Origin: Ectocarpus siliculosus
Taxonomy: Eukaryota; Sar; Phaeophyceae; Ectocarpales; Ectocarpaceae
Assembly (NCBI GenBank): GCA_000310025.1
Contig: FN649736.1
Span: 4,972,314-5,036,313 of the forward strand
Reading direction: 5' to 3'
Length of the DNA stretch: 64,000 nt
The translations under genes were made by a program, and so were the position numbers. Of the stretch, positions 1-64,000 are shown piece after piece. The notes under the pieces are model-generated. The model was not told the DNA's origin. It ran no database searches and was given only the letters and a program-made list of their open reading frames with translations. How positions within the stretch are numbered: position 1 is the first letter of the stretch; each line of letters begins with the position of its first letter.

Positions 1-38
1 GAGGCGGTCTGATGTGGATATTTTTCCCTGTCCCTCAG

Positions 39-3000
39 GCTACGACGGCGGCGATTGCTGCGAGTGCACCTGTGTCGACGCCTCGTATCTCTGTGGCTAC
101 GTAGGCTTCGCCTGTATAGACCCGGCCGCGTCGTGTGTGGACGACGACTACATCACCGCAGAAATTGCGGAGAGCTGTTACGATGGTGGCGGCTACGTTT
201 CCGATGTTGGCAATGGCTACTGCAACGAATCAAACAACATCGAAGAATGCGGTGAGTCCAAGCACGATTCTGGATTGGGATAGATTGCTGTACAGAGGAG
301 CGGGGAAACCTTAATGATTACCTAAAAACATTACCTAGAAGAAATATGCCCGGGGGCGCCGGGGCACAACTAAATGTACCACTCTGCTACATAGTGGAAC
401 TTACACCGATAGGATAGAATAATGCAGTACTCATGCTTGCTTGCAATTTTGGCAGTTTGCGATATCCCACGTGGCACGTGGAGCCAGTGGACCACATGGA
501 TGCATGAGGAAAATAGCTGCTATAGCTGCTTTAACTTGGACTAACGAAGCATTTTGGAAGTCACAATCTCCAAAAGAGGTATGGTTAGTGCCAATTGATG
601 CAAGTACTTTGTGATTTGCGTTGGATCGCCTTGGACAATGGGTATCAAATAGCGAGGGGGCCAGAGGTGCATTTTGGTGGCATGCTTGCCGCCAACAAGA
701 CCTTTCTTTACAAAGTTCATTTTTCTCGTATAAGATGATATGCTCTGCTCTCTCTCTGGACGTAACGCGTGCTTGCTTGCTTTCTCTTGTTGCTCATACT
801 ACAAAAGACAGGGTATGCCATCATTTAGTGTAGTATGTGATAGAGAAAAAGCGAAGGCCACCCGCAATCCGAGGCCCGGGGGTACATCAGAGGTGTTGTC
901 CTGACTATCCTCCCATGATTATCCTCCCATGCATGTTGAGCACTTGTTTCTCTTCTTTGCTGGTACTTTGTATGCCGTTTCGCAGATTACGATGGCGGCG
1001 ACTGCTGCGAGTGCACGTGTGGGGATGAGTCTGGCGACCTTGACGACTTTTCCTGCACGGACTTCGCCTGCATTGACCCGAACGCACCGTGTGTTGACGA
1101 CATCACCGACGGCATGTTCGAGGGCTGCTTCAACTTCGGCGATGGATTCTGCGACGACTACAACAACAATGAACAGTGCGGTGCGCCAGAAAATGACTAC
1201 CCACTTTCAAAATTTCTATCCCTGAAGTCGATTGAACGCGGGAAGGAAAAGGCGAGGGGTAGTTCTCGGCGCTACAAGTCCGAGGCATCGGGTTGTACTT
1301 CATGGGACCTTTAACCCTGTAGATGTAGGGCAGTGTACCCTATAAATCCCGAATGACAGGCCAAATTTGTTCTGACGCCTTACATTTGTCAGGTTACTGC
1401 GTTAGGAACACAAGCAGTACAATCACCGCGCATTTGATTCGTATCGCTCAACCTTGACCTCGATCATTTCCTCAACTGATGCGTTCTAACTCTAGTCCAG
1501 CACGCGCGTATACTTCTCGCCCGTTCAACGGACACAAAGTGCGTGGCTACAGACAGACGTGATACCCGAAGATTGACTGCCCTTCGTTTCTGATGGTTGT
1601 TCCTTACCTGCTCCTCAGGCTATGACGGTGGGGACTGCTGCGAGTGTACCTGTGTGGTTAGCACTTTGTGGTCCACTGAGTCCAGCTGCACCGAGTTCGC
1701 CTGCATTGACCCAAGGGCTCCATGCGCTGACGACGACGACATTACGGCTGATGCCGTGGAAAGCTGCATCATAGACTATCTTGGCGACGGAATTTGCGAT
1801 ACTTCCAACAACATCGAGACATGCGGTGCGTTTTGCTAAAATGTTGATTCTCACGTGGCGCTTATGTCTACTCTTCCCTCTTCCTTGTGTGGCTTGGGGT
1901 ACCGCCGCCTCTGGTCATGGACGATATTTGGCAGTAGTCCAATTGGCGATCCTGCTGTCGATGCAACCCGTCCAAGGGCATGCCATCATCCCGAACGTCG
2001 AACCCTTGTCAACAATTCGGTCCTACGGGGGTGATACGGCATAAGAAGCATTCGTTTTGTCTGTGCAGAAAGCTGTACGTTGACTTCGGCCCGTGCTTCG
2101 CCGTCCGTTCTATCATTTCACAGTATTTAGGGTTTCAGGGTAAGTCGGGCCAAGGGCTTTATTGAACCCCTCGATTTTGTTTGACTGCTGCCCCTTCTCT
2201 CTTTTTTCTGGTTGTCGATGTTCCCAACTCCTCAGGTTATGATAGCGGCGACTGTTGCGAGTGCACGTGTGGATATGACTCTACAGATGTGCTTGATGGA
2301 AGCTGCTCGGATTTCGCGTGCGTTGACCCAATGGCGTCATGTTTCGACGAAAGCATCACGGTCGACATGTTCGAGAACTGCGACGCGGAATTACTTGGCG
2401 ACGGCTACTGCCAGGAGTCCAACAACAACGAGATATGCGGTGCGTCGCCGTTGGTTGCTTGCAATGTCACATGCACGTCTACGTTTCCCCGGCCACATTT
2501 GGGTTCAGCGTTGGCGCCAGAAAATGTTTTCCTGCGGTTTGAAAAACGAGACATCTGTCGAGACGATGCGTCGGGGAATCCCTAAATATCCTAGACATGG
2601 ATCATTCTTGTTGTGACCCAGCAGACCAACCCAGCACCCCCACTGCCCATCAAGATGCTGCATGCAGCGGTCACGCTCCTCGCCCACATGTTTCGTCGCT
2701 ACACAGCGCAGGGCGGTATGGTCGCACTAACCCTTGCAGAAAGAACGGGTCCAGGAACGCGTGCAGGGTCAGGTAGAAGACCTAAGCATAATTCTGTCGC
2801 TTTCCCCTTTCTTTTGATGCTTCATTTATCCTATGATGGGGGTGACGTCTGACACTGGCTCTCATCCCGTCATCATTGAAAGCAGCAGAAAGCTTCCTTT
2901 CTTTCAACGCTGACCGCGAACCCTGCCAATGAGTCCGAGTACGCAGGAATATTACGGTGGAACGCCGAACGTTTCTTCCCTCTTTCATGTATGTATCCGG

Positions 3001-3987
3001 CTGTCTGTATTTCGCCGTCCGTCAGACTACGACTTCGGCGACTGCTGCGAGTCCACCTGTGGGGTTGACTTTTCCGAGTCGCTTGACGAGTTTGCTTGCT
3101 CAAGTTTCGCGTGTATCGACCCCCGGTTCGTGACACAATCACCAACCCCGGCACCCCTCTCCTCGGAGTGCCCAGGAGGCCCCTCGTGCGAAGAAGGTAT
3201 GCTAGAAAGTGCGACCAATCAAGGTTTAATTGTGGCAGGGATTGTCACCGCCTTGAACCTATTCTACCTTACCTGTTGCCGAAAGGATGCAGGGGCCGAT
3301 GAGGTCCATTGCTACCTGCTCTTGATGGCTTACGTGTTTGCCGTGGCCGAGGGCATGTGTGTGAGTTTGGTGGTGCCCAACTCGAAAGAGAATCTCAAGA
3401 TTGGAGCGGTTTTTTTGTTTGGTGCTGTCAGTGCTCTGTCTGCCTTCCTCTTGCGCAAAGCCGGCCGTCACGTCACAGCCGCGATCGTGAACGCAGGTTT
3501 GGAAGGGTTGTTTGCCACCGTCGTGTTGTTGTATTTCGTGCAACTGTCCACGCGAAACATTTTCCTGTTCGGGGCTATAGCTGGAAACGAGGCCCTGGTT
3601 GGTTTCGCTATCGCTGCGCGTGTGGATAGTAGACCCAACAGCGACGAAAGCTCTTTCGAAACTTACTTCGAATTTGGTTTGCTTGTTGGGGAGGCAGTGG
3701 GCGACGTGATTTTCCCGTTGGTTGCAACACTGATTCAGTCTTTGTTTCACCGAGATAGTGCGTGGAGGTCGGACTTCGTTTTCACGTGGTGGTCGATTAC
3801 CGGGTTCGCCCTCACCTCGGCGATTTGCATGTGTCTCGTACCCCCCGTGAGTAGAGTTGCCTTCGGCGCAAAACTGGCGTGCCTGACCCAGTTCTTTTTC
3901 AGTTCATCTACGGGTGTCATGGCCTTTGTGATTCTTACCTTGACCGAGGTAAACATCGCAGATCCTCCGACGTTTGACATCGTCTAG
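39..3987 (+). CDS. LNR-repeat polytopic membrane protein, left copy (5'-partial, premature stop)
   Basis: Exons 39-251, 986-1180, 1619-1825, 2236-2439 and 3026-3987 are all phase 1 and join as G|GC or G|AT after a conserved Cys-Gly. Each acceptor is followed by the LNR core YDGGDCCECTC or a variant (YDSGDCCECTC, YDFGDCCESTC). Each internal exon ends with the first half of the next LNR (for example GDGFCDDYNNNEQCG), so every LNR is split by an intron at the same place. Linkers repeat a second motif, FACIDPxAxC. The last exon adds a Pro/Thr-rich stalk and about eight hydrophobic segments. The first exon (signal peptide) lies before the window; its equivalent in the other copy is 33823-33991. 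A TAG at 3985-3987 replaces the TGG (Trp) of the other copy; the homologous frame continues to a TGA at 4111-4113. This removes 42 residues, including the last membrane segment, so this copy is truncated or decaying. LNR modules are extracellular in Notch and other proteins; the ligand or role here is unknown. Confidence 0.85.
2824..2851 (+). pseudogene. Remnant of an LNR-like exon in the last intron
   Basis: The intron between the fourth LNR exon and the membrane exon contains a short in-frame match to the LNR core, reading LSYDGGDV followed by a stop, with no usable acceptor. The right copy has the same relic at about 37926-37953 (LSYDGGGV, stop). It looks like a former LNR exon that lost its splice site before the duplication. 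The match is short, so chance is possible. Confidence 0.35.
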
Positions 3988-4171
3988 AGTAGCGTGGTAG
4001 GGACGGTTGGTGTGCTAGGTGGGTGCAGTAGCTGGCTAGCCTTCAAAGATATTCAAGATATTCCTGACGGTCACAGCATCCAGGCTAGTGCGCCGGAATT
4101 ACCCACCCAATGAGCGAGATCATTGATGTCTATCCACCCGCGGGATGGGGAGAGAGCGCAAGACAATGTAC

Positions 4172-5520
4172 CTCCCGGCGCTTGTTCGTTCTTCTCTAGG
4201 TGTCCTTCTTTGAGAGTATAGGCGTTGCCTCAAACACGTAGTCTACAATGTTTGCAGTTGACACACATCTGCTCAATGCGAGCTCCCACGTTTCCCTGGC
4301 GTTTGTCCTTTTGGAGCTTGTCGCAAGCTCTACGGGTGTTTGTCTGGTTCGGAGTGCTGGTGCGTCGCCCGTGGTATTGGCCACCAGACTCTCCAATGTT
4401 GCACGTTCTTGTTTTCTTTCTTGTCTTGCCTCAACATGCTGGAAGTTAACGGTATAATAGTTGTTTGTGGGCCCTCTCGTGTTTGTAGAGTGCCGCAAGC
4501 TGCGGACCGGGTTTATGTTAGCAGGGTCACGCAGGTTGCAAAGCGTGTCGTTCTGGTTCTCTCTCACGTGAATCGTCGGAATATTTCTAGCATTCATGGG
4601 CGTATTGCCTCGCCCCTCCCTCAGTGTTCTTGTAAAATCATTTGGCCCACTTACGCTATTTCAAGAGGACACTTTCACACAGGCCCTTCAAGAGGACACT
4701 GTTTACACACCCCAATCTGAACCCTTCTCTTGCTTGCGAGAGAACTGAGCTTCAAAGATTAGCGGGAACCTGATCTCCTGGCGGGAGTCTGTATACTTCT
4801 CCAGGGTCTTGGCTTCTGTCCCTTTTGACGCGACTACTGCATTCGCCAGTGACATCGTCCGAAGCTCCTCAAGTTCACGTTCCATCTGAACCCGGTTGTA
4901 CTGCCACCGAATGCAGACATCTCAACACGAGTTCAATGTGAAAGAGAGAGCCATTCTTGACAGACTTATACCGCCTCATATCGCTGCGCCCCCGACAAAG
5001 GAGGCGCTGTCCATGTTGTTTTGTCCATGATACCCCCTTCCTTATCGGTGGGTCGATGGACTGGTCAGAACCTCTTGGGGCAAAGCGCTTGCCGCGGCGC
5101 GCACGCTTCTGCGTGTGCGCCCGGTCGAACCCGGCAAGCGTTTGTTACCGGAGCACTGGGGAATCTCGGCCCCCGTGAGCCCAATCATTGTTGAAATTTC
5201 GCCCCCGGGTGACGGCTTTTCGGCGAATGATCCTTCTTCCTCCAATGGTCATGGCCATGGCCCTCTGGATGTGTCGGCGGACACACCCGTGGACCACGTG
5301 ACGCAGGTACTGCACATTTGCGTCCGCCGCTTTTCGCGCCGTCGCCGCTTCCCCGCCGCCGTTGTTGGCGGAACATGGCCAAGATTGGGTGAGCGATACC
5401 TCTACGGTGCGTGCGCGCGTGCACAGTCGTACCGGTGCAGTGTGTGCGGCGCCTAGGGTGGCCCTTTTGGACTCGGACTCACCGTCGTCCTTTACTAGTG
5501 GTGCTTTTCTTGAAGCCATG
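4172..5520 (-). CDS. Possible antisense gene, uncharacterised (left copy)
   Basis: Three open segments follow one another on the minus strand. The first starts with ATG at 5520 (MASRKAPLV), is Ala/Arg-rich and contains a helix-like stretch around ARKAADANVQYLRHVV. The second (4885-4770) begins MERELEELRTM after a good acceptor. The third (4438-4172) begins after a CAG acceptor, is charged at its start (EARQERKQERATLE) and probably coiled-coil. The third segment keeps its length (267 bases) and frame in both duplication copies, which favours real coding. In this copy it is cut by a TAG near 4201, where the other copy has AAG. Junction phases between segments do not close cleanly, so the exon structure is unresolved. 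No family was recognised. The gene would converge on the LNR gene, with 3' ends almost touching. Confidence 0.35.
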
Positions 5521-5524
5521 GAGG

Positions 5525-6360
5525 GGCATAGTCTACCCCCACCCCCCTGATTTGCCCCGGATTCGACCAAGAGACAGACCTCTCACCACATCACCACAGA
5601 GTTCTCCCTCCATGATGGTCGGATCGTCACCAGAACTTGAAGGCTGTACGCACCACACCTGTAGGCGTCTTTGAACCTAGTGGTGGCTGCTGTGGGGTCT
5701 GTGTGTGCTGAGAAATGTCAATCCATGTGAGCAAAAGCAATAATCCATCCGTATGGAGAATCCGTCGAGGATTCTATACGATAGTTTGGTGAACAGACAT
5801 ACAGAGTATCTCTGTGACCGTTTATTCTTCCCCTATAGTCTGGGATAAGACAGCGGCTTCACCTCCCGCTAGGTTGGTGAAGCCATCCGTCGAGAAAAGG
5901 AAGTGTCGATGAGTGTTCTCCTGTGTCTCTGCCACACTCAATCGACACTCTCTGATCGCGACTGAATTATTGGAAAATAAACGTCACCTAGTAGTGTACT
6001 ACCACTGAGGGTGGGTGGGTGGTACTTTAAACGTACTCTCTCTTTCCTCCTGTTTGCCGTGTCGGCACTTGGTTGCCCAAAGCAGTGGGGATGAGAGGCA
6101 CCCCTGTGATACGTGTGCTTTCGTGTGCGAACGTTCCTGGAAAATGTTTGGAACATTTCCCGGACCGGTTTTCATAATACAAGCCCGTTCTTTTACCTGA
6201 TACAACGTTCAAAAATCACAAGCACACTATGCTGTCTACGGTGTACATTCTGCTTACTATACCCTATAGTTCGAATTTGATGATGCGTCCCCACTTAATT
6301 TAGTGCACCCATTTCTCGAGGATGCCACAAACTAAAGTGCGTCACCTGAGTTGTGCTATG
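5525..6360. other. No gene recognised
   Basis: This is single-copy-looking sequence just past the duplication end. I see no exon with splice consensus or family motif. Open frames here are short and uninformative. Confidence 0.5.
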
Positions 6361-6369
6361 CTGATTTCG

Positions 6370-6835
6370 AGAGATCACAAACACTGGGGCCGAGGAACGT
6401 GACTCCCCTCAATACCAACAATATCACATGCATCTCTGTAGGATGACAAAACCATCCGTACTGTCTCCAAGTGATTCCCAACACACTGGAGTCAAGTGTT
6501 GACTCCCTTCACTGAAATCACATAAGACGCATCTCTGTGCGTTGACACTTCCCTCTGCATACTAACACATGACGCAGTAATCAATCAAGTGAAATTCCCT
6601 TCACACATACACCGGAATCAACCAACTTGAATGCCTTCACTGAAACCAAGTCATGTGCATTTTTTGCAAGGCCCTCCCCGCTTCATACTGCCCATGCCGT
6701 ACCCAACTGGTTTCACACACACTGGAATTACCGAACTTGACTCCCCTTTACCGAAACCAACCAAAACACACGATGCCTGTACGTTGACACGCCTCCCTTG
6801 AGAACACTGTCCATATTGTGCCCAAGTGAAAAAAA
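6370..6835. repeat. Degenerate tandem array, unit about 100-120 bp, about 4 copies
   Basis: Units start near 6381, 6480, 6603 and 6713. Each contains in order a variant of ACACACTGGAATCA, then TTGACTCCCCTTCACTGAAACCA, then GCATCTCTGTACGTTGACAC, then a segment like CATACTGTCCATGCC. The order is kept but copies differ by substitutions and small indels, so this is an old array. It lies 3' of the metallo-beta-lactamase-fold gene. Confidence 0.7.
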
Positions 6836-7426
6836 CACTTGATTGACCCTACCCGTCGCTTTCCAGTAGCACCGTTTGTCTTTTAACAATCGCAGCGTCA
6901 GCGTCGCAAACTTCCTTATCAGCCGAGGTTGAGGTAAACCACCACCGAGTAGCACTGCAGGAGGGGAAAGAGCGAGCGAGCGAACGCGAAGGAAAGCGCC
7001 CGGTATTGTTGGGGGTTGGGTTGTTGGGGAACGCATGGCACCATATGTGTAGCATACACAACAAACGACTCGTCAAAAGAGGCATGCGGCTCAAAATACT
7101 TGCTCCCGGACTCCCGGACATGAAACAAGACACTACAGGAGGGTGTAAACTAGCGGAAGGCGGCGGGGGCTGGAAATTGAGACGTCGGAAGTACAGGATT
7201 TTGTAGTAGGGAACGAACGATACCGCATATTCCACACACACGCGCGCCCGCGTGCAAAATGCCAAATCAGACGTGATACAGCTCAGAGATCGCTTTAGAC
7301 AAACAGGAGGGGCGGGGGGGGTACTCGCGATCATGCATGCCCTAGTCGGCAGACATTTGAGGGGGGAGGGGATACTATAGGCAAGCCTCGGGCATCCACG
7401 GGGTTTCGGGTTAAAGCCGGAGACGT
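6836..7426. other. 3' flank of the minus-strand MBL gene, no gene seen
   Basis: This segment directly follows the stop codon of the minus-strand gene. It probably includes that gene's 3' untranslated region. Overlapping minus-strand open frames here have no recognisable domain and no matching splice phase. Confidence 0.5.
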
Positions 7427-10400
7427 TTAGGATGCATCCCCGAGTTCTCCAGCATTGTACTGTACGCTTCCCTGTGGGCCCACTATTATTCTATATATGT
7501 AGAACCTGCATGAAACCCAAAGTGTCGACGCCGGAGGGAGAGGGGGGGTACTGCTTCTTTTTTTCAGTCTATGGCTGAAATATTTCTTGAAAGCTTGAAA
7601 GCAAGCGGTTGCAGCACCGCCATACGGTGAAAAAAAACGAACGCACCTGAGTGCGGAGTGTGAGGTCAACCCCGGCCACCTCGGCAAGCCAGTCTCGCCC
7701 GCGAGAGGCGGAGTCCAACACGTAAGCCGCGCACATGTCCGTTTGGCGCGCGATCAGCTCGGTGAAGAGAAGCCTGATTGGGGGTAGTGTCGAGTTGGGG
7801 TGGGTTATGTGTGTGAGGGGTGCACTTCACTAGTGCACACTACAGTACACACCACAGTACAGGCCAAATACAACTGCTGTAAGAGCACAACAACAGTATT
7901 CAGGTTTCGCGAGCAGGGAGTGGTTTTCGTTTTGGTTTGCCGGTGTGGTACCGCGCCGACATCAAAGCGCAGGCAGCAGGCATCTAAAAAAAAGCACAAT
8001 GCGGCGGAGCATAGACTGCCAACAGATGGCCGAGGTGGGGTGAAGTGATGGTCATCCGCGGCAGGGCCGAACAGGGGGGAAAGGAGACCACTCACTTCCC
8101 GCGCGGATGACGTGCGATTCTATCAACCCACACGAACATACGCAAATAGGAGTACGCACGTTACGTTAGCTCGATGTGAAGAAAAAATACTCCTACCAGT
8201 GGACCAAACGGAAGTAAGACCGAAGGTCGCCTCTCCCCGAAATCGTACGCGGGCATTCTGTGGGCTGCCGTTGCGTGTCGTGAAAAGACTACGCAACACA
8301 CAGCAAAACGCAACGCAACGCAACGCAGATTTAACACAACACAACAGCAGCGTGAGGATCCTTGTTGTTGTCGGGCTATTTATCTGGTTAGGTAGCGAAC
8401 GGGCTAAATAAACCGCACTGCACTACATTGCTGCTGCTGTCGCCTAATGCAAGAACCAAACCACCCGTGAAAATGTAACCCGCTATTGTACGGGAACGCA
8501 AAAAATGTACACTGCGAGCAATATCTGTACTTACCAGACGTTTCCCGCGTTGGGATTTGTCGGGTCGGATACTGCTGTCCCGGCGCCGACGTCGGCCTGG
8601 GAGACGGCAGCGAACCCAGCCGTGGCTCCTTCCAGGATGTCCGCGAAGAGGTCCCGGTTGAGCTGCACGTCCGCTTTGGTCCCCATTCGAGTAAGGTGCC
8701 CAGCCATGAGCACGTCGAAATCGTAGCCTGTTTATCGGGTTTTATAAAGGGGTGAAGCGGTGGGGGTGGGGGGGTGGAAGGGAGGGGTGCGGGGGTGCGG
8801 GGGTGAGGTGGGCTCTTGTTAATGGTATCAGCGTTGTGCGAACTGCCGTAGAAGCAAGCCAGTGCTTTAGTAGTTTTGGTTTGGGAATTATATTTAGGCT
8901 GAAACCCACATGGCAGGGGCAGCCACACGCATAATTTAACTGGATTGAGAACCTCAAGCTGCCGAAACAGAAGACAGTTATATTCCCGAGTATAATACAT
9001 TCCCTGCCCGTATGCTACGCACCCAGGATAACGTCCATCGCTTCGTAGTAGCTGGCGACGTCTGGGTTCAGGTTCGTCGGGAAGAGAGGAATCCTGCGCA
9101 ATGACAACAACAAGCAACGGCGCATTGCGCGCGAGCGCACACACACAGACAGACAGGCAGGCGGACACGCAAACAGACGGACACGCAGACACGCGAACAC
9201 GTAGACAGGCGGCCAGCAGGTATAAGCTTAACGGGCACAGCAAGCATCGGGATGTTGGAGGAAGCCAACACCGCTAATCCGTCAATCCTGTGTCCGTCCG
9301 ACCTGGACGCACACCACATATCGTGGTTTACAGTAGTACTGCACGCATGAATGTTAACAGCAGTTTCAGCGCCTGCCGTTAATAGTTTTCGACACGGGTA
9401 CCGGCCTCTACGGGTCGTTGTGAGTAGCTACTAAATGAGATTGGAAAGGAAGGTGCGTCGACGATCGATCGGGTGAAGACAGGCGGGGGTGGAGGTGAAG
9501 TGTTAATACGATGGGGTCCTTGATCGAACAAGGATATGTAGCACGGGACTAACACCCCCCCTTTCCCCCCGAGAAGCAGAACTCACCAGCCTGGGAAGAC
9601 GGTGTCGACGACCATGAAGACGCTGGTGTCGATACCTGCAGCAAACAATCAACAATCTAGTTCAATAGGTGGGTACGATGTGTAGCCACGGTGCGGTCAC
9701 TCGCCACATTGCTGCAGCAACGCAAGTAGACCACGCAAGGGCATCACTACGGTGATGGGGGGCCTAAATATGGGCACGATCGTTTTGAACAAACTTCCGA
9801 GATTTTTATGCAGAGCGAAGATTGCACACTTTATAGAAAGCAAACAGTACTACAAGTGCAAATGCGTTTACAGATAACGTGGCCTGAGGATAAACATACC
9901 ACACAGCAGTAGATCGTCTACCTGGCACAGAATCAACGGCAAACATATCGGAACAACCCTTGCCGCTCCCTCTCGCCCTCCACCCTCGCCCCAATCTCCG
10001 CCCTCGTTGACGACGCACCTGCAGCGGCGTTCTCAGGGACGCTCTTGTCGAGGAAAATGAACAAGTCCCCCGGCTGGTGGGCGTGTATCTTCTGCAGCTC
10101 GAACCGCAGGCCCCCCACCGAGAGCTCTCTGTACTCGGCCGCCTCGAGCTTCTCCGGGATGGGGACGCCGCGGTTGTTGCCGAAGACGCTCGTGGGGTCG
10201 CGGTCGTCCTTGCTCTTGAGGTCGTGCCGGATGCGCTTAGATGCGATGATGGTGGGGTTGTTGTGCGCGAAGTGGTCGGAGACGAAGCCCGCCCCACCAA
10301 TGTGGTCCTGGTTGTCGATTGCGGTTTCGGTTTCAGTATCCGTAGGGGCATTATTGTTGTTGTTGTTTTTGTTGTTGTTGTTGGTGGTGGTGGTGGTGGT

Positions 10401-13400
10401 GGTGATGGTAGTGGTATTGTTGTTGTTGAGCGAGACTGAGAAGAGTGCAATATGTACAGCAAACATACTAGAGCAGCCTCTTGTGGCAAGCTTGATTTAC
10501 GACAGAGCTGGGGAATCCTCCCCTCCCCTGTAGAGCCACTGACGGTGAGTTTCTTCGTGTGCCAGTCACATCAGGGGAACACGTTGGTCCACCTCCTCAC
10601 ATCAGTCACCACTCACCCAACGGCTTGTGCGTGTAGACGATGTACTTCAGCGTGGTGCCCGGGGTGAGGATGGCCTCGATCGAGTCGGAGAGCCACGTGC
10701 CCGTAGGAAAATCGGCTGCGCTGGAGACGAAGGAGCCTATGATATTTGTAGTACATCATGGGCAATCACCAGCAAAGGCGGGGGAGGGGGTCACGCGGCG
10801 CGTGCGAGCACCCTCATGTACCGAAAACAATTCAATGAAACGATTGATTCACACCCAACGACAAATCGGGTCGCCCCAAAAAACTACGCCGCACTGCTGC
10901 ACCACGAATGCTGCAGACAAAGCCGCATCTCATTTGTTTGCCGGGCAAAGACCACAATCAAAAGTTTGTTGTGCGACGCCACACGACGCCAATCGTGTGT
11001 GATACCTGGTATCTAATATGCGTATGCGGCCTTGAGTTTTCATGACACTTTACCTTCGGGTGCATCGAAGAGAGCTGCCTCGCCGTCGCTCTCCGCAAGC
11101 ATGCAAAAGTACGACGATCCCCCGAAAAGTGCGAACACGGCGCCCCCCCCGCCGGCGCTCGTCGTGCTCCTCTCGCCGGTAACAGCGTCAAAAGTCACGG
11201 GCTCGCCGGCGATCTGCTTGTAGAGGACTGGGTTGGCCGGGTCGGGGCTGCCGGGTAGCGGTAGAAACTCATCTTGGCCGTCGAAGACCTGTCATGATTG
11301 CCATCGTCATTTGTTTTTGTCGTCGTTATGTTGTGCGGTACACACTAACAGCAAGTTACGAACGGAAAATTTCGGGAGAAAAAATAGAGTCAGTGGCAAT
11401 CGCGTTCACGAGAGGAGTAAGAATACTATATACAATGGCATACAGTAGCTGGCATACAGTAGTAGAAGTGGATACATGTATGTGTCAGCATCCGCACGCG
11501 TACGTCGTCATGACATTCTTCATCCAACGATAACGATCGATGTGTTGTATGCTGTTGTCCAGCGTCGGTTCGCATCGGACGAAAAGTCAGTCGCGCAGCA
11601 GCAGCAGTAGCAGCAGCCGTAGCAGCAACAGGCACAAAACTGCTGCTGTAGCTGTAACTGTCGCTGCCAATGGTGTGCCCTCACTAAAGTTACAGTAATG
11701 TTATGCGTGCGGCAAGCAGTGTCCGGCGTTGGTTTAATTTGCACTCGTCCTCTGTGCTGAGCGGGAGGGCTCCCTCACCTTAGTGTAAGTACCAAAAACT
11801 ATTTAACAAAAAATACAGACCAAAAACTATTACACAATTGTTTTGATTGTATCTACCTCTACAGTATGTACTCATTTGCATGGAGAGACATATTTCGAAG
11901 TACACAATATATCAGTTCGTGATCACTACGTTACTGCTGTACTCTGAACAACAATTTTTAAAACGCAACCTCGAATCTCGGCGTCAGGCTGAGTCTTACG
12001 GCGTGATTGTTTCGGAGATTTTTTGCTCTCGGTGGGGGTGGGGGTGGGGGGGGCGTACTCATTTGTTGCTTGCCGTAGTCATTTGACCATTGACCACGCG
12101 TCCCGTTCGAGACGGAGCACCGTTCCTACCCCTACTAGAGACACCGCCAACATTTGGGAGCTCTTTACGTTTCTGCCACAAACTCCATAAAAATTTCTTG
12201 CACATCTTATCCCCGTCCTCTAGGGCCTCTTGTGCCCACCATCTATCCCCAATTATCGCGATCGTTTTTTCGCTGTTGTCTAATTTTCCAAACTTGTCCA
12301 TGTCACACCCTCTCTGTCTCATTTCCTCCTCGAGATCCTCTCCTTCCTTCCTGTACAACTCACACTCCCCAACTATGTGGGGTCTACTCTCCTCCGATTT
12401 GCCACATGGACATGTGTGTCTATCCTCCTCTTCCTCTCTCCTACGGCTGGTATACCTCTTCCTCCGTTCTGGCAAGTCCAGATCGCCTACTCGAAATTGC
12501 AATTTCAGCTTTTTCGCGTAGTCCATGGGGCCGTCCAAGTACGTCTTCATCCCTATCCCTTCTTTCAACTTCCCGTATATCTCCAAGTGGTCTTCGCTTC
12601 GTACCTTCTTCCGAAGGGTTGCCTCCTCCCTACTCTCTAGCATCTCCTTGACTTTCGTCTTGAACCCCCCGAACCCTTCCGTGTCCAACGTCTCCTCCTC
12701 GTCTCCTATCTCCTTCCAAACCATCTCTACCACCTTGTCCCATCTGATTCCCATCTTCCCTGGAGTCGCTTTTCCCCAAGCTGCCTCGTCAACCATGGCT
12801 GGTAGTCTATCGTCCGACATTCTACTTACCTTGTACTGCCAATTCAACTTCTGCATGACTCTCTTTTGTTTTAAGAGAGTACATTCCCAATTCTGCTCTC
12901 AATACAGTGTTGCTCGTTGTACTTGAATATCCTAGTATTTTCTTGGCCGCTGCCATCTGCACCGTTTCCAGCTGCTTGACGGCCTTTTCTTTACCTTCCC
13001 ATACCTCTCCTGCATACTCTAGTTTAGGTACAATCACATTCAAGAGAATACACCTTTTAATCCTAGTGTCTAGGTGTGGGTCCGTAAGGATCTCGTCCAT
13101 CTTGCCTATCTGAGCTTTACCCTTCCCAATCAACTTCGCTATGTGTGCGTCCCATGAGCACTCCTTCGAAATCTCTACTCCCAGGTACGTATACTTGTCT
13201 ACTACCGGTAGTTCTTCCTCCCCCCATTTCCATTTGAATTCTACGGGATTTTTCTTATCTTCGTTACAGACCACTACTGCGCATTTTCCTACGTTCGCCG
13301 ACAGTCTCCATTTTCGGGTGTATCCTACCGCCGCATCTATTTGTTCTTGCAACCCTTCTGGTGTTTCGGATACCCCCACGAAATCATCTGCAAACATCAG

Positions 13401-16400
13401 TCCGGACACACTCTTTCCCCCTACTTGGACTCCCTGTCTTACTGCTTCAACCCGCCCTTATCAAATCGTTCATGTAAATCTTAAAAAGAGTGGGTGACAT
13501 CGTACAGCCCTGTGCGACTCCTTGGAGTATATCCACGTACTTCGAAATTTCCCCATCCAACATCACCGCACTTCTTGTGCATTCTGTCATCTTTTCAACA
13601 TCCTCCACATTTTCCCCCGGATCCCGATGTCCCACATATTTTTCCACAATCCATTGCGCCATACGGTGTCGTAGGCTTTTTGTACATCTAGGAAGAAACA
13701 GTATGTCGTACTCCCGGCGTCTTTCCTACCTTGGATGATTTTACTCAACGTATATACATGGTCTACACAACTACGATCTGGTCTAAATCCAGCTTGTCCT
13801 TCGCTGATCTTTTGTTTCCCCTCCAACATGTCTCCCATTCTATTGTCTATCATCTTGCCAAACAGTTTCCCCACTGTGCTCAGCAGGGTTATCCCTCTAT
13901 AATTCCCCGGGTCAGTTTTATCCCCCTTTTTGAACAGGTTCACGACTACTCCTTCTCTCCATCTCTTCGGCGCGTACTCGTGTTTCCATATCCAGTTGAA
14001 TATCCGGACCAACATGTTAATCATCCCCTCCCTCCCCTGTTTCAAAAGCTCATTCACAATTCCATCAGCCCCTGCCGCTTTTCTATTCTTGAGTTTCCCT
14101 ACGCAGTCCTCTACCTCTTCTCGTGTGAACTCTCCCTGCAACCCGTCTACATCACTACATTCCCTCCGAGATCTTTCAACGTTTTCCTCTGCCCACGAGT
14201 TGATTTCCTTCTCAAACTCCGAGTCGAAGTTGTCGTTGGTGGTGGGTGTCCCAAGTTTGCGGTAGTGCTCTACTAGTACTTCCCGCTTTCCTTTAGAACT
14301 GCTTACCATCTTACCCTCGGCAGATCTTAGTGTCGTTATTCCCGTGTCTCCCCCTCTTTTCTTGCCCACTATCCCTTGAATTCCTACCCACATTTGCTTC
14401 ATCCCCCCCTCAAAATCTTCGTTAGTCTTTTGGACTACTTCCTCCCACAACCCTTTCTTCTTCTTCACGACCAACTCCTTCACCCTCTTTCTACTTTCAA
14501 CATACTCCTTCCATGCTGCATCTGTTTTCCCTGCCGCATACTTTGCGTGTGACTCTCTACGTACTCGAATTGCTTGCTTGATTTCTTCGTCCCACCACTT
14601 CACTGCTCTCCTACAAACTATCAACTTTCTACCTAGAACTCTACTTGCTGTTGTGTTTACCAGCTCTTCCCACCCTTCTATGATTCTAGACCCGGCCTGG
14701 TCCCGGCCTTCGGCATCCTTCGGTGTATCCATTGCCTCTATCAACTCCGAGGGTTTCTTGTTGTTTATAGCCATCTCTTGTTGGAACTCTACCCTCGTTT
14801 CTTCTACTTCTAGCTTATCTATTCTCCATCTGTACATTTTCCTGCGTCGCCTACTCTGTATGACTCGTCTGTTGTAGAGCTGTCCACACCAACGCGTGGT
14901 CTGTAGTGCCTACATCCGTTGTGCATACTCGTACTTCCGTCTCTTTCCCCCCATTCTCTATGACTATGTAGTCAAGGATGGACTCGGTGGGGGGGGGGGG
15001 GGTCTGCAAGGGAAAAATTATCTGGATACAAACGACCTTCTTACGTTCCCTCGAGACAGATTTTTTTCTCAGGAGAAAAAAAGGGCCATGTCAAGTCTTT
15101 GTGGGTCACAACATGCTTCAGTTCACGGTTTTGGCTCGTGTGCGACCAACAAGACACCGAGTGCCCTGTTTTTGGGTCGCCTCCAGAGGGCATGTATATA
15201 ATCGCACGCCAGTGACTGTAGTTTGTGGATGCCGTCGGCCAAAGGCCTCTCTCTGGCATGCGTTGTACACTGATCACACTCGACTCGGAGCAACCAGAAA
15301 AAAAAGGCAACGTTAAAAAAAGCCAACATCGCAACACACTTCGGTTCACGTTTACAGGCCGTGTGCAATCAAAATTGGACAATACGCTCTGCTTCCATGA
15401 CGCGAGCAGAGCGATTATGTATGATCACACTCCATTGGCAGTAGTTTGTGGATGCCATCGGCCGAAAGCCTCTCTCTGGCATGTGTTGTGGACTGGTAGC
15501 GGGTGACACAAGGAGCAAATACGCGGCGGAACAAGAAAAAAAGTCCAAAAAGTCAACACCTCAACGCACTTACTTCGGTTCACGTTTACAGGCCGTGTGC
15601 AATCAAAACTGGACAATATGATCTTTTTCTGGGACGCGAGCAGAGGGTATGCATATGATCACACGCCACTGGCTGCAGTTTGTGGATGTCGACGGCGTAA
15701 AGCCTCTCTCTGGCGTGTGTTTTGACTGGTTACACATGCAGCAGGCACAAAAACGGCTCTTTTCGGCCCAAAGGCAAGAACGTCATCAGAGCAATGTGGC
15801 AGGGTTGACGTTATCGGCTCGTGTGCGGCCAACACGACGCAGAACGCCCTGAACTTTTGATACCTGCAGAGGGTTTGTGCATAGCCCAATGATACTGGCC
15901 TCCGTTTGGCCAGCAGACGATGTAGTTCCTCGTTCTGGCACGATCGGGGTGTGACCAGGGGGTACCCCCCCCCAATTCCAAACTGGAAATTATCAGCCGA
16001 TCCAGTTTGGAAAATGGGCCTATTTTCCAACGCGGCAGCTGGGATCCTAGGAAATATTCGGCGATTTGGAATTTGGGCGTTAGGAATTGGCCAAATTCCT
16101 CCGCGTAAGACGCTCAAATAATTAATTGGGCTGAGAAAAGGAGCCCCCCCCCAATAAAAATCCCGAAATAATCTCGGCCTGAACGAGCTTTTTCTTGCGA
16201 AAGGGAGTTTTTTCTCTCGCTCACGTACCTGTCAGTGGAAAGCGCTAGTCTTGTGTACACAAGAGAGAAGAACCGCCGAAGTCTTCTCGCGTTAAAAATC
16301 AATAGGCAAGCACCGCAGAAAGAGGGAGTGGGGGCCTCAGGGAGAGGAACCTTTTGTGTGACCACGGTTCAGATGTTCTAGCAAGATGCCCCACTCTTGA

Positions 16401-16704
16401 AATAAATGTGAAGACCAAAAAACCAAAAATCGCAAGCTGCTGCTGCTGCTGCTGCTGACTGTTGTTGTTGTCGTGTGGTGGGTGTCCTCCCCTCTATCTT
16501 GTGTCTTACCTGGGCCGGCACGGGAGTGAGGGCTTCGCAAGCCCAGTTGGCCTCTCCGAGGTCGCCCTCGCAAAGGCTGACCGGCTGGCCTTGCACACCT
16601 GCTGTAGAAAAAAGGAGGAGCAATGACGCCGTCGTAGCAGCAGATGCAGCCGCGGCAGCAGCGCTTGAGAAAACCCACGACGACGCCGAAGAAGTGCGAC
16701 TCAT
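7427..16704 (-). CDS. Secreted metallo-beta-lactamase-fold hydrolase, nine exons
   Basis: Exons, 5' to 3': 16704-16510, 11288-11054, 10736-10617, 10307-10019, 9635-9587, 9093-9023, 8727-8535, 7773-7647, 7459-7427. All have GT-AG borders, and phases agree everywhere except exon 3/4, where one extra base breaks the frame (assembly error, tiny exon or unusual splice). The product is about 436 residues. The N-terminus (MSRTSSASSW, Ala-rich, then SLLLLF) is a signal peptide with likely cleavage near VQG. MBL-fold landmarks appear in order: FDAPEG (strand before the first metal motif), THKPLDHIGG (HxHxDH motif with the second His replaced by Pro), HAHQPGDLFIFL (HxPGD), VVDTVFPG (the Asp bridging metals) and MAGHLTRMGTKADV (last His). 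The family binds one or two Zn/Fe ions and hydrolyses varied esters or amides; the substrate cannot be told. Intron 1 (5.2 kb) hosts a LINE and a satellite. The gag-like fragment upstream begins only about 180 bases from the start codon. Confidence 0.85.
10345..10435. repeat. GTT/GGT trinucleotide microsatellite
   Basis: Runs of GTT and GGT (AAC/ACC on the gene strand) lie in the intron just upstream of exon 4 of the MBL-fold gene. The open frames across them are low-complexity artefacts, not coding sequence. Confidence 0.85.
12060..14990 (-). mobile_element. Broken, 5'-truncated non-LTR retrotransposon (LINE), copy A
   Basis: Read 5' to 3' on the minus strand. The extreme 5' end encodes the last part of an APE-type endonuclease (ILDYIVIEN ... 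TTDHALVW, the conserved D-H near the active site). Reverse transcriptase follows, with KNRKAAGADGI, GYRGITLLS-like NYRGITLLS, the AFR-type GQAGFRPDRS, LDVQKAYDTVW, GVAQGCTMSPTLF and FADD (13383-13394; the usual Y is F). A C-terminal domain has a Cys-His knuckle of the form CPCG...H..(4)..C, as in many Jockey/CR1-like elements. At least three frame changes (near 14870, 13600 and 12840) make it inactive. The 5' end stops in a C-run (coding strand) at about 14988-15001. It sits in the first intron of the MBL-fold gene, in the same orientation. Confidence 0.9.
15110..15900. repeat. Satellite, unit about 230 bp, about 3.5 copies
   Basis: A shared core containing AGTTTGTGGATGCC, then a GGCC(A/G)AAGCCTCTCTCTGGC-like segment, recurs at about 15211, 15435 and 15669. 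Between cores, variants of GTTCACGTTTACAGGCCGTG and CGCGAGCAGAG recur. A fourth, partial copy reaches about 15900. The array lies entirely within intron 1 of the MBL-fold gene, next to the LINE 5' end. Confidence 0.8.
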
Positions 16705-16734
16705 CGCGACAGTAGCTGTGCTTCAAGGCGGTGT

Positions 16735-16795
16735 GGGTGGGTGCGGGTGTGGGTGTGGGTGTGGGAGAGGTGTGGGAGAGGTGTGGGAGAGGTTC
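16735..16795. repeat. Minisatellite (GTGTGG / GTGTGGGAGAG units)
   Basis: Short tandem units of GTGTGG pass into GTGTGGGAGAG units. The array is immediately upstream of the start codon (16702-16704, minus strand) of the MBL-fold gene, so it probably lies in its 5' untranslated or promoter region. Confidence 0.8.
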
Positions 16796-16879
16796 GCTCC
16801 TTGTTGTGTGCAAAGGGGGCGCGTGCAGCGGGTGGGTCCAGAACGCAAAAACTTCCCGGTCGATACTACTCGCAGTATG

Positions 16880-17442
16880 TCCCGCCGTATGTCCCGCCAA
16901 ACGGGAGATTGATGGGCTGGGGCTGGCCTTACTGCTGGAGGCCGCAAGGGGGGAGGTGGCCAGGCTGCTGCTGCTGCTGCTGGTACTGCTGGTACTGCGG
17001 GTGCTGCTTCTGCTGCTGCTGCATCCTGAGCTCCAGGTTGCCGAGTTGTTCGGTTTGCTCAGACATCTGCAGCAGTGGTAGCTGGACTGGGTTGATGGGG
17101 GGAGGTGGGCCTCTCAGCCCGGCTGGCGCGGCTCCGCCCGCGTTCTGGTCTCCTCCTGCTGCCGGGGGCTCGTTGTTAGTTCCCGTCGCCTGTTGGTTTC
17201 CCGCCGCCCCTGCTGGCTGGTTTCCCGCTGCTACTGCCTGTCCGCCACCATGGATGGGGAGCTGCCGCGGCTGCTCCTCCTCCGCCGCCGCAGCTCTGTT
17301 GTTGTTGGTTAGCTGCGGGCGGCGGTCCGTCGGGAGGCGGCGGTGGTGGCGGTGGAGATGGCGCTGGCTGCGCTGGCTGCGCTGGCTGCAGCTGCTGGGG
17401 GGGGCCCTGACCCTACTGCTGAAAGTTGTTGCCGTTGTTCAT
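16880..17442 (-). pseudogene. Gln/Pro/Ala-rich gag-like fragment, head-to-head with the DIRS-like element
   Basis: The minus strand reads MNNGNNFQQ then an in-frame TAG (17413-17415), followed by repeated Gln-Pro-Ala units and a Pro run. After one frame change it continues as NQPAGAAGNQQATGTNNEP and ends in LQMSEQTEQLGNLELRMQQQQ and further poly-Gln. The layout (short acidic/Asn start, Pro and Gln runs, then a hydrophobic 'LLQ' helix leading into QQQQ) resembles the N-terminus of the plus-strand gag at 17901. I infer a related, truncated gag copy in inverted orientation. A host low-complexity gene remnant is the alternative. Confidence 0.4.
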
Positions 17443-17900
17443 CACTCCGGCGTGTCTACGACAAGATTCGATCAAATTCGATCAAGTTCCAAACGAAAAC
17501 TCTTTTCGCTCGCTGCTGCTTTGCTGTTTGCTGTACTCTGTGGCTCAGCTCTACAGTCCTGGCCAGGTTCCAGGTTCTCACAAAAGGTTCCCTTTCTGAA
17601 CCCCTTTGTCTACTTAGAAGGTTCCTAGAACTTTATTTCTCGTCAAAGGGCGAACCACCGCTCGCTACAGGAGCTACAGAGCCCTACAGGCAAATTTCCA
17701 CAGGCAAAACTACAAATAAACCAGTCAAATAAACGGTGTTTGCGAACGGGAAGATTCAGTACGTATGTGAATCTGTGGTTTGAGGAGGCGTGTTGGAATT
17801 CGGAAAAGCGGGGATCGAAGAAAAATAGAGACAGCCTCGGTGTCAGAAAGTTTTTGTGCTCTCGCTTTGGGGTGCCGCCTAGGATTTGATCGATTTCGGG
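17443..17900. other. Divergent spacer and probable 5' leader of the DIRS-like element
   Basis: This spacer lies between the inverted gag-like fragment and the plus-strand gag. It contains several GGTTCC-type short repeats (17565-17630) but no open frame with features. I could not find a copy of it at the 3' side, so the element's terminal repeats are unidentified. Confidence 0.4.
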
Positions 17901-19905
17901 ATGGACGGCAATGACGGGCAACCGAGGGCGAACGGCGCCGCGGGCGTCGCGGTGGCCAGTCAAGGCAATCCGGCGGACGGCAGTCCCCCAAGCTCGGCCG
18001 CCCGTGGCGGGAACGCCCAGAACAGGCAGCAGCAGCAGCAGCAGCAACAACAACAGGCAGCAGCAGGATCAGCAGCAGCAGCAGCAGGCCAGGCGCCGCA
18101 GCAGCAGCAGCAGCAGGATCTCCAGCATGGCCACCCGCAGCAACAAAACGGCGGTCCGGCGGCAGCAATTCCGCCGCCGCCGCCCATGATTCACGGGGCC
18201 CCCCAACCTCAGGCAGCAACAGCAGCAGCCCCAGCAACAGCCGCAGCAACAGCAGCAGGAGGGCAGTGGGAGTAATCCGAACCTCTTCGCGCTGCTACAA
18301 CAGCTCGTGACCCAGGGCAGTCGCCAGCAACAACAGATTCGGTCTCTCCAGGAACAACAGCAACAGATTCGGTCTCTCCAGGATGTGGTCGTAAATTTGA
18401 CCGGCAACCGGCAGCCCGCCCAGGGCGCCGCAGCCCACAACAATGCCCGGGATGGCCCCGCCTACAACAATAGTCAGTCAGTAGTCCTCCCCCTGGTCCA
18501 ACCGCCGCCGCCGCCGCCGCCGCCGCAGCAGCAGCAGCAGCAGCAACAACCTCAGCAGCAGCAGCAGCAGCACCGGCCGCAGTCGCAGCCGCAACCATTG
18601 CAACAACAGTATCAACACCAACAACTCCAGGCCTACCCCAACCAGCACTACCTCCAGTCCTCGTCGGCCGCGCCCCAGGGATACCAACAGCTCGCGAGCA
18701 TCCCGGGGGCCGCGCCTGTTTACAATGCCCATCGGCTGAAAGAAGCCCAAAAGCTAGAGGGCCGCACGTGGGAAAAAGACGGCCAAGCGGCCCTGTACCT
18801 AATGCGAGGTGCTACCTTCTCGCCCATTGTCATGACGGGGGGCGAATTCGACCACATCATTCGGGACGTGGCCCACCCGCAACCGGGCCTGCACGCGCTG
18901 CTTACCTTCGGCGCCATCGACATTGCGGCGTTCTCGCCGCCGCGTCCCCCGGGGGTAGCGGCGGTGACACGCACGTTCGACGTGCATCTCGACACCTTCG
19001 TTCGCGTCCTGGAAGTCTTCATCAAGGACGGCATGGCGGGCGCCTCGCCGGCCGGGGCCGACAGGGTTGGCCTGTCTTTCCGGGAACTCTTCAGGATCTC
19101 CGAGGACCTCCGCCACTACAATTCCCGCCACTGCGCTGAGTTCAGGGGCCGCGAGGCCGACGTCTTCGCCAGGTTCAAGCAAGACGCCAACCTCGATTGG
19201 GCCGATTTCATCAGTCGTCTGACCACCGAAGCTAGGGCGCTCCGGCAGCGCAACACCCTCTCCCCTCCACCCCCCAATACGGTGGGGGCGATCCAAGTCC
19301 CGCAGTTTTCACGAACGTTGATCCTGATTGCGGAGGGTACGGCTTCTTCGATGGTGGGTCTCCTGCAGGGGGGTCTAGCCCGTCAGCAGCAGCCAAAATC
19401 GGCCGCCGCTAGCACCAAACGCAAAGCTACTTCACAGGGTCAACCTGCCCGCACCCCCTCCGCACCAGTCGCATACTCTTCCACGGCAGCCGCCAACGCG
19501 TTTGCACAGACCGTTGCCGCCTGGAACACTCCCGACAACGAGTGCTTCTACACGTGGTCGGGCACGTCCTGCACACGCCCGCGGTGCGAGAAGGGGCACA
19601 CCCAGCGGCACCCGTCACTCTTGCCTGCTGTTTCCTCCCCCCCCCCCCCCCTCCGCCCGCTCCGCCCGCTCGTGCCCCCCCTGCCCCGAGAGCGACACAA
19701 GCACCAGTCGCGAGGTACAGTCATGGAGGCGGCCGGGGAGGAGGAGCAGCTGGAGGAGGAGGAGGTGGGGGGCGCGCGGGAGGAGGCCGTGGCGGTACCA
19801 ATCCGTGACGGTGCGGGCCCCACTTCCACGAGGTGGGGCCGACAAGGGGGGGTGGCGAGCTTGGCACGGGAGCGAATGCCTTTGCGGACAGCAGAAGGAC
19901 AGTAG
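17901..19905 (+). CDS. Gag-like protein of the DIRS-like element (one frame change)
   Basis: Starts at the ATG at 17901 (MDGNDGQPRANGAAG). The first part is Gln/Ala/Pro-rich from CAG runs and stays open to 18275 in that frame. The second part, in the +1 frame, takes over between about 18190 and 18275 and reads PNLFALLQQLVTQGS followed by Gln repeats of IRSLQ type. From about residue 140 of the second frame a globular domain begins (AHRLKEAQKLEG ... FDVHLDTFVRVLEVFI ... ADVFARFKQDANLDW) that I infer to be the capsid-like part. Near its end lies a possible Cys/His zinc motif, C-x7-C-x4-C-x3-H (CFYTWSGTSC, CEKGH). After a C-run at about 19638-19650 the frame is low-complexity and Glu-rich and may be shifted. 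Its end overlaps the next frame by about 70 bases. Confidence 0.7.
18015..18600 (+). repeat. CAG/CAA trinucleotide-rich tracts in gag
   Basis: Several interrupted CAG/CAA runs (18030-18060, 18075-18118, 18210-18270, 18325-18370, 18525-18600) encode poly-Gln in one frame and poly-Ser or poly-Ala in the others. They explain most open frames seen on both strands here, and slippage in them could account for the gag frame change. Confidence 0.85.
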
Positions 19906-22900
19906 CGAGCGTGGGAGTTCCCCTTCCCGGGTCGGTGGCACCCGCTGTGTTTTACGGTGAGAGCATGAGTTGCGAACCTGCAATTTCCCATACTGTCAAC
20001 TGTTTGGATTCGTTTTCACCCTGCATAGTGGCGGACACCACTCACGCAAAAACGTCAAAAACAGTAGCTACGGGGGCGGACACCCCGGGCGCTAAGTACG
20101 GGTCATATAACACACAAGCGGAGGACACCGCACTGGTGATAGATAAGTCACAACTATTGGCGGACACCAATTATGCGAATATTGACACACACCGGGCGGA
20201 CACCCGGTGTGAACATGCATTAACCTCACTCCCGCAAACGGTGGACGCCGTTCCCGCGAAAAACACACTAACGGAAAACCTATTGGCGGACACCAATAGC
20301 GGGATCAATAACTGCTCTGCCTTGTACTCCACGAAGACTGTGGTGGACGCCACACGTGATGCACAATGCAATGCAGTCGCCTCGGGGGAGGACACCTCGG
20401 GCAAATATAATTGGCCCCGCGGCACGCAAGCGGTGGACGCCGCGAGCGTTGTCGGTAAACAAAAAATACTGGCGGACACCGGTAGGGTGCAGTGTGAACA
20501 CGCATTTCCCTCACTCCCGCAAACGGTGGACGCCGTTCCCGCGGAAAACACACTAACGGAAAACCTATTGGCGGACACCAATAGCGGGATCAATAACTGC
20601 TCTGCCTTGTACACCACAAAGACTGTGGCGGACACCACACGTGCTGAACAATGCAATGCAGTCGCCCCGGGGGAGGACACCCCGGGCGACCATTATTGGC
20701 ACCGCGGCACGCAAGCGGTGGACGCCGCGAGCGTTGTCGGAAAACAGAAAATACTGGCGGACACCAGTAGTGTGCAGAAGGACATACACGGGGCGGACAC
20801 CCTGCGTAAGAATTTGTCAGTCACACAGCCCCGATTGGCGGACACCATTCGCGGGAACGACACGGAATTGGCGGACACCATGACCGTGTCAAAAGCTACC
20901 CCGGGGGCGGACACCCCGGGGGATGCATCGTTGGCACGTAGGACACTAGCGGCGGACACTGCTAGGGCCGCTGACATCACAAAAGTAATGCGACAGGGTT
21001 GCGGGTCGAATTCAGCGATTTCTCACTTTGGGGCGGGGAAAGAACCTCCGGCCCTAGAGAGTCCAAAAAAGACAACCTTTTCGAGAAACTTAAAAACTCT
21101 GACGGATAGACTCGAGGCACAGAGAAGCATGCTCGCGTCAAGCCTACACTCACTAGACGAGAAACAACGTATCATTGGGAAGATGGCGGATATTGGTAGT
21201 GATTTGGTAAAGCTCCACGATGGAAGGCTGGGAGACGTCGCGAGGGGAATCGGCGGCACTTTGGTGTCACCGCCGTTGGACGTGAGCGACGTCAAGCAGT
21301 ATTTCGGAGAGGAGAAGGTTTTCCCGGGTATCGATGACCTCATGGAGATAGTCGGTGAAGGAGCCCCTGCCCCCACTCTAGTCTCGCAGAAAAATCTCAA
21401 GAAATCCTTGGCATACGGCAACCACCGTAGCGTAGACGATCACCAAACACAAGTGTGGGAAAAACTATGCGACGATGTCAAGCGTAATAGGTGTATCGTC
21501 CTGAGAAAGGCGAACGCATCGGACGTACGTGGGATTAGAGTAGCTCCGTTGGGAGCGGTCCCAGGAAAAAAAGTGAGGATCATCAACGACTTCTCTTTTG
21601 ACCCAAGCACAAGCAAGGGGTCAAAAGGTGGACTCAACAAAGATACCATCATGTCTGAAGTGCCACGTTGCCTGTGCGGCGAAGCACTACCAGCTTTCCT
21701 CGAGGAGCTCACTAGCCTACGGGTAAGATGGCCTGACAAGAGAATTCTCGCAGCCAAGGCTGATGTCACCTCAGCGTTCAGAAATGTTAGGATTTCACCA
21801 GAGCATGCTCACAACTTTTGCTACGTGATAGGAGACGTGCTAGTAGCGGATCTACGGCTGACATTTGGCTGGGCAGCTTCACCAGGATTGTGGGGTGTGT
21901 TAGCCTCCGCTGCAGAGCACTCGCACCGCAACACGTCCCTCGCGAACGCCCGACTACTACCAGAGGGAATCGCAATGATGTCTCACGTCAAAATAAAACC
22001 CCCTTGGGAAAAGGGCACCCCAACCCCAATACCTTCCTCGGCAGGCGTACAACCGCATAGAGGCGGTGGCCCCGCGGACGATTTCTTGGCCAGGGTCTAC
22101 GTTGACGATTTCTTGCTCACGAAGGTCCAGCATGACCCCACCGACGAATCGGCACTCATTGCTTCCGCCTCATTAGCTTCGGACCATGTCCGACTGTTCG
22201 GCGAGGGAGAAGTCGGAGAAACCCCCATTCTTGCCCCGAAAAAGAGCACCGACTGGGACACGGTCATAGAGGCCCTGGGGTACACCATAGACACGCATGA
22301 TGGCAGAATTGCAACTACTCCCGAACGGGTAAGCGCGATCCGGAACACCCTAGAGGTAGCTTGGCCCCACGATAGGAAGGCCAGTGTTCAAGAAGTCCTC
22401 AGCATTGCAGGAAAACTTTGGAACCTCACCTATGTCATCAGGGCTGGTAGATACTTTGTGTGGCAACTGCTCCGCCTATCGGGTCTGCATACCCAAGCCA
22501 GTCGACACACACGGTCACGACGTCTAGTGGACTTGGGTAGAGAGTTCCACGGCGATATCGCCTTCTGGAAGTGGGCCCTCAACCAGCCCCTGGCCCATCG
22601 AGGGGAGTCCCTCAGCGCATCGTTTTTACTCCACGTTAAACGAGCACCATCACGTCTCTACCTCTCAGACGCTAGCTTCACAGCGATTGGCGGCTACTGC
22701 CCCGAACTAAAGACTTTCTGGAGATACACGATCGAACCCTCACTGTCCGCGGAGCTCAAGCGCAAGGCGCAGGCAAAGGAGACGTCAGACATAACGATCA
22801 ATCTGTTAGAACTCACGGGCATGTTCATGACGGCGTGGGTAGTCCAAATGATCCTGAAAGACCGACCCGTAGAAGAAGGGCAGTCGGTGTTGATGCGCGG

Positions 22901-23252
22901 GGACAACGTGTCAGCCGTCAGCTGGACTAACAGGTGTGGGGGGTCGCGTGACAGGCGCGCTAGCCTCATAATGAGACTCATGGGTAGGATGGAGATTTCT
23001 TGCGGCTGGTGCCACGTGGCCAAACACATCCCTGGTCGAAAGAACACACTCGCGGACGGGATTTCACGTTGGGAAGAAAACGAGATCGCCGCCAACGTAA
23101 GAATGCTCACGAAAGACTCAGGGTGGACACAACAGGATATCGGGGAAGGGGGACGAGCGTTGCTCAGCATTATTCTCCAGAAGAAATTACCGAAAGATAG
23201 TCTGGACGACTCGGTATGGGACATTATGGTCCAAGGAACAAGAAATATCTGA
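19833..23252 (+). CDS. RT-RNase H polyprotein of the DIRS-like element
   Basis: A fully open frame of about 1139 codons that overlaps the end of gag. The first in-frame ATG is at 19965, so translation either starts there or depends on gag readthrough or frameshift. Residues about 65-375 are a repetitive, probably disordered region dominated by ADT, VDA and EDT tripeptides; their codons coincide with the hairpin array. A predicted helical stretch follows (RNLKTLTDRLEAQRSML). The reverse transcriptase then shows VRIINDFSFD, AKADVTSAFRNVRI, LTFGWAASPGLWG and the catalytic YVDD at 22098-22109. RNase H shows LSDASFTAIGGY, LLELTGMF, MRGDNVSAVSW and HIPGRKNTLADGISR, the arrangement typical of DIRS and Ngaro elements. 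It copies the element RNA to DNA and removes the template. No protease was seen. Confidence 0.9.
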   Translation: MGPTRGGGELGTGANAFADSRRTVASVGVPLPGSVAPAVFYGESMSCEPAISHTVNCLDSFSPCIVADTTHAKTSKTVATGADTPGAKYGSYNTQAEDTALVIDKSQLLADTNYANIDTHRADTRCEHALTSLPQTVDAVPAKNTLTENLLADTNSGINNCSALYSTKTVVDATRDAQCNAVASGEDTSGKYNWPRGTQAVDAASVVGKQKILADTGRVQCEHAFPSLPQTVDAVPAENTLTENLLADTNSGINNCSALYTTKTVADTTRAEQCNAVAPGEDTPGDHYWHRGTQAVDAASVVGKQKILADTSSVQKDIHGADTLRKNLSVTQPRLADTIRGNDTELADTMTVSKATPGADTPGDASLARRTLAADTARAADITKVMRQGCGSNSAISHFGAGKEPPALESPKKTTFSRNLKTLTDRLEAQRSMLASSLHSLDEKQRIIGKMADIGSDLVKLHDGRLGDVARGIGGTLVSPPLDVSDVKQYFGEEKVFPGIDDLMEIVGEGAPAPTLVSQKNLKKSLAYGNHRSVDDHQTQVWEKLCDDVKRNRCIVLRKANASDVRGIRVAPLGAVPGKKVRIINDFSFDPSTSKGSKGGLNKDTIMSEVPRCLCGEALPAFLEELTSLRVRWPDKRILAAKADVTSAFRNVRISPEHAHNFCYVIGDVLVADLRLTFGWAASPGLWGVLASAAEHSHRNTSLANARLLPEGIAMMSHVKIKPPWEKGTPTPIPSSAGVQPHRGGGPADDFLARVYVDDFLLTKVQHDPTDESALIASASLASDHVRLFGEGEVGETPILAPKKSTDWDTVIEALGYTIDTHDGRIATTPERVSAIRNTLEVAWPHDRKASVQEVLSIAGKLWNLTYVIRAGRYFVWQLLRLSGLHTQASRHTRSRRLVDLGREFHGDIAFWKWALNQPLAHRGESLSASFLLHVKRAPSRLYLSDASFTAIGGYCPELKTFWRYTIEPSLSAELKRKAQAKETSDITINLLELTGMFMTAWVVQMILKDRPVEEGQSVLMRGDNVSAVSWTNRCGGSRDRRASLIMRLMGRMEISCGWCHVAKHIPGRKNTLADGISRWEENEIAANVRMLTKDSGWTQQDIGEGGRALLSIILQKKLPKDSLDDSVWDIMVQGTRNI
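20027..20965 (+). other. Array of about 22 hairpins with conserved NGGACR loop
   Basis: Core sequence GG-NGGACR-CC recurs about every 40 bases: loops at 20032, 20077, 20122, 20161, 20197, 20242, 20287, 20344, 20389, 20434, 20473, 20527, 20572, 20629, 20674, 20719, 20758, 20794, 20839, 20881-region (20874), 20908 and 20953. Flanks are inverted repeats that differ between sites. Examples are CTATTGG/CCAATAG, TGTGG/CCACA, TACTGG/CCAGTA, CACACCGGG/CCCGGTGTG, AACGG/CCGTT and CTAGCGG/CTGCTAG (one G-U pair). Loops are CGGACA, TGGACG or AGGACA. All loops lie in the same frame and encode [A/V/E]-D-[T/A]. A few sites pair only over 3-4 bases, or carry a mismatch or bulge. Function is unknown; see findings. 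Confidence 0.8.
20225..20794 (+). repeat. Internal tandem duplication, 285-bp unit, in the RT frame
   Basis: The segment starting near 20225 recurs starting near 20510, offset 285 bases (95 codons), with about 90 percent or more identity by eye. It carries six hairpins per unit. The offset keeps the reading frame. Confidence 0.9.
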
Positions 23253-23582
23253 CACGGCAAAGAGATCGAAGGTAGGGCAGTAGGACACCGCTCCGCGTTT
23301 CTGGTCGATCAACGAATTATCAAAGGAATTGAGATAACGAGTAAGCTGGAGCGGCGGACACGCATCACACTCACGGTTTCATGACGCCTTGATAAAATGG
23401 ATAGCCGGGGGAGGCAGAGTTGGTTTGGACGACCAATTTTGCTGATCTCCCCTCAAGCCAAGTTGGGGCTATCCCGGGTTCGGCATGAATTTGTCGTACC
23501 TTAAAACGGAACCTCGAAATGTACGTATTTCCTTACGCTGTGAAAAACCGGTGATCGAATATCAGGAACACAGGGAAAAGAT
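23253..23582 (+). other. Spacer between RT-RNase H and recombinase
   Basis: About 330 bases without an open frame matching the recombinase. It contains a long imperfect inverted pair, GGATAGCC near 23398 and GGCTATCC near 23467, that could fold the spacer into a stem-loop. No start codon, intron or regulatory site can be assigned with confidence. Confidence 0.45.
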
Positions 23583-24624
23583 GGCCGGGGAGGCACGAGC
23601 GACGAGGGGGAGCGGTTGGTCAACGCACTCACCTTCGGGTCGTTGGGAAGTGGTACCAATAAGGTGTATCAACGGATGTGGAACACGTGGAAGGAGGCTC
23701 GAGCAGGGGCGGGTTCGGGCCCGTGGCTCAGCGAGAGCGAGGGGGTGGAAAGTGCGGTGCGTGAGTTGTCTGTGTTCATGGCTTGCCGGTGTTTCGGTCA
23801 CAAGAACCAGAGTCAGACTATTCGCGGGTATCTGTCAGCCATCAAGTACTTCCATAAGATGCACGCAGGATGGGAGTTGCCCACTTCGCATTTCCAGATC
23901 CTTGCCATGTTGAAGACCATTGATAGGGTCCACGCCAATACGCAGACGAAGCCTAAGATTAGGAATCCACTTTCGTGTGACATGCTAGCAGCTGGAAAGA
24001 GCGTGGTCGAACATTCGGGAGAATCAGGGAAGTTGATCTGGTGTGGACTTGCCCTCTCGTACCTGCTGATGTGCCGAGCTTCAGAAATCTGGGCGGACGA
24101 CTCGGGGCTCGTGCACTCAGATTTTTGCCTGACTAGAGGAGACCTCGGTTTCTTTTGCGGTCCGGTAAGTAAGGGTTGCATGTGCAGACAGAAGGCAGGC
24201 TAGCCGAGTGGAAGTCACGTTCAGAGCGTCAAAAGCAGATCAAAAACGTTTGGGAGCAACCGTCACTAGATCAGGAGAGGCGTTGAAGGTGTTACTGGAT
24301 CTGTTAGATCTGCACCCCGAGCTCGGGAGTCACGCGCCGTTGATGCAATTGTGGACACAAGACAGGTGGAAGATAATTTCGAGGGCAGAGGCATCGAGAC
24401 ACCTCAGGTTACTCGTGAGCGTGGCGGGTAGAGACCCGCAGAAGTATGCATTGCATTCAGGAAGGATCGGGGGGGCCACGCACCTAGCAAGTATGGGGGC
24501 GTCGGTAATCCAAATTCAGAGAGCCGGGAGGTGGAAGTCATCGGCTTTTTTTATGGTGTACGTTAGGGCTGGGGGTGAAGGAGCGAAGTTCGTGCCTCAG
24601 GCCCTTACGGAACCCGAGGAATGA
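23583..24624 (+). CDS. Tyrosine recombinase of the DIRS-like element (one frame change)
   Basis: The N-terminal part (SAM-like, core-binding) reads from about 23583 (DEGERLVNALTFGS, then NKVYQRMWNTW and RGYLSAIKYFHKM) to a TAG at 24201. There is no ATG near its start; the frame opens upstream. The catalytic part continues in another frame from about 24190 (VEVTFRASKADQKRLG) to the stop at 24622-24624. Active-site residues are visible: Arg in LLMCRASEI (24075-24077), H-x-x-R in LHSGRIGGATH (24454-24465), Trp in GRWKSS and the nucleophile Tyr in VYVRAG (24559-24561). The break lies between 24150 and 24200, where a GTAAGT is present, but no plausible acceptor restores the frame with a normal-length intron. 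The enzyme would insert the circular cDNA by recombination. Confidence 0.85.
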
Positions 24625-24640
24625 CCGGGGAGCGGTTTCG

Positions 24641-27600
24641 GAGGAGTAGGTCATCAAACATGCCTAATGGAGTAAGATATGTTTAGGCCAGAGGCCGAAA
24701 CAATAGTAATGATAGGAGGGCAATCTTGGGAAGTTTGCAACGGGTTAGTCCGATAAGAAAACGTTGGGAGCAAGACGGCATTTTACCTGCGCTCTCAATT
24801 TGTTTCATGTGTCTTGGTTTTTCTTTGGTTGCCTGCAGAAAAATAATCCAGAATTCTTGAGCAAACATAAACATCTGATTCTGGTCTTCTTGTCTTGGTC
24901 TTTTTTTTTTTTTTCATAATTTGACACAACGAAACCATCTCTATCATAGAAAATAGTCTGAGACAGATTAGCAATGGATTCATAGCGTCAGAAAGTACCT
25001 GTATGTCTACGATTTCCCAGACAGCATATAGGGACATCTCCCCTGCGGGTAACAGGCTCAACAAGACAGTTTGGTAGCTGTCTTGTGTGTCTCATATATG
25101 TTATGTTGGGAAGGTGCAGATGATATGTCCGATGGATCTTTAGGAATCTGGTCTTTATTAGACCCGAGAAAAGATGCTCCGAGTTTGTCTTGCTCAGTTT
25201 TGTCTTTGAACGAACAATTTTTCATTGGCCTACACACACACCCCGAGATACTCCCGACGTCCTCCCGCCCTACAGACGCCGCACCATCCCATGAAGCTGC
25301 CGAAACACACACAACTCGGCCGTCATAGGCGACACCATGGCGAACCAACTACATACAGCAGTCAGACAAAGTCATGCACCGCAGACCCGATGCGCATTGC
25401 ATGCTGCCGACATGGTGCAACTTTTGCGTTAGTTATCCTAGATGTATATGGGTGAACCGAAGCATGCCGCTCTACATCCATGCTCACAAGTGACACATCA
25501 AGCCGGCGTTGAGGAGGGTGAGGCGGTGAGGCGGGCGGCATAGATCTCAGGAATGTGGCACAGGTGGAGGCGGAGGTGATTGATGGAGTTAGGGATGCTT
25601 CAAGCGGCGTGGGAGCGTGAGGAGCTGCAGCGCGTGGGTCCTGTGGACCGTGCTGCGGTGATTCGTTTGACGGGGAACGATCGACTCCGTCGACGACTGA
25701 CTGCGATGTGTATCACAACTTGTTCGCGTGCTGAAGGGGTACACACATGCATGCCTCAGCTGTTTGCGGCGCTACGCTTCCCATGCGCTCCCGGCAACTG
25801 AACTGGGCCAACCGCCTATTCGTGAGCGAGTACGTTGTTGTTGCTCCATCAGTATTCTCCATGACTACTTAGTTATAGTCAGCTGGGGGTGAGGGTTCAG
25901 TTAAAATAGAGTCGTGGTAGCCTTGTTGGGGTGGAGGCGGAAGGTCGGAAATAAATATGTTTCGTGTTCCGAGTCGGCCCAACCATCTGTCTGCCGCCGC
26001 CGGCAAAGGGGCTTCGTCGTATTGAACGCAATTTTCTTGGAAATTTCCGCGTGCTCAAGACCGAAAAAATCACACTCGAGTCTTCGCAAGCAGTTTTGAA
26101 ACACAATTCCGGTCTTGGTTTTGGACTTGCTTCCGACTTCAAAGACCAAGACCTGAGATCAGTCCGCAAGCACCCTAATAACCTCCTCTGACGCTATGGA
26201 TTCATTGCTAATCTATCTTAGACTCTCAGATAGAGATGGATTCGTTAATTAAAAGATAATAACTTAATTCCGAATGGGAAAAAAATTGTTTCCCGGAATG
26301 GTTCTCGGAATCGCCCATTCTCTCCGGAGAGAGAGAGAGAGGTCACGACAGGAGGACACAGATAACAGAGGAGCACCACAGGACAGAGCAACAGAGACGA
26401 GCAACAGCAAGATTTGTGAGTGAGCTTGAGTTCTTTTGTACTCCGAGCGTTATTTGTGTTGTTATTTCAAGCACCCCCACACCGCGCTGATGATTTGCAG
26501 CTGATTCATCCGACAAATTGCACATGTTTTTTTCTCCCACATTTTGTTCCCAACGTGGTTGAAGCACAGCTTGACTGCGGGTGCCAGGAGAGGCGGCCGG
26601 ATTGTGCCTCACATGTACCACCCTTCTTCTGGCCAAAACTGATCTCATTTACCCACGCAAAAACGCGCACAAACGAAGGCCGGTATAATAGTAGTGGTTT
26701 GCTTCCAAACAACACTCGGTAGCAGCACGTACACAGCAAGCAGTTAGTTAAATGTGCCGCTTCCCACATTTTTTCCAACAGTTTTTTCGTTCCTGTTCCA
26801 GAAGCAAGCGCAGGAACAACAAGGCTCGAGAGCGTGATTTGGGTTTGGGAGACTTGTGTTGTAATAAAAGGTCGGAAGAAGCTTTTGGTTGAGAGCACGG
26901 GTGAGATGTTGCAAGAGAACGATGCACTGCTGCTGTAGTGAGAGATATAATGCTCGAGGACGTTCAAACGAAAACGGATGCAAGAGACCTACAGCAGTGT
27001 GTTGTACCTTGTTTGTTTGCGGGGTGTTCAAGATCCGAAGAATGCGCCTGGTACACTTCTCAGGAAACAGAAAATCTCTCTCTGTACACATACATGCATC
27101 ATGCATGCATGCGGAATTTATCCGCCGCCGCCCATAATCGCCGATGAGTTTCATGTTGTTCATAAGAGGGTCTTGCTTGGGAAGCAACCTACGCACATCA
27201 TAGGTGCCACTGACATACGGATTAGTCCTGGTACGGCGAATAGAAGCCTACCTGATGAGCCGATCGTGATGAGGGATGTACACAGCAGCAGCCACCGTCT
27301 CCAAATGAACAGCTCTCTTTGACCCTGTATTTTGCACCATCACCGACACTTCTTCGCTGTTTCCCACGGAAAAGAGGACCCAGAACACCTCTCCTGGTTG
27401 TCTTCACACTACAGCAGCAGTAGGACCTACACCTGCTACTTAGTATGAATGAGTACGCTGTAGATTTGAGACCCACACAAAATACCGTAGGTTGCGTAAG
27501 ATACCACACCCCCGACTAACTCTAAGCCCGAACACTCCACAACGGGTGACGGTGTCGAGAAATTGACGTCGTTGGAACCATCTCTTCGACAGATTTCCAT

Positions 27601-28400
27601 ATAATACTGGCGGCCTCCTCCTCATCATGATGAAAATCGAGATGCAAAAAACCTGGGGTGGGTATGGTATCTCATGCAACATACGTACAACATACATATG
27701 CATACTAAAACAACATACATAATACGCTCATACTTGTTTATTAATCTCTTGGAACAGCAGTGCTTGCTGTTGCCTTGCTCTCAAAGGTAGACTGAGCACA
27801 GAGGGGGAGGACATGCTCCCTCTAAAAGGGGCCACAAAGGTCCTGTCCCCTGTTTTATCCTTCCATCGGGAGTTACATCTCCCGCACTTTCCTCTGGGAA
27901 TTACTCCGCAATAATACCGTTGGCACTGGCAACATTCAAATCCCATAACACTAGCCCACCCTGGAGGTTCTCATACACAGATACTTGAAACCTAGGAACT
28001 TGACAAATAATTGTCGAATCCCAAAAAATGAAAGGATCGAGGATGTGGAGCTCCAAAATACCAAGAATCACCCTCCCACACCTCTCACACGATGAGGCGC
28101 AAGACCATCGTTTGACCAAACCAAAACATTCAAATCCCATAACATCACCAAGCGCGAAGCGCCTTGAGGTATTCGGCGAGTCGCATGAAGGGTGCGCTGC
28201 ATCTTGCGAAGGGTGTTCGGCATCTTGTGCTTACTTCCTTGCGTACGGATGACAGCTGCGTATGACTCAATTTGTTTTCTGGTGCTTTCATTTCCAAAGA
28301 CAGTTAGAGCACTGTGGAACTGCCTTGAGGATGCTTGACCATTTTAACACAACGTGGTGCGATCATCCCCCTTTGCGCGGAGTGAGGGCTCTCCACGCCG
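24641..28400. other. Long stretch without a recognised gene
   Basis: It includes the likely 3' tail of the DIRS-like element (T-run at 24901-24914), a GA microsatellite at about 26327-26341, and a 19-base sequence (ACATTCAAATCCCATAACA) present at about 27932 and 28127. Open frames of up to about 150 codons occur on both strands, but none shows a domain, a signal peptide with a following exon, or consistent splicing. Confidence 0.4.
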
Positions 28401-28504
28401 CACAACATGATATACTCGACCACCATTATGGTTACCGCCAAAAAAAAAAACAAAGGTAAAAAAAAAACGGTAACCTGGTTGCCGAGTTCACGAAGTGAAT
28501 TGGC

Positions 28505-28700
28505 TTCTTTTACAACGTCGCTGCCAAGCGACGAAAACCCAATCCCGAAGGCAAACACCGAGGGGGGGGCTTGTTTTACAACGTCGTTGCCAAGCGGCGA
28601 AAACCCAACCCCGATGGCCAACACCGGGGGGGGCGGCTTGTTTTACAACGTCGTTGCCAAGCGACGAAAACCCAACCCCGATGGCAAACACCGGCGGGGA
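28505..28700 (+). repeat. Minisatellite, unit about 66 bp, about 3 copies
   Basis: Units beginning near 28512, 28575 and 28642 share ACAACGTCG(C/T)TGCCAAGCG and CGAAAACCCAA(T/C)CCCGA, followed by a G-run and CTTGTTT. Because the unit has few stops, it creates overlapping open frames in three phases on the plus strand and more on the minus strand. Confidence 0.85.
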
Positions 28701-29354
28701 TGGGGGGAGGAGGGGGGAGGAATTCGAAAAGTTACCATGAATCGTGGAAAAGATACCATGACTGATTATGGGGTATGACTATATATATATGAATAATTGC
28801 ATAGCCATGAGGTTAGATGGATGGCAAACATGCCACGCTGTCGTTTCCCCTCCGTCTGCTCGTCGTCGGTGCCGGCCCACGCTCACCCAGCCGTGCTACA
28901 GGAACACACGGAAACAAGCAGCCTAGCTCGCGTGTAGCGCCTCATCTCTACGAAAGTAAAGTATCGACCAAAGCTCCAAATGAGCGAAACAACTCAGCTA
29001 ACAACCCAATGATTTTGGAACAGGGCATTGACCAGGTTTCACAATACATGTGTTGACAACCATCCATTGAACTAACCACTTGCCTTCCAAACTTGCCCTT
29101 GCCGCTTCTACCACTGCACAACAGGGAACATAGTCTTGCAATCTACTCGTAGCCTTGGTCGTGTAGGGTTACGTTTGACTTGATCAATCTACCACGCTTA
29201 CTCATGCGGACCCCTACGAGGTATCGTGCGTGTCTCGCTACGTTTTCTGCGAGCCAGTCGCTTCTTGCGTTTTCCTTCCGCCTCCCCTGCCCGTCCTTCT
29301 TCCTCTTCTTGTTCTCCTTCTTCGTCGCCGTCGTCGTCGGTATCGTCATCGTGG

Positions 29355-29475
29355 TCGTTGTCGTCGTCGTCGTCGTCGTCGTCTTAGCCGCCTTGTTCCT
29401 CGTCCTGGTCCTCGTCCTCGTCCTCCTCCTCCTCCTCCTCCTCCTCCTCCTCCTCCTCCTCTTCCTCCTCGCCCA
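29355..29475. repeat. GTC and CTC trinucleotide microsatellites
   Basis: A GTC run (about 29355-29385) is followed by a CTC run (29416-29475). The acidic, basic, Leu- or Val-rich open frames over this region are explained by the repeats. Confidence 0.9.
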
Positions 29476-29912
29476 TGTCTTCCAAGGACCGGGTGCCGGC
29501 CATCTTACGGCCAGATGCGCCGCCGTTCCCTTCCTTGTTCCCAAGTGTGCCAGTGGGGAGGACTTCGTTTCCCTGACCACGTCGGCGAGGCTTCCCGGCG
29601 AGTACCTTTGGCTTCCCGCCATTCACTTTGCTCTGACCAATCGGCCACACGGGCGACTGGCGGGTTAGCGGCTGCTCCCAGATGCTCATGGGGGTAGTAT
29701 ATAGTATGCATGAGAAGATTGCGAAGATGTCCCTGTGGTGTGCGGGGTATCTGCCATCTCTCGGCGGTCTCCACAGCTCCACAGCGCCAGCAGCGCCAGC
29801 GGTGATGCACACAGCGAGAGCTGGACGACAAGCGCCGACGCCTCGGCGAAAAACTTGGGGATACATTGGTATCTGCCCCCGCCCCTCCCCCCCAAATTAT
29901 CCCCCCCCCCGC

Positions 29913-30960
29913 CCACGACTGCTCGTGGAATGCATACATGTCCAAGGTAGCGGAAAAGGGCAAAGCACGAGCAGGGAAGCTACACCCAATACTCGCTAAC
30001 CGGCACCTCGATACACGCATCAACGTGACGATTTTGAAGAGCGTAATCGTTACGCCGCTAGAGTACGCCGGAGAAGTATGTGAAGTAAGTAAGAAGGTAG
30101 TGAAAGAACTCGAGGCGGTGCAGATGAAAGCAGCGAAAACCGTCCTAGGATGCTCCAAGCGCACAAGTAATGCAGCCGTCAGGGCAGAATTGGGGATCCA
30201 ATCCCTACGGTCGGGAAGAGACGCAAGGGAGCTGACATGGCAGTATCGCAGCGGGATGGGAGAGGAGAGGTTGCCGAGAATAGTTTGGGAGGCGAAGTGG
30301 GCAAACAAAAAGAGGGGTAGACCACCCACGGAATGGGTCAAGGTTGTAGAGGACGTATGGAAGGGGTTCGAAATCGACGAAGATGAAATGCTGGAAACGG
30401 AGGGTCTACAGGGGTTCACGGACAAGGAGGGTCTAAAAATGTACGGAATGTTGAAAGAAGGAATAGGGTTCAAGGAGTACCTACATGGGCCAATTGACCA
30501 AGCTTAAGGTCAAATTCAGGACCGGGGATATAGGCCTTCGAGAACGTCGACGAAGACATAGGACGGTAGACGACGAAGAAGACAAGTTCAAATGTGCTTG
30601 CGGCTTCGAATGCGAAGACCGTGTTCATGTAGTCGCGGAATGTCAGTTATACGAAGAGGAGAGGGAAGTGTACATGACTGAGCAGGGAAAAATACTAGGG
30701 AGGTACAGGGAGATGTTTGAGGCATGGCATAGAGAGGAGAGGATGGTAGCTGTACTGGGGGGTAGGAAGTGGTTTGAAAAGGCGGGAAGGGATATCGTTA
30801 GGATAGACAGACTAGGGACGACATTTTTTAGCCACCGTTGGCAAAGTAGGAAGGAACGATTGGCCATCGGTGAGCGGTCCTGTGGGAACAATGCTCCGTC
30901 CTCTCGAGAACGTGTGGTCCATGGTCTAACCGCTAAGACATGCAAAACATAAGAGTAAGC
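29913..30960 (+). mobile_element. 5'-truncated LINE fragment, copy B (same family as 12060-14990)
   Basis: Coding similarity to copy A begins at CSWNAYMSK (29920) and runs to the C-terminus: LDTRIN, PLEYAGEV, ELEAVQMKAAKTVLG, RAELGIQSL, then MYGMLKEGIGFKEYL. A stop and frame change at about 30500 is followed by FKCACGFECEDRVHVVAEC, the same Cys-His knuckle, and ERVVHGLTAK at the end. All upstream RT and endonuclease sequence is missing. The 5' junction directly follows a C-run (29901-29910), and another C-run follows the 3' end (30961-30975). Confidence 0.9.
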
Positions 30961-31038
30961 CCACCCCCCCCCCCCGGCACGGACCCCGAATTTCGACTAG
31001 TAAGCCTATGTGTCTTGATTTTTTTCGGGTTGACCCTT

Positions 31039-31164
31039 GGCATCGACCGCGCTAACCGGCTGACCAATGAAAAGACGTCAGTGTCAGCGCGGTTGAAAAC
31101 ACGAAACACTTCTAAATGCCATTGACTGGGACCCCGTGAGAGGGCGGCATGGTGGAGGCTAAGC
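31039..31164 (+). repeat. Dispersed repeat family R, member 1
   Basis: Shares CATCGACCGCGCTAACCGG followed by CTGACCAATGAAAAGACGTC with members at 40251-40398, 49212-49282 and (inverted) 48118-48172. With member 2 similarity continues through GTTGAAAACAC, AAACACTTCTA and CTGGGACCCCGTGAG. No terminal inverted repeats or coding capacity were seen; a SINE or MITE fragment is possible. Confidence 0.8.
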
Positions 31165-31419
31165 TATTCTTCTCCGAATCATCGATACTGCTGTAGGAAA
31201 CGCTTGCTTTGCCCGACGACAACAAAACAACGGAAACACGGAAGCATACAGTCGTCCTTCTCATAGGCAAGGCACGAGAGAAAAACACAACAACAAAGAG
31301 TTCCTTCCCGCGTACCCATAGGAACAAGTTATGACCGGTCGTGAATGAAGTTGTTGTTATGCATACCGCTCTCTCCACCTAGCCCGGAATCTATGTGGTT
31401 AAGCGTAGCCTTGGATGGT

Positions 31420-33130
31420 AGGAGACATGCCGGCTTCAACGTTTGAGCGGGCAGCAAGCATTGCAGAGGATTCCTTCAGTGGAACCCCTCATCGGATCTA
31501 TTCACACAGTAGTAGTCGTTTTCGAGGAGGCAGAGTGCTGGGAAGGTAGAACTGGGACCGACCTTCATGAAGCGGGTGACAATAACCCATCGTTCTGCCG
31601 GTCGCCACATTGCCAAGCCGGTGGCTCGGGTGATTACTCCCTATACCTGGTGGTGAGGTCGTACTCGTCATTTCGGTATTCCTAACATTTAATGTGGTAG
31701 ACCAAATGCCTTTTGCACATCTCGGGTGTAATGAACCCAGCGTTGGGAGCTGCGGGTCTCCTACATTCGCGTTGTTGGCGTATTTGCATCCATCCACGCT
31801 GGAAGGGCTGCATCGCTCCGCGATGCTGATTTGCTCGATGACGAGATAGTACCCGAGATCGAGGAGTGGCTTGGGGTCCAACGACGGAGGTGCCGGTGCA
31901 TCAGGCGGGCATGATGCTCCCTCCACTTATTTTGGTGCCACAGTCCATCCGTGGCCGCGGCCTTGGTAGCTGCTGCCCGCGCTGCAGCCGCGGCTTGATC
32001 GTCGCCTGCTGACGGGGGAGAGATTTCGGATCAATGTCGGGGATACGTTGGGGGCACAGCGAGGTAACGTAGCAGCAACCAGGGACGAGACTCGCCGGCA
32101 ACTGGCTGCGTATGGCTCATTTGTTGGTGGGAGCACCGAGCGACGATGGGTCGTCAGTGGTAGACCGCGGGCACAAGGTTACCTGATAGCAGCAAGAATT
32201 GCCAATCTTTTCGAAAACGTTTTTCTGGCCTTGCGGCGATGCTGGAAAATCGCATTGTTGTAGCGATCCGTAGCGTGGAGCCACCGCGGCCGCTCGCCCC
32301 TGAGCGTGTTGCCGTGGGGGACGCGGGAGCTATGAGATCGAAGCGGAAGGGTAAGGAGCCTTCCCAACACAATGCCAACTTCTGGCGAACTCCGCACAAC
32401 ATGGTGGTATAGCCTTTCCGCGGGCAACGTGGGTCAGAAGCCGGGCCATAAAAGGTAGGTTTGTAGAGTATATACTGATGGGCGTCGTCCAGGTCGATGG
32501 GCACGGTCCTTCACCAACTGCGCGCCTTTTCCGGCTAAAACGTCCTGGACGTTCAACCCATAGGGTCGGGAGACACGGCAGTTGTGGAGGACAACCTTGA
32601 TACTGAACTTCCCGAGAGCCCCACCGGTGCTCCGTCTTCGGGGCCATTGTGGCCCATCGAGACGGCCATGCTAGCCGCGCGATCCTCCTTCCGCCCGCAA
32701 TTGCTTACAGCATCCTCACAGACCTGACTATGCGGCCGCGCTCGCCGCCATCGCCCACGACGACGTTCAGGCTTGATTATCAGACTTGGCAGCGTGGATC
32801 TTTACGTTTTCCCGTTCGCTGCACCGTCCGAGGTTAGGCAGCGGATGGGGCGTCGCCGGAACTGTTGCAAAGGCAGGGGCAATGATCCGGGGCATGGGGG
32901 TACCGGCCTCACGTAACGTCCAAAATCACGGCTGAGACGCCGTGTGGGTTTCGACTACTCTTCTCTCGCGTCCGAGCGCATTTTGGTTAGGCAACCTCTA
33001 CAACGTGCCAAGATCGGGGACGTAGTGCCGGCTGTCGATGTAGGGGGCATGCTAGAGGTGTTTCGAGGGTATACTTCAAGGAATTGGGATCAATGGTGGA
33101 GGCAGCCACTTGTGTCGTGTGGGTAGGCAG
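31420..33130 (+). pseudogene. Degenerate reading frame, possible retroelement gag relic
   Basis: The plus strand reads as long open stretches broken by single stops, for example LLDDEIVPEIEEWLGVQ, VAAALVAAARAAAAA, AVEDNLDTELPESPTGAP-like text, and PPSPTTTFRLDYQ. Ala-rich helices followed by acidic and basic blocks, ending in a Cys-containing basic segment near 32860, recall gag proteins of LTR elements. No diagnostic motif (CCHC knuckle, protease DTG) is intact, so the assignment is weak. Confidence 0.2.
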
Positions 33131-33822
33131 GCCTGTTGGCATGTTGACTCGTATGTGCTGACATTATTTCGGGGAGGGATTCGTGTGATCCCCGGGCTCC
33201 ACTCGTCTCCCTCCCCTTGGTCAAAAGCGGTGGTTTGTTTGTTTGTCATCCCGCTTGTTCTAGACGTCAGTCTCAAATATTTCAAAGTTGCAAAAGAACA
33301 AGCCTCCAGGGACGCAGACGTGGTGGTGCGGAGAACTTGCGGTGAGACGGGTTACCCCGCCATGCGCACTTGCTGGCCTGCCCCAGATGAGCAAAAACGA
33401 ACAACGTGTAACTTCCATGCCGGTCGATGGAATAAGCATGGATGGGGTATGGAAAACCCTCAAACAAATACGGCGCTCATATCAGCATACGTGCGCACTA
33501 ATGAGATTGGGGAGTTCGTTGTGGCACTTCCTCACGGCCTGCTCACATGGTCATCCGTGGACGTCGATTGCGTCCATAACAGCCTCACAGTCATCATTGG
33601 GAAACACGGGATTCGAGGTTGTTTCGAATGTGAGGCAGAAAGAAACCGTCTCCATGCGAAAACAATCACGCTGCTGTAGCCCGCTCCGGTGTGTAAACCT
33701 CTAACAGCTCGTCCACCCTCCCGCCGTCCCGTTCCTTCGTTGTTAACTTTTTACAGCCTCTACCCGGACGCGTGCGTAGACCACAAGGGCTTTGACGACC
33801 CGTGAATAGGGACGTTGTGGTA
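33131..33822. other. Upstream region of the right LNR gene
   Basis: This stretch precedes the signal-peptide exon of the LNR gene and should contain its promoter and 5' leader. A 189-codon open frame (33110-33679) crosses it, but has mixed composition, no domain and no splice context, so I do not call it a gene. Confidence 0.4.
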
Positions 33823-36800
33823 ATGATTCGTACTTCCTCTCTCTGCCTCGGTCTCCTGGGGTCTGCTCTCATCATGTGTCCCGGCAGCAGCAGTACCAGC
33901 AGCACAACCTGCGACTCGGGATACTCGGGATATTACGATCCCTTTCAGGCGGATGGGTGGTGTGATTACGCCTTAAACAACGCAGAATGCGGTATGTGAC
34001 ATATCGAGAATTCATATGACGTTCTAGGTTAGCGACATGTGTCTAGAAGCTATTGATGGTTTGGGTTCTCGGTCGCTCCCCTTTAGCCTCTCACACTCCG
34101 CAAAGGCCACCGGAAAGGATGGCGCACCAAAACGGTGTGCTCTTTGCTCTCGTGAGCAGGTGGTTTCACAGTGCTTGGAACTATTCGCCGTTTGGTCTCC
34201 TTGTTCAGTCATACTGCGATAGACCAAGTCTTTCACGCCCGAAATTCTCAACATGAAATACTCCCGGTGTGCGACTTGGTTCACGTCGTGGGAAGAAAAA
34301 AACACGGCAAAGATGCTCCCTACTGTACAGTACCCGCAGCGAACCATTCTATGGTGGTAGCAGCTGTTGTTGCTGTTGTTGTTGCTGTTGATGTCATCCT
34401 GGTTGTTGTTTTCGTCTTCGTCCGTTCCTCTTACCTACATCCAGACAGTACCTCCTCTTCCGTGCAGCTGGAGTCGATGAACGAAAGAATGTTGATTGGT
34501 TACAAGCTGATCCACACAGGGCACGGAAGGATGAAGAGTCGGAAAAAAACAGCGGGTGCCCAAATAAGCTGACCACTGCCGTGGGCACACTAGCCTCTCG
34601 AACATGCGGGAAAGAATTAGAAGTAAATTACACCTCGAGATGCGATCATAAACTTGTTAAATTCGAAAACGGGTCCCTTTGTTACACGAATGGTGTGGGC
34701 CTTTTTCATTTTTTCATTTCGTAGGCTCATCTCAAGTTTTTTTCAGGTCGTCTCATGCTCCGAAAGTGGGCCTGGTCGGCGGAAATCTAGTGAGAGGCAA
34801 CCCCCCTTTTCGTAGGGGTGGGACGGAACAATTCCAAGTTATTTCGTGGTGGCCCTCGGTGGTGTACTTTGCTATTCCCTAAGCTCCCTAGCGCGACCAG
34901 CGCAGCCTTCTCCGGTACCGTTCCTCGATTTCTGTCATTTCTGCTATTTAGCTCGGACAATTCAAGAAAATGACTAACAAACTGTATTGGGTGATATTTA
35001 GCATATGACCTAGGAGGTCTGAATGCTGCCTTTTGGTTAACGAAGATAAGGTCTTGCGAAAAGGGTTTGCGCTGTTGCTTGTGACGAGACGTCAACAGAA
35101 ATGGACAAGAACGCAGGGAAAAGCTCGCACTTCGCTGCGGTACCTTGATCAGGACCGAGCCGTGAGATAGTGAAGGTTGTCGGACAATTTACTGACCCAC
35201 CTGGGAAGAAGCCGGCATGCCCTAGTCGGTGCGTCTCCTCGTCGACGAAGTCCAGTCAATTATCATCGCTAGCGGTTTCAAGGGTGCCGGGGATCGACTA
35301 GAGGCGGTCTGACGTGGATATTTTTTCCTGTCCCTCAGGCTACGACGGCGGCGATTGCTGCGAGTGCACCTGTGTCGACGCCTCGTATCTCTGTGGCTAC
35401 GTAGGCTTCGCCTGTATAGACCCGGCCGCGTCGTGTGTGGACGACGACTACATCACCGCAGAAATTGTGGAGAGCTGTTACGATGGTGGCGGCTACGTTT
35501 CCGATGTTGGCAATGGCTACTGCAACGAATCAAACAACATCGAAGAATGCGGTGAGTCCAAGCACGATTCTGGATTGGGATAGATTGCTACAGCGGAGAG
35601 GGAAGAACCTTGTGGCGATCCAAAAACAATACCTGGCGGCACCGGGGCACTATTTAGTGTACCACTCTGCTACATAGTTCACCGAAGGATGGAAGTCACA
35701 ATCTCCAAAAGAGTTACGGTTAGTGCCAGCTGATGCAGCTACTTTTTGAGTTGCGTTGCATCGCCTTGGACAATGGGTATCAAATAGCGAGGGGGCCAGA
35801 GGTGCATTTTGGTGGCATGCTTACTGCCAACAAAACAGTTCTCCTTTTCAAAGTTGATTTTTCTCAACGTGGATGACGTGCACTGTGCACGTAAAGCGTG
35901 CTTGCTTGCTCTCTCTTGTTGCTCAAACTACAAGACAGGGTATGCCATCATTAGAAATAGGGAAGGCCACCCGTAATCCCGAGGCCCGGGGGTACATCAG
36001 AGAGGTGTTGTCCTGACTATCCTCCCATGATTATCCTCCCATGCATGCTAAGGGCTTGTTTCTCTTTTTTGCTGGTACTTTGTATGCTGTTTCGCAGATT
36101 ATGATGGCGGCGACTGCTGCGAGTGCACGTGTGGGGATGAGTCTGGCGACCTTGACGACTCTTCCTGCACGGACTTCGCCTGCATTGACCCGAACGCACC
36201 GTGTGTTGACGACATCACCGACGGCATGTTCGAGGACTGCTTCAACTTCGGCGATGGATTCTGCGACGACTATAACAACAACGAACAATGCGGTGCGCCA
36301 GAAAAAATATTTATATCCCTCAAGTCGATTTGAACGCGCGGAGGAAAAGGCGAGGGGTAGTTCTCGGCGCTACAAGTTCGAGGCATCGGGTCGTACTTCA
36401 TGGGACCTTTGACGCAGTAGATGTAGGGCAGTGTACCCTATAAACCCCGAATGACAGGCCAACATTGTTCTGACGCCTTTACATTTGTCAGGTTACTGCG
36501 TTGGGAACACAAGCAGTACAATCACCGCGCATTTGATTCGTATCGCTCAACCTTGACCTCGATCATTTCCTCAACTGTTGTTGCGTTCTACTTCTAGTCT
36601 AGTACGCGCGTGCACTTCTCGCCCATTCAACGGACACAAAGTGCGTGGCTACAGACAGACGTGATACACGAAGATTGACTGCCCTTCGTTTCTGATTGTT
36701 GTTCCTTACCTGCTCCTCAGGCTATGACGGTGGCGACTGCTGCGAGTGCACCTGTGTGGTTAGCACTTTGTGGTCCACTGAGTCCAGCTGCACCGAGTTC

Positions 36801-39248
36801 GCCTGCATTGACCCAACGGCTCCATGCGCTGACGACGACGACATTACGGCTGATGCCGTGGAAAGCTGCATCATAGACTATCTTGGCGACGGAATTTGCG
36901 ATACTTCCAACAACATCGAGACATGCGGTGCGTTTTGCTAAAATGTTGATTTCTCACGTGGCGCTTATGTCTACTCTTCCCTCTTCCTTGTGTGGCTTGG
37001 GGTACCGCCGCCTCTGGTCATGGACGATATTTGGCAGTAGTCCAATTGGCGATCCTACTGTCGATGCAACCCGTCCAAGGGCATGCCATCACTTCGAACG
37101 TCGAACCCTTGTCAACAATTCGGTCCTACGAGGGTGATACGGCATAAGAAGCATTCGTTTTGTCTGTGCAGAAAGCTGTACGTTGACTTCGGCCCGTGCT
37201 TCGCCGTCCGTTCTATCATTTCACAGTATTTAGGGTTTCAGGGTACGTCGGGCCAAGGGCTTTATTGCACCCCTCGATTTTGTTTGACTGCTGTCCCTTC
37301 TCTCTTTTTTCTGGTTGTCGATGTTCCCAACTCCTCAGGCTATGATAGCGGCGACTGTTGCGAGTGCACGTGTGGATATGACTCTACAGATGTGCTTGAT
37401 GGAAGCTGCTCGGATTTCGCGTGCGTTGACCCAACGGCGTCATGTTTCGACGAAAGCATCACGGTCGACATGTTCGAGAACTGCGACGCGGAATTACTTG
37501 GCGACGGCTACTGCCAGGAGTCCAACAACAACGAGATATGCGGTGCGTCGCCGTTGGTTGCTTGCAATGTCACATGCACGTCTACGTTTCCCCGGCCACA
37601 TTTGGGTTCAGCGTTGGCGCCAGAAAAACATTTCCTGCGGTTTGAAAAACGAGACATCTGCGAGACGATGCGTCCGGGGAATCCCTACATGTCCCAGTCA
37701 CGGATCATTCTTGTTGTGACCCAGCAGACCAACCCAGCACCCCCACTGCCCATCAAGATGCTGCATGCAGCGGTCACGCTTCTCGCCCACATGTTTCGTC
37801 GCTACACAGTCCAGGACGGTATGGTCGCACTAACCCTTGCAGAAAGAACGGGCGCAGGAGCTCGGGCAAGGTCAGGTAGAAGACCTGACCATACTTGTGT
37901 TTTCTTCCCTTTTCGATTGATGCTTCATTTATCCTATGATGGGGGCGGCGTCTGAGATTGGCTCTCATCCCGTCATCATTGAAAGCAGCAGAAAGCCTCC
38001 TTTCTTTCAACGCTGACCGCGAACCCTGCCGATGAGTCCGAGTGCGCAGGAATATTACGGTGGAACGCCGAACATTTGTTCCCTCTTTTATGTATGTATC
38101 CGGCTGTCTGTGTATTTCGCCGTCCGTCAGACTACGACTTCGGCGACTGCTGCGAGTCCACCTGTGGGGTTGACTCTTCCGAGCCGCTTGACGAGTTTGC
38201 TTGCTCAAGTTTCGCGTGTATCGACCCCCGGTTCGTGACACAATCACCAACCCCGGCACCCCTCTCCTCGGAGTGCCCAGGAGGCCCCTCGTGCGTTGAT
38301 GGTGCCGGCGGGCAGTCCGTCGACGTCCCAGGTACGCTAGAAAGTGCGACCAATCAAGGTTTCATTGCGGCAGGGGTTGTCACCGTCTTCAACCTATTCT
38401 ACCTTACCTGTTGCCGAAAGGATAAAGGAGCCGATGAGGTCCATTGCTACCTGCTCTTGATGGCTTACGTGTTTTCCGTGGCCGAGGGCATTTGCGTTGT
38501 TTTGTTGGTGCCCAACTCGAAAGAGAATCTCAAGATCGGAGCGGTTTTTTTGTTTGGTGCTGTGGCTGCTCTGTCTGGCTTCCTCTTGCGCAAAGCCGGC
38601 CGTCACGTCACAGCCGCGATCGTGAACGCAGGTTTGGAAGGGTTGTTTGCCGCTTCTGTTTTGTTCTATTTCGTGGAACTGTCCACGCGAAACATTTTCC
38701 TGTTCGGGGCTATAGCTGGAAACGAGGCCCTGGTTGGTTTCGCTATCGCTGCGCGTGTGGATAGTAGACCCAACAGCGACGAAAGCTCTTTCGAAACTTA
38801 CTTCGAAATTGGTGTGCTTGTTGGGGAGGCAGTGGGCGACGTGATTTTCCCGTTGGTTGCAACACTGATTCAGTCTTTGTTTCACCGTGATAGTGCGTGG
38901 AGGTCGGACTTCGTTTTCACGTGGTGGGCGATTACCGGGTTCGCCAACACCTCGGCGGTTTGCATGTGTCTCGTACCCCCCGTGAATAGAATTGCCTTCG
39001 GCCCAAAACTAGCGTGCCTGACCCAGTTCTTTTTCAATGGATCCACGGGTGTCATGGCCTTTGTGATTCTTACCTTGACCGAGGTAAACATCGCAGATCC
39101 TCCGACGTTTGACATCGTCTGGAGTAGCGTGGTAGGGACGGTTGGTGTGCTAGGTGGGTGCGCCAGCTGGCTAGCCTTCAAACAGATTCAAGATATTCCT
39201 GACGGTCACAGCATCCAGGCTAGTGCGCCGGAATTACCCGAGCAATGA
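33823..39248 (+). CDS. LNR-repeat polytopic membrane protein, right copy (complete)
   Basis: Exons 33823-33991, 35339-35551, 36098-36292, 36721-36927, 37339-37542 and 38131-39248 sum to 2106 bases, exactly 702 codons, with every junction phase 1. Start ATG 33823 gives a signal peptide (MIRTSSLCLGLLGSALIMC). Five LNR units follow, each split by an intron between Cys-Gly and (G/D)YD; their halves read like NGYCNESNNIEECG and YDGGDCCECTC. Linkers carry FACIDPxAxC with extra cysteines. The last exon has a short Pro/Thr/Ser stalk (SPTPAPLSSECPG) and, from about residue 405, eight or nine hydrophobic segments up to residue 680. I infer a cell-surface or endomembrane protein with an extracellular Ca-binding LNR array. 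The membrane region was not assigned to a known family; a 7TM-like receptor is possible but unproven. It has 10 more residues in the stalk than the left copy and lacks its premature stop. Confidence 0.9.
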
Positions 39249-39657
39249 GCGAGGTAGTTGATGTGTATCCACCCGCGGGATGGGGAGGGAGCGTAAGACA
39301 ACGTACCTCCCGGCGCTTGTTCATTATTCTCTTGGGGTCCTTCTTTGAGAGTATAGGCGCTGCCTCAAACAGGTAGTCTACAATGTTTGCAGTTGACACA
39401 CATCTGCTCAATGCGAGCTCCCACGTTTCCCTGGCGTTTGTCCTTTTGGAGCTTGTCGCAAGCTCTACGGGTGTTTGTCTGGTTCGGAGTGCTGGTGCGT
39501 CGCCCGTGGTACTGGCCACCAGACTCTCCAGTTTTGCACGTTCTTGTTTTCTTTCTTGTTTTGCCGCAACATGCTGGAAGTTAACGGTATACAGTACTGG
39601 GCCCTGTTTAGTGCCGGTACGTGCACAGAGCGTTCACCGGCACTAAACCGGGCACCC

Positions 39658-39738
39658 GGCACTATTGCGAATAGTGCCAAAACGGCACTATTGAGGGCTG
39701 GCAAATCCCTCATTAGTGCCGGTCTGGCACTAATGAGG
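39658..39738. repeat. Subterminal hairpins of the Tc1-like element
   Basis: Two strong inverted repeats sit just inside the left end: GGCACTATT/AATAGTGCC with a 3-base loop (39658-39678), and CCTCATTAGTGCC/GGCACTAATGAGG with a 5-base loop (39708-39738). They share the GGCACTA core with the terminal repeats and may be transposase-binding sites. Confidence 0.8.
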
Positions 39739-40250
39739 TTGTGTTCGACTTATATGGTGTAGCGCCCACGTTTGCAGGGTCAACAGAGTACGAAATGGAT
39801 CGACACTGCTGTTGAAGGAAGTTCCAGCGTGGGCGTGGGCAGACTTTCTTTCCTGCGACATGTATGTGTGGTTCCAACCTGTGGAGCCAACAAGTGTTTG
39901 TTGTAAAATAAGATACAGTAGTTTCGGGCTACAGCCTAACCAGGACTACATAGTCGACGGCGAAAGAAGACACGTCATGTACTCGAGTAAGCTGTGACGG
40001 CACAAACTGCTTGTAAAGCTCTCGTTCGTACAAAATATCACTGCACAAAACATGCTGCCGCAAATGCCGTGCAGCCGCCCGCCACATCCTCCTTGGCAGT
40101 GGTGGCCATGAGGGTCTTGCGGCGTTGAGTCTGGTTGAGCGCACAGTTCACCTTCCGCACATGGCATGGTACGCCCCTGCGAAGAGCTGTTCGGGGCTGC
40201 AGTAGCACGTGTACCCTATTTCTCTGTGTGGAGTCTGTCTTCTCTGCCTG

Positions 40251-40398
40251 GTGTGTGTGCTTTTATTATTAGCATCGCCCGCGCAAACCGGCTGTCCAAT
40301 GAAAAGACGTCAGTCTTAGTGCAGTTGAAAACACAAAACACTTCTATCTGCCATGAACTGGGACCCCGTGAGGGGGCAGCATGTGGGGGAGGCTAAAC
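40251..40398 (+). repeat. Dispersed repeat family R, member 2
   Basis: Longest pairwise match to member 1 (31039-31164), including GACCCCGTGAG and the GGAGGCTAA tail. It begins with GTGTGTGCTTTT as does member 3. It is nested in the Tc1-like element. Confidence 0.8.
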
Positions 40399-40802
40399 TA
40401 CCCTTCGGATCAAAGACAGAAACAACAACAGCAACAGAAGACAACTGGACGCGTCTACCCAACTATTTCCTTGTACTCTAGTTCGTTTAGGAGTTCTTTC
40501 ACCATTATCCTCCTTGTTTTCGCTACCATCATTCTGATCCTCATTTTGACAAGAATCTCTAGGCAAGCCCTACGTTTTTTTTGTTTTGGGGAAGGTCATC
40601 TGGCTCAAACCCTTTGCTCTCTTTCTTCCACTCCTCCATGTTTCCTCCTCCATCGTCGTCTTCGTCCTCCTTTCTTCCCTTTCCCTTTTCTTCGTGTCCG
40701 TCACTCCTAAAAGAATCACCCTCATTACTGACGTTGTCGCAGAGATCCCAACCGATTGGCCCTGGTGGAAGTTGGTCGATCAGTAGCCCATGACGTTTGA
40801 AC

Positions 40803-41164
40803 ACATCGCGAGTTCGCATCTACAGAAAACGAGCTAGCTCGAAGGTAAACCGTCTCCGAATCCTGTTAGTATGAAAAGCTTTCAGGCGAACTAAGGCTCT
40901 TTCGTCGTCGAAATTCCCCCGGCAAAAAGCTTCGTGCGCCAAGTGGTGGGCGATAGCAACGATGAGTCGATTGGTGCCTTTGCCAAGACCACCATTCGTC
41001 GAAAAAGCAGCAGTAAGGAACGTAGATCTAGACGGGTTGAAAGTTCCCGCATAGTGATTTGCCTTACTTGCAGCTCGATCTTCGAGGGCGGATCCTGGCT
41101 TTCGAATCGACGTGTCGATGCTTCGACCTGCGGATGGGTTGACAATTGTTACGTCTATAAGAAT
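40803..41164 (-). pseudogene. LINE C-terminal relic inside the Tc1-like element
   Basis: The minus strand encodes ILIDVTIVNPSAGRS, then ALEDRAASKANHYAGTF and FSTNGGLGKGTNRLIVAIAH. The order 'D-(I/V)-T-(I/V)-x-P-x-A ... K...Y ... G-G-x-G' resembles the segment found at the C-terminus of many eukaryotic non-LTR RT proteins. The RT itself is absent. This is family-pattern recognition by eye. Confidence 0.5.
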
Positions 41165-43372
41165 GGACTTGGTGCAGAGTTCCTCTTCCTTCTCTCCTGC
41201 GTGTAATCCTGGGGGTACTACCAAATCCATCTTGCATGGCCCCTTTCCCCTACCAGTGCCCGTGGTAAAAGGGGAGGAATCCTCAACGGCGATGAGCATA
41301 TATATGGCACTCGCGCAGTGTCTTGAGGACTACTCGAACCATCCTGTTATTTATGGAGGAAGGTTGAGGCGCCGGTCTTGGTGCAGACGAGGGAGTGGGC
41401 TAGCCTCAAGCGGTCCTTGCATGGTAACAATGCACCTGCACCACAAAGTTTGCCTGTGCCGCAGTCTGCTCGATCGTGACTCCCCAGTACACGATCGATA
41501 GTGTGTGTGTGTTCGCGCGGGGTAACCAGGACTATTGGGGGTGACAGCGGCGCCGAACCGGCACTAAACCGGGCACCTGGCACTATTCAACCGGCACTAA
41601 ACAGGGCCCAGTACTGTAATAGTTGTTTGTGGGCCCTCTCGTGCTTGTAGAGTTCAACCAGCTGCGGACCGGCTTCACGTGAGCAGAGTCACGCATGTTG
41701 CAAAGCGTGTCGTTCTGGTTGTCTCTCACGTGAATCGTCGGAATATTTCTAGCATTCATGGGCGTATTGCCTCGCCCCTCAGTGTTCTTGTAAAATCATT
41801 TTGGCCCACGTACGCCCTTCAAGAGGACGCGTTCACACACCCCAATCTGAACCCTTATCTTGCTTGCGAGAGAACTGGGCTTCAGAGGATAGCGGGAGCC
41901 CGATTCTTCTTCAGAATCTTGTCTTCTGTCCCTTTTGGAGTGAATGCTGCATTCGCCAGTGACATCGTCCGAAGCTCCACAAGTTCACATTCCATCTGAA
42001 CCCGGTTGTACTGTCACCGAATGTAGACATATCAACACGAGTAGGTCAGTGTGCAAAGAGGGAGCCATTCTCGACAGACTTATACCGCCTTACATCGCTG
42101 CGCCCCCGACAAAGGAGGCGCTGTCCATGTTGTTTTGTCCATGTTATCCCCTTCCTTGTCGGTGGCCTGGTCAGAACCTCTTGGGGCAAGGCGCTTGTCG
42201 CGGCGCGCACGCTTCTACGTGTGCGCCCGGTCGAACCCGGCAAGGGTTTGTTACCGGAGCACTGGGAAATCTCGGCCCCCGTGTGCCCAATCATTGTTGA
42301 AATTTCGCCCCCGGGGGACGGGTTTTCGGCGAATGATCCTTCTTCCTCAAATGGTCATGGCCATGGCCCTCTGGATGTGTCGGCGGACACACCCGTGGAC
42401 CACGTGACGCAGGTACTGCACATTTGCGTCCGCCGTTTTTCGCGCCGTCGCCGCTTCCCCGCCGCCGTTGTTGGCGGAACATGGCCAAGATTGGGTGAGC
42501 GATACCTCTACGGCGCGTGCGCGCGTGCACAGTCGTACCGGTGCAGTGTGTGTGGCGCCTAGGGTGGCCCTTTTGGACTCGGACTCACCGTCGTCCTTTA
42601 CTAGTGGTGCTTTTCTTTAAGCCGTGGAGGCGTCAGCAGCTGCATCATTCTACAGCCGTCGTTCGGTGCCCGCTCGGCAGTGGGGTACTTTTGGTTCTGG
42701 CCCTACCCTTTAGACCACCTCCTCGATGCGGCTATCGGTCCAATGTTTTGGCGGTGATGTCCGCCGACGTCATGGGTCATGCCCTGCTTTGAACTCTCGC
42801 TTGTCCACTACTCTGCCCACGTGGTCTGCGAGTGGAAGCACTATGGAGATACTTTCTTTTTTGTCGTCGGATTCTGCGGTGGGGGTTTCCGCTATTAGTA
42901 AGTGACGCGAGGCGAGCCCAACAAACCTGAAAAATCACCCGGCATCTCACTTCCTGCGGCACGCCGGCAGGCAGGGTGTCGCTCGTTCCGAAAAGCCCAC
43001 TTAAGTGGAGAACCTAGTTTCAACCCCGGCACTCCCGCTCTCACCGGCAGCTATCTTGTCACGTTCTTCCCGAAACATGACAATCTTTCATTGTCGGACG
43101 CGTTCACTTTTCGACGGGTTTCACCCCCTTGGCCGGATGCGAGGTAGAGCCTGGTGACGTGCATGGAGTGACAATTACTCCTCTTGTACAATAGATTCCG
43201 CTTGCGTCGGTTGACCAACCACCGCAGGCTGCCGTTGGTGCTGGGTCCAATATTCCTGTGCCGCCAGCACATTCAGATGCTAGGCCGCCGCCCCGCGTGA
43301 AGTGAGTTCTTTGCACCCCAACATCCCGGCCGGATTCGGCGAGCTCCGGCTCTCCTGCGGCCCCGTTGCCGC

Positions 43373-44200
43373 CTAAACCGCCGCCTGTGCATTGGCGATG
43401 TTATTGTTGACTTGCGTGACCCGGGCTGGACCACGGGAGCCATTGACAGCCTGGAGGATGTGCTGTGTGACTCCCGGGTGTGTTTTCGGGGTCACCTTCT
43501 GCCTGCTTTTGATTGTTGTTCCCTGAAATCCTTTCGTTTGGACGTGCCCCATGGCAAGAAACCGCTGGCTTTGCTTCCTCAACGGATCAATCCTTGGGTG
43601 GAGAAACAAGTCGATGCCATTCTCGACCGATATTCTACCTTCCCGCGGGACTTATCTAGCACTCGAAATCGCCATGGCTCTCTGGCTTTCATCCCCGAAA
43701 AGGACGGCAACCTGCGGTTGATCGTGAAGTATTGTACCAAAAGATCAACAAACTGTGTGGTCTTGGCCAACAACCGCAGCCGCGTGTTGACCACATCATT
43801 GTTTATCCGCACAAGGAAATGGTGATTTCCGTTTTCGACTTGAACTCCGCATTCCACCAGATCACGGTGAACGATGACACAGACCAGCTGGCGGCGTTTC
43901 GCCTACGCAGCTTTTCCAGTGGATCCGGATAGTCATCCACGAAGTGGTTACAAAGGTCTGGACCAAGTTCTTGCGTATCTAGACAATGTTTTTGTGTTTG
44001 ACGCTGACCCGATCCAACATGCTGCCCACCCGTTGACCTAGAGCAAGCGTTTGTTTTGGAATGAGGCGTTCGTGGAGACCGAGAAAGGGGAGCATGAAAG
44101 CCAAACGTCAGCAACGATGGATCATCCTGCCCACGCCCCCCCTCCCGGCGCAAAGCGGTTTTTTCGTGGTTTTCGTTTCATCCCTAACAGTGCGATGCTG
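43373..44200 (+). pseudogene. Ty3/gypsy-type reverse transcriptase relic
   Basis: Frames after 43560 read LLPQRINPWVEKQVDAILDRY, then SLAFIPEKDGNLRLIVKY, INKLCGLGQQPQPRVD, VISVFDLNSAFHQITVND and a decayed YLDN-containing AYLDNVFVFD near 43970. These are RT blocks 1-5 of gypsy elements, with several frame changes and stops and a large deletion after the active site. A basic tail (KRFFRGFRF) near 44155 may be all that remains of the 3' part. No LTRs were seen. It starts just beyond the end of the segmental duplication. Confidence 0.8.
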
Positions 44201-44719
44201 TTGACTGTGGGTATGGTGGAAAGCATGCGTGATATATGCCACGTCAAATAACAGCGCCATCGCTGTCCCGCAAGACGTCCCATATGCCTCTCTTTGTTGT
44301 GGTCGCTCTTATGTAAGTCGTTTTCAGCGTTTGTTAGCATTTGGACAGCAGCAGGTACGCGCGTATTGAGACCGCACACTCTCCGCTACCTCTGGCCGTA
44401 ACCACTCGGTGAGCACCTCACCGATGCCGAGAGAACCGCTCAAAATTGAACACGAGAAACGTGGCCAGACCCCGGAGTCTGACCCGGGGTCCATCAGACA
44501 CTGAAACTGAAGCCGCATTCTCTATGAACCTCAAATACCGAGCTATCGTTGTCTAACTCTCCGGTCTGCCCAGAAGCCCCCTGCGCTGGTCACCATAGCA
44601 GCACTGTTGTCGTTTTCGGGGGAAGGTTAAACTTGTCTTGAAAACACGAAGCCACTACATGCAACGAAGAGTAAACTCACTTGACAGGTTTCCCCTTGTT
44701 CCAAACTGATACAAAAAAA

Positions 44720-44806
44720 AAACACCCCGTTGCCCTCCGAGTTCTCGTACCACGCCAACCCATCCCAACCGGATGCTGACACGACGTCAAGATCGTCGTC
44801 TCCATC
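44720..44806 (-). pseudogene. Single VCBS/FG-GAP repeat motif
   Basis: The minus strand encodes DGDDDLDVVSASGWDG then LAWYENSEGNGVF, a close match to the VCBS/FG-GAP repeat pattern (DGDGDLDVLSAS...WYEN.G.G.F), which forms Ca-binding blades of beta-propellers in surface proteins. Only one repeat is visible and no neighbouring exon repeats it. It is either an isolated exon of a gene I could not assemble or a relic. Confidence 0.55.
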
Positions 44807-44849
44807 TATGTAGGTGCGCCAGCGCCAGCGCACAATATGCACCATTGAC

Positions 44850-47242
44850 CGTTTTGTCGAAAGATCAAGGCCGATCGCGAAAGTTCTCTCTCCGTCGGAA
44901 TTCTTATGATTCACCAAAAAACTCGATCGGCGTATTTCATGTGTGGTTTCGTTCGGAGGACGGGACATTCCATTGAGCTCAGGGACGGCGACGACACGGG
45001 GCCTTCCTGGAATGGAATCCCCACGAAAGCCTTCTTCATGGAATGGAATCTCCCATGAAAGTCAATCGACACCACAGACACGAAGAAGGAGCAGATTCAG
45101 ACAGACGCCATCGTGGTGGGGCGTTCGCTTTGGCCGGCGGAAGGAAGTTCGTATTCTCGCCAGGCCTTTTTTTGGCCATCCTCTGCGTCTTTCTTCTTCC
45201 GGAGCCCACACGCGAACGTAGTGTCAACGCCGAAAGTGCTGTTATTCAAACGATTTTCTGTTGCTTCTTTTTCTTTCGAATCGAGTCTGTCTGTTGTTCT
45301 GTTGCTGACGTAACGAGTCTCCCACCCCACCCGTTGGGGTTTTGGTAGCAACGCAGAAGCCCGCGGCACCCGGGAAGGTCCGACTGACTTTGTGACTCGC
45401 GGTCGGTCCTGGAAAGAATGATCAATTTGCGATAATTTTCATTCCTGCCAGCTTCAAAATCTGCCGCGACGACAACGTTGCTTGCGCCAAACAAAAATCG
45501 AAGGCTTCTTTGTGCGCTCAACCTTTAAGTAAACAAATCGAATCGAAAACTTCTGGTCAACAAATAATTTGACGTCATGACCGTAGGGACACCATCACAA
45601 ACAGCACGTCGTCCTCCACTCGTACGTGTAAGCGTTTGTGTTTGTGTCAATCTCCTCCCCGGAGAGCTTTTATTCTTACATTGCCTATACTGTACTAATA
45701 TCGACGAAAAGTCAAAACAAAAAAAAACATGAACAAACAAAACTACGCGAAGGCGAGCGTCACATCGTCCTTGCAAAAAACTTGATGATGAATAGCCCCG
45801 CCATTCCACACGAAGAGAATAATAACACCATGGTATATTACCGCGCCTACCGTGCTTGTTATGTAGACAGCAAAATTTTTGTTTTATGCAAGGGAAACAC
45901 CACCACCACCACCAAATCCCCGGGACCTGATTGGTTGGTAGCCGCAAACATAGGGGCAGGGGGGCGCAAGGCGACTGGAACTACTTGTCAAACGTTGAGC
46001 GCCGCAAAGGCCGGCTACTCGACAAGAAAAAAGCACAAAAAAAACAAAACATTATGCGACTACCCTCCTCACCAACGACACGCACAGCAATATACCACCT
46101 GCAGCAGCAGATTGATTTCCACAGAAACACTGGAAAGCTTCGCGACCGCTGTGCTTCCACAAAAAAAAACATACACAACAACAGGAGGACTCCTACAGTC
46201 AGTTACACAACACGGGAGGCTAGACGAATCGTGAGCGAGAGCACGAGGCCATCTTAAGCTCTTCGCGCATCAATTGTGCGTGAGGTACACATTCATATGC
46301 ATATAATCCAAATTAACTTGTACAGCAGCATCAAACTACACTCTTCAACAACGGTCACAAGACGCAGCGCTCCATGCACCAAAAAGTACTCCCTACAGAC
46401 TACGCGGCACATGCTGCTGTGTGTGGCAAGCGGGCACCCTACTTTCTCGCTCGGGCGTGCGCTAGTCGATAGGGAAACATCCAGACGACAACACAACAAA
46501 TTGCATGAAGCGGTACAAAGCGAAGCAAGCGGGGATTGCAACACCAAGCGCGTGTCACTCTCGACTCCTTGCATCGATACCAGACCAAGCACGGTGAAAA
46601 GTCAAAGGGCGGGGGGTGGGTGTGCCGGCAACACTGTATGCCGCGTACCCCCCCCCCCCCCCTTGTTTCCCAGAAACACCCCCCCGCTAGCAGTATTACT
46701 ACTACTGTGGGAACCACAACCCTCTCCCGCGCGCCTGAAACAAACAACGCAATGCAAAAAAAAACTTGTCCTCGGTCGAACAGGCCCATCGAGCAAAAAT
46801 AAAACATGCCTTCTCGCGCCGGGATGATGGCCGAAAACACCTGTCTGGCGAAGATCAAGCCAAAAACAGCGTGGCCATCTATCTCTTCATCATCACAACC
46901 ACTACCGCCACCGTCCAAGTCAGACGGCAAAAAAAAAAAAACACGCACGTAAGACAGACAGACACGCACACAAAAAACGAAAGCAACCTGTCCGCACGAT
47001 CCCCTCGCATGCCTAAATCAAGCAGCAGCAAGTCGTTTTATGCCTCGCCTCGCGTTGCTTTTGATTGCTCAGCGGCGCTTCATCGCGCGGTGGATACCAG
47101 ATAAAAATGGCAACAAAAATAAGCATGGGACAAGGACACACTCGGAGCCCCTGTTCAGGTCCAGCAGCGGTGGCGAAACAAACACCAGCAGCACGTCAAA
47201 CGTTTGTGCGCGCGCCGCCCCTTCTCTACACGACGCCACGCC
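44850..47242. other. No gene recognised
   Basis: Mixed sequence with A-runs, CA-rich stretches and a C-run at 46649-46662. Open frames of 100-190 codons exist on both strands but have low-complexity or biased composition and no domain signature. Confidence 0.4.
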
Positions 47243-50200
47243 CTACAAGCGAGGCCCCGCGCCTCCGCTGGCAGCGGCCCCGTTCCGTGCCCCCGCCACC
47301 GCCGCCGCCTCCGCCGCCGCCTCCCGGAACTCCTCCGTGTTGCCGCCGAACACCACTCCCCCACGGCCGTCGCTGAAGCCCTTGTGGCTGCCGCGTCTCT
47401 CTTCCGCCGCCTCCGCCACTATCTCCTCCTTTTCCTCCGTGGCGTCCGTCGCCTGCGCGACGTCGTCGGGAAGGCCCTCTGTCGTGGAAGCTCTGGCGGC
47501 CGAGGAGGCCAACTCTCTCGTCGAACTCCCGGCAAGCCCTTCCCCGCCGTTACCGGGATACTCTTCGTCGATTCCGTCGCCGCCCAAGGAGTACTCCCGC
47601 GGGACTACCACGTAGCTGGGCGCAGAAGCGGGCTGTACGACGATGGAGCCTTGCGGCTGGCCGCCCTGGTCCGGCAGAACGATGGCCCCGCGGGTTGACC
47701 TCGTCGAACCTGATCCTGCGGGACCCCCACCCCCGAACGCCTGCCCCGGTGCCGCAGCAGCTGCCGTTGTTGGCGTTGTTGCTTCCGCCTCCCCCCCTTC
47801 TCCCGCCTCCACGTCCACCGAAGCCTGCCGCGGGGCGACGGCCGACCCCACGTAGTCCATCTCGGAGTGGCCGTAGGAAGCGGGAAGGGTCGGTCCCATG
47901 GCGAGCTGCACCTGTTGGTTGTGGTCGTGCGATCGATAACGCGCGCGGCACACGTACAAGGGATGCGTCAAGGGGTTTTTTCCTTCTGGGTTGACAGTTG
48001 AAAGCACGGCAAGAGCACTTCTGACAGCACGCGCAAGAAACAAAAATACAACGAAAACTACCCTCATTACTGTAAGCACCTCCACGTCTCCAAACAAATC
48101 CTTTCTCTCTCCCCCGTCTTTTCATTGGTCAACCGGTTCGCGCGGTCGATGCTAACATTACACGCACACACGAAAGCGCATCACAACAACAGCAGACTCT
48201 CATTCCACGAACTCTTCCCGCGCCCCTCTTCGCTTCTCTCTCTTCTCTCACATCTTCGTTGGTGTAAGTGCGGCGGCTGCTGGAAAACCTTATCGTCGTT
48301 GGCGCCACCAGGTTGATCCCCAAGCGATCAGACACCGATCGGTAGACGCGGTCGCAGCACGTCCTTCGGGCCTCCACGTTGGCCTTGCAGTACGCACACA
48401 CGGCCTTCGTCTCCAGCCAAGGGTCGATGCATTCCTAACACACACAATGCGTATTTACGAGAGAAGCGCAATGTTCGCTAGATTTTTCAACACATCGCCG
48501 AGAGATGACCAGCTACACACAACGCGGACGACAGGAGGGCAAAGTTCGTGAGATTTTCATTTCATTACATCGTCGAAAGAAGACCAGCAAGATCAACATC
48601 AAAGACACGTGTATGTGCAGCTCGCTGCGTGCGAAACAATAAAAATGAGCTTCAGAGAGTGGCCAAGAACCAAGATCACAAACACACTGGTTATTCCTTC
48701 TGCAAGCCCAAAAACAACACAAACAACGACCAAATAACAATCCATAGCCCACCAGACACGCACCTTATGGAACCTGTGCCCACACCCGGGGATGATTCGA
48801 AGCTCGTCCCCGGTCTCGTACTCCACCAAACAAATAGCACACATGTCTTCGGTGCTATCCCGCGCCCCCTCCCCTTCCCCGCCCTCCGCCCCCGCCACAA
48901 CCGCGGTCTTAGGCGCTGCCGTACTACTGCCGGGGGGCCCGTGAAGATCCGATCCCGTGACCCCCCCCTCTTCTCCCGCCGCCGCGGCTTCCGTGTCGTC
49001 TGGCTTCTTGCCGTCGGAAGCTGGTGTTTTCTTGTCTCCCTTTTTTTGAGCCGTACCGGAGACGGGTCTCTTGTAGCGAGTCTGGGGGAGGCGCTCGATG
49101 CTCCTCTTTGTTAGCCCCTCCTCCTGCGAGTAGCGTAGGCTGCCCGTCGGATCGTTCCGTAGGAGGCAGAGGTCCATCACCTAAAAGCGGAGAGACGGGT
49201 GGGGGGCGGTGTGTGTGCTTTTTTATTGTTAGCATCGACCGCGCTAACCGGCTGACCAATGAAAAGACGTCAGTCTCAGTGCGTGTGTGTGTGTGTGTGT
49301 GCGTGTACACATTCATTAGCGTCGACCACGCTACTCGGCTAAACGGTTCTGTTGAACAAGCCTGGACGTAAAAAGCTGTTTGCTTCAGCTGAGGACAGCT
49401 CCAGCTCGCCACTAGCAACAACACACGCTGCTGGATATTGCCAGAGTCTACCGAGCAACGAGCAACCGAAAAAACAACTCGTTCGCTGAACGCTATGCTT
49501 GGACCTTCTTCGGACCTTGCTCTCTGTCCGCCGACATCATTCCGTTGCTCTTCCAGTTAGCAAGGTTAGCAGGGGGTCTATACTTTACTACAGAAGAGAC
49601 GCCCTGTGTGTGTCTGTCTGTCTGTCTCTGTCTGTCTTATCTGTCTGTTTATCCCCCGCCCTTGCTCTCTTACCCTCTCTCTGTTTCTGTTTGCCTACGT
49701 CTCTCTCTGTTCTTGTTTGTTCATCTCTCTGTCTCACCTTACGAACCACGCACAGCAGAATGAGCGTGAGCACACCGCACCCGACGACGATCGAGATGGT
49801 GATGAGCATCACGTCCCTCGCCTGCTCCGCCTCCGCCTCCTCCATCGCCTCCTCCGCCTCCTCCGCCTCCTCACCCACATCATCACTCACGCGCACGGGA
49901 TCATCATCCTCCGGAAAAACCTGTCCGCCCCCGCCTGGGTTCGTTTCTGCCGATGAGGTCGGCACCGGCACCATTATCTGCATCCGCCGAGGTGAAGGAA
50001 CGGGAACCAAGTCTTCGCGGCTTGCTACGCGGGAGGTTAAGCCCTCCTCGGTAACGGTATCCGCAGCGGCGGCGGCGGCGGCGGCGGCGGCGGCGTTGGC
50101 CCCATCCGGGTGTTTCGCGCCGTTGCTGTGGGGCCGGGTAGGTCTGCAACATCAGAAAATGTTCCCGTTACACGCAACACAAGAAGGAAGAACAGGTTTA

Positions 50201-53200
50201 TTTACACAGCGCATGAAAGAACGAAGAGATAAAAAATCGTGGGCGGGTTCGATGTTATCTCTCTCCGCATGTACATGTTGCAGGGAGGCGATTGAAGGGT
50301 AGTGCGACCGTACGTGTCCACTGTGTAGTTTCGCATCACCGCGTCAGGCAAGCGTGTAGCAAATGGAAAACCAACTCGTCCCTACCCCGCATGTCTGCGC
50401 ATATATACCGTAAATGACACAAGATAACACACCCCCTGGACCGATTTTAAAATCTCGATTTCTCAACAACAGAAGGAGTCACAGCGCCGAAAACGGTGGC
50501 GTTGAAGCTGTCTCGTCGAGAGCTTTCCGAAAATGTATTGTTTCACTAATGCACCCTCTTCGTCGTGGTGTAATCGAGCTTTGAAAATTGGTCCAGGGGG
50601 TGTGTTATCTTGTGTCACATACGGTATTGTATGGATCATTGCAAATTGAGCCGTTTTTCCCTACAAATCGTGTTTGCTTTTCCATGCATTAGCCTGAGAC
50701 ATGCGCAAGCCTTGCCTATAGTTGGGGGAAAAAAAAACAAAGATTGTTGAAAAAAAAAAAAACAGCTCGAACCGGTGGGTGAACACCAAGCTGCTTTCTC
50801 GTCAGCTAACGTCAGTGCGTGTGTTGGTGTGGACGGGGGGGTGGTGGGTAACAGCCCGGCTGCCGCTGAGAGTTACCCAAGCACACAAATAGGCATGCGC
50901 GCGCGCCACACACAGCAGTTCGCGCACATGCGTGTGCAGCAGAGTCCACGACTTTCCTAAGGTGAAAATACAACCAGTGGGGTCGAGGGGCGCCTTCGAC
51001 CTGATTCTCACACCGTTGGTTTCACTCATGAGTGTATGCGTCTCTGTGGTTGGGTCCACTCCCGGTCTTCCTGTTCGCTGCTGCCCTGTGTAATATCATT
51101 GGGCAACATGCCGGCCATGCTGCAACGCCCAAGATCTGGCCGTGGTTTACCAAGTTGATTGATAACTGGTTTGCCCTCTGGTATCAATGCAGGGAGGGGA
51201 GGAGACAACTACAACCCGGGCTCGGAACACTTGTCAAGCTTAACCTATGCATACGTTGATGCAGGGATGGTTAAGCAAGTGTTGTTCGTTCTAACGGCGA
51301 CGCTAACCTCATCGTCGGGGTCGTTTACTCATCCTATTTACAAGTATTTACCGCACGGGATAACACCCCGTGTTCCTCCGTAAACTACCCGCTGTGTACG
51401 TGTACCTGGTGTTGACGTTTTGGTCTCTTTAATTCTACAAGTATTGCAGCGAGACTACCATTCGAGGCAAGCCTCAGAAAGGGATGAGTTCAAGCCCTTA
51501 CACATGAGGGTTTATGATGGTTGACGGTCCCCTCTTCCTCTGTTCCTGTCTAAACAACAAAGAACCGTTCCATCCCATGCTCAGTACCTTCAACATCCGC
51601 ACGGGTCCAACTCATGCCAACGCCTCCCATTGTGCCCAACGGCATTTCTCGCCCCCCTCCATGTATATGTACTATTTCGCTTGTTTTCGTGCTTGGGGAC
51701 ATACTTCGCTGGCGGAGGAGAGTCTTTGCTCACGTTTCCTTCTCAGGGGCACGAAGGGGGGTCGTCGGTACATCACCGCGCACGCCGGGGACCGCCAGCC
51801 ACCCGTGGCGCTTTTGCAATCGGGCCCCGCGACATATGTGCTTGCCGAACGAGGACAGCAGTCATTTTTCTTTTTTTTCTTTTTCCGTCTCATCTATTCT
51901 GTCGCCAATCTACACCTGCTGTAAACCAGTTACCAGTTATAGCGCCCGCACTCAAGATCTTTGTGTGCGTATTCTACAGTAAGGTCATGGTCCCGGTTTA
52001 GCGGTCCAAATAAATGTTGCAACCGCTATTGAGGGCATCACTGCTAAACGGAATCGGCAGTTACATGGTAGTTTGACCACCGAGGTGCCACGAGATTTTG
52101 GGACCGCTACTGCTGTATACAACGTGTGTGTCAGTCCGGGGGGTCAACAGGAGGAAGGGAACCCACGGGGATTGTCCGTTTTCGTTTTTTTTTGTCCCAA
52201 CTAAATATGCTGTTCCCCATGCAGTGGTTGCCTTCGTTAGGAGGGTTGTTGTGCAGTCCACCTTCTCCTGTTGTCAGCGGAAATCGCTTTAACTGAAAGA
52301 AGTTCAAGTAAGTCAGTCCAGTTCAATCCCGAGAGAGATTCCAACCCACACCCCGCTGCTTTAATTTTTGACAGACCAGTAGGGTTTGCAAGGTTACCCA
52401 CTGCTGCTTCCGTAAACACCACACGGCGGTTTCACAAAATTTGGTCGTTTATTTTTAGTCGTTCTGTGGGACCTTACTCTGTATCCGACGGAGATAGATA
52501 CTGGAAGGGTAGGAACTCTTCCGTCGTCTATGATAATAGGCAAACTGGTGATAAAATAATAACTAATCGGCCTGGGGTAGATTGTACGCTACCAGCAGTC
52601 AAATCAAACGGTAAAACATAGTTGGAGCGTGTTTCTGGCAGAAGGCGGAAGACACCGCTTGGAGTATCGGGTGGTTGCATGCATTCGTCCACTGGTCGTC
52701 GGGAATTGTGGGCTGGGATTTGTGTACTGCTGTATAGTCTAGATACTCTGTGGGTAGGGTGTAGTTTCAGTCTTTGTCTTGAACTTCATGCAAGAGGGAA
52801 CACAAGGAAGAGCAAGAATTAGGTGTAGAACGGATACCAACCCATGGTCCTTCATAGGCAGCAGTTCCACCATCCCCCTCCCCCGGTTTTGAGAGACATC
52901 ACGCGCGCTCTGCTCTGCCGGGCGATTTCGGCGCATCGGGTATACGACTTGCCGGGGTGCAGGTCCCTCTCTATAAATAAAGGAGAGGATTGTTTTCGGC
53001 CCTGATGCCAGGTTGATGCTGCTCCCAAGACGTCTTCGGTTGTGTAATTGGAATGCTTTTCCCTCTCTCGGAACTCACACGTGTTCAAACCTGACGACAT
53101 CGGCCCACGCCGAAGCTCGGGCAGCATCCCCACCGGTGCCCCCCTCTTCCTTTAGCACGCCAGCCTCCTCCTCCCTTGGGGAGTAGCCCTCTGCCCTGCT

Positions 53201-53497
53201 GTGCTGCCGCGCCTCCGTCGTCCCTCTTGTTCCAGCAGCAGAAATCGATGCCGCAGCAGGCAAACCCGCCGGTCTGGTTCCAAGCGGAGCTCCTGCCGCC
53301 GCCGCAAACTCGGCAGTAGCAGTGCTGCGGCACAGGCAGAGGGCGTGGACGATAGTGGCGGCACAGACGGCTGCCGCGAGGCTGTGGAGCCTGCCGCTGC
53401 TGGTCCCATGTCGGCGGCGCCTCGTTGTAGTTGGTGGTCTGCTCGCCATGCAACCTCGGCCCCACGGCAAGTACCGCCTCCTGCTGCTGCCGCTGCC

Positions 53498-53528
<31 letters not shown>

Positions 53529-53638
53529 GGACCCATGATCGTCGGCGTCGTCTCCTCCCGGCCTAGCGACAGCCAAGCAGAGCCACCAACCCCCTCGCGC
53601 GCCATACAATGCCGGGTGCTCTGCAGCACCAAAGACAC
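47243..53638 (-). CDS. Membrane-anchored RING-H2 ubiquitin ligase
   Basis: Well-supported exons (5' to 3'): 50143-49738, 49180-48764, 48434-48252 and 47911-47243, all GT-AG and in frame. The first carries an acidic linker and a transmembrane helix (VMLITISIVVGCGVLTLILL). The second and third together form a RING-H2: CAIC, then PGCGHRFH, then ECIDPWL and CAYC, that is C-x2-C...C-x-H-x2-H-x2-C...C-x2-C. The last exon is a long Gly/Ala/Glu-rich, probably disordered tail ending in TAG (47243-47245). A likely first exon at 53638-53079 encodes a signal sequence (SLAAAVCAATIVHALCLC) and ends in phase 2 at GT|GTGAGT, which fits the 50143 exon start, but the 2.9-kb gap may hide further exons. Single-span RING-H2 proteins of this layout (ATL or RNF13-like) ubiquitinate membrane or trafficking targets. 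No protease-associated domain was seen. Confidence 0.82.
48118..48172 (-). repeat. Dispersed repeat family R, member 4 (inverted)
   Basis: The reverse complement reads GTTAGCATCGACCGCGCGAACC then GGTTGACCAATGAAAAGA, matching the core of the other members. It lies in the last intron of the RING-H2 gene, opposite to member 3, which lies two introns upstream. Confidence 0.75.
49212..49282 (+). repeat. Dispersed repeat family R, member 3
   Basis: Carries the core TTAGCATCGACCGCGCTAACC, GGCTGACCAATGAAAAG and ACGTCAGTCTCAGTG. It is followed by a GT microsatellite and a more decayed second core (ATTAGCGTCGACCACGCTA, about 49315-49333). It lies in the intron between the transmembrane and RING exons. 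Confidence 0.8.
50406..50626. mobile_element. MITE, family M, copy 1 (about 221 bp)
   Basis: The ends are inverted repeats of about 45 bases with few mismatches: left TACCGTAAATGACACAAGAT then AACACACCCCCTGGACC; right is its reverse complement, ending in TACGGTA. It could be a TA-target element if CCGTA is the true end. It is non-coding and lies just upstream of the RING-H2 transmembrane exon, within the putative long intron. Confidence 0.88.
50630..53070. other. No gene recognised; possible long intron of the RING-H2 gene
   Basis: Contains A-runs (50745-50762) and short frames without domains. If the signal-peptide exon at 53638-53079 belongs to the RING-H2 gene, this is its first intron or hides luminal-domain exons that I could not identify. 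Confidence 0.4.
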
Positions 53639-54457
53639 CGGCGTGTCGGTCGAGTTCCTCCTTTCTCGAGGGAGGGCTTGTCACCGCCGTGCCGGTGGAA
53701 CACGAAGATGGGGGGGGAAAAAATTGAAAAAAAGGGACGAGAGGCCCGTTGATCTATCCTCGTTGTTTGTGCTACAGGCTAGCAAGCACGGGTGGCGACA
53801 GTCGACCCAACAAGACCTCGCATATCGGTGGAGTCGTTGACAACACACCGCGCCCCCATCCAGACCCTTGCTGCGGTTGTGGGGTGGGTGTGGGCAGGTG
53901 CTACATATGGACGGAGAGACACACACAAATTCATGGAATTGTTCTGGGGGGGCTCCGTCAACGCGAAAGGAACCGATCATATGTGCGTGCCCTACATGAA
54001 TATATCTGCTGTGTCTGGTGTGTCTGTGCTGTCCTTCTCCCTTTCTTCTTGTCTTTGTTTTTCTTGCATACACTCCGCTATTCTCCACCCCCCACCTCTG
54101 ATACGAATGCATCTTCAAGTCGTAAGGGATAGGTTGTATTATCGCTTTTTTTGAGTTCGCGGGAAAATCCCTCATCCTGTGTAAAAGGTCTCTCTGTCGA
54201 CAAATCTTTTTGGGAATCATTTTTATACATGCTGTTTTGTATACAGCAGTGTAAAGTAGTACACGGCAACAATAAGCAGCAAATCTCGGCGCCGTTGTTT
54301 CCTCAAATTAATATTTTTCGCTTAGTCTCTCCAGTGATTTGCACCCTCCCCCATCTAGGTGGCGTCATTGTCCTGATGATGAGTCCTTCCTGCTGTCCCG
54401 CTAGGCGCTCGCCTGGTTCAGTGCGCAGGAAAATAGGGATGTTGAACATGTTCGGTT

Positions 54458-54528
54458 GCATCATTGGTTCAGTGGTAGAATGCGTGATTGCCATTCACGC
54501 GACCCGTGTTCGATTCACGGATGATGCA
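54458..54528 (+). tRNA. tRNA-Gly (anticodon GCC)
   Basis: A 71-base cloverleaf: acceptor stem GCATCAT/ATGATGC, D-arm GTTC-AGTGGTA-GAAT, anticodon stem GCGTGA/TCACGC around loop TTGCCAT with anticodon GCC at 54490-54492, and T-arm CGTG-TTCGATT-CACG. The internal promoter A box (TGGTTCAGTGGTAG, slightly short) and B box (GTTCGATTC) are present, as in nuclear tRNAs transcribed by RNA polymerase III. There is no intron, and CCA is not encoded. A T-run (TTTTTCT) at 54533 is a likely terminator. Confidence 0.96.
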
Positions 54529-54613
54529 TATATTTTTCTCCCACCACTTTCTTTTTTTGTGGTTCTAGTATCCAGAACACAACCGTGATGAGGTAAACGA
54601 GAATCGCAGACTA

Positions 54614-54796
54614 CAGATGGCGCCCGCACTTAAGAACATCTTAATTTGCGTGAGGCTGGGGTTCTTAGTTGCCTGTTGAGGCTGCGAATGGCCATTATAT
54701 AGGTTGTAGTGTGAGGTTCTCAACGGGGACCACTAAAATACGCTCATGTTCATGAGTTTTGGATTTTTTGAGCCTCATGGTAGCGGGCGCCATCTG
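54614..54796. mobile_element. TA-flanked MITE, 183 bp
   Basis: Perfect inverted ends starting CAGATGGCGCCCGC (54614-54627 and 54783-54796), flanked on both sides by TA (54612-54613, 54797-54798), the Tc1/mariner signature. The interior is non-coding. A related end-like sequence (ATAGCGCCCGCACTCAAGA) occurs near 51937, suggesting another fragment. It lies about 85 bases downstream of the tRNA gene. Confidence 0.85.
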
Positions 54797-54954
54797 TACC
54801 TGTTGTGCTGCTGACCTTTTCGCAGCGTGGAAAACAAGCACTCGCGAACACGTTCTTCGAGACACACAAGGGTGGGTGGAATATGACACACCTACAACTG
54901 TGCGTCAGGGAGCGACCGCTGGCGCCTCGACTACATTCTAACGCGGCAGGCACA

Positions 54955-57350
54955 CCGCGGCCGATTGTCTAACATGATTGCCATCCCCCAGCCGGTATAA
55001 TACCCAGTCAAAGCGGACTCAGACCACAACATGGTGATAGCCACCGTCAACCTCGGTGGCAGGCTTGCCCACAACCGAGTAGTCCGGACCAAACCGAAAC
55101 AGAAGCAGTTCGACCGACGGGAACTGCAGGTCGAAGCAACGCGATGGAACGTGACTACGCGGTTCCTCCTCAACCTCGACCAACAGCAGAGGGCGAACGA
55201 GCGACCACCACCCCGGAGAAGGCGACCGAGTTCACCAATAATAATGCTCTCCTCGAAGGGGCGAGGGCGATAGTCTACTACCCGAAACCGCGGAGGACGC
55301 ACGCAGGAATGGTGTGAGACCCCTGAGACAAGAGCAGCAGCATTGGAGGAGGCCCTCACCAAACGGCGGGAAGCGCGCCGAGCGACCCCCACCCTGAACC
55401 CAGACATCATCGAACAAGTCACGCAGCGACCGGCGACACGTGCCACTCGACGCTTGGGAGCGGTGCCAGACCTCGAGGAAGTGGAACGGGCAACGAAAGG
55501 ACTGCAGAACTGGAAGGCACCCGGCAATGACTCCCTCCCTGCAGAATGTCGACGACGAGAAACCCATCGTCCTGGAGCACCTCCATGATGACATCCTCGT
55601 TGAGGTGTGGAACGGAGGAGAGATCCCCCAACAGTGGAAGGACGCAACCATCAAGGTGTTGTACAAGAAGGGTGACAGGTCCGGTCCAACTGCAACAACT
55701 TCAGGGGGATCTCGCTACTTTCTCATGTAGGCAAGGTCCCCATCAAGATCATCACCAACCGCCTATGAGCGCCCTCTGCAAAAAAAACAACAACATCCTC
55801 CCGGAGGAACAATGCGGGTTCGGACCTGGGCGATCCACCATCGACATGCTGTTCGTCGTGCGCCGACTCCAGGAGTTGGGGCGGAGAAGGAAAATACCAC
55901 TCTACATGTGCTTCGTCGACCTGAAGAAGGCATATGATTCGGTGGACCGAGAGATGCTGTGGAAGGTCCTGGCCAGGGCCGGGATTCCTGAGGAGATGAT
56001 CGCCGTCATCCGCCAATTCCACGACGGAATGCGGGCCCGGGTGCGCATGGACGACGGAGAGTTTTCGGCCTGGTTCTTGGTCACACAAGGCCTACGACAA
56101 GGGTGTGTGCTGTCCCCACTGCTGTTCAATATCTTCTTCGCCGCGGTCATCGAGGTCGTTGCCATTTGATTCAGCGAGGATGATGTTATTCTGGAGAACC
56201 TCGTGTACCTGGAGGAGGACACGGGAGCGGGGGCGAGGACACCACTTGACCGAGTGCGGAGGGCGGTATGGGGGATGCTGTATGCGGATGACGCCGGCGT
56301 CGTATCGAGGTCTGCCGAAGGACTGGCGAGAATGATGACCGTCATCGTGGAGGTGTTCGGGAAGTTCGGGCTGACGGTATCGGAGAAGAAGACGGAGACG
56401 CTCCTGATGCACGCAAAATGGAGAAGCACACAACAACACCACCGCCCCCCCCGCCGCCACCGCTGATCATCGAGGCAGCAGGGCAGAGGTATGCCCAGAT
56501 GCCTGAATTCCGGTACCTAGGTGGCCTCGTCAACGAACATGGCGACCTCACCCGGGAGATCAACTACCGGAGCAGAACAGGGTGCGCGCGCGTCAGGAGA
56601 TATGGCCAGGAGCTCTTCGACAGGCCGAAAGCACCGTTCCGACTGAAGGCTCGCCTGCTCAAGGCCGAGGCGATGGAGGCATTGCTGTACGGCTGCATGA
56701 CATGGGTCCCACGTCAAGACCAATACCGGACGTTGCGGACGATACACCACCGACTGCTCCTCCTGCGAGTTATCGGTTACCAACGCCAGAAGGGCACCTA
56801 CCGGCAGCTTTCCTTCGCCCCGACCCTGAAGAGGGTAGGGTGCCAGAGCGTGGAAACCACTATCCGGCAACGGCGCCTGCTGTTCGCGGGAGCGCTGGTA
56901 AGGCAGCCAAACGGACGACTCCCGAAACGGGTGATGCTTGGCGAATTGGTGGGGAGGGAGGGTCCAGGCAGGGGGAAACCGGAGCAAAACTGGCAGATGT
57001 GCCTGAAGGACGACAAGATGTTCGAAGCAGAGCTCAGATCTACGGACACCGAGCCATGCTTCTTCGGAGTCCCGGAAAAAACTTGAATGGAAGCAGCGAA
57101 GGAGGACCGGGGGGTACCGTGGCATACAGGGGTACTGCAGGGAGCTAAGAGGTTCATGGCCTCCTGGCACAAGAAGGAAGAGGAGGCTAGCCGACAACGA
57201 GCGCTCAAACGAAACAAGAAGCCCGACAGCAACACGGACACGGCAACAACCACGGGGGTGGGAGGGGTACAGCAGGCGGACGAGACGACCAGGAAAGGGA
57301 GGAAGCACGAAGAGGCGGACCGAGTGGCGCGAAACACCGTGCCGAAATGA
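54955..57350 (+). mobile_element. Broken non-LTR retrotransposon, second family (copy C)
   Basis: Begins with the end of an APE endonuclease (SDHNMV at 55019). RT blocks follow in several frames: GLQNWKAPGNDSLPAE, IPQQWKDATIKVLYKKGD, the degenerate GYRGISLL-like block, LPEEQCGFGPGRSTID, CFVDLKKAYDSVDR, GLRQGCVLSPLLFNI and the catalytic YADD (56281-56292). A C-terminal region (YLGGLVNEHGDLTREI, RTIHHRLLLLRVIGY, KRVMLGELVGREG) ends near 57350, before a C-run at 57361-57385. At least five frame changes or stops inactivate it. Its motifs differ from the 12060-14990 family, so it is a separate lineage. Confidence 0.9.
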
Positions 57351-57574
57351 ACCTCTTGCTTGACTTATCCCCCTCCCCCCCCCCCCGGCACTGCACCATT
57401 GCACCAACTCCCCGCGAGCGATGACGTGCATGGGCTGGCTCGAGTGGACCGCTTTGTCTTGTGTTGTTTTGTGTTGTTCTGTTTGTTTGTTTGTTGCTTG
57501 TCGCTACGGAGTGTATCTTTGTCTGTCTATGTCTTTCTCTTGCCCTTTGCTTCTCTACATCTGCTCAATTCCTT

Positions 57575-57625
57575 TCTTTTAATTTTTTCTTTTTCTCTTT
57601 CTCTTTCTCTTTCTCTTTCTTTTTT
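57575..57625. repeat. TTTCTC hexanucleotide microsatellite
   Basis: About six repeats of TTTCTC, within a T/C-rich stretch. Confidence 0.9.
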
Positions 57626-59350
57626 CTTTGTACGTTCTCTTTATTTTTCCAATCTAGCGTTACCTCCCATAGAGTGCAGAGAGGCGAGCGTAGGGGCCTA
57701 GACTTTCTGTCGTTGACTTTTATTGGCGTGCAGACCCTTCGGGTCCATTTTATTTTCGTATACCTTTTTTTGGGTAAGTTAGCCTGTGACCACGGGAATC
57801 GATCCCGTCAAGTTCTAGACTAATACGGACAGAAGAAGGTACTATAATAGGCAGAGAGAACGGAACGGTTTTTTAATGTGAAGACAACAACAACAACAAC
57901 AACAACTGGAGTGCTTGGTTGTTTTGGTTTGAACGCATGTAAGTAGTGAGACGGATAAATCAATCAAGTGGAAATCTTTCGCCGTACTCCTTTTTCGTCA
58001 TTTCTTTTTCGAGGCGCCTTGCCCGCTTTTCGTTCCTTCCTTCCGGTGTAGGGTTATTTCCTGGGCAATCCCATTTTAGCGCGTAGAGGGGCCCAATCCC
58101 GGCGGGTCTGTTGCAATTGATTACTTCGAAGTCGTTTTATCATCCCGTCCGTGTGTCGAGTTTCGAAGTTCATATGCGCAGAGAGTAGTAGTAATTTTTG
58201 TGACTACAAATTCGTGCTTGCTTTGACGAAATACCGTACGGAGCAAGAAGAGGAGGCAAAGGAGAGAAGAAGTCGTCACAGGGATATCTTTGAAGACAAC
58301 GACTGCCAACATCAGCGCACGCAGTACGTGGTCAGAGGACACGGTGGTCGGTCGTGCTTTGTCTCCATTGGAGCCGAGTCCTCCTAAAAGAGTGTGTGCG
58401 TGCTTACTAAATTATGCCATGTATCAAAGAGAGAGAGGGGTACTTCAAACAAACGAGTTTTTTTCATAAATTTAGCGCCACACCTTTTCTATCCGGCCTG
58501 CCGCAAGGAAGGCCGAAAGGCAGAGTGTTGGGCATTTTGCTGACACAACGTACCTCGAACTTCGTGGTGCTAAACGACAGAGAATTGAGGGTACAAGCGC
58601 GTGATGATGACGGGTGATGCTTCATACTGTTGTCTCCGCACCTCCAAATTCGCGAAGACATCGCAGGTATGCATGTATCATCATACCTCATTTGTTTTTG
58701 TCTGCCAAGAAACAAATGTGGGTGAAACGTGCGAGATCGTGCCGGATCCACCGTGAGGTTAGCAACAGACCCGAAGATGATCACCAACTAACAAATGGTG
58801 GACTATTTCATCACCACAGCATCAACACGGCTACATTTGGGGTCCAATGTTGGCTAAGAATTATTAACGCCCAGTCAGGCGTGAGGGACGAAGACACACG
58901 AGACAGGCATCACAAACAACCGAGAACACCTTCCTCCAGCCATGCATCCCCTGCCAACAACAAGAAAGCTCCAAACCTTTACTTTTACAAGTCTATATGC
59001 CGCAGGAAGAAGCATAACCTCAACGGAGACATGAATGAAGACACCATTCTACCTCCCCCCACAACCACCACCCTCATCCCAAGAACAAACGCCCAACTTG
59101 GCCAGATCCATCGCTCCCTCATCCGGATGTCGGTAGGACACCCACCCATCACGGCCGTTGCCGTCAACATCGCTCCGTGAAAAGCGTGACGGTACTGAGA
59201 ACGGGTTCGGGGAAAAGGCAATCCAAGTCTTGGATTATCAACGCCTAGTCATGCACGCCAGTCACAGCACGTGCGTGCTTACACCGAAATTGTTTCCTGG
59301 GGTCGAAAAATAGCTCCCCCCCCCCCCTCCCCCCCTTTTTTGCGACCCTT
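57626..59350. other. No gene recognised
   Basis: Includes a CAA microsatellite (57886-57906). A 188-codon open frame (58614-59180) has no domain, mixed composition and no splice support. Two near-copies of a short motif, ATTATTAACGCCCAGTCA and ATTATCAACGCCTAGTCA, occur at about 58859 and 59236. Confidence 0.4.
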
Positions 59351-59478
59351 AGGAAAGTAGGAAGGAACGGTTGGCCATCGGTGATTGATCGGTCCAGTGG
59401 GAACAACGCTCCGTCCTCTCGAGAACGCGTGGTCAATGGTCTAACAGCTACTGACACGCAAAACATCAGTACAGTCCT
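59351..59478 (+). mobile_element. Short 3' fragment of the first LINE family (copy D)
   Basis: About 125 bases match the 3' end of copy B (30843-30950), including AGTAGGAAGGAACG, GCTCCGTCCTCTCGAGAACG and the GTGGTCAATGGTCTAAC tail. It encodes only the last residues (NNAPSSRERVVNGLTA). Upstream is a long C-run (59315-59335) followed by a T-run. Confidence 0.9.
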
Positions 59479-60071
59479 TCCCCTCCCCCTGTCCACTCAC
59501 CGCCCGACGCGCGCGGAACTCCAGGCTAAAAATGTTGTTACGACGAGCGGCGTTGTGTTCACCAACGAAGGAGCCAGCCCCACAACCTTTCACAACAAAA
59601 ACTCTCAACTGGTGGTGGTCATCACCTAAGCGTGACGTCTAATGGCATATATCATAACGTGTTACTTAGTGGCCGCAGCCACCAACGGCCGTATTCGCTG
59701 CCCTACGACCAACGTCACCGAAGGACATGCCAGGCAAAAATGAGAGGCAAAGGAAGGCGCGGACCCGCTACCCGCTTGGCGCGTCCGTCCGCAGAAAAGT
59801 CTTCCCGGAATCCGTCTATTGCTCCACAGATCGATAACCGAAATCGCTGACCAGAGTCTTGTTGCGGGAAAGTAGCGCTTTCACCATTCAGCAGCCAGAT
59901 CCACGGGTGACGGGCATTGAGCATGAACGGCAGTACCCACAGGGAGGGTTTGCTTGCGTCCACCGCTGCATCTACGGAATACGACAGGAGTGGTCCCTGT
60001 ATACGGCCGCCCAGCCAAGTACCAAGGGTTTAGGCCAGCCATATACCATCCAGCGTGAGTGATAGCTTGAG

Positions 60072-60297
60072 TGCCGTATTGTTGCATAAGATTCCACACA
60101 CCCTGTACCGAATTTCAAACCTCTATTTTTGCACGACGAAGACGATGCCGAAATCAAATGATACATTTTCGGAAAGATCTCGACGAGACAGTTTCAAAGC
60201 CGCCATCTCCGGCACCGTTACTCCTTCTGCTGCGGACTAATCGATCTTCGGAAATCGGTCCAGGGGGTGTGATATCTTATGTCATGTCACCTACGGT
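60072..60297. mobile_element. MITE, family M, copy 2 (about 226 bp)
   Basis: The right end GGTCCAGGGGGTGTGATATC...ACGGTA and the left end CCGTATTG...CCACACACCCTGTACC match the ends of the MITE at 50406-50626. The left end is more diverged. The interior also resembles copy 1 around the AAATTTCAAA/TCTCGA stretch, though weakly. Confidence 0.8.
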
Positions 60298-60752
60298 ATT
60301 CCATCGGTGCCACGCGATTTCACTGGCCTCATACAAGGCGACCGGCCTTATCTACGCGGTCTTACACACGGAACCAATCACTTGTGTACTTAGGTTATGT
60401 GACTTTTGCAGGGCACGCCCACAGCGTAGTACGGCTTATACCAATGACAAATGTGTGCCCTCTCGAGCACACCACAGCAGTAGTGTCCCAAAAACACGTT
60501 GCCAAGCCCCCTAGGCTTGACGCAGCGCTACACGACACCTGTCTCGCAACAAGCAAGACCCGTTCAACAGCCGTGCATATATAGTGCCAGGCAGCCTTGG
60601 CACGCACCACAAGAAGGAAAAAAAACAAAAAAAACGAACCCTCGCCATTCATAAAAAACAAACTATTGTAGGCTAGAATCCACCGCGACCAACAGCATCA
60701 GCAACGATAACGACATCGACAATAGCAACATAATGTATCGCTGTCCCATAGG

Positions 60753-63667
60753 TCAGTCCACTTTTATGTTGCGGTAGATTTGCTTTACGAAGACCGTGCT
60801 GCCCATGACGCCGATGGAACCACACATGACGCCGAGTGCCGCGCAGAACAGCCCCCTGTCGACAAGAACCCAAACGCCAACGCAGCGCAGCGCAGCAAAA
60901 GCACACGGCGACGTGCACAGCAGTCGTAGCGACGCGGCAAGCACGGAGGGAGGGGGGGAGGGGAGACGCGGTTGAGAATGGAGCAGAACGGAGAAAAACA
61001 AAGGTACCCCCGCCCCCGCCTCGGAGTAGGGATGCGAGGTCAATGGTCTCACGACTACGGCATGCACGGCTATGAGTACCCCCCCCCGCGCGCGCGCCTC
61101 GGAGAACACCATGTGCTGCTGGCGTGAGCATTCCGAAAGGTACCTCACAAGGATCCTCGAAAACACCCCGATCACGCCCTTCTAAAAGTGTTGCATGTTG
61201 CCTCGCGTGGTGCATCGCATTCCCTTGAGTCCCGTCTTGTTCAAGTAAGCGGACAGCCCTTCCGTGACGTTACGTACAAAATCAACTCACAGCTTTGCAT
61301 CCACTACACTTACAGGTAGGCCTCTTTCGGTCCGAGGGAACCGTTGGGGATTAGAGAGTGTCGCTCTCCGCTATGCCACCAACATGCCGGAGGCTCGGGG
61401 ATCGTCGTGTACATCTTTACCTGCTCGTACGGCCGGCTCTATGTACTGCTGTACACCTCGATACAGCTAAACAATGTGCAACCAATACCTGTCACACGGA
61501 TGATGTCTGGCCGTCGTGCTTATCGAGAACCTAAACCGCGCGCGACGACTGCTGACCGCGTGTTCATAAAAATAAACAGCGACAGACAAGGAAACATGAA
61601 AAAGAAACGTCCCCTCCCTTGTCATAGTCCCTCATGTTCGCGTGTGTTTGCTCTGTTTGTCTATCTCTCTGCTATCTGTGTGCGTCTCTCTTCCCCCCCC
61701 TTGCTGCGTCTTACTTGCCCAGGCCACTCCCTACGAATACCCTGCCCTCTCTCTTTCTCTCCTACGGTACAGAAAAGAGGGACCGCCTACGCATGATTTC
61801 AAGAGTATCTAGAAATATAATAGGGAGGGGGCACGCAAGACCCTATCCCTATCCCTATCCCTAACCCCAAAGCACGGATTGAATACTTTATCCCATATGT
61901 TTGCTTAATCAATTTTGCTGCGTAAATAGACTGCTGGAAAAGAGCCCTTTGTTGCTTGTCCTCTCACACACTCACATGTATCCGAAATAAAAGGAGATCT
62001 GCATGAAGCCACTCTGGTGTGTCTTGAACCACAAGTAGTAGCCAGAGTACAGGAAAACATAGCCAGCGGTAGACGCTGCGCTTAAGAAGGATACCCACTG
62101 CCAGTGATAGTTCTGCGAGTCAGGTAGGGTAGGACAAAGACACGACACGTTCAGGGCGGGTGGGAACGAGCACATGTTTTTTTTTCTTGCGTTAGCTCTT
62201 GGGCCATCTAGTGCGCATCTAATTTTCGGTTTGAGGGGCGAGGGACGGAACAGGTCGCTGGGGGGGGATTTTACCCGTACATGGTCGGGTCGATGGAATC
62301 AGAGCATGTATGCATACAGTACCTTCACATCCCATTAATCAGCATGCAACATATGACAGGAATTTCACCGGACAGCCTGGCGTTACAACTAGCGCCACGT
62401 CAGCAAGCCAACCGAATACCATGAGAGGGGAGCGGGGGCGGGACGCCATGGTACCATTGGTGGAAACAGAAAGAAAAAAACAAAAAAGTCGCACGGCAAA
62501 ACACAAAACACTCAAGACACAACGGTGTGACGGGCGTCGCTGAACCCCTCACCCAGCGAAACCTAAAACCGGGCTTGGTAAGCACACCAAACACAACCTA
62601 AACAGGGGGCGAAAGGAGAGAACGCTACCGATCAAGGCAATACCCACGCACTCTCAGGGTGCGGGCAAGGACTAGGTGAGAGCACATAAGACGAACACGC
62701 CTCCTTTGACTTCTCTCTCACCTCTCCATTGAGGACGAAATACACCGCCACGATGGTCGTGCAAACCAGCACCACCACCAGGATGGCGAACACCAGAAGC
62801 ACGAAGCCGTACACGTAGTAGTACATGTTTGCCCACAGCGAGGTCAGGATGAAGTACATCTCGATGAAGATGCTACCGAACGGCAGGATCCCCGCTAATG
62901 GAACCACGACATTCGGCTGCAAGTACCTGGGGGGGGGGGGGCGTGGGGGAGAGGTAGGGAATACTTGTACATGGTACATCAAAGAGAGAGTTTTCCGTTC
63001 GGGAGTTTTAGTTGAAAAACAAGAGGCTGTTCAAGATGCAGTCTTTATGATCAGCCTGTTTTCGAAACAGAGTGCCTGCTGTACAGCTCGCCGCAAGAGG
63101 ATCGCCGGCTGAGATTGTCTGGCGAGTTCGAGAGGTCACGCAGGTTCAAACAACGCATCGAAAGGACAAAAAAACAGACAGAAAAGAGATCGAAAAAAAA
63201 AAAAAAAACAGGGACGGGGGCACGGTGAGTTCAGGCTCGCACCCTGCTGCTGGCGCGTACGCCTGGCCTGCTCCACGAAAAAACAAGAAAGAAAGAAAGA
63301 AAGAAAGAGATGCCCGCAACGGAGACCACGTACCAAAAAAAAAGGAAATGTACCATGACTACCGCACGCTACACATCTATGATACACATTATTGCACTTC
63401 TCACCATACACTCTCGGGGATCGGTCTCGGGATGCTGTTGACCCTGCAGGGGAAGTTGCCCTTGCCCCCCCAGTGCCGGCCGAACATGCTCCCGGCCACG
63501 CACAGCGGGAAGGAGACGAACACCCAGATGAGCGCCATCTTGAGCACCGCCATGAAGGGGATGGTGTTGACCGTGTTGTAGTGCATCGCCACGAGGTTGA
63601 GCAGGAACACCACCGGGAATAGCACCGACGGCACCATCACGGCCGACAGCATCATTGTCTTTTGCCA
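60753..63667 (-). CDS. TM9SF (nonaspanin/EMP70) membrane protein, 3' part
   Basis: Exons 63667-63405, 62926-62722, 62112-61976 and 60855-60753 are GT-AG with phases 0/2, 2/0, 0/2 and 2/stop, all consistent. They encode the last seven or so membrane segments of a nonaspanin. Landmarks are [15 protein letters not shown] then [27 protein letters not shown], the YFILTSLW segment, NYHWQW before the next segment, [13 protein letters not shown] and the C-terminus [12 protein letters not shown]. The KxD-type end is the known Golgi-retention signal of this family. TM9SF proteins act in Golgi/endosome trafficking of membrane cargo. The N-terminal luminal domain and first segments lie upstream of 63667, where the sequence turns into low-complexity DNA, so they are outside the window or lost. 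Confidence 0.93.
61841..61868. repeat. CCCTAT telomere-like microsatellite
   Basis: Four units of CCCTAT ending in CCCTAACCCC lie in the last intron of the TM9SF gene. Confidence 0.9.
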
Positions 63668-63693
63668 CTGCAAGGGGGTTCCAAGCGTGCGCG

Positions 63694-64000
63694 CGCGGGG
63701 GGGGGGGGGGGGGGGGGACCCTTATTTTTTCATTCCCTAACCGATAAAACCATTAACCCCCCCCCCCCAAAAAAACAAACATTTTTCCCCCAAAACCCAA
63801 CACCCAAGGCCCAAACCTCCCTTCCAATTTTCCCAAAATTGTCCAAAAAATCTTTCCCCAAAATCTTTAACCCAAACAAAACCCCTCCCCCCCTTTCCAA
63901 ACACTTTCTTCTCCCCCATAAAACTCACCACCCCCCCCCCCTATTTCAAACCCCAAAAAACCCCCCTTAACCCCCCTTTAAATTTCCCCCCCCCACCCCA
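63694..64000. other. Poly-G run followed by almost G-free low-complexity sequence
   Basis: A run of about 20 G (63698-63717) is followed by about 280 bases made almost wholly of C, A and T homopolymer runs, with only a handful of G. It has no similarity to the rest of the window and cannot be coding. It resembles low-quality read-end sequence or a contig edge more than genomic DNA. Confidence 0.8.

Follow-up and report, generated by a model that had tools for sequence, protein, structure and literature searches.

The window analysed here is a stretch of 64,000 nucleotides from contig FN649736.1 of Ectocarpus siliculosus, part of the 189-Mb genome from which all same-genome copies discussed below were drawn. 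It contains a Ngaro-like retrotransposon copy whose reverse transcriptase (RT) reading frame carries a tandem array of short hairpins (Table 1). The match to this element in other copies begins at 17741-17758 and, in nine copies, stops at 24871-24874. Along the window copy a Gag ORF is followed by an RT/RNase H ORF, and then by a putative tyrosine recombinase (YR) in two frames. Gag includes CFYTWSGTSCTRPRCEKGH, which we take to be a CCCH finger, and after a C-run near 19640 a different frame encodes a Gly/Arg-rich tail. By sequence, the RT returned no family from Pfam at E up to 1 and no match from a PDB profile search at 0.001; its predicted fold (pLDDT 82.5) was matched by Foldseek to Ty3 RT (4ol8, E 9.9e-10), followed by MMLV and XMRV RT, and on this model the RT with its RNase H is predicted to be of the retroelement type. 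The motifs MCRASEI, HSGR and GRWKSSAFFMVYV are presumably those of a tyrosine recombinase, as are HSGR and GRWKSSAFFMVY, picked by eye in the window frames; for P0016, a relative with YR-like sequence behind its RT, Pfam returned no YR family.

Split direct repeats in the order B1-A2-B2 are present at the 3' end of copy C112 (B1 and B2 at 89-290 and 615-809 of the fetched end), where A2 is 97.5% identical to window positions 17745-17866. The A2-B2 part is missing from the 3' end of the window copy, and no A2 occurs within window positions 17000-28000. DIRS and PAT elements carry a methyltransferase domain between RNase H and YR, which Ngaro elements are not known to have; the gap between the end of the RT ORF at 23252 and the opening of the YR frame at 23544 leaves little room for one. 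The retrotransposon is Ngaro-like: its ends, the split repeats (A1...B1-A2-B2) seen in C112 and the RT fold bear out the guess of a DIRS/Ngaro element made in the first-pass annotation of this sequence.

The sequence around the element is itself rich in repeats. Window positions 24873-26250, which adjoin or interrupt the 3' end of the element, are repetitive, with many matches and inverted ends (24955-24992 and 26187-26224), and are likely a DNA transposon. Just ahead of the element, which belongs to family A as defined below, positions 16894-17526 match in antisense a stretch upstream of a family B RT, on the Gag side by position. Three diverged copies of about 153 bases, with starts 223 and 234 apart, occupy 15115-15724, and an ORF with an RVT_1 match, from another retroelement, lies on the minus strand at 13587-14837.

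Table 1. Features of the Ngaro-like copy and its hairpin array, in window positions
Feature	Position	Strand	Detail
Ngaro-like retrotransposon copy	17745..24872	+	repeat A1 through end of repeat B1
Gag ORF with putative CCCH finger (CFYTWSGTSCTRPRCEKGH)	18307..19905	+	
RT/RNase H ORF	19809..23252	+	open from 19809; RT domain taken from 21132; array in N-terminal extension
Putative tyrosine recombinase, first part (MCRASEI)	23544..24203	+	
Putative tyrosine recombinase, second part	24169..24624	+	other frame (HSGR ... GRWKSSAFFMVYV)
Whole hairpin array	20023..20967	+	22 units
Hairpin 1	20023..20046	+	stem 5 bp
Hairpin 2	20068..20091	+	stem 4 bp (5 with 7-base loop)
Hairpin 3	20113..20136	+	stem 4 bp
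Hairpin 4	20152..20175	+	stem 5 bp
Hairpin 5	20188..20211	+	stem 9 bp
Hairpin 6	20233..20256	+	stem 5 bp
Hairpin 7	20278..20301	+	stem 7 bp
Hairpin 8	20335..20358	+	stem 5 bp
Hairpin 9	20380..20403	+	stem 4 bp, one G-T
Hairpin 10	20425..20448	+	stem 4 bp, outer stem across 2x2 internal loop
Hairpin 11	20464..20487	+	stem 6 bp, one G-T
Hairpin 12	20518..20541	+	stem 5 bp; inside duplicated 285-base stretch
Hairpin 13	20563..20586	+	stem 7 bp; duplicate
Hairpin 14	20620..20643	+	stem 5 bp
Hairpin 15	20665..20688	+	stem 4 bp (7 with 7-base loop)
Hairpin 16	20710..20733	+	stem 4 bp, outer stem; duplicate
Hairpin 17	20749..20772	+	stem 6 bp
Hairpin 18	20785..20808	+	stem 5 bp, one G-T
Hairpin 19	20830..20853	+	stem 3 bp, mismatch, 3 more bp
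Hairpin 20	20859..20890	+	inner stem 3 bp; outer stem 7 bp, GACACGG/CCGTGTC
Hairpin 21	20899..20922	+	stem 8 bp with 7-base loop
Hairpin 22	20944..20967	+	core ends in CT; stem 7 bp, one G-T

Organization of the hairpin array

The RT ORF carries the array in its N-terminal extension, after a block ending VFYGE and ahead of the RT domain. The 22 units have the form GG-NGGACR-CY (20030-20960), all on a single strand and in a single frame. The consensus GGNGGACRCC has 21 matches on the + strand at 20030-20915, where chance would supply 1.3±1.2 over both strands of 64 kb, and only one more match lies elsewhere in the window (16481, - strand); the 22nd unit, at 20951, has a core ending in CT. Unit starts are spaced 33 to 57 bases apart, all 21 gaps being multiples of 3, and every loop is read in the same frame as [A/V/E]-D-[T/A]. 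Three observations made from the letters alone are thus upheld: an array of about 22 hairpins with a conserved core, a frame common to all loops, and an outer 7-bp stem at one site, which is found in hairpin 20 (GACACGG at 20859-20865, CCGTGTC at 20884-20890). A fourth, that stems differ at each site and span 4-9 bp, holds insofar as the arms are variable and paired, but uninterrupted stems (including GG/CC) range from 3 to 9 bp over the 21 GGNGGACRCC sites, and the 22 sites amount to only 18 distinct pairs of 7-base arms because the array contains a 285-base stretch twice, at 93% identity. A longer stem becomes possible at three G-rich sites if the loop is taken as 7 bases (GCGGACA or GAGGACA).

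A model of the unit (R1), trained on units including those of the window and with the N and R columns modelled as a tenth pair, returned the 22 units and nothing else in the window, a result that is not independent of its training set. Rfam, searched with positions 17000-26500 at E up to 1, gave two matches, both under the gathering score and outside the array. In the copies on contig C2 and at C8:2356 kb (C8b), loci L001 and L005, hairpin 21 is replaced by its exact reverse complement over 24 of 24 bases (20899-20922), an inversion which is the footprint of strand switching at a palindrome.

Pairing, constraint and covariation

Counting the seven arm positions outside GG/CC in each of the 22 units, 104 of 154 are paired. 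Swapping right arms between units leaves 71.3±4.7 paired (maximum 89 in 10,000 swaps), and synonymous codon shuffles that keep the core leave 87.0±3.6, with none of 5000 reaching 104, in keeping with the earlier claim that the protein alone would not require complementary arms. The excess is also found among distinct arms alone (85 of 126, against 57.7±4.5 swapped; maximum 74), and is less striking for uninterrupted stem length with the core kept (111 against 96.3±4.7; 24 of 5000 shuffles reach 111). Perfect hairpins of at least 5 bp number 14 in the array, 12 of which are array units, compared with 5.5±2.1 in synonymous shuffles (0/100 reach 14); the corresponding control counts, observed and shuffled, are 9 and 9.0 in RT, and 7 and 7.8 in Gag. 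Local folding energy in the array is likewise low relative to codon shuffles (z -4.1, 0/200 as low; z -3.7 without the second 285-base copy), control values being z +0.1 and +0.4 for two RT pieces and +0.9 for one Gag piece. By both measures the array therefore exceeds codon-preserving shuffles, the comparison suggested when it was initially described. As the minus strand of the array also folds beyond shuffles (z -3.2), the folding signal alone does not name the strand; the preference for + over - in the family A array is z -1.0 only.

Codon usage and copy variation point to constraint on the same letters. Core Asp is encoded by GAC in 22 of 22 cases, core Thr by ACC in 16 of 17 and core Glu by GAG in 3 of 3, compared with 6/10, 4/32 and 2/10, respectively, in the rest of 19833-21000, and part of this bias may come from common descent of the units. 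Among 12 near copies of the element, with hairpin 21 left out for its inversion, 2 of 340 hairpin columns are informative, against 33 of 644 in spacers (p 8e-5), and loop columns are informative in 0 of 126; with hairpin 21 kept the counts are 9/354 and 34/656 (p 0.05). Third codon positions vary in 6/112 cases within hairpins and 52/217 within spacers (p = 1.3e-5), and are informative in 0/112 and 13/217 (p 0.006). The difference in any variation is weaker at first and second positions (p 0.14 and 0.013), and when the bases are taken separately, A and C show a clear gap between hairpins and spacers that G and T do not.

Covariation was assessed in 36 of 44 distinct units from five representatives, 8 units of contig copy C2 having been set aside as near repeats. 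Since the core served to find the units, the invariance of GG-GGAC among them is by construction. Counted outward, the first variable pair is UA in 14 units, GC in 9 and CG in 8; the second is GC in 17, UA in 6, AU in 4 and CG in 3; and the third is AU in 13, CG in 5, UA in 3 and GC in 1. The covariation score is 0.422, compared with 0.158±0.020 in shuffles (0/500) and at most 0.118 with the partner slid; standard pairs make up 73.8%, against 58.1±1.7 (0/500), and 61 cells are changed on both sides, against 25.9±4.1 (0/500), with the proviso that the units are related, such that the shuffles overstate significance somewhat. Shuffles were often as high for the number of pairs changed on both sides (7 versus 6.0±0.6; 98/500) and of further pair types (24 versus 22.1±1.7; 108/500) in the 36 units. 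Outer positions pair less, columns 1-4 being unpaired in 13 to 21 units. Across 142 unique family A units, matched to at least 7 of 8 core letters and so possibly including a few strays, Watson-Crick pairs make up 323 of the 426 cases at the three innermost variable pair positions, against 139.9±9.9 when swapped.

Compensatory change among element copies, whose lack was named at the outset as leaving only a protein repeat, is evident between units and between diverged copies, where both sides differ yet pair, but in recent copies it accounts for only 3 of 42 events. In the alignment of 15 copies, stem changes mostly disrupt or loosen pairing, the pattern of decaying copies: the 42 distinct events comprise 13 changes to a mismatch and one-sided changes to G·U (11), A·C (11) and a Watson-Crick pair (2), together with 3 two-sided changes to another Watson-Crick pair and 2 other double changes. 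Because G·U and A·C events are equal in number, they do not tell apart RNA and DNA as the acting strand; a further count gives 8 and 10. Taken together, pairing beyond codon shuffles, covariation between units and constraint on synonymous letters indicate, at the level of sequence, that selection acts on nucleic-acid structure in the array, and not only on protein.

Related elements in the genome and beyond

An RT search of the genome gave at least 71 matches (63 of 376 candidates scored), which were divided by RT identity into families A (at least 79%), B (about 64%), C (about 54%, with L057 as subfamily C') and D (about 38%). Within family A, each of 12 near copies has between 12 and 22 units, and 3 to 8 recognisable units are left in the diverged copies at C14, C16, C25 and C55; the array of the decayed C25 copy gives z -3.4, with an arbitrary frame used for the shuffles. 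Among 24 loci tested with R1, matches were confined to four of the five A loci (none in L029), with no match in the 19 B, C and D loci, which unlike the result in the window is an independent test of the model.

In family B the corresponding place before RT holds a hairpin array of unrelated sequence, mostly of 120-base units (32 in 8 loci, 15 distinct). Hairpins such as CTAGTG-GNAA-CACTAG, CCAATA-CGTG-TATTGG and CCCCG-TTAC-CGGGG are set there between GAC(C) and (G)GAGA. The letters shared among units are those of the loop in family A (NGGACR) and of the flanks in family B (GACC ... GGAGA), and loops are not common to the two. Locus L039 has 17 perfect hairpins, of about six different kinds, against 3.8±1.6 in shuffles, and its array folds with z -5.5, favouring + over - by z -3.0. 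Stems vary at 2/34 sites and other sites at 9/60 (p 0.32), there being too little variation for a contrast. In family C (L044) the whole extension gives z -3.5 (1/200 as low), but its halves give -1.7 and -2.4, with 8 hairpins against 7.5, and we claim no array there; in C' (L057) the sequence looks hairpin-like by eye, yet shuffles give z +1.1, with no excess, and this candidate was rejected. The two family D loci read have no array, only a short stretch between Gag and RT. Given the weak signal in C, the lack of excess in C' and the two D loci without an array, the function is not needed by all relatives. Families whose RTs are about 50-65% identical have repeats of unrelated sequence before RT. 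The CCCH finger of Gag is found in families A, C (one locus) and D, and in B at one locus, L069; the Gly/Arg-rich tail is found in the window copy (in the other frame), C (L052) and D.

A separate hairpin is seen at the Gag/RT junction, at about 19815-19840 in the window and near the Gag stop in L028, L039, L052, L064 and L065. Its stem sequence differs among loci of families A, B, C and D, with arms that match each other (GGCCCCAC/GTGGGGCC, GGCTCTGCC/GGCAGGGCC and GGCTCTGTC/GACAGGGCC), and the fold differs in the old copy C25. This hairpin may be another conserved RNA signal, serving re-initiation or recoding.

A protein search gave 18 relatives, of which 13 were read; by eye, nine of these have linker repeats before RT, of several unrelated kinds. 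P0001 and P0002 (78% and 76% RT identity), known as proteins only, share an [A/V/E]-D-[T/A]-like motif, and in 26 of 36 cases complementary letters could encode the residues on either side of it, compared with 13.4±3.3 in shuffles (0/5000), although the motif and stretch were chosen after viewing the sequences and a few units resemble those of the window. Singly, 103 and 20 of 5000 shuffles are as high for P0001 and P0002; the same imprint in the window's own protein is 40 of 46, against 18.6±3.3. In this coding region the choice of amino acids seems to be governed by the fold rather than by the protein, strongly enough to be legible from the protein alone. The linker repeats of P0003, P0005, P0010, P0012, P0013 and P0014 are unrelated (for example GHGQLP, QGHTAAD, QGAGAAE and VDPSGRQNFPHGKNRKEI), and palindromic codons are possible in some of them. 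No relatives were found in viral contigs or GTDB genomes.

Discussion

We know of no answer to how tyrosine recombinase retrotransposons choose their own RNA. We give a probability of about one half to the reading that the array is a selected multivalent structure in the genomic RNA, recognised by Gag, through its CCCH finger, or by RT, and serving template selection or packaging. Each unit in the genomic (+) RNA would form a short hairpin presenting the loop NGGACR, whose stem letters would be free to change while the arms pair and whose loop letters would be held; the CCCH finger and Gly/Arg-rich tail of Gag most likely, otherwise RT, would engage many loops at once, and the element's own full-length RNA could thereby be picked for the particle or as RT template. 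Free arms, a held loop and many copies, on an RNA which both Gag and RT must find, have the anatomy of a multivalent recognition array. CCCH fingers and Gly/Arg-rich tails are usually RNA-binding, and the location beside Gag suits a signal on full-length RNA. Folding in cellular RNA, the identity of the binding protein and a use in packaging or template selection are what we infer as most likely. That G·U is no higher than A·C counts against RNA, where an excess would be hoped for.

The array follows the Gag/RT junction, and loci of families A, B, C and D have a junction hairpin with different stems, as might be expected if stems behind the Gag stop slowed ribosomes or set the output of the RT ORF. 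We consider this unlikely, as a pause needs no conserved loop, and here the loop is informative in 0/126 columns and its core codons are biased; moreover, at 3 to 9 bp the stems look rather short to act as a roadblock, and in family D two loci carry the hairpin at the junction and no array. The inversion of hairpin 21 at 24/24 bases in C2 and C8b does show that strand switching happens here, and RT template switching which copies arm from arm could keep palindromes perfect without any function. Such a neutral origin nevertheless appears quite unlikely, given that the RT and Gag parts have no hairpin excess, that copying of arms would leave the loop and its synonymous letters free to change, and that hairpin columns change less than spacers (2/340 versus 33/644).

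Equal G·U and A·C counts, and folding of the minus strand beyond shuffles (z -3.2), would both be compatible with hairpins that work as DNA, on single-stranded or circular cDNA, as sites for the recombinase or for second-strand synthesis. This, too, we consider quite unlikely: the arms vary between units in a way that does not resemble a recombinase core site, the + strand is favoured in family B, and recombination of these elements is generally attributed to their terminal repeats. Finally, an [A/V/E]-D-[T/A] protein repeat in which pairing is accidental would account for gaps that are multiples of 3 in 21 of 21 cases, for repeats at this place in nine of 13 relatives (by eye), and for the motif common to P0001 and P0002. 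Pairing above that of protein-keeping shuffles refutes it as sole cause, and with repeats unrelated between families of about 50-65% identical RT, and with synonymous letters constrained, we leave it only the slimmest of chances, although a protein repeat may act additionally.

A further reading, possible but doubtful, is that each lineage carries its own hairpin code in the linker before RT, replaced fast in sequence and read by the finger of its own Gag, as a private address by which Gag would pack RNA of its own family only. With about 20 co-varying hairpins and a single loop, so compact a natural array would offer a ready assay for the choice of own RNA.

Several known systems invite comparison. 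Engineered hairpin arrays serve to tag RNAs, and the array here would be their natural counterpart. Retroviral psi consists of several hairpins with purine-rich loops bound by the Gag zinc finger, mostly in leader RNA and few in number, in contrast to the many hairpins found here inside the pol reading frame. Among Ngaro elements, a Gag-like ORF, an RT/RNase H ORF and a YR ORF occur in that order according to two papers (PMC8547959, PMC12477816), one of which lists 15 Ngaro families for Ectocarpus while the other covers Cafeteria; the element described here resembles them in its ORF order and, in copy C112, its split direct repeats. The words 'hairpin' and 'stem-loop' have 0 occurrences in the main text of either paper, and among the literature searched on Ngaro/DIRS hairpins, packaging, RNA structure and tandem coding-region hairpins, no such array appears by title or abstract start, in line with the first-pass remark that none was known in DIRS/Ngaro elements. 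The closest likeness is with the multiple packaging signals described for RNA viruses and for hepatitis B virus, where the shell protein meets a single motif on several stem-loops, the loop motif of hepatitis B virus being RGAG (PMC5431903, PMC7612645). Judged by its letters, the array shares with these sets its many stem-loops, single loop motif and variable stems; the viral signals are dispersed over the genome and their binding has been tested (PMC5431903, PMC7612645), whereas the 22 hairpins described here, known from sequence, are gathered in one 0.9-kb array inside a retrotransposon gene.
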